From a virus, in IMG/VR virus record IMGVR_UViG_3300045538_000266, positions 1-22,296 of that record: DNA of 22,296 nt. The stretch is one strand, 5' to 3'. Below are positions 1-22,296 of the stretch, piece after piece. Under the pieces are notes generated by a model, which was not told the DNA's origin, did not search any database, and saw only the letters and a program-made list of their open reading frames with translations. The position numbers and the translations under genes were made by a program. Position 1 is the stretch's first letter, and every line of letters begins with the position of its first letter.

Positions 1-128
1 AATAACAAAAACACTAACACATTATCTTTTATTTACATATAGGTAATGAACTCATTGGGCAGTGCTAAAATAATAGTTATATGAGAATTGTCTCGGTGTC
101 ATAATATAACATTTTAGAGAGAACCCTT

Positions 129-308
129 TTGGAATTATTGCAGATATTGCAGATTGGTGGATGGATTAGTTTCCTATTTTATTTGATATACAAGAGAATG
201 TGGGATAGTGATAATCGTGTAGGACTTCGTTGGACTGTTCTATCCTATTTGTTTCTTCTTATCCTTATATGTCTTTATAGTATGTATTGGATTATCTTCA
301 TTGAATAG
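129..308 (+). CDS. small two-helix membrane protein, TTG start
   Basis: Open frame of 59 residues starting at TTG, after AGAGAGAA at 116-123, which can act as a weak ribosome binding site. No ATG exists between the upstream in-frame stop (102-104) and the TTG. The protein has a short hydrophobic stretch (about residues 12-20), a basic/acidic linker containing KRMWDSDNR, and a long hydrophobic C-terminal helix (about 35-57). It resembles small phage inner-membrane proteins only in its general character and no family is recognised. The preceding ATTTTAGAGAG is reminiscent of the leader repeated before the next genes. The non-ATG start is the weak point. Confidence 0.5.
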   Translation: MELLQILQIGGWISFLFYLIYKRMWDSDNRVGLRWTVLSYLFLLILICLYSMYWIIFIE

Positions 309-312
309 ATTT

Positions 313-402
313 ATGGATATACATAAGGTTATACTGTTATATGCATTACTGTATAGTATGTATGTTATTCTTTTGATCTTATATGTTTATTCCTTATATT
401 AG
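313..402 (+). CDS. possible 29-residue single-helix peptide
   Basis: An ATG-started frame of 29 residues, almost wholly hydrophobic after MDIHK, begins 4 nt after the preceding stop. No ribosome binding site is evident. Its last third coincides with a promoter-like sequence (372-402), and its TAG stop falls inside the putative -7 element. It could be a genuine leader peptide or simply AT-rich promoter DNA that happens to be open. Confidence 0.2.
   Translation: MDIHKVILLYALLYSMYVILLILYVYSLY
372..402 (+). promoter_or_regulatory. variant Bacteroidota-type promoter
   Basis: TTTG (372-375), 19 nt, then TATATTAG (395-402), one base off TAnnTTTG. The flanks TTTGATCTTA and CCTTATATT match the stronger promoters at 6448, 6867 and 7152. 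It would drive the leader-repeat gene cluster starting at 445. Confidence 0.45.
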
Positions 403-418
403 CATATACAGTATTTTT

Positions 419-440
419 ATTTTAGTTACCGTTGGAGTTT
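419..440 (+). repeat. leader repeat copy 1 (RBS cassette)
   Basis: ATTTTAGTTACCGTTGGAG followed by TTT, ending 4 nt before the ATG at 445. Near-identical copies lie at 657, 899, 1388 and 1662, and diverged copies at 2673, 3328 and 4967. The GGAG/AGGA core serves as the ribosome binding site, but the conserved part extends well upstream of it. Confidence 0.8.
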
Positions 441-444
441 TGTT

Positions 445-657
445 ATGGTTTTGTTTGAAACAATAAATCCCTATAATGATGTAGTGTCTTACATAAATCC
501 AGAATACATTATGGATATAAGAGACTTTGTTGATAGTGCAAATAAGATATATGACGCAAGTAAGATTAGTGTGCAAGGTGCTATGGTATCAACATTCTGG
601 GATAAACGAACACCACAAGAGATAGCAGAAGCTATCAACAAATTATATGGAAGATAA
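445..657 (+). CDS. small FlbD-like protein (paralogue A)
   Basis: 70 residues. The pattern is NPEYIMDI near residue 20, a predicted beta strand KISVQGAMVSTFW in the middle, then TPQEIAEAIN as a C-terminal helix. This order (strand, N-x-x-x-I, strand, E-x-x-E-I-x-x-x-I) recalls the FlbD family of small proteins, first named from flagellar operons. Two other genes here (926 and 4212) share the plan, so it is a local paralogue family. Function in a phage is unknown. The start is fixed by leader repeat copy 1. The assignment is an inference from pattern, with low sequence identity. Confidence 0.75.
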   Translation: MVLFETINPYNDVVSYINPEYIMDIRDFVDSANKIYDASKISVQGAMVSTFWDKRTPQEIAEAINKLYGR

Positions 658-680
658 TTTTAGTTACCGTTGGAATCCTT
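657..680 (+). repeat. leader repeat copy 2
   Basis: ATTTTAGTTACCGTTGGAA overlaps the last base of the preceding stop and runs to the ATG at 681. It is the same cassette as at 419. Confidence 0.8.
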
Positions 681-893
681 ATGAAACATAAACTCATTGG
701 TTATGGATTGGCCATAGCAACATTGACCGTATTCTATATTGTGCCTGCAACAAGTGGGTGGAATGTCTTATCTGCATTAGTCTGTCTCATTGCAGGAGTA
801 TACTATACCTACAAGAGTGAAATGATATTGGGTATGATATTGTTATTGATTTCATTGATAGTTGATATAGTCTTTAATTGGTATGTAGTGTAA
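681..893 (+). CDS. small membrane protein, three predicted helices
   Basis: 70 residues, nearly all hydrophobic. Candidate helices are at residues 5-22, 27-44 and 48-69, separated by short polar turns (TSGWN and YKSEM). There is no cleavable signal and no cysteine cluster, and no family is recognised. The start ATG follows leader repeat copy 2. The gene belongs to a run of leader-coupled small genes and could be a holin-like or envelope-modifying protein, but nothing in the sequence decides. Confidence 0.75.
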   Translation: MKHKLIGYGLAIATLTVFYIVPATSGWNVLSALVCLIAGVYYTYKSEMILGMILLLISLIVDIVFNWYVV

Positions 894-898
894 GCATT

Positions 899-920
899 AT
901 TTTAGTTACCGTTAGGATTT
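899..920 (+). repeat. leader repeat copy 3
   Basis: ATTTTAGTTACCGTTAGGA, then TTT, 5 nt before the ATG at 926. One G/A shift changes GGAG to AGGA while the upstream half is unchanged, so the conservation is not only for the ribosome binding site. Confidence 0.8.
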
Positions 921-925
921 AAGTT

Positions 926-1156
926 ATGAAGTTTTTTACAATAAGACTAACCCCATCAGGCAGTGTTGGTGTTGTAAATATCAATCCACAGTATATTGTA
1001 TCTATACAACCGGGAGGTCTAGCAGATAACAATATAGGCAGTAAAATCCGGGTGTATGGTGACGAGAGTGCCATATACGATGATTACCGTAAACCAGAAG
1101 AACTACTGGAGTTATTGAGTTCGTATCATCACCAATCAAGTTTCCTTTCCCTATGA
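926..1156 (+). CDS. small FlbD-like protein (paralogue B)
   Basis: 76 residues. It opens with a strand (MKFFTIRL), then VNINPQYIVSIQPG, a second strand KIRVYGDESAIYDDY, and the helix KPEELLELLSSY. Compare INPEYIMDI/TPQEIAEAIN in the gene at 445 and VNLSNVDWM/TMEQIQKKLDNI in the gene at 4212. The stop overlaps the next start as ATGA. Function is unknown. FlbD-like is a pattern-based guess that a profile search could overturn. Confidence 0.75.
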   Translation: MKFFTIRLTPSGSVGVVNINPQYIVSIQPGGLADNNIGSKIRVYGDESAIYDDYRKPEELLELLSSYHHQSSFLSL

Positions 1157-1380
1157 AAGAGTTTCCGAAACAATGGCGGATTTGGAAGATAAAGGGTAGA
1201 CCAATTCATTTCCCTTATGACTGGAATAAGGATGAAGTAATGGACTGGCTTAATGATAGTGGGTATAGAATATGTCCGTTCTGCAATAGAAGGGATGTTA
1301 AGTATGACCATTTCAATGAATGTGATCCAGAAGAAGAAAGAATACATAGATTGAATAATGATATGAATGAAGGTCTGTGA
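1153..1380 (+). CDS. small zinc-finger-like protein
   Basis: 75 residues, translationally coupled to the gene before it by ATGA. A C2HC arrangement is visible: CPFC at residues 41-44, then H53 and C57 (YDHFNEC), which could bind one zinc ion. The N-terminal half is basic and aromatic (KQWRIWKIKGRPIHF) and the C-terminus acidic. The combination suggests nucleic-acid or protein binding, but no named family is recognised. Confidence 0.75.
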   Translation: MKEFPKQWRIWKIKGRPIHFPYDWNKDEVMDWLNDSGYRICPFCNRRDVKYDHFNECDPEEERIHRLNNDMNEGL

Positions 1381-1387
1381 TAGTTTT

Positions 1388-1409
1388 ATTTTAGTTACCG
1401 TTGGAGTTT
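1388..1409 (+). repeat. leader repeat copy 4
   Basis: ATTTTAGTTACCGTTGGAG plus TTT. It fixes the next start at 1413 rather than the TTG inside the repeat at 1401. Confidence 0.8.
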
Positions 1410-1412
1410 GAC

Positions 1413-1655
1413 ATGGATATTAGAGAAGAAGTAAACAGTTGGCTAACGAAAAACAAACAAGGTTTCACCCGCGATGAATATATGAAACTGCTAGAGAACT
1501 ATCCTAGCATAAACATGGACAGATTTTGGGATGCACTCAATGGTATTACCTGCATGAGTATTGATGGCGAAACAGTTGTGTTCCACCATGACATTGAGTT
1601 GGCTATCCGTTGTGGTATGGAAGATAGAAGTCCAACCTTATCAGAATGGGATTGA
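1413..1655 (+). CDS. hypothetical small acidic protein
   Basis: 80 residues from the ATG that follows leader repeat copy 4 at the usual spacing. An upstream TTG at 1401 lies inside the repeat and is not preferred. The sequence is largely helical in character: an N-terminal segment with EEVNSWLTKNKQGFTRDEY, then a strand-rich part (TCMSIDGETVVFHHD). No motif is recognised. Residues 7-35 resemble a winged-helix-like recognition segment only loosely. Confidence 0.7.
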   Translation: MDIREEVNSWLTKNKQGFTRDEYMKLLENYPSINMDRFWDALNGITCMSIDGETVVFHHDIELAIRCGMEDRSPTLSEWD

Positions 1656-1661
1656 TTATTA

Positions 1662-1683
1662 TTTTAGTTACCGATGGAATTTA
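1662..1683 (+). repeat. leader repeat copy 5
   Basis: ATTTTAGTTACCGATGGAA plus TTT precedes the ATG at 1687. It has one substitution relative to copies 1, 2 and 4. Confidence 0.8.
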
Positions 1684-1686
1684 GTT

Positions 1687-1884
1687 ATGAGTAAAGATTT
1701 GAAAACCTCCGAGGAATGGCAATTATTATATCCCTACCCAAAAGTATTAGACCCTGACGGGTGGGATAGACAAAATTACCAATACTCATGGAAGGAGGAA
1801 AAAATTACTTATGAAGAGTATTGTAATAGAAGGTCAAAGTCATCTGTAATTGGTAAGATTACCAACGGAGATAACAATGGGTAA
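1687..1884 (+). CDS. hypothetical protein whose tail is encoded by the next leader
   Basis: 65 residues from the ATG just after leader repeat copy 5. The frame is open further upstream, but the leader fixes this start. Tryptophan- and tyrosine-rich (WQLLYPYPKV, DGWDRQNYQYSW), with no recognised domain. Its last residues, ITNGDNNG, are encoded by the second-type leader (ATTACCAACGGAGATAACA) of the following gene, and the stop overlaps the next ORF by 8 nt as ATGGGTAA. Confidence 0.65.
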   Translation: MSKDLKTSEEWQLLYPYPKVLDPDGWDRQNYQYSWKEEKITYEEYCNRRSKSSVIGKITNGDNNG

Positions 1885-2062
1885 GCAAACAGCAACTACA
1901 AACAAACAAAAAGTTATGAAAATAGAATTTCTCTTAAACAGATTGGAAGGCGATTGGTGGTTTGATTTAGGAATCAGTTGTCAAAAAACAGATTTTCACC
2001 CCAGTAAAAAAATGGTGTTTACGATTGCTTTGGGTTTTGCAACTGTATACATTAGATGGTAA
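1877..2062 (+). CDS. hypothetical protein, MGKQTA N-terminus
   Basis: 61 residues starting at ATG after ACGGAGATAACA. The first codons (ATGGGTAAGCAAACAGCA) are nearly identical to those of the gene at 2083, although the rest of the two proteins differs. The body contains WWFDLGISCQKTD and KMVFTIALGFATVYIRW, which reads as beta-rich. Function is unknown. The shared 5' end looks like a recombined or copied module junction. Confidence 0.6.
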   Translation: MGKQTATTNKQKVMKIEFLLNRLEGDWWFDLGISCQKTDFHPSKKMVFTIALGFATVYIRW

Positions 2063-2082
2063 AATTACCTACGGAGATAACA

Positions 2083-2319
2083 ATGAGTAAGCAAACAGCA
2101 GTAGATTGGTTGATGAAAGAATTTTATGGTGAATTACAATATGTTCCAATTACAAGATTGGATCGTGTAAAGGATATATTTCAACGAGCAAAGGAAATGG
2201 AGAAAGAGCAGATAATGGATGCATTTAATGAAGGCATTGATTGGCATAGGGATTATTTTGGAAAACAAAAGGGAATGGTAAAAATTCTACCAGATACCTA
2301 CGGAGATAACAATGAGTAA
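2083..2319 (+). CDS. phage hypothetical of the KQTAVDWL type
   Basis: 78 residues: KQTAVDWLMKEF, a variable loop, then RAKEMEKEQIMDAFNEGIDW. This order (T-A-V-x-W-L ... A-K-x-M-E-K-E-Q-I) is, from memory, common among small proteins of phages and prophages of Bacteroidota. Function is not established. The C-terminal DTYGDNNE is encoded by the leader of the next gene, and the ORFs overlap by 8 nt (ATGAGTAA). The gene at 2434 is a diverged paralogue. Confidence 0.75.
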   Translation: MSKQTAVDWLMKEFYGELQYVPITRLDRVKDIFQRAKEMEKEQIMDAFNEGIDWHRDYFGKQKGMVKILPDTYGDNNE

Positions 2320-2437
2320 ACACACATTTGATTATTGGTTTGATAAAATTGGATATTTTACATTTAAGTTTATATTTGTCTGTGCAATTATTGGCTTTTG
2401 GGTTGGTTTATTCTATTTTATTTGGAGTATGTTATGA
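2312..2437 (+). CDS. 41-residue membrane peptide
   Basis: A short frame starting MSKHTFDYWF after the same ACGGAGATAACA leader as the two genes before it, followed by one hydrophobic helix (about residues 17-40) rich in Phe and Trp. It overlaps its upstream neighbour by 8 nt (ATGAGTAA) and ends inside the next start (ATGA). The leader and both overlaps support translation despite its size. Function is unknown. Confidence 0.6.
   Translation: MSKHTFDYWFDKIGYFTFKFIFVCAIIGFWVGLFYFIWSML
2348..2378 (+). promoter_or_regulatory. possible intragenic promoter
   Basis: ATTG (2348-2351), 19 nt, then TATATTTG (2371-2378) fits the promoter spacing but lies within the coding sequence of the 41-residue membrane peptide and has only a partial -33 element. 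It may be a chance match in AT-rich coding DNA. Confidence 0.25.
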
Positions 2438-2670
2438 GAAAGAAACAAACACCGATAGAGTATATTGTGAATAGTCTCAACAACCATTTCAGCACACTGG
2501 GTAGAGACGAAGTGGAATATCGCATAGGTGAGAAACATTTGAAAACAATGATACGATACGCAAAGAAGTTAGATGAAGAACGATTGCTTGAGTATTGGAA
2601 AGGTGGTCAAGCATCGGATGATGAAGGTGGTTTATCATTTGATGTATACCACAATGGTAAGGATAAATAA
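2434..2670 (+). CDS. phage hypothetical, paralogue of the gene at 2083
   Basis: 78 residues from ATG with GGAG at 2424-2427, coupled to the previous gene by ATGA. KKQTPIEYIVNSLNNHF and RYAKKLDEERLLEYWKGG line up with KQTAVDWLMKEF and RAKEMEKEQIMDAFNEGID of the gene at 2083, so the two are likely diverged copies. The middle differs (DEVEYRIGEKH). The role is unknown. Confidence 0.7.
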   Translation: MRKKQTPIEYIVNSLNNHFSTLGRDEVEYRIGEKHLKTMIRYAKKLDEERLLEYWKGGQASDDEGGLSFDVYHNGKDK

Positions 2671-2672
2671 TT

Positions 2673-2697
2673 ATTTTACATACCGAAAGGATTTGAT
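2673..2697 (+). repeat. leader repeat copy 6 (diverged)
   Basis: ATTTTACATACCGAAAGGA followed by TTTGAT, directly before the ATG at 2698. It keeps ATTTTA and TACCG of the earlier leaders. Confidence 0.7.
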
Positions 2698-2889
2698 ATG
2701 AGTAAGTTAGTTGGCTATAACGGGTTCTTTGCAGTAATAGAACCAACCAAAGATGATACAGACTTGGACATCAGAGATAAATTCATTGAGATTGCTAAGA
2801 ACAATTCCATTGAGGATATTTCCGAAATGAAGTTGGAGGACATTACCATTGAGGATTGTGATATAATGCCAACCAAAAAAGATGAATAG
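2698..2889 (+). CDS. hypothetical acidic protein
   Basis: 63 residues, strongly acidic in the second half (EDISEMKLEDITIEDCDI). The N-terminus MSKLVGYNGFFAVIEP is strand-like. No family is recognised. It is the last gene before the promoter at 2893, whose -33 element starts just after its stop codon. Confidence 0.65.
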   Translation: MSKLVGYNGFFAVIEPTKDDTDLDIRDKFIEIAKNNSIEDISEMKLEDITIEDCDIMPTKKDE

Positions 2890-2892
2890 TGC

Positions 2893-2923
2893 TTTGATCT
2901 TAAAAGATAATTACTTATATTTG
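2893..2923 (+). promoter_or_regulatory. Bacteroidota-type promoter
   Basis: TTTG (2893-2896), 19 nt, TATATTTG (2916-2923), within the wider context GTGCTTTGATCTTA shared with the promoters at 6448 and 6867. It is followed by about 50 nt of untranslated leader before the gene at 2976, and would serve the operon to about 6204. Confidence 0.85.
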
Positions 2924-2975
2924 TATATCAAATTGAACATTAAACATTACTTACTAACCATTAAGGACTAACGCC

Positions 2976-3323
2976 ATGTTGAAAAAATTCCTCGCCTCTA
3001 TCCTCGCCCCTATCATTGCAGACGAACTGCAGAAAACAATCGAAAGAATGGAAGATATTGAAAGCAGTATCAATTCATCCCTTGCAGATATAAAGGATGA
3101 AATGGATGATATTCGCCATAGTGTAGATGAAATTGATCCATACAATATCGGTAGTAACATTGCAGAATATGTTGATACAAGACAAATTGCTCGTGACATT
3201 GCTGACAATATGGATGATCCTAATTCTGATAATTGGGATGACTTATGGAAGTCTTTGACAACGGTAGAAAACCAGTTGAAAGAAATTATGAAGGCATTGA
3301 ATATCCAAACCGATAACCAATAA
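2976..3323 (+). CDS. coiled-coil hypothetical protein with amphipathic N-terminus
   Basis: 115 residues. MLKKFLASILAPIIADEL could form a membrane-associating amphipathic helix. It is followed by a long acidic heptad-like region (TIERMEDIESSINSSLADIKDEMDDIRHSVDEI) and a second helix near the C-terminus (LTTVENQLKEIMKAL). AAGGACTAACGCC before the ATG gives a ribosome binding site. First gene behind the promoter at 2893. It may be a scaffold or a membrane-tethered adaptor, but no family is recognised. Confidence 0.75.
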   Translation: MLKKFLASILAPIIADELQKTIERMEDIESSINSSLADIKDEMDDIRHSVDEIDPYNIGSNIAEYVDTRQIARDIADNMDDPNSDNWDDLWKSLTTVENQLKEIMKALNIQTDNQ

Positions 3324-3327
3324 ATTT

Positions 3328-3354
3328 ATTTTACTTACCGAAGGAATAACAACC
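3328..3354 (+). repeat. leader repeat copy 7 (diverged)
   Basis: ATTTTACTTACCGAAGGAA followed by TAACAACC, ending at the ATG at 3355. It joins the ATTTTA...TACCG leader type to the AAGGAATAACAACC type used by later genes. Confidence 0.7.
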
Positions 3355-3891
3355 ATGGGTCAATACTATAAACCTATCTTACTTGAAGATAAAACAAACG
3401 AAGATGGATCCGAGACTATTATTGGACATCTTGAATCTTGGTCATACGGAAACGGTGCAAAGTTGATGGAACATTCTTGGATAGAAAATGAGTTTGTTGA
3501 AAGAGTGGAATCCATACTTGCAAAGAGAGCAAGTAGAATAGTTTGGGCTGGTGACTATGCAGACCACGAACCAAATAAGGAAGAAAACTTATATGAAATG
3601 ACAACCGAAGATGGACACCTACATACAGAAAAACCAACGGAAACATTTCGATATATCATTAACCATACCATGAAAGAGTATGTTGATAAACTAAAAGTGT
3701 TTCCAGATAAAGATGGTTGGAAGATACACCCATTGCCACTACTTACTTGTGAAGGAAACGGCAGAGGCGGTGGAGACTACGGCGGAATAGATAAGGATGT
3801 AGTTGGTATTTGGGCAAGAAATAGAATATCAGTTTCCAATGATATACCAGATGGTTATGAAGAATTACTTTTTACATTACACTATCGGTAA
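3355..3891 (+). CDS. conserved phage hypothetical, MGQYYKP family
   Basis: 178 residues. MGQYYKPILLED, then GAKLMEHSWIENEFVERVE, then IVWAGDYADHE and NLYEM. From memory, this signature (MGQYYK, AKLMEHSW, WAGDYAD) belongs to a widespread phage and bacterial hypothetical family of unknown function. The C-terminal half has PLPLLTCEGNGRGGGDYGG and IGIWARNRISVS-like text, where such proteins usually carry LLxAxGNGRGGGDY. Length and motif order look complete. The activity is not known to me. Confidence 0.85.
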   Translation: MGQYYKPILLEDKTNEDGSETIIGHLESWSYGNGAKLMEHSWIENEFVERVESILAKRASRIVWAGDYADHEPNKEENLYEMTTEDGHLHTEKPTETFRYIINHTMKEYVDKLKVFPDKDGWKIHPLPLLTCEGNGRGGGDYGGIDKDVVGIWARNRISVSNDIPDGYEELLFTLHYR

Positions 3892-3903
3892 AGGATAACA
3901 ACC

Positions 3904-4209
3904 ATGAAAAATTTGACCAAAGAAGAACAAGAAATCTACGGTGCAGGATTCGATGAAGGATTTGAAGTCGCATCCGATAAGTATTTCAATGAAGGATCTG
4001 AAAGAGTGAACGAGGCCTACAAGAGAGGATATAACGAAGGAATTTCTAAAACAAATGCACAAGAATATCAAAACGGTATGCTTACTGCAATACAACAATT
4101 TTATCCCGACTACAAAGAAATCGTTACTGACGATCGAGTAATTAAAATTCTTTTACCCGATAATACATGGCATCATGTAATCAAATATCCAATTTTTGAG
4201 GAAGAATAA
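3904..4209 (+). CDS. hypothetical protein
   Basis: 101 residues. The N-terminal half is helical with regularly spaced Gly and acidic residues (YGAGFDEGFEVASDKYFNEG, YKRGYNEGI), a pattern often seen in small phage helical proteins. The C-terminal part is strand-like (VIKILLPDNTWHHVIKYPIF). The start follows AAAGGATAACAACC. No family is recognised. Confidence 0.7.
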   Translation: MKNLTKEEQEIYGAGFDEGFEVASDKYFNEGSERVNEAYKRGYNEGISKTNAQEYQNGMLTAIQQFYPDYKEIVTDDRVIKILLPDNTWHHVIKYPIFEEE

Positions 4210-4211
4210 CC

Positions 4212-4430
4212 ATGAATAACATTTTCTTCATACAGCTAACAGACGCCTACGGTTCAAAGGTATATGTGAATTTATCCAATGTAGATTGGATGGAACATAC
4301 CAAAGAACAAGTTGGTGCCAAAACTGTTAATTGCATACGATTACATTGTGGTGCCAAATGGGTTCGTGTAACGGAAACGATGGAACAGATACAAAAAAAA
4401 TTAGACAATATCAATAACAATATCCGATAA
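4212..4430 (+). CDS. small FlbD-like protein (paralogue C)
   Basis: 72 residues and the clearest member of the trio: MNNIFFIQLTDAYG, KVYVNLSNVDWMEH, CIRLHCGAKWVRVTETMEQIQKKL. Strand, N-x-x-x-V, strand, then VTET followed by a helix is the plan of FlbD-type proteins. It starts 2 nt after the preceding stop. Its role in phage biology is unknown. Confidence 0.75.
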   Translation: MNNIFFIQLTDAYGSKVYVNLSNVDWMEHTKEQVGAKTVNCIRLHCGAKWVRVTETMEQIQKKLDNINNNIR

Positions 4431-4442
4431 GGAATAACAACC

Positions 4443-4964
4443 ATGAGTTACAATCAAACATTTGAAATTAGTGTAGACATTAGTTGGGATGGCGGTGAAA
4501 CAACCGAAAAAGTTATGATTGATGACGCCACCTATGATCACGATGACATTATATCAGCTGCATTTAATCAAGCCGAAGATGTTGGTGTATTTGAAAAATT
4601 TGAAAATATAACACAAGAAGATTGCGAATTTGAAATTCATATAGACGATGGTGATTTAGAAGATCTCGGTATAACCAATTCAGATGAACTGTATGAGTTT
4701 TGTGATATATTCTATTCCGATAATAATTCCTACGAGATAGAGGTATTCCAGGCGGCATACGAATGTGACATTGCATTTGAGGATATTGACGAAATGTATC
4801 AAGGTCAATGGGATAGTGACGCGGACTTCGTTAGAAACCTGTTAGAAGATATTGGAGATATACCAAAGGATTTGCCATACTATATTGCAATCGATTGGGA
4901 AACAACTGCGGAAACTGTTATGGATGACTATGTTGAAATTCGTGGTCATTATTTTAGACAATAA
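4443..4964 (+). CDS. ArdA-like antirestriction protein (DNA mimic)
   Basis: 173 residues, extremely acidic throughout. The C-terminal half matches the ArdA pattern as I know it: FQAAYECDIAFEDIDEMYQG (102-121), QWDSDADFVRNLLEDIGDIP (122-141), then LPYYIAIDWETTAETVMDDY and EIRGHYF. ArdA proteins imitate bent DNA and occupy the DNA-binding groove of type I restriction-modification enzymes, protecting incoming DNA. Total length fits the family (about 165-170). The N-terminal third (EISVDISWDGGETTEKVMID) is not clearly ArdA-like and may be divergent. It sits in an early-type operon, as expected for a function needed at entry. Confidence 0.75.
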   Translation: MSYNQTFEISVDISWDGGETTEKVMIDDATYDHDDIISAAFNQAEDVGVFEKFENITQEDCEFEIHIDDGDLEDLGITNSDELYEFCDIFYSDNNSYEIEVFQAAYECDIAFEDIDEMYQGQWDSDADFVRNLLEDIGDIPKDLPYYIAIDWETTAETVMDDYVEIRGHYFRQ

Positions 4965-4966
4965 TT

Positions 4967-4991
4967 ATTTTAGATACCGAAGGATTTAGTT
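4967..4991 (+). repeat. leader repeat copy 8 (diverged)
   Basis: ATTTTAGATACCGAAGGATT followed by TAGTT, directly before the ATG at 4992. Confidence 0.7.
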
Positions 4992-5537
4992 ATGAAAAAG
5001 ATAATCATGTTATTTGTTGCCATCCTATTTGCAACACCGATGTTTTCCCAAACGGATGAATTGGTATCAACGGGTTGGAGGCAGAACTTTGTCATATCCC
5101 ATTGTGAAGAATATGATGTGATGGTTGGCGATAACGGATATTGGGTTGTTCGATGGGGAACATCCAGAGAAGCAATCAGAGCAGCTCTAACCAGAGACGG
5201 TTTTGCATATAAGGAAACAGATAGCACTATTACTTGGGATCAAAACTCAATATACAAGTGCGAGTTACAGTTTAATGCAAAACAAAAATTTAACAGAGTG
5301 ATGTTCAATGTGACCGTTCCAGTAAAAAATGGCATCGAAATCAGTAATAGTCTCAAAAAGAAATTTGATGCCATATATCAGACACCTGGTAAATTCAAAA
5401 TGATTGGTGAATCATCATCGTATTCTTGGTTATACAATAATTGTTCCGGTAAAATGATTTACGCATTACAAGCAAATACAGCAGTTCAAGGAAATCAATA
5501 TGTGATAACCGTGATTTCATCAAGAATTGGCGAGTAA
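4992..5537 (+). CDS. secreted (periplasmic) hypothetical protein
   Basis: 181 residues with a clear Sec signal peptide: MKK, hydrophobic core IIMLFVAILFATP, then MFSQ with probable cleavage before or after Q20, the form typical of Bacteroidota. The mature part has GTSREAIRAALTRDGF (a SREA-type helix), KCELQFNAKQKFNRVMFNV and IYQTPGKF, which looks like an alpha/beta fold with no catalytic motif I recognise. It is followed at 2 nt by a lipoprotein gene. Exported phage proteins in an early region often act on the envelope, for example in superinfection exclusion, but that is an inference. Confidence 0.8.
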   Translation: MKKIIMLFVAILFATPMFSQTDELVSTGWRQNFVISHCEEYDVMVGDNGYWVVRWGTSREAIRAALTRDGFAYKETDSTITWDQNSIYKCELQFNAKQKFNRVMFNVTVPVKNGIEISNSLKKKFDAIYQTPGKFKMIGESSSYSWLYNNCSGKMIYALQANTAVQGNQYVITVISSRIGE

Positions 5538-5539
5538 GT

Positions 5540-6007
5540 TTGAAACTAATTGTCTCAATCATATTGCCATTCATAATGGGTTCCGTTGGTTGTGCCAGTT
5601 GGAATGACGAACCAGTGCGAGAAAATACATTTAATGTAATTTCCAAATACCCATACACTATAAAGAGAATAGTTAGACAAACTTGGATTTACAATCCATC
5701 CATGCCCGTTGCTGATATTCCGGAGACGATATACATAATGGCTCTATACAAGACGGCACCAACGGGCAATTTTGTTGTTATACTGAATGGAACGGTGTTA
5801 GGTAAATTTCCGGATGAAACCAGATTACATTCCTATTATTCCAAAGGAAATAAAAACTATTACATATACCGATACCAAATTCTATCCAATGGAAAGTATG
5901 AGTTTCTGTTTAATGCAGAAACAAAAGACAAACAAGAATTATGGATTGATACCATAACGATTGAGCGGTATTTCAAAAAGTATTTTATTACACATATAAA
6001 CCGATGA
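5540..6007 (+). CDS. putative lipoprotein, TTG start
   Basis: 155 residues read from TTG at 5540, 2 nt after the previous stop. This start gives MKLIVSIILPFIMGSVGC, a signal peptide with a lipobox-like SVGC and lipidated Cys18, followed by an acidic ASWNDEP. The first in-frame ATG would destroy the signal. The body is beta-rich (TYIMALYKTAP-like strands, GNFVVILNGTVLGKF, KYEFLFNAETKDKQELWID). No family is recognised. With the gene at 4992 it forms an exported pair, and it is coupled to the next gene by ATGA. Confidence 0.7.
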   Translation: MKLIVSIILPFIMGSVGCASWNDEPVRENTFNVISKYPYTIKRIVRQTWIYNPSMPVADIPETIYIMALYKTAPTGNFVVILNGTVLGKFPDETRLHSYYSKGNKNYYIYRYQILSNGKYEFLFNAETKDKQELWIDTITIERYFKKYFITHINR

Positions 6008-6204
6008 ACATATCAATACACGACTATCTGCAATGTATATGGGAAAACTCAAACAATTTCCGTAGAACATGGAGACTGATTCACATATCAGATATGAACT
6101 ACTATTTTCGTGATACCGGTGATGGTAGAGTGACTGTCATAAACAAAGACAAAATGCATAGTCAGATTGAAACTGGCTACTATGGGGTAATCAAACCACA
6201 ATAA
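6004..6204 (+). CDS. hypothetical protein
   Basis: 66 residues, starting in an ATGA overlap with the lipoprotein gene. Aromatic-rich (DYLQCIWENSNNFRRTWRL, MNYYFRDTGDGRVTVIN), with no signal or membrane segment. No family is recognised. Last gene before the 300-nt regulatory gap. Confidence 0.65.
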   Translation: MNISIHDYLQCIWENSNNFRRTWRLIHISDMNYYFRDTGDGRVTVINKDKMHSQIETGYYGVIKPQ

Positions 6205-6209
6205 AACGA

Positions 6210-6230
6210 GGTATGACAAAATGACATACC
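6210..6230 (+). terminator. weak hairpin, possible terminator
   Basis: GGTATG (6210-6215) and CATACC (6225-6230) form a 6-bp stem with a 9-nt loop just after the last gene of the operon. No T-run follows, so termination would be weak or factor-dependent. Confidence 0.25.
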
Positions 6231-6307
6231 ACCATAACCCCTTGAAAATAAAAGACTTACACCCGGCCGTAACTCCTTACAAATCAACAACTTACATATC
6301 CCTCCTT

Positions 6308-6326
6308 ATTTAGATTCAGTCTAAAT
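6308..6326. promoter_or_regulatory. perfect 7-bp inverted repeat upstream of promoter
   Basis: ATTTAGA, TTCAG, TCTAAAT: a perfect 7-bp palindrome with a 5-nt spacer, 28 nt upstream of the -33 element of the next promoter. The form suits a dimeric DNA-binding protein, or it may be a small hairpin. The rest of 6231-6353 shows no gene. Confidence 0.35.
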
Positions 6327-6353
6327 ATGAATTTCATTCCTATAAAATAATGC

Positions 6354-6384
6354 TTTGATCTTTCATGCCAATGCCTTATATTTG
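6354..6384 (+). promoter_or_regulatory. Bacteroidota-type promoter (first of tandem pair)
   Basis: TTTG (6354-6357), 19 nt, TATATTTG (6377-6384), then GTAAGTTAAGG. The downstream stretch up to the second promoter holds an 11-codon frame (6402-6437) and a GGAATTG/CAATTCC inverted repeat (6405-6427). Confidence 0.85.
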
Positions 6385-6447
6385 TATTGTAAGTTAAGGT
6401 TATGGGAATTGATACCAAAACAATTCCAAAAAAATAAAAAATAGTGC

Positions 6448-6478
6448 TTTGATCTTACAAAAAAAGTTCGTATATTTG
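6448..6478 (+). promoter_or_regulatory. Bacteroidota-type promoter (second of tandem pair)
   Basis: TTTG (6448-6451), 19 nt, TATATTTG (6471-6478), then GAGTAAGTTAA. The preceding AAAATAAAAAATAGTGC is repeated exactly before the promoter at 6867. Confidence 0.9.
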
Positions 6479-6515
6479 TAGAGTAAGTTAATCAACAACC
6501 AACGAGGAAATGACC

Positions 6516-6833
6516 ATGACTGCCAGAGACAAAGTGAAATCGTATAGAGAAACCATTAAGGCAAACATGAATACCTTGAAAGAAAATAAAAAGGAAAGAA
6601 ACAGACTTGAAAAACTGCGTTTGGTTCTTCCAATATATCAGGTAGAAGATGTGGTCAATGCTCTTGATAGACTGAATAAGGCCGATGATAAGTTATACAG
6701 TCACAATCATAAACTGCAATGGAAGATAGAGGAACTGAATATCTTTGGCAAAGAGCTAACCAAAAAGGATCGTCTCAACTATCCTCATACAGTCCGTAAG
6801 TATCTTTGCAGTGTGAAGAAAGAGATATATTGA
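6516..6833 (+). CDS. coiled-coil hypothetical protein
   Basis: 105 residues. The ATG at 6516 is preferred over the one at 6510, because GAGG at 6504-6507 is then 8 nt away and the leader aligns with the AAGGAAACAACC leaders of neighbouring genes. The protein is helical, basic and heptad-like (TLKENKKERNRLEKLRL, DRLNKADDKLYSHNHKLQWK). No domain is recognised. It has its own tandem promoters, so it may be needed early or in quantity. Confidence 0.75.
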   Translation: MTARDKVKSYRETIKANMNTLKENKKERNRLEKLRLVLPIYQVEDVVNALDRLNKADDKLYSHNHKLQWKIEELNIFGKELTKKDRLNYPHTVRKYLCSVKKEIY

Positions 6834-6866
6834 ATATCCTTGATACCAAAAAATAAAAAATAGTGC

Positions 6867-6897
6867 TTTGATCTTACAAAAAAATGCCTTATATTTG
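6867..6897 (+). promoter_or_regulatory. Bacteroidota-type promoter
   Basis: TTTG (6867-6870), 19 nt, TATATTTG (6890-6897), followed by TAATGTAAGTTAAG. About 60 nt around it duplicates the region at 6409-6480, including GATACCAAAA and AAAATAAAAAATAGTGC. Confidence 0.9.
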
Positions 6898-6931
6898 TAA
6901 TGTAAGTTAAGAACAACCAAAGGAAACAACC

Positions 6932-7156
6932 ATGTTATTCTCAAAAACACTAACCGATAAACTGGCAGATGCTTGGTCTGACTATTCAAAGCTCATCCGT
7001 GAAAGAGAAACCCGCGTCAATCAAATGACATTGGAGGAATCAATGGACTATATGAACCGCAAGGAATCAGTCTTGTATCGTATTGCTCTCCTTTCCGATG
7101 CGTTGGACACGGTAAAAAATGGTGCAGGTATTCCATCTTCAAAAATAATGCTTTGA
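6932..7156 (+). CDS. hypothetical helical protein
   Basis: 74 residues after AAAGGAAACAACC. Helical and charged (TDKLADAWSDYSKLIRERET, LEESMDYMNRKESVLYRIALL). No family is recognised. Its stop codon (TGA at 7154-7156) lies inside the -33 element of the next promoter, so coding and promoter sequence overlap. Confidence 0.7.
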   Translation: MLFSKTLTDKLADAWSDYSKLIRERETRVNQMTLEESMDYMNRKESVLYRIALLSDALDTVKNGAGIPSSKIML

Positions 7157-7182
7157 TCTTATCTGAAAATTTCGTATATTTG
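7152..7182 (+). promoter_or_regulatory. Bacteroidota-type promoter overlapping a stop codon
   Basis: TTTG (7152-7155), 19 nt, TATATTTG (7175-7182), then TAATGTAAGTTAAGG as in the two promoters upstream. It likely serves the long run of small genes to about 10283. Confidence 0.9.
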
Positions 7183-7204
7183 TAATGTAAGTTAAGGACA
7201 CAAA

Positions 7205-7321
7205 ATGAAACGGCTGAAACACATTCTCAAAGAGACGGCAATCATTATAGGAATTATTCTGTTTGTCATCATTGGATCTGCTATTGACAGTATCGTTGAT
7301 TTAATTCTGAAACAATTTTAA
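7205..7321 (+). CDS. 38-residue single-helix membrane peptide
   Basis: MKRLKHILKE followed by a hydrophobic helix (about residues 11-34, TAIIIGIILFVIIGSAID) and a short tail. The ATG comes after GTTAAGGACACAAA, close to the predicted transcript start. The positive-inside rule places the N-terminus in the cytoplasm. Function is unknown. Confidence 0.6.
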   Translation: MKRLKHILKETAIIIGIILFVIIGSAIDSIVDLILKQF

Positions 7322-7343
7322 GAACAACCACAAGGAAACAACC

Positions 7344-7550
7344 ATGGAAACCACAAAACACATTCGCGAATATGTAGTCACCGTTTCAGGTGTTTACAAC
7401 AACAAAGTAGTTTCAATTCCAGAACGCAAGATTCATGCCTATGATTGGCAAGAAGCCAGTGACATTGCAAACGCTTCGTTCCAACAAATCTTCGGTGTAG
7501 AAAATTCGATCACATCTAGTATCTATATCAATTCATACAACAACCAATAA
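7344..7550 (+). CDS. hypothetical protein
   Basis: 68 residues after AAGGAAACAACC. Pattern: strand EYVVTVSGVYN, strand VVSIPERKIHAYDW, helix QEASDIANASFQQIFG, strand SSIYINSY. This small alpha/beta layout (signal-to-helix AxDWQEAxxIA) is frequent in phage hypotheticals that I cannot name. No catalytic motif is seen. Confidence 0.7.
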   Translation: METTKHIREYVVTVSGVYNNKVVSIPERKIHAYDWQEASDIANASFQQIFGVENSITSSIYINSYNNQ

Positions 7551-7562
7551 GGAACAACAACC

Positions 7563-7733
7563 ATGAGCACTTTTGATGCAATTATGAATATAGAATGCAA
7601 TGTAGAATGTAGTGAAGAACTTTATATCCAATCATTCCAGACACTAATTGATAGTGGTGATGTTTGGGGATTGCAAGGCTGGTATGGCAGAACAGCTGTG
7701 ACATTGATTGAAGCTGGTCTTTGCACACGATAA
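7563..7733 (+). CDS. conserved small phage protein (QSLIDSG/LQGWYGRTA type)
   Basis: 56 residues after AAGGAACAACAACC. SFQTLIDSGDVWGLQGWYG followed by RTAVTLIEAGLC is a signature I recall in small proteins from many large phages (Q-x-L-x-D-S-G, W-x-L-Q-G, G-R-T-A, L-I-E-x-G). Function is unknown. Its match to that signature supports both the reading frame and the phage origin. Confidence 0.7.
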   Translation: MSTFDAIMNIECNVECSEELYIQSFQTLIDSGDVWGLQGWYGRTAVTLIEAGLCTR

Positions 7734-7759
7734 ACAATAAACTATAAGGAACAACAACC

Positions 7760-8002
7760 ATGATAATGACATATAAAATGAGAGCCGAAGGCGTCAATGA
7801 TGTATTTGAATTTGTGAGAGCGATGGGTAGGAATATCAAAGAATACCGCATCATTGGTAATACTATCATTCCAGATGTTGAATTTGAATTTGAAACCAAA
7901 AAAAGTTTACATATTGTCTTGAACACTTTGCGTAAAATTCCAGACAGCCATGTAATGATCGAAACAGTCAAACCAATTTCAGAATATACAGGAGTTAGAT
8001 GA
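7760..8002 (+). CDS. conserved small phage protein with IPDSHVM and EYTGVR motifs
   Basis: 80 residues. The N-terminal half is weakly conserved. The C-terminal half has EFEFETKKSLHIVLNTLRKI, PDSHVMIETVKPI and SEYTGVR. The IPDxHVMxxT ... EYTGxR order is, from memory, typical of a short phage family of unknown function. Start at 7760 after AAGGAACAACAACC, with an alternative ATG two codons later. Overlaps the next gene by ATGA. Confidence 0.7.
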   Translation: MIMTYKMRAEGVNDVFEFVRAMGRNIKEYRIIGNTIIPDVEFEFETKKSLHIVLNTLRKIPDSHVMIETVKPISEYTGVR

Positions 8003-8226
8003 TGGGAATGGATAGACATATCTGGAACGGATGGACCGTAAGAGCATACATAGAGGATCTTGAACCAATCTTCAATATGATTATGATGGGTCGCTCTTGG
8101 CAAAGACCGTTTCAAACCAAAGAAGAACTTGCACAATGGTGCAAGGACAATCAACCTGGATATAAGAAACATATTCCAGAAGTAGTGACATATTTTTGGC
8201 AACAAATTAAATCAAGGAAATACTAA
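7999..8226 (+). CDS. conserved small phage protein (HIWNGWTV type)
   Basis: 75 residues. HIWNGWTVRAYIEDLEPIF, MMGRSWQRPFQTKEELAQWC and DNQPGYKKHIPEVVTYF resemble a short family I recall from large marine and enteric phages. Function is unknown. It begins in an ATGATG overlap with the preceding stop, and its own stop overlaps the next ATG by one base, so three genes are translationally coupled. Confidence 0.75.
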   Translation: MMGMDRHIWNGWTVRAYIEDLEPIFNMIMMGRSWQRPFQTKEELAQWCKDNQPGYKKHIPEVVTYFWQQIKSRKY

Positions 8227-8516
8227 TGAAAACGCTTCAACAAATCAAGACCGCAATGGCAAAATGTTCAACAGAAGAACTTTTTGAATTGAATGAGTTT
8301 ATCAAATATCAAGTGTCTCTCAACGGTAGAGAGACACGAAGTAAACTTAAAACCGGAACAATCTGTAAATGTTCAAAGAGACCTGGAAGGTATTTCATGG
8401 TCACTAAGATCAATCCAAAGTATGTTGTATGTGAAGAAGTGGATGCAAAAGGCAACCCAAAGGGTTTTGTCAAATATAACATTATGCCGTCTATTTTAGA
8501 ACCAATCAAGAAATAA
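8226..8516 (+). CDS. hypothetical protein with SH3-like segment
   Basis: 96 residues. Helical N-terminus (TLQQIKTAMAKCSTEELFEL), then a beta-rich part LKTGTICKCSKRPGRYFMV and KINPKYVVCEEVDAKGN that looks like a small SH3/Tudor-like barrel, as in short RNA-binding phage proteins. The gene at 8880 contains a comparable segment (VKRGTKFQWYCPSRGKWIDC). Function is unknown. Confidence 0.7.
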   Translation: MKTLQQIKTAMAKCSTEELFELNEFIKYQVSLNGRETRSKLKTGTICKCSKRPGRYFMVTKINPKYVVCEEVDAKGNPKGFVKYNIMPSILEPIKK

Positions 8517-8526
8517 GGAAACCAAT

Positions 8527-8886
8527 ATGGAAACAACAACACAAACACCTAGTCTGGTATCTGCTATTGGGTTTTTAGTAAACCACAAACTACCAGAACT
8601 TGATACGAACAAAACATGGCTGTATTCAGTCCAATACGGAAACAAGTATGCTAAGATTATTTCAGAAACAAACCGTGGTCCTGCCGGCGGCCAAAAGTCT
8701 GTTTGGGGTTTTGTTGCCCTACAAGACATGAATGTAGCTGGCATACAATACAAACGAGGAGACTTGCTCAAAGCCGCCTCATACAAGGCACCTGCAAAAC
8801 ACGCTCGTGGTAATCTGTTAGAAGGAACAGCCGAATACGATCTATACGGACCCGCTTACCTAAACAACCCGAGGTCATCGTGGTAA
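8527..8886 (+). CDS. conserved phage hypothetical (WGFV/ARGN type)
   Basis: 119 residues. GNKYAKIISETNRGPAGGQK and SVWGFVALQDM, then YKRGDLLKAASYKAPAKHAR, GNLLEGTAEYDLYGPAYL. I recall this order (KYAKI ... SVWGFV ... GDxLKAASxKxPAK ... ARGN ... GPxYL) as a recurrent phage family with no assigned function. Length looks complete. The end overlaps the next gene by 7 nt. Confidence 0.75.
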   Translation: METTTQTPSLVSAIGFLVNHKLPELDTNKTWLYSVQYGNKYAKIISETNRGPAGGQKSVWGFVALQDMNVAGIQYKRGDLLKAASYKAPAKHARGNLLEGTAEYDLYGPAYLNNPRSSW

Positions 8887-9116
8887 GGAAACCGCATATC
8901 CGAGACAGGCGTTCTCACCATGTAAAGCGTGGCACCAAATTCCAATGGTATTGCCCAAGTAGGGGCAAGTGGATTGACTGCACCGTGACTGGCACAAATC
9001 GTTCATGGGTGCGGTATATTGAGAACCACCGAACCGGTGAAGCGTTCAATGGTGAATTTAATTTTACCCGCAGAGACTTTAATGAATTTACAAACATAAA
9101 AATTATCCAATGGTGA
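8880..9116 (+). CDS. basic hypothetical protein, GTG start
   Basis: 78 residues from GTG at 8880, with GAGG at 8871-8874 five nt upstream. No suitable ATG exists. Strongly basic N-terminus (RKPHIRDRRSHHVKRG), followed by a beta-rich segment (KFQWYCPSRGKWIDCTVTG, WVRYIENHRTGEAF). It could be a nucleic-acid-binding SH3-like domain related to the one in the gene at 8226. Start choice is moderately sure. Confidence 0.65.
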   Translation: MVRKPHIRDRRSHHVKRGTKFQWYCPSRGKWIDCTVTGTNRSWVRYIENHRTGEAFNGEFNFTRRDFNEFTNIKIIQW

Positions 9117-9119
9117 ACT

Positions 9120-9365
9120 ATGCTTTTGAGCGATGAACACGCGTGCGAACTTGCAACAGACTTGTTGATAAAGTTTCACATTGCTACGGAAAACTACGAG
9201 GCGATAAAGGATATTCTGAAACACGAAGAACCAGATACGGAAAGGTATGAACTTATCCGTAGGGAATATATCAAAGCCGTTGAACAAAGAGGAATAAGAC
9301 ACGCACACGCAATCATTGTTGCAAGTGACATTTCTCAATCTTTACAAAACTTTCGTTGGAATTAA
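9120..9365 (+). CDS. hypothetical helical protein
   Basis: 81 residues, starting 3 nt after the previous stop. All-helical in appearance (DEHACELATDLLIKFHIA, NYEAIKDILKHEEPDTERYE, HAHAIIVASDISQSL). There is no convincing ribosome binding site beyond GGTGAAC, so translation may depend on coupling. No family is recognised. Confidence 0.65.
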   Translation: MLLSDEHACELATDLLIKFHIATENYEAIKDILKHEEPDTERYELIRREYIKAVEQRGIRHAHAIIVASDISQSLQNFRWN

Positions 9366-9390
9366 ACATTAACAATTAAGGAATAACACA

Positions 9391-9612
9391 ATGAGAATCG
9401 AAACAAGAGAAGTTAAAATTGTAAGCAGACAAGAAGCAATCGATTTGGTAATTGACTTTTGCACCGAATATCTCGGTGAAATGGAACACGTTTGGATTGA
9501 TTGGCAACTCAACGGAACCAGCCATAAAGGTTTGGTAAACATGAACGATGAAGAATTGTTGGCAGAAGTTTACAGACACTATGGCACAAGTGAAACATAT
9601 ATTATAGAATAA
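9391..9612 (+). CDS. hypothetical protein, shares a domain with the gene at 9634
   Basis: 73 residues after AAGGAATAACACA. VSRQEAIDLVIDFCTEYL and MNDEELLAEVYRHYG align with IDREKAIELLWEWTEEGF and WTSEELAEELNRM of the next gene: a first helix with R-x-x-A-I-x-L, an insert, then E-E-L-x-x-E. This suggests a duplicated helical domain. Function is unknown. Confidence 0.7.
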   Translation: MRIETREVKIVSRQEAIDLVIDFCTEYLGEMEHVWIDWQLNGTSHKGLVNMNDEELLAEVYRHYGTSETYIIE

Positions 9613-9633
9613 ACATTATCAAGGAATAAAACT

Positions 9634-10059
9634 ATGTCTATGCCGCATCCGTCACAAATTGATTGGCAAGGAATTGAGAAGAAAATGAATGAATCAAAGA
9701 CAACGCCTGCTCACAGTAATGGTGAGGAATGGCGAGAAGGTTATACGAAGATTGAACACCCCGAATGGGGAACTGCATTTGTCCGTAGGATTGATAGAGA
9801 GAAGGCCATTGAACTATTATGGGAATGGACAGAAGAAGGTTTTGATCCATACGACTTGGATCCATACGATATAATGGAGAATTATATCAGTCTCCTGCAA
9901 CATGGTATCAAAGGTTGGAAAGATTGGACAAGTGAAGAACTTGCTGAGGAACTGAATAGAATGAACACAGATACAGATTGGCACTATGAAAATGAAGAAG
10001 ATGAAAATGGTGAAGAATGTCCAGTCATTTATGAAGTTATTGATGGAGTGAAAGGATGA
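9634..10059 (+). CDS. hypothetical acidic protein, larger paralogue of 9391
   Basis: 141 residues after AAGGAATAAAACT. Residues 1-45 are an added N-terminal part (SQIDWQGIEKKMNE, HPEWGTAFVR). The middle carries the helix pair shared with the preceding gene (REKAIELLWEW ... WTSEELAEELNRM). The C-terminus is acidic (YENEEDENGEE). It is coupled to the next gene by ATGA. No known family. Confidence 0.7.
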   Translation: MSMPHPSQIDWQGIEKKMNESKTTPAHSNGEEWREGYTKIEHPEWGTAFVRRIDREKAIELLWEWTEEGFDPYDLDPYDIMENYISLLQHGIKGWKDWTSEELAEELNRMNTDTDWHYENEEDENGEECPVIYEVIDGVKG

Positions 10060-10283
10060 CGAATACCTATCAAGAATGGATGGTCATACTTGAAGATGAC
10101 CACCAGGAACTGTTTACCTATTCAACTTGGGCGTCTTGTGAGAAGGATGCCGAAGAGGATGCCATGTTCAATACGAACTTACAGGATGTCCGTAATGTGA
10201 CTGCAATCCCAATGGACACATACAGACTTGCTATAAGAACGCCAACTAACAAAGTAAAAAATCCTTTGGCAGACTCAAACTAA
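10056..10283 (+). CDS. hypothetical protein
   Basis: 75 residues, ATGA-coupled. EWMVILEDDHQELFTYSTWAS and EKDAEEDAMFNTNLQDVRNV suggest strand-helix-strand. Not recognised. Its last codons overlap the -33 element of the following promoter (TTTG at 10265-10268), as at 7152. Confidence 0.65.
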   Translation: MTNTYQEWMVILEDDHQELFTYSTWASCEKDAEEDAMFNTNLQDVRNVTAIPMDTYRLAIRTPTNKVKNPLADSN

Positions 10284-10296
10284 TTCCGTATATTTG
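10265..10296 (+). promoter_or_regulatory. Bacteroidota-type promoter
   Basis: TTTG (10265-10268), 20 nt, TATATTTG (10289-10296). The -33 element lies inside the end of the preceding coding sequence. It drives the 473-residue gene at 10331, which starts about 35 nt downstream of the -7 element after TTAAGGAAACTATAAA. Confidence 0.8.
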
Positions 10297-10330
10297 TATA
10301 TTGATTATTAAACATTAAGGAAACTATAAA

Positions 10331-11752
10331 ATGCCAAAAGTTGTGGTAAAAAGAAAAGGTGCGTCTGTTATCATTGACCGTGATGAAGTTATGAAAAACT
10401 TTTCAAACGAACAGAAAAATCGAACAGACAAAGGAAAACGATTTGAAAATAAAATTGATGATATGCTAGTCAAGCATCAGTTAGTATGTGAAAAACACAA
10501 AGCAACCGTGAGCGTAATAGAAGATGGTGTGCTTAGAAAGATTGTTCCTGACCATTTTTACGAAGGTGCTTTTGGGAAATTCTGGATAGAAGATACGATA
10601 ATTCTGGATGAAACCCATGCAGATAGACTGAATCAAAAAAAGAAAAGAGTAGAACAAAGTGGCAAGAAAGGAAAGATGAACTATGTGATATTCTTTGACA
10701 AGAACACGGATCAAAAGTCCAGAAAAAATGTTGATAGATATATCACAATACTCAAAGGCAAAGGATGGATAGTTTGTGATGGAATGCAAGAGATAAAAGA
10801 ATACATTGAAACTCTTTCAATGATTGAAGGAAAACACAAAAATGGAAAAATACAAACCGCAAAATCGGTTTTGATTCCGGTAGACAAAATTAAATTCCAC
10901 GAATCCAATAGAAATCTTGACCATGAAAGATGTAGAGATCTTGCTAAGAAGATAATCAAAAACGGATTCACTTCGCAAATCAATGTTGTTCCGGAATACA
11001 AAAACGGTAAACCTACTGGATACTTTATTGCTTACGATGGGAACCATAGATTGTATGCTGTTCAAGAGTTTGTAATAAAATTATACGGACAAATAATCGA
11101 TCAACTACCGTGCATTCTCGTTGATTGGATCAATTCAGAAATGCCAATAGAACTACACAATTTGCTAATCGAACACAACACCAACAGTAAGAAGTGGGGT
11201 ATGCCAGATTATGTTGATTCTCACTTGAAAGAATCAAAAAAACATAGACAAAGAAGTAAGGCATATTCTTTCTCAAAACTCAAATGGTTGTATGATGTGA
11301 CAGCTGAAAATCATCCTGACAATGTAACCGGAATCAAATACAACAAGACAAAGTTTTACTACCATTGTGGGCCTGTAAACTTTGATAGTGACAAAGTAGG
11401 TAAAACTAATGATCAAAATGTGGTGAAGGAAGGAACATATAGATTGTCTCAAAAAGAATTTGATACTATGATGAAACCGTTTGTCCAAGAAGTTGCAATG
11501 CCATTTGTTGCTTGGTGGGATGAAAACCGATCAAAATATACAAGTGGAATCTGTAATGTGTTCTTGAAATACCTTTACAATTACATGAAGGCTGATCCAA
11601 AAAAATATAGTCTCAAACGTGTGAAAGGTATTGCAGAGGAATTTAAGAAACTCGGAACAGACAAGATGCCAACAAAAGTTGATGATAAACAATGGAGAGC
11701 TCTTTGGAAAAACTTTGGTATCACCATTGGCAAGAATTTTCAACCAGTATAA
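10331..11752 (+). CDS. PD-(D/E)XK-like plus ParB-like domain protein
   Basis: 473 residues. Residues 30-150 look like a restriction-endonuclease-type fold: GKRFENKIDDML (35-46, with E39), VPDHF (72-76), FWIEDTIIL (84-92, E87/D88), then QKKKRVEQ (102-109) and the strand MNYVIFFD. The lysine of a strict ExK motif is not in place, so activity is uncertain. Residues 179-250 match a ParB/sulfiredoxin-like N-terminal domain: VLIPVDKIKFHESNRNLD, DLAKKIIKNGF, YFIAYDGNHRLYAVQEF, with DGNHR (236-240) at the usual nucleotide-binding loop. The C-terminal 220 residues are unassigned. In phages such proteins can be nucleases or methylation/partition relatives. It stands as a monocistronic unit between two promoters. 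Confidence 0.75.
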   Translation: MPKVVVKRKGASVIIDRDEVMKNFSNEQKNRTDKGKRFENKIDDMLVKHQLVCEKHKATVSVIEDGVLRKIVPDHFYEGAFGKFWIEDTIILDETHADRLNQKKKRVEQSGKKGKMNYVIFFDKNTDQKSRKNVDRYITILKGKGWIVCDGMQEIKEYIETLSMIEGKHKNGKIQTAKSVLIPVDKIKFHESNRNLDHERCRDLAKKIIKNGFTSQINVVPEYKNGKPTGYFIAYDGNHRLYAVQEFVIKLYGQIIDQLPCILVDWINSEMPIELHNLLIEHNTNSKKWGMPDYVDSHLKESKKHRQRSKAYSFSKLKWLYDVTAENHPDNVTGIKYNKTKFYYHCGPVNFDSDKVGKTNDQNVVKEGTYRLSQKEFDTMMKPFVQEVAMPFVAWWDENRSKYTSGICNVFLKYLYNYMKADPKKYSLKRVKGIAEEFKKLGTDKMPTKVDDKQWRALWKNFGITIGKNFQPV

Positions 11753-11759
11753 ATTATGC

Positions 11760-11790
11760 TTTGATTTCAACATAAGATTCACTATATTTG
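11760..11790 (+). promoter_or_regulatory. Bacteroidota-type promoter
   Basis: TTTG (11760-11763), 19 nt, TATATTTG (11783-11790). It lies between the ParB-like gene and the zinc-ribbon gene at 11813. Confidence 0.85.
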
Positions 11791-11812
11791 TATAACAATA
11801 AAGGATAACTCA

Positions 11813-12055
11813 ATGGATTGGATTGAAGAATACTATGATGTTGGACAGAAATACAAAGGTTATTTCATAAAGGAAAATGAATGTCCAGAATGTCATTCGG
11901 ATGCGGACATTGAATATCTTGATAGTGGTATCGGTGACAACTTTTATTTCTATGAAATGGAATGTGGTTGCGGTGCCCGTTGGACAGAATTTCACAGACT
12001 TGTTTTTGACAGTATCAGAATTGACCAACCCGTAAATAAGGAGACAGACCAATGA
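11813..12055 (+). CDS. zinc-ribbon hypothetical protein
   Basis: 80 residues after AAAGGATAACTCA. Four cysteines in ribbon order: CPEC (24-27) and CGC (51-53), separated by two predicted strands (IEYLDSG, FYFYEMEC), followed by GARWTEFHRLVF. This is typical of short phage zinc-ribbon proteins, which usually contact nucleic acid or RNA polymerase. No specific family is assigned. Coupled to the next gene by ATGA. Confidence 0.75.
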   Translation: MDWIEEYYDVGQKYKGYFIKENECPECHSDADIEYLDSGIGDNFYFYEMECGCGARWTEFHRLVFDSIRIDQPVNKETDQ

Positions 12056-12327
12056 CAGATGACAAGAACTTTCATCATGGCTACACAAGACAAGAGATAG
12101 TGGATGCTATCATTGACTTTGAATTGGACAATGATATACTACCCGATTGGCGTGAGATATTGGAATATGGATTTGGTGGATATGCTTACATCGATGATGA
12201 TGTCCTCCGTGAAATGTATGATGAATACTTTGCGGAACCCGAGAGAACTGTTGATGAATCACCAGAAGATTTGTGGACATTCGATAGTGACGAACCTGCA
12301 ACCGATGGCCGAGGTAACAATGTCTAA
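12052..12327 (+). CDS. hypothetical acidic protein
   Basis: 91 residues. HHGYTRQEIVDAIIDFELDN is a helix, then LPDWREILEYGFGGYAYIDD, and an acidic tail (EPERTVDESPEDLWTFDSDE). No family is recognised. The tail overlaps the next gene by 8 nt (ATGTCTAA), the same stop/start geometry as at 1877, 2312 and 20549. Confidence 0.7.
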   Translation: MTDDKNFHHGYTRQEIVDAIIDFELDNDILPDWREILEYGFGGYAYIDDDVLREMYDEYFAEPERTVDESPEDLWTFDSDEPATDGRGNNV

Positions 12328-12535
12328 TCAACGAAGTCTCGAATATCTTATTGGACTGTCAAAATTATCCGGTAAATCCATGAACAAAACTTTGGAAAGA
12401 ATAGTCGCTACTCTTCCCGAAGATGAAAGACCGCCACTATTTGTCAGAGACGATGATGGAAGTCTTATATCCGCTAAACAAGTAATCAATGAACATTTTG
12501 CACCCAAGACCATTGGGTTTATCAATAACCAATAA
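12320..12535 (+). CDS. hypothetical protein, ribbon-helix-helix-like start
   Basis: 71 residues from ATG at 12320 with GAGG at 12311-12314. SLEYLIGLSKLSGKSMNKTL and ERIVATLPEDE look like helices, and VRDDDGSLISAKQVINEHF follows. The open frame continues upstream, but the leader supports this start. No family is certain. Confidence 0.65.
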   Translation: MSNQRSLEYLIGLSKLSGKSMNKTLERIVATLPEDERPPLFVRDDDGSLISAKQVINEHFAPKTIGFINNQ

Positions 12536-12546
12536 GGAACTATCAA

Positions 12547-12738
12547 ATGGAATACCTAACATTCACCTTGCTATTCATAGCCGCCGTTGCCGGTGTCACC
12601 GCAACCGCACTATCCATCTTCCACTATATCAGACCGAACAACCATTGGGCACAACAGGCAATATGGATTCATGCGGACATTTGTAGATATGCACTATGGG
12701 CTGCTCTCGCAACCAGTGTATTGGAGTTATACCTATGA
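12547..12738 (+). CDS. small membrane protein, two helices
   Basis: 63 residues. Helix 1 at about 4-26 (LTFTLLFIAAVAGVTATAL), a polar loop (RPNNHW), helix 2 at about 36-60. Coupled to the next gene by ATGA, and the pair of membrane genes is followed by a third at 13039. Possible envelope or lysis-related role, not shown by sequence. Confidence 0.7.
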   Translation: MEYLTFTLLFIAAVAGVTATALSIFHYIRPNNHWAQQAIWIHADICRYALWAALATSVLELYL

Positions 12739-12908
12739 CCGCAATCATCGCATCCGCATTGCTTATTATTGCTATGACATTAGGATTAGTGACATGGATT
12801 GATTGGATAAACCGTGTTCGCATCCGTTGGAACATGAAGCGTGAAAGTAGTAATCAAACCCATACGGATTGGGAATTTGTTAAATATGTTTTAAGGAGGC
12901 ACCGATGA
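12735..12908 (+). CDS. small membrane protein with basic tail
   Basis: 57 residues from the ATGA overlap. An N-terminal helix (TAIIASALLIIAMTLGLVTW) and a basic C-terminal half (NRVRIRWNMKRESS, VLRRHR). Probably a single-pass protein with the tail in the cytoplasm. The ORF is open further upstream in this frame, but the coupled ATG is preferred. Ends in an ATGA overlap with the next gene. Confidence 0.65.
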   Translation: MTAIIASALLIIAMTLGLVTWIDWINRVRIRWNMKRESSNQTHTDWEFVKYVLRRHR

Positions 12909-13042
12909 AAGTCTATGTGCTTTACAACCAAAGATTTTGTGAGATTCGTGGTGTCTATTCTACACACGATCTTGCAATGGAAAATGCAGAATACGGAACA
13001 GACTTTGTATTTGAATGTGAACTTGACGAGGTTTTTGCATGA
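12905..13042 (+). CDS. 45-residue hypothetical protein
   Basis: MKVYVLYNQRFCEIRGVYST, then HDLAMENAEYG and a strand VFECELDEVF. It has a strong ribosome binding site (AAGGAGG at 12893-12899), and both ends are ATGA-coupled. Compact strand-helix-strand layout. Similar small proteins are common in phages, and the function is unknown. Confidence 0.65.
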   Translation: MKVYVLYNQRFCEIRGVYSTHDLAMENAEYGTDFVFECELDEVFA

Positions 13043-13200
13043 TGACATTTCGTGGTAAACCCCGCGTCTGGACAGAGGATAGTCCGAGAACTGTTGATAC
13101 AATCATGGACATTGTTCTATGGTTAGTAGGATTGACTGTGTTGAACACGGCTCTGATTGGCATGATATTGTGGGTATTATTTTCAAAAGGTAACGAATGA
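13039..13200 (+). CDS. small single-helix membrane protein
   Basis: 53 residues from ATG in an ATGATG overlap (a second ATG is the next codon). A short basic N-terminus (RGKPRVWTEDSPR) is followed by one long hydrophobic helix (about 23-49). Overlaps the methyltransferase-like gene by ATGA. Function is unknown. Confidence 0.65.
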   Translation: MMTFRGKPRVWTEDSPRTVDTIMDIVLWLVGLTVLNTALIGMILWVLFSKGNE

Positions 13201-13865
13201 ACCATATCCAAATTATCAATCATCTTATCAAGAAATACGGATATAAGAACTACCTTGAAATTGGTGTCCATACCAAGAGTGTATGTTTTGACCATATCAA
13301 AGCGGAACATAAAACAGGAGTGGATCCGGGCTATGAGAACCCGGACGAGTCCGTAGATTATCCCATCGAATCAGACGACTTCTTCGATGCCCTCCGTGCA
13401 GGACTTACGGAATTTCCACCGGATTATCGTTGGGATATTATCTTTATTGATGGACTTCACCTTGCACCACAAGTTGAAAGGGATGTCCTAAATTCTTTGA
13501 GACATTTATCCGAAAATGGAACGGTAGTAATGCATGACTGCAATCCAACTGCAGAAGTAATAGCCCGCGAAGAATATAAAAACCCATCCCGAAAAAATCT
13601 TGTATTCAATGGAACAACTTGGTATGATGAAATGTGTTGGTGTGGAACTACATGGAAGGCATTTTACAAATTCCGTGCTTCTGTTCCTGATATTTCAATG
13701 TGGTGTGTTGAAGATGATTTTGGTGTTGGGATTATTCGATTTGGTAAACAAACTCTGGCACCATTCAATAACCCATACTATGAATATAAGGTGATGGATG
13801 CGAACAGAAAAGAACATTTGAATTTAATTACATCGGAACAATTTTTGAATATGTTTCCACTATAA
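13197..13865 (+). CDS. class I SAM-dependent methyltransferase-like protein
   Basis: 222 residues. YLEIGVHTKSVCFDHI (19-34) is the glycine motif I of a Rossmann-type methyltransferase, GVDPG (41-45) carries the acidic residue that binds the SAM ribose, DIIFIDGLHLA (80-90) is the strand 4 motif, and VMHDCNP (111-117) follows. This matches the Methyltransf_24 type, often found with sugar or glycan genes. The C-terminal 100 residues (WYDEMCWCGTTWKAF) are less typical. The substrate cannot be inferred. Coupled to the upstream membrane gene by ATGA. Confidence 0.8.
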   Translation: MNHIQIINHLIKKYGYKNYLEIGVHTKSVCFDHIKAEHKTGVDPGYENPDESVDYPIESDDFFDALRAGLTEFPPDYRWDIIFIDGLHLAPQVERDVLNSLRHLSENGTVVMHDCNPTAEVIAREEYKNPSRKNLVFNGTTWYDEMCWCGTTWKAFYKFRASVPDISMWCVEDDFGVGIIRFGKQTLAPFNNPYYEYKVMDANRKEHLNLITSEQFLNMFPL

Positions 13866-13868
13866 GTG

Positions 13869-13949
13869 GTGAGTGTATGTGACAAACTCAAACGAAGTTT
13901 GAAGTTGGAACATACCGAACACAATAACAAAGGAGACTGCTATGGATAA
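13869..13949 (+). CDS. possible 26-residue GTG-start peptide
   Basis: A short frame from GTG reads SVCDKLKRSLKLEHTEHNN to a stop that overlaps the next start by 8 nt (ATGGATAA), the same geometry seen elsewhere in the window. There is no ribosome binding site before the GTG, and a small TCAAAC/GTTTGA hairpin lies inside. Weakly supported. Confidence 0.25.
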   Translation: MSVCDKLKRSLKLEHTEHNNKGDCYG

Positions 13950-14097
13950 GCAACCGAAAACAATACTGGAAAACGGCGACGATCGACTAACGAATTGGTT
14001 GATTGGTTTGGGTATCGCAAACGCAATACTCTTTATGTTCATTGGTGGAAAGTTTCTATCTGCAATTCGTGGATTCCTAGAAGTATTTGGAGAATGA
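13942..14097 (+). CDS. small membrane protein
   Basis: 51 residues with AAGGAG at 13930-13935. A polar start (DKQPKTILENGDDRLTN) is followed by one amphipathic to hydrophobic helix (WLIGLGIANAILFMFIGG) and GFLEVFGE. It may be single-pass. GGAG at 14089-14092 at its end serves the next gene. Function is unknown. Confidence 0.65.
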   Translation: MDKQPKTILENGDDRLTNWLIGLGIANAILFMFIGGKFLSAIRGFLEVFGE

Positions 14098-14098
14098 T

Positions 14099-14425
14099 AT
14101 GAAAGACATAACGACAGACATGATAAGAGAATGGATTGTCCAATGTGATTCTCAACTGAAACACTTACAGAACGCAAGGGAATTTATCAAACGTGAATAC
14201 TATGAAAGACACACGATTGATTGGTCATTGGAAGAAGATTTATTGATGGTAATTGGAAACCTTATTAGTGAACACAAATCAAAGAAGCAACTGTTAGAAA
14301 GGATGTTGATTCATTGTGAAACTGAAAACGTTGTCCAAATGTTTGATCCTTTCCTGAAAAGAATAGATAACAGACTTCCAGAATATATGCATAAAGAATT
14401 TTGGAATTATGTATACGAGATTTGA
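14099..14425 (+). CDS. hypothetical helical protein
   Basis: 108 residues from ATG at 14099 with GGAG 6 nt upstream. All-helical: DMIREWIVQCDSQLKHLQNA, REFIKREYYERHTIDWSLEE, LISEHKSKKQLLERM, FDPFLKRIDNRLPEYM. No family is recognised. It ends 4 nt before the tRNA gene, so the tRNA may be cut out of a longer transcript. Confidence 0.7.
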   Translation: MKDITTDMIREWIVQCDSQLKHLQNAREFIKREYYERHTIDWSLEEDLLMVIGNLISEHKSKKQLLERMLIHCETENVVQMFDPFLKRIDNRLPEYMHKEFWNYVYEI

Positions 14426-14429
14426 TTTG

Positions 14430-14512
14430 GGTCCGGTGGCGAAATGGCAGACGCACAGGACTTAAAATCCTGAGAGGGAAACTTCGTGCGGGTTCGAGTC
14501 CCGCCCGGACTA
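14430..14512 (+). tRNA. tRNA-Leu (anticodon UAA)
   Basis: All arms fold. Acceptor GGTCCGG with CCGGACT (7 pairs, first G-U). D stem GCG/CGC (14439-14441, 14452-14454). Anticodon stem CAGGA/TCCTG with loop CTTAAAA and anticodon TAA at 14463-14465. A long variable arm (14473-14487), as in class II tRNAs. T arm GCGGG-TTCGAGT-CCCGC. The discriminator base is A, and CCA is not encoded. It decodes UUA, a codon favoured in AT-rich phage genes. Confidence 0.95.
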
Positions 14513-14604
14513 CAAAAAAAATTATGACCGATTAAACCCAGATGATACAAAATATGTCTAATGTATTGTAAATGTTTTTTAACAATCTATTAAGGAGTAA
14601 CGCT

Positions 14605-14928
14605 ATGCGTATTCTATTAAGTTTAGTTGCATTGGTATTTTGTTTTGGAATTACCATGAATGCAAACGAGAAGGAAGTTCTTAAGCAAAAAATTACAACT
14701 GCAAAAGAACAAGTTGCATCCGGTGTATCAACAATGCAACAGTTGAAGGCACAATCCAAAACAATCAAGGAAAATGTAAAGAGTGGTGTTCTCACAAAAG
14801 AACAAGCACAACAATCTTTACAAGAACTTCGTAATACTGCAAGAACAACGAAGGAAGGAATCAAAGAAGCGAAGGCAACAATTCGTGATTCAAGAACACA
14901 GCTTCGTGCTCTTAAAACTAAACCTTGA
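14605..14928 (+). CDS. exported coiled-coil protein
   Basis: 107 residues from the ATG after AAGGAGTAACGCT. An earlier ATG at 14572 has no ribosome binding site. Signal peptide MRILLSLVALVFCFGITMNA, then an uninterrupted helical region of alternating Lys/Gln and hydrophobic residues (KEVLKQKITTAKEQVASG, KTIKENVKSGVLTKEQAQQ). It looks like a periplasmic coiled coil. Being next to the lysis cassette, a spanin-like role is conceivable, but it has neither lipobox nor obvious transmembrane anchor. Its own terminator follows at 14954. Confidence 0.75.
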   Translation: MRILLSLVALVFCFGITMNANEKEVLKQKITTAKEQVASGVSTMQQLKAQSKTIKENVKSGVLTKEQAQQSLQELRNTARTTKEGIKEAKATIRDSRTQLRALKTKP

Positions 14929-14953
14929 TAAGTAGACTGATACAATTCATTTT

Positions 14954-14990
14954 TATGGGTAGTGGTTTTTTAATCACTACCCATATTTAT
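14954..14990 (+). terminator. intrinsic terminator
   Basis: ATGGGTAGTG (14955-14964) pairs perfectly with CACTACCCAT (14975-14984), and the stem may extend inward by three pairs, before TTTATTTT. It ends the unit of the coiled-coil gene. The right arm overlaps the CATATTTAT motif of the next unit. Confidence 0.85.
14982..14990 (+). promoter_or_regulatory. candidate late-promoter motif, copy 1
   Basis: CATATTTAT 39 nt before the start codon of the holin candidate. Identical motifs lie 36 and 39 nt before the genes at 16924 and 19771. No TTTG/TAnnTTTG promoter is present at these three sites. Confidence 0.4.
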
Positions 14991-15029
14991 TTTGGTAGAT
15001 ATGTTTTATTTATTTTATGAGGTTATATC

Positions 15030-15293
15030 ATGTTAGATACCTTAAAGACATTCATACCATTACTTGTTTTGTCCGTCATCGCAATCGGTGCAACATTTGG
15101 GGATGGTAACTTCAGCACATTCGCTGTTGGTTTAAGTAAGTATGCACTTGCCGTTGGAGCTGCATGGTTTGTTGATTCATACTTAATCAAGGAGGTAAAG
15201 ACCCGTGAGATACTTGCAGAAAATCCTGTTGCTTACGCTATTTGGTTGTTTGCTAACATCCTTACCGCTGCTCTCTGCTTCTCAAACAGTTGA
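15030..15293 (+). CDS. candidate holin
   Basis: 87 residues with three predicted membrane helices (about 7-24, 28-47, 66-84), short loops, and no motif of a transporter. Length and topology suit a class I holin, which makes the lethal pore in the inner membrane. The call rests mainly on position: its last 89 nt overlap an endolysin gene in another frame. GAGG upstream of the ATG is the ribosome binding site. Confidence 0.6.
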   Translation: MLDTLKTFIPLLVLSVIAIGATFGDGNFSTFAVGLSKYALAVGAAWFVDSYLIKEVKTREILAENPVAYAIWLFANILTAALCFSNS

Positions 15294-15786
15294 ACAGACA
15301 GACGGTGAAAGAGTAAGAAACATTGCTTACGGATTCGTTGGAACGAAAGAGGAAGGAAACAACAGCGGTTATTGGGTAAACAAATTTCTCAAATCAGTTG
15401 GATTGAGACCCGGTAATCAATGGTGTGGGGCATTCGTTTCATTTTGTCTTGATAGTGCTAAAATAAAGACTATGCGTGTTCGTTCTGGTTTAGCCAGACA
15501 CTTCATTACGAAGAACAAGACAATCCGTGCTACGAAAGTTATGAACTCAAATATGGAGATTCCTATGGGAACCGTGGTGGTTTGGCGTAGGGGAACAACA
15601 ATGTTTGGCCATGTTGGGTTCGTTGATAAATGGAAAGGGAAAGGTGGAACTACCATTGAAGGTAATACATCTTCCGGTAAAAGCGGTAGAGAATGGGATG
15701 GTGGGGGTGTATGGTATCGTAAAAGAACGATAAATCCATACAACCATTTCCGAATAACAGACTTTGCTCTGTTAGACCAAAGATAA
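15205..15786 (+). CDS. exported CHAP-domain endolysin (peptidoglycan amidase/peptidase)
   Basis: 193 residues from GTG, preceded by a strong AAGGAGG (15189-15195). The N-terminal MRYLQKILLLTLFGCLLTSLPLL is a signal sequence or signal-anchor. The CHAP core has NQWCGAFVSFC with Cys74, MFGHVGFVDKW with His136, and TTIEGNTSS with Glu152/Asn154, the expected catalytic order, so it should cut peptide or amide bonds in murein. It overlaps the holin candidate by 89 nt. Because it is exported, the holin may act to trigger activation (SAR-type) rather than to release a cytoplasmic enzyme. Confidence 0.85.
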   Translation: MRYLQKILLLTLFGCLLTSLPLLSASQTVEQTDGERVRNIAYGFVGTKEEGNNSGYWVNKFLKSVGLRPGNQWCGAFVSFCLDSAKIKTMRVRSGLARHFITKNKTIRATKVMNSNMEIPMGTVVVWRRGTTMFGHVGFVDKWKGKGGTTIEGNTSSGKSGREWDGGGVWYRKRTINPYNHFRITDFALLDQR

Positions 15787-15790
15787 AATT

Positions 15791-15820
15791 AAGGTGAGTT
15801 TATACTCACCTTTTTTATTT
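15791..15820 (+). terminator. intrinsic terminator
   Basis: AAGGTGAGT (15791-15799), loop TTAT, ACTCACCTT (15804-15812), followed by a T-run. A textbook terminator ending the lysis cassette. Confidence 0.95.
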
Positions 15821-15825
15821 TTTGC

Positions 15826-15856
15826 TTGTTTGTCACCGAAAGTTTTTGTATATTTG
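15826..15856 (+). promoter_or_regulatory. Bacteroidota-type promoter for a moron-like gene
   Basis: TTG (15826-15828), 20 nt, TATATTTG (15849-15856), directly after the terminator at 15791. It gives the glycosyltransferase-like gene its own transcription unit. Confidence 0.75.
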
Positions 15857-15875
15857 TAAAAACGAATGTTTATTT

Positions 15876-16727
15876 ATGAGAATAAAAATGATGAATAGTG
15901 ATTCAAAAAAAGTATACGAAACTTCTTTGAACAAAAAACAAGATCTAGTTAAAATAAAACTAGACACCATACAAAATAGTGATGTAAAAAATGAAAACAT
16001 AAAGTTTGATATTGATGATGGGAAATCAGAAATTACTATTATTATATCACATGCAAATACTGAACACAAAAAGAATCTTCTCAAAGAATGCTTATTGAAC
16101 ATTAGTGGTGAAAAAATAGTTTCTAGTAATTTTCCGGTGGATCCAGATATACAATCACTTTCAGATTTTGTATTGTATGATAAAAAAAATGAACTACTAT
16201 ATTCATCCGAATATGGTGAATACAATTTAACATATTACTCATGGTGGAGACATGAAAATGGTGAAATAATAACAGAAGAATGGCCATTTGAAACAGGTTA
16301 TGGTTCGTATTCTCTAATGAAAAATGGATTGTTATTTTCAAAAAGTATAGGAAAAAAAATAGTCCATATAGTTAATTACGACTGTTTACTAACAGATGAA
16401 CTCTTATCAATTAACAGAAAACATTTAGATACATACGATAGTGTTGTATACAATAACAGCATACAAAAAAAGAATGATGGGTATGTTACTTGGTTTTTTT
16501 CTTCCAAAATAGATCCAGTATTGAAATTTTATACACAATATGATTCAAAAAAAGATTACTACTCATCTTATGTAAATAACGAAACGGTTTTTTTAGAGGG
16601 TAAATTCAGACATTATTACGATAATAATAGTTACAAAGTTTTAGAAAATGAAATTGATAATTTTCCGAATGGTGTTAAAATGGATAGAAACTCAACTTTC
16701 ACAATGGACAAATTAAAGGAATCTTAA
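15876..16727 (+). CDS. glycosyltransferase-like (GT-A type) protein
   Basis: 283 residues from ATG at 15876. ATG at 15888 or 15891 (279 or 278 residues) is equally possible, and the frame is open upstream of the promoter but would not be transcribed. After a 50-residue extension, ITIIISHANTEHKKNLLKE opens a Rossmann-like strand and helix. IQSLSDFVLYDKKNELLYSS, YGSYSLMKNGLLFSKSIGKK and IVHIVNYDCLLTDELL follow. This order (DYxxYDxxNELLY ... IKNGLxLAxxxGxKxxxxxxxD) matches, from memory, a GT-A glycosyltransferase type of marine phages and bacteria, with NYDC (167-170) at the DxD position. The metal-binding motif is weak. More AT-rich than its neighbours, with its own promoter and a terminator before it, so it looks like an inserted cargo gene. 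Confidence 0.6.
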   Translation: MRIKMMNSDSKKVYETSLNKKQDLVKIKLDTIQNSDVKNENIKFDIDDGKSEITIIISHANTEHKKNLLKECLLNISGEKIVSSNFPVDPDIQSLSDFVLYDKKNELLYSSEYGEYNLTYYSWWRHENGEIITEEWPFETGYGSYSLMKNGLLFSKSIGKKIVHIVNYDCLLTDELLSINRKHLDTYDSVVYNNSIQKKNDGYVTWFFSSKIDPVLKFYTQYDSKKDYYSSYVNNETVFLEGKFRHYYDNNSYKVLENEIDNFPNGVKMDRNSTFTMDKLKES

Positions 16728-16728
16728 A

Positions 16729-16872
16729 ATGAATACCGATGTTAAAACAGAAGAAAAAATCCACAAAGAAAAAAAGTTGGAACTAATGAACTTGGTTATG
16801 GAACTTTCCAGCGAGATAAATCGTTTAGATGATTTGTTAGATAAAGTTAGAACGATAGTGTATAATTTGTGA
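16729..16872 (+). CDS. 47-residue coiled-coil protein
   Basis: Starts 1 nt after the glycosyltransferase-like stop, behind AAAGGAATCTTAAA. KTEEKIHKEKKLELMNL and LSSEINRLDDLLDKVRTIV form clear heptads. Probably co-transcribed and perhaps a partner or oligomerisation peptide of the upstream protein. No family is recognised. Confidence 0.65.
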   Translation: MNTDVKTEEKIHKEKKLELMNLVMELSSEINRLDDLLDKVRTIVYNL

Positions 16873-16879
16873 GTTACCC

Positions 16880-16888
16880 CATATTTAT
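16880..16888 (+). promoter_or_regulatory. candidate late-promoter motif, copy 2
   Basis: CATATTTAT followed by AT, 36 nt before the ATG at 16924. There is no terminator between this site and the gene before it. Confidence 0.35.
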
Positions 16889-16923
16889 ATTCACAATGTT
16901 TTAGTGTTATGAGTTAGTATGTT

Positions 16924-17619
16924 ATGAATGGTAAAAAGGGTAGACCACCCCTGATATTAACGGAAGCACAAATCCGTTATGCAATGCAAAACAGTTTCGG
17001 TAATAAAGATGCGTCACGATTTCTTAAAGTAGATTACAGAACATATAAGAAATGGGCAAAGGAACATATTGATTCCGAAACTGGCAAGACATTATTTGAA
17101 CTACATTCAAAGGTTGGTATTCCACTCACGAGAGAAAAAAAAGATGACAAGTGGAATGGTAAATCATTTGATTGTAACAAAGGTTACAAAGAAAAGTTAG
17201 AGGATATTCTTGACGGTAAACATCCTGCATACGATTCGAGAAAGTTACGAAAGAGATTATTATTGTCAGGATGGGTTCCATGTGTTTGTGCCGCTTGTGG
17301 ATGGGATGAACCAAGAATGACTGATGGGAACTATCCACTACTGATAGACTTCATAGATAACAACTGGCGGAATACTCGGTTAGAGAATCTTCGTTTGTTG
17401 TGTTTTAATTGCTACTTCAATCTTGTAAGGACACCATCAACATCGTATCAAGGGTGGACATACGGAACAGTCTCAAAGACACCGTGGTATGGCGAGAAAC
17501 GCCCGAGAGACGGCAGATACCGTAGAAGATTGGAAGAACGAATCAAACAACAAGAACAAAAGAAAAAAGAAGAACAAGAAAAGTTTTTCGATTGGGATGG
17601 TGAGGATCAATCGGAATAA
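16924..17619 (+). CDS. HTH plus degenerate HNH-like zinc protein
   Basis: 231 residues. GRPPLILTEAQIRYAMQ and NKDASRFLKVDYRTYKKWAK (28-47) form a helix-turn-helix resembling recombinase-type HTH. A zinc-binding HNH scaffold follows: CAAC (122-125), LLIDFIDNNWRNTRLENLRL (139-158), CFNC (160-163). The histidines expected after Asp142 (here Phe143) and after Cys163 (here Tyr164) are missing, so nuclease activity is unlikely. Such proteins recur in large phages, from memory, with unknown role. The C-terminus is highly charged (EERIKQQEQKKKEEQEK). It may act as a DNA-binding regulator. Confidence 0.8.
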   Translation: MNGKKGRPPLILTEAQIRYAMQNSFGNKDASRFLKVDYRTYKKWAKEHIDSETGKTLFELHSKVGIPLTREKKDDKWNGKSFDCNKGYKEKLEDILDGKHPAYDSRKLRKRLLLSGWVPCVCAACGWDEPRMTDGNYPLLIDFIDNNWRNTRLENLRLLCFNCYFNLVRTPSTSYQGWTYGTVSKTPWYGEKRPRDGRYRRRLEERIKQQEQKKKEEQEKFFDWDGEDQSE

Positions 17620-17623
17620 TTGC

Positions 17624-17654
17624 TTTGTATTCTCACATAAATTTGTTATATTTG
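17624..17654 (+). promoter_or_regulatory. Bacteroidota-type promoter for groES-groEL
   Basis: TTTG (17624-17627), 19 nt, TATATTTG (17647-17654), just after the HNH-like gene's stop. No CIRCE-like inverted repeat is visible between it and the start at 17683. Confidence 0.85.
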
Positions 17655-17682
17655 TATTCAATAATTTTAATTGGAGGTTTTT

Positions 17683-18021
17683 ATGAAAATCGGAGGAATT
17701 GAAAATTTGATTCCACTCGAAGATAGGGTTGTTATCAGACCGAACCCTAATGAAGAAGTGACCAGTAATGGTATCATCATTCCAGAATCTGCAACAGAAG
17801 GAGCAGTTAGAGGAACTGTTATAGCTGTTGGTCCAGGAAAGTATTCAGATAGTGGAACAATTATACCAATGACAGTTCAAGAAGGTGACGAAGTTTTGTA
17901 TGGAACAAAATACTTCGGAACAGAAGTAAGTTTTGATGGTGAAGTTTTTATCATCATACCACATACAAATATCTTCTGTATATTGAATCGCAAACAAGAC
18001 AAACAAAAATCTAAAAAATAA
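17683..18021 (+). CDS. groES: phage-encoded co-chaperonin GroES (Cpn10)
   Basis: 112 residues from ATG after TTGGAGG. LIPLEDRVVIRPNPNEE is the N-terminal strand. The mobile loop VTSNGIIIPESATEGAVRG keeps the hydrophobic tripeptide (III in place of IVL) that docks on GroEL. GTVIAVGPGKY, VQEGDEVLYGTKYFGTEV and FIIIPHTNIFCIL complete the barrel. A short lysine-rich tail (RKQDKQKSKK) goes beyond the usual 95-97 residues. It forms the lid for GroEL, encoded 15 nt downstream. Phage versions often have an altered cage for folding capsid proteins, which is plausible here but not shown. Confidence 0.95.
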   Translation: MKIGGIENLIPLEDRVVIRPNPNEEVTSNGIIIPESATEGAVRGTVIAVGPGKYSDSGTIIPMTVQEGDEVLYGTKYFGTEVSFDGEVFIIIPHTNIFCILNRKQDKQKSKK

Positions 18022-19680
<1,659 letters not shown>

Positions 19681-19686
19681 TGAAAA

Positions 19687-19718
19687 GAAAACCCTCTCAA
19701 ACCGAGAGGGTTTTTTTC
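19687..19718 (+). terminator. intrinsic terminator
   Basis: CCCTCTC (19692-19698), loop AAACC, GAGAGGG (19704-19710), flanked by AAA and followed by seven T (19711-19717). Ends the groES-groEL operon. Confidence 0.95.
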
Positions 19719-19723
19719 TATTA

Positions 19724-19732
19724 CATATTTAT
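19724..19732 (+). promoter_or_regulatory. candidate late-promoter motif, copy 3
   Basis: CATATTTAT, continuing as ATTTATATTTAT, 39 nt before the ATG at 19771 and after the groEL terminator. As the first motif of a new transcription unit it has the best position of the three. Confidence 0.4.
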
Positions 19733-19770
19733 ATTTATATTTATTATTTTATCAAGATTATGTTTACATT

Positions 19771-20556
19771 ATGGCAATACCATCATTAGCATCTTTAATC
19801 AAACGCAGAGACCTCTCAGGAGTAGTAAGTGACACTATCTCCTATCTTGCATTGCAACCGTCTAAAAAGGTTTTGTTCATAACAACATCAACAAGATACC
19901 CATTCAATACACAATACAATAAAGGTGGAATTGAGTTAGAATTACCCAAATCAACTGAACTCGCTCTGTTCATCAAAGAACAAATACCAAACAAATCCGA
20001 GTGGATAGATATACCACAGTTAAAAATATATCCATGTGAAGGCAACGTTTCTCACAAAACTGGAAACAGTTGTGGTGTTATAGATGCGGTATTGAATGAT
20101 AAAAAAAAGAATCCAACAGGACACCACAGATGTTGGGCATCAGTAAATGATAAAGCGGATCAACTTTGGATGGTAAGTAAAGAGTTATTCAAATCGGATA
20201 TAGTTCTTTTCTTTTCATCTATCCGTTGGGGACAAACAAATGCAGAATATCAAAAGTTGATTGAAAGACTTACTTGGATAGAAAATAGGCATCACACATT
20301 AGGTGAAGATAACATATTGAAAGGTAAACAAGCCGGTTTTATTTGTATAGGACAGAATTGGAATGGTGCAAACGTTACAGAAATACAAAAGAATGTGTTA
20401 GAGTATTATGGGTTTGATACACCAGATAATCTGTTTTGGAACTGGCAATATACAACGGATTCAAATGATGAATCACAAGAATCATACGAGGCATCCGATA
20501 AACAATTTCATTTAGATTTAGGTATACCATATATTGATCCTGAAAACTATGATTAA
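19771..20556 (+). CDS. flavodoxin-like (NADPH-dependent FMN reductase type) protein
   Basis: 261 residues. KKVLFITTSTRYPFNTQYN (32-50) looks like the strand and phosphate-binding loop of a flavodoxin fold, and the spacing of ALFIKEQIPNKSEW, DIPQLKIYPCEG, SKELFKSDIVLFFSSIRWGQ and AGFICIGQNWNG fits such a fold. NPTGHHRCWAS and TWIENRHHTLGED are less general and suggest a phage-specific subgroup. FMN reductases and flavodoxins move electrons from NAD(P)H. The substrate is unknown and no Cys iron-sulfur motif is evident. First gene of the final operon, overlapping the next by 8 nt. Confidence 0.7.
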   Translation: MAIPSLASLIKRRDLSGVVSDTISYLALQPSKKVLFITTSTRYPFNTQYNKGGIELELPKSTELALFIKEQIPNKSEWIDIPQLKIYPCEGNVSHKTGNSCGVIDAVLNDKKKNPTGHHRCWASVNDKADQLWMVSKELFKSDIVLFFSSIRWGQTNAEYQKLIERLTWIENRHHTLGEDNILKGKQAGFICIGQNWNGANVTEIQKNVLEYYGFDTPDNLFWNWQYTTDSNDESQESYEASDKQFHLDLGIPYIDPENYD

Positions 20557-20995
20557 ATTAAAAGACATATTAGAAGAAGCATTTGGACTTGGTTTCAATA
20601 TAAACACACCAGTTGCTAATGTAATAAAATTAGGCAGGTCACCGTCTGGTAATATCTTCCTCAACTTTACAGAGAACGGTATACGAGAAGGCAGGTCTCC
20701 ATCTGGTGATATACTTCTTAACATCGATGGCGATAGAATAAGACTTGGTAGATCTCCATCAGGAAGAATACTTGCAAGATATGTGAATCCATTTGTTAGA
20801 TTGGGTGAGAGCACAACCGGAAAGGTTATTGCAAACATAGACTCATCTAATAGAGTTAGAGAAGGACGTTCACCATCAGGCGATATACTTGCAACAGTAG
20901 TTGTTGGTAAATTGGAAAAGACTAATCCAAAAATGGCAGGAGCTGCTGCCGCTGTTTATTTATACACTAAAAATATGATAAGGATAATAGAATGA
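20549..20995 (+). CDS. tandem-repeat protein, five 19-residue GRSPSG repeats
   Basis: 148 residues, starting in an ATGATTAA overlap. MIKLKDILEEAFGLG, then repeats at about 26-44, 45-63, 64-82, 83-102 and 103-120, each of the form (I/V)(K/R)xGRSPSGxI(L/F)xN. The fourth is diverged (VRLGESTTGKVIANI). Period 19, once 20. Such short beta repeats usually build a beta-solenoid or propeller-like surface. A hydrophobic C-terminal helix follows (MAGAAAAVYLYTKNM). The N-terminal LKDIL resembles the next protein's LKKLL. Family not recognised, virion or host-binding role only a guess. Confidence 0.75.
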   Translation: MIKLKDILEEAFGLGFNINTPVANVIKLGRSPSGNIFLNFTENGIREGRSPSGDILLNIDGDRIRLGRSPSGRILARYVNPFVRLGESTTGKVIANIDSSNRVREGRSPSGDILATVVVGKLEKTNPKMAGAAAAVYLYTKNMIRIIE

Positions 20996-22164
20996 TTACT
21001 CTTAAAAAATTATTGGGAATGCTTAGCGAAGATACGAAGGCAGCACAAGAACGCCGTAAAAGATTTCGTATGGTAAATGAAGGTGGGGAAGTTAGTTTTG
21101 AATTGGATGCAAAAGAGTTTGCAGACCTAAACAAAGTTGCAAAGAAGTTTGGTGCAGATTTAGAACCACTCGTTGATATGGAACTTCAAGAAAAGGAAAA
21201 GCCAGAATATCTTAAAATGACATCTGCAGAATTAGAAGAAGGTGGATATGTAGTTAAGATTGACAAATCTATATTCGATGGTCTTGACGAAATCATGGAC
21301 TTGGGTATGCAAGCTAAAAAATGGTATGAGGATATGAATAAGAAAATCCTATCAGCTATGAACGAATCTGATGGGTGTCTGTTCCTAATACTTCTTGGAA
21401 TCTTCGCATCATTCTCCAGACTTTCCGATAACTTCAAACTTGCATCACAAGTTTATACTGGTATAAAAAAAGACCTTTCTAATCCAGAAACTGAAAAACA
21501 ATTATTGCGAATGATACAAATGTCTAGCACAGAATTGTATAAGAGTATAAAAGAAAGGGGTGAGTTTAAGAACTTAGCAACCGTTCAAGGAATGATTAAA
21601 GGAAACAAAAGTCTTCCTACTGTTTTACCAAACATATTAAGAACATTGAAACTGTATAAGAATAAAAATTATACATTCCAAAAACAAGATGTTGCACAAG
21701 AAATTGGTAAACACATCAAACCAACAACTGGTGAATTGATGGACACAAAAGTTATATCATCTGAAAAGATACTTGCATTCTGTCTAAACTTAATTGATCC
21801 AACATACAAAACCGAAAGTGGTTGGATGCCAGTAACAATGGATATTTGGATGGCAACATTCTTCTATCCGGAACTATCAACAAAAGAAAAGAGAAAACTA
21901 CTTGCAAAGAATGCAAACTATGTTTACTTGGCAAAACTAACACATGAACTTGCAGCTAAATACAATATGGAACCATTGGAAATGCAGGCAATCATTTGGG
22001 TAGGTAAGATTAGAAAAGTAAAAGGTGACAATTATCTATCAACATTCGACCAAGCAATAGAACACAACCTAAATAAGTTTCAGATAAAAATAGATGAACT
22101 CAAAGAATCGGGTAAAGTATTTGAGGAAATCATAAGTCTTATTGGTAGTAAGGCATTCAGTTAA
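20992..22164 (+). CDS. large phage hypothetical, LKKLL N-terminus
   Basis: 390 residues, ATGA-coupled. MITLKKLLGMLSED and a charged N-terminal part (FELDAKEFADLNKVAKKF) precede a helical core. GCLFLILLGIFASFSRLSDN is a hydrophobic stretch that may be buried or membrane-associated. The C-terminal region WMPVTMDIWMATFFYPELS and NMEPLEMQAIIWVGKIRKVK resembles a phage domain I recall in which D-x-W ... Q-A-x-x-W residues recur, without known function. It starts the way many large-phage virion proteins do, but no structural family is identified. Last gene before a bidirectional terminator. Confidence 0.7.
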   Translation: MITLKKLLGMLSEDTKAAQERRKRFRMVNEGGEVSFELDAKEFADLNKVAKKFGADLEPLVDMELQEKEKPEYLKMTSAELEEGGYVVKIDKSIFDGLDEIMDLGMQAKKWYEDMNKKILSAMNESDGCLFLILLGIFASFSRLSDNFKLASQVYTGIKKDLSNPETEKQLLRMIQMSSTELYKSIKERGEFKNLATVQGMIKGNKSLPTVLPNILRTLKLYKNKNYTFQKQDVAQEIGKHIKPTTGELMDTKVISSEKILAFCLNLIDPTYKTESGWMPVTMDIWMATFFYPELSTKEKRKLLAKNANYVYLAKLTHELAAKYNMEPLEMQAIIWVGKIRKVKGDNYLSTFDQAIEHNLNKFQIKIDELKESGKVFEEIISLIGSKAFS

Positions 22165-22170
22165 AAAAGT

Positions 22171-22197
22171 AAACCCCTCGAAATCGAGGGGTTTTTT
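22171..22197. terminator. bidirectional intrinsic terminator
   Basis: CCCCTCG (22174-22180), loop AAAT, CGAGGGG (22185-22191), with A-rich DNA on the left and T-rich on the right. It can terminate transcription from both sides, fitting the convergent gene at the right edge. Confidence 0.9.
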
Positions 22198-22198
22198 A

Positions 22199-22296
22199 TT
22201 AGAAGATGTCTTGTTTCAAATCATTCGTTATCAAATTAAGAAATTCTACACCCTTAATAGTCAATGAACAATCACTAAATTTTATTCTATTTTTTA
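22199..22296 (-). CDS. 3' end of a convergent minus-strand gene (partial)
   Basis: On the minus strand a frame is open from the window edge to a stop at 22199-22201, reading KFSDCSLTIKGVEFLNLI then TNDLKQDIF. Only about 32 residues are visible. Composition (Lys, Ile, Asp, Glu) is protein-like, and the bidirectional terminator just beyond supports a real convergent gene. Product cannot be named. Confidence 0.45.
   Translation of the reverse strand, partial: KNRIKFSDCSLTIKGVEFLNLITNDLKQDIF

Follow-up and report, generated by a model that had tools for sequence, protein, structure and literature searches.

The DNA analysed here (the window) is a virus record of 22,296 bases, in which P0001 is a single uninterrupted ORF of 473 codons with a GC content of 0.346 (0.357 in the window). 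P0001 belongs to the accessory (cargo) genes of a tailed phage, the promoters of which look Bacteroidota-like, and forms a one-gene cassette inserted between two conserved small genes (Table 1). The original prediction described the gene product as a fusion of a nuclease-like and a ParB-like domain, and the residues it had singled out (E39, P73-D74, E87, K103-105 and DGNHR at 236-240, including H239) are all at the positions it had assigned to them.

Table 1. Features in and around P0001 (positions in the window).
Feature	Position	Strand	Basis or remark
Conserved gene to the left of the variable site	10056..10283	+	Syntenic in L002, L003, L004, L006, L013 and, weakly, L012
Promoter-like site before P0001	10265..10299	+	TTTG, 20 nt, TATATTTG
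Left copy of 12-bp direct repeat TATATTTGTATA, cassette edge	10289..10300	+	Comparison with gene-less L002, L003 and L006
P0001, 473-aa fusion gene	10331..11752	+	One open frame, 477 codons, no internal stop
N-terminal orphan domain, residues 1-160	10331..10810	+	No relatives; pLDDT about 37-54
ParB/sulfiredoxin-like domain, residues 180-256	10868..11098	+	AlphaFold2, Foldseek, family profile
Region aligned to stand-alone phage ParB-like family, residues 184-418	10880..11584	+	Family HMM
N193-R194	10907..10912	+	Invariant in 91 sequences
D236-G-N-H-R240, P motif (GxxR / DGQHR; Box II)	11036..11050	+	D236, G237, H239 and R240 unchanged across 91 sequences
N283-x-N-x-K287-x-W289-x3-D293, family signature	11177..11209	+	N283, K287, W289 and D293 unchanged across 91 sequences
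Residues 308-461, C-terminal; largely helical, second half of family	11252..11713	+	HMM and model
Second promoter-like site, for the next gene	11760..11793	+	Same layout: TTTG, 20 nt, TATATTTG
Right copy of 12-bp direct repeat TATATTTGTATA, cassette edge	11783..11794	+	Comparison with gene-less L002, L003 and L006
Conserved right neighbour of the variable site	11813..12055	+	Syntenic in L002, L003, L004, L006, L013 and L012

P0001 is indeed the sole gene between two promoters. The layout of these sites (TTTG, ~20 nt, TATATTTG) is repeated in the window, and we take it to be of the Bacteroidota type on the basis of what is established for Bacteroidota promoters. The core TATATTTGTAT, with at most one mismatch, was found in 13 copies in the window against 1.75 expected, a number reached by none of 100 shuffles. 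As such promoter-like sites recur through the genome, the promoter of P0001 is not the 'private' one it had been thought to be. The site in front of P0001 is almost the same as that preceding the next gene in L002, L003 and L006, all of which lack P0001. In the window, P0001 sits behind the promoter that drives the next gene in L002 and L006; a second promoter precedes the next gene.

An extended promoter cassette, RTGCTTTGATCTT ... TATATTTGTA, is repeated at window positions 2916, 6377, 6471, 6890, 7175, 10289, 11783 and 17647, and also occurs in L002, L004, L006, L012 and L013. Insertions and deletions between the sister phages coincide with these repeated cassettes, a situation reminiscent of PeSL, the mobile promoter cassettes found in T4-type phages.

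Comparison with the sister phages delimits a P0001 cassette of 1,494 bp with TATATTTGTATA at both edges. The site is variable: no gene is present in L002 and L003 (39 bp), L006 (63 bp) or L012 (112 bp; all intergenic lengths by alignment ends), and in L013 the same site is occupied by a gene for a CAP/SCP-like secreted protein (positions 2256-2813; Pfam CAP, 1.4e-6). In L004, exactly the same site (4535-5464) carries P0002, encoding a stand-alone DGQHR ParB-like protein of 309 aa, with its own terminator-like hairpin. Since the P0002 cassette is edged by a duplicated CGCCAACTAACAAA, unlike the TATATTTGTATA of the P0001 cassette, the two genes probably entered the site independently. P0001 is a cassette peculiar to its lineage, at a variable site of a phage of the Bacteroidota type.

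The assignment of the central domain of P0001 to the ParB/sulfiredoxin (ParB/Srx) fold, proposed in the original prediction, is firm, as the family profile, the invariant residues, AlphaFold2 and Foldseek all agree. AlphaFold2 supplied with the family alignment modelled residues 180-256 with a pLDDT of about 87-94; a structure prediction without an alignment gave a pLDDT of 35. Foldseek returned 20 PDB matches of the model at E ≤ 0.001; the proteins matched in the PDB included Noc (2.7e-5), ParB (4.7e-5) and Srx (3e-3), as well as KorB, PadC and SbnI, and viral ParB/Srx proteins were also matched. The family profile compared with the PDB gave sulfiredoxin (2.4e-5), SbnI (1.4e-4) and ParB (8e-4). 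The nucleotides bound by the ParB/Srx fold are CTP, ATP or GTP; fusions of the fold with further domains are common, and its nucleotide specificity is unreadable from sequence (PMC12704722).

The remainder of the protein had been described as a 220-residue unassigned C-terminus. This description does not hold, as the region is mostly the ordinary second half of a phage family typified by phrog_12305. The phrog_12305-like family comprises widespread phage proteins of the ParB/Srx fold, about 250 aa long, which bear the signature NR, DGQHR and NxNxKxWxxxD; examples are gp084 of Enterococcus Schiekvirus EfV12-phi1, gp41 of Flavobacterium phage lillamy9-1 and P0002. An HMM built from 23 diverse members, with P0001 left out, matched residues 184-418 of P0001 with 40.5 bits (E 3.1e-12), the best of 200 shuffles reaching 5.9 bits; a family model dominated by lillamy sequences gave just 9 bits. 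All ten residues invariant in a 91-sequence alignment (N193, R194, D236, G237, H239, R240, N283, K287, W289 and D293) are present in P0001. The C-terminal two-thirds of P0001 is therefore a divergent member of this family, and the condition under which the original prediction would have failed, a C-terminus of known, unrelated function, applies in part, in that this region belongs to a known phage ParB-like family.

P0001 shares with the phrog_12305-like proteins the ParB/Srx domain, the NR, DGxHR and NxNxKxWxxxD motifs and the helical C-terminal half, and differs from them in its additional 160-aa N-terminus, in having DGNHR in place of DGQHR and in some 25-50 extra aa within the C-terminal half, which in the model correspond to a P0001-specific low-confidence stretch at about residues 332-357. 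Stand-alone members match phrog_12305, 'ParB-like partition protein', at 6e-15 to 2e-118; P0002 does so at 6e-17 and is homologous to the 'ParB-like partition proteins' of Flavobacterium and Enterococcus phages. phrog_12305 itself did not appear at E ≤ 10 among the PHROGs matches of P0001 residues 161-473, and other ParB PHROGs did (phrog_3951, 4.6e-5; phrog_1033, 0.0036). Thus, P0001 is a divergent relative rather than a core member of the phrog_12305-like family. Its closest relative is L220 (phmmer E 5.8e-9, a value computed within a small ORF set). Single-sequence searches with P0001 in Pfam, NCBIfam, phages and plasmids gave nothing strong, and PHROGs alone returned a ParB-type stretch (phrog_3951, E 8e-5). 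When ORFs were collected by the signature NxNxKxWxxxDY, 57 of the 80 returned also had a DGQHR-type motif; scans of viral and genome contigs with the pattern DGNHR[LF]YA hit mostly antisense or chance frames and were discarded.

The N-terminal 160 residues present a different picture. No relatives of this region were found in phages, plasmids, IMG/VR or GTDB contigs (the latter two searched by pattern), nor in 45 related virus records, further records and about 790 Bacteroidota genomes; there was no sequence match in the PDB and none credible in Pfam, PHROGs or PADLOC. Likewise, no full-length relative of P0001 was detected in phages, plasmids, viral and genome contigs, the 45 related virus records, the further records or the about 790 Bacteroidota genomes, and an N-terminal extension of more than 100 aa is absent from all 188 other family loci. 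A handful of marginal matches were set aside: TatD DNase in the PDB (residues 91-163, E 0.2-0.4), which covers part of the proposed motif region and lies above the usual threshold, and Ribosomal_S25 in Pfam (0.06-1.4) were both regarded as chance, RecA/DnaB-like ATPases from phages of the lillamy type were matched (0.04) over 28 residues only, and a likeness to ERF by hhalign had a probability below 2%. A homing endonuclease was also considered, as P0001 is an insertion, and rejected for want of any HNH, GIY-YIG or LAGLIDADG match.

What is novel in P0001 is the combination of an orphan N-terminal domain with a diverged protein from an already known ParB/Srx family of phages, a previously unseen domain fusion on a fold for which a general NTP-binding role has recently been shown. 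Other ParB-CTPase-fold fusions that have been surveyed involve HNH, N6_N4_Mtase, DUF3850, DUF4417 and DUF6551 (PMC12704722); they resemble P0001 in joining an orphan ParB fold of a phage or mobile element to a lineage-specific domain, and the fused domain of P0001, unlike these, matches no Pfam family.

The N-terminal region had been proposed to contain a PD-(D/E)XK nuclease motif. We failed to find the canonical pattern PD-x(7,28)-(D/E)-x-K in residues 1-166: P73-D74 is there, but at E87-D88-T89 a threonine stands where (D/E)XK has its lysine. When residues 1-166 were shuffled, 7.6% of the shuffles showed the looser order (E, PD, E and K), as did 51% of those that contained 'PD'. The motif was not confirmed. 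Judging from its sequence, the domain appears to resemble a DNA-cutting enzyme only superficially, and it is absent elsewhere in the data searched. It may act on or bind DNA, and might conceivably represent a degenerate restriction-endonuclease-like fold.

The stand-alone relatives of P0001 offer some clues to the setting in which such proteins work. In many phages they lie in a recombination operon with ERF (Pfam, 5e-34), YqaJ (2.6e-14) and an SSB-like protein (a label taken from position and annotation in lillamy9-1). After clustering at 60% identity, 17 of 39 clusters have a same-strand ERF or YqaJ gene no more than 3 kb away, as do 7 of 23 at 45%; at control loci around GroEL, the corresponding figures were 1/80 for ERF and 0/80 for YqaJ. 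YqaJ is a PD-(D/E)XK enzyme. In several cases its gene immediately precedes the ParB-like gene, the order of the proposed fusion. Recombination operons of the ERF/YqaJ/SSB-like kind are found at loci L207, L264, L278, L331, L332, L090 and others. Among the papers searched, none described a link of ERF/YqaJ recombination genes with this ParB-like family, which is abundant in phages. For the function of P0001, the YqaJ neighbourhood and the gene order of the relatives are suggestive, but P0001, P0002 and L220 do not themselves belong to such operons.

Taken with the domain assignments, these observations lead us to favour, with roughly even confidence, the reading that P0001 is an NTP-controlled, DNA-associated accessory factor with an orphan N-terminal module. 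The DGNHR/GxxR pocket would bind, and perhaps hydrolyse, an NTP, and the C-terminal helices would contact DNA or a partner; if both are the case, P0001 would be an NTP-controlled DNA-processing factor. Pockets of this ParB/Srx type bind CTP, ATP or GTP and can couple to DNA transactions (PMC12704722, PMC4619093, PMC5512222), with precedents among NTPase/DNases (PMC4619093, PMC5512222). The likeliest setting would be phage recombination, replication or counter-defence, as ERF annealing proteins and YqaJ exonucleases are frequent neighbours of the relatives.

More specific readings can be weighed against this one. The ParB-like module may work with phage single-strand annealing and exonuclease proteins, the N-terminus being a non-catalytic targeting module that binds DNA or a partner. 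The ERF/YqaJ/SSB-like neighbourhood of the stand-alone relatives fits such a role, as does an N-terminus which is rich in lysine and has no catalytic lysine at the canonical place. Nevertheless, P0001, its closest relative L220 and its site-mate P0002 all lie outside ERF/YqaJ operons, and no ERF or YqaJ match was obtained among the proteins of the window, itself only a 22-kb fragment; we consider this role rather unlikely. If the orphan domain does not cut DNA, the ParB-like family would be a testable accessory of phage recombination.

Alternatively, P0001 may be cargo for counter-defence or superinfection exclusion, acting on host defence or rival phages. The presence/absence polymorphism and the independent occupants of the variable site among sister phages speak for such a role, an ArdA-like antirestriction protein is encoded in the same variable left arm, and conflict systems contain ParB-fold proteins (PMC5512222). 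Nevertheless, P0001 has no defence-island context, and no PADLOC model rose above noise, the best (PD-Lambda-5_A, E 0.006-0.011) being confined to the ParB stretch. We consider a counter-defence role rather unlikely.

The nucleotide-gated nuclease put forward in the original prediction fared differently in its two halves, the ParB/Srx half being borne out by the profile, the model and Foldseek, and the nuclease half being neither supported nor excluded. In the form weighed here, residues 20-160 would be a true but diverged PD-(D/E)XK nuclease, its lysine displaced and its activity under the control of the ParB/Srx domain, and P0001 would be a phage analogue of the two-part enzymes of the GmrSD/BrxU/SspE type, directed against host or rival DNA. 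The idea stays alive as (i) the low-confidence model places a helix at 34-56, strands at 61-64, 67-70, 77-79 and 82-85, and a helix at 94-108, an order compatible with the PD-(D/E)XK core (helix-3 strands-helix-strand) in which E39, D74 and E87 are plausibly placed and lysines follow at 103-105, and (ii) the stand-alone relatives often adjoin YqaJ exonucleases, sometimes directly downstream of them as in the fusion. On the other hand, besides the missing lysine, the frequency of the loose motif in shuffles and the lack of database matches described above, hhalign of residues 1-166 to YqaJ and PDDEXK_1 gave probabilities below 1%, leaving no detectable sequence similarity to the recombination exonucleases that adjoin the relatives, and the Foldseek PDB matches include no nuclease fold, the N-terminal model being too poor for this to count. 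A nuclease gated by NTP is, in our view, unlikely, and the narrower proposal that the N-terminal domain founds a new PD-(D/E)XK-derived family, with a displaced lysine and fused to a recombination-associated ParB/Srx NTPase, is slightly less likely still. If the orphan domain does cut DNA, P0001 would be a compact nucleotide-switched nuclease, and one outside the HNH-based GmrSD/BrxU/SspE group.

The type IV restriction enzymes GmrSD and BrxU are a precedent for such an enzyme, as GmrSD consists of a ParB/Srx NTPase coupled with an HNH nuclease (PMC4619093). The DUF262 domain of GmrS is a ParB/Srx domain with DGQQR, and, as in P0001, an NTPase-type domain is coupled to another domain; the partner is a C-terminal HNH domain in these enzymes and an N-terminal orphan domain in P0001. 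Stand-alone members of the family have weak similarity to GmrSD_N (E 1e-4 to 0.08), and P0001 itself matches neither GmrSD_N nor HNH. DndB and other DGQHR-domain proteins have the DGQHR signature in common with the family, and L220 has a DndB match of E 5e-6, which does not reach the curated cut-off; membership of P0001 in DndB was rejected, as P0001 itself has no DndB match and no dnd genes were recognised nearby.

Finally, the ParB fold recovered by Foldseek and the family annotation 'ParB-like partition protein' could be read as a chromosome- or plasmid-type partition protein, but we rejected P0001 as a canonical ParB of a ParABS system and regard a true ParB as highly improbable, since no HTH domain is recognised by Pfam, the ParB domain is followed by the family's own helical part, no ParA-type family match was found among the window proteins scanned, and orphans of this kind count as non-canonical in the literature (PMC12704722).

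Several other genes of the window were identified. The ArdA-like antirestriction protein is encoded at 4443-4964 (Pfam 5e-4, below the Pfam cut-off; phrog_14321, 7e-7), and a CHAP-domain protein with an N-terminal hydrophobic stretch, likely an endolysin, at 15205-15786. GroEL (18037-19680; phrog_5725, 5e-172) has GroES/Cpn10 (17671-18021; 3e-25) directly upstream, and an HNH endonuclease-like gene just upstream of the chaperonin genes (16924-17619) is kept in many relatives. A small protein of GRSPSGxIL repeats, encoded at 20534-20995, matches the Pfam 6-fold beta flower (2.5e-14).
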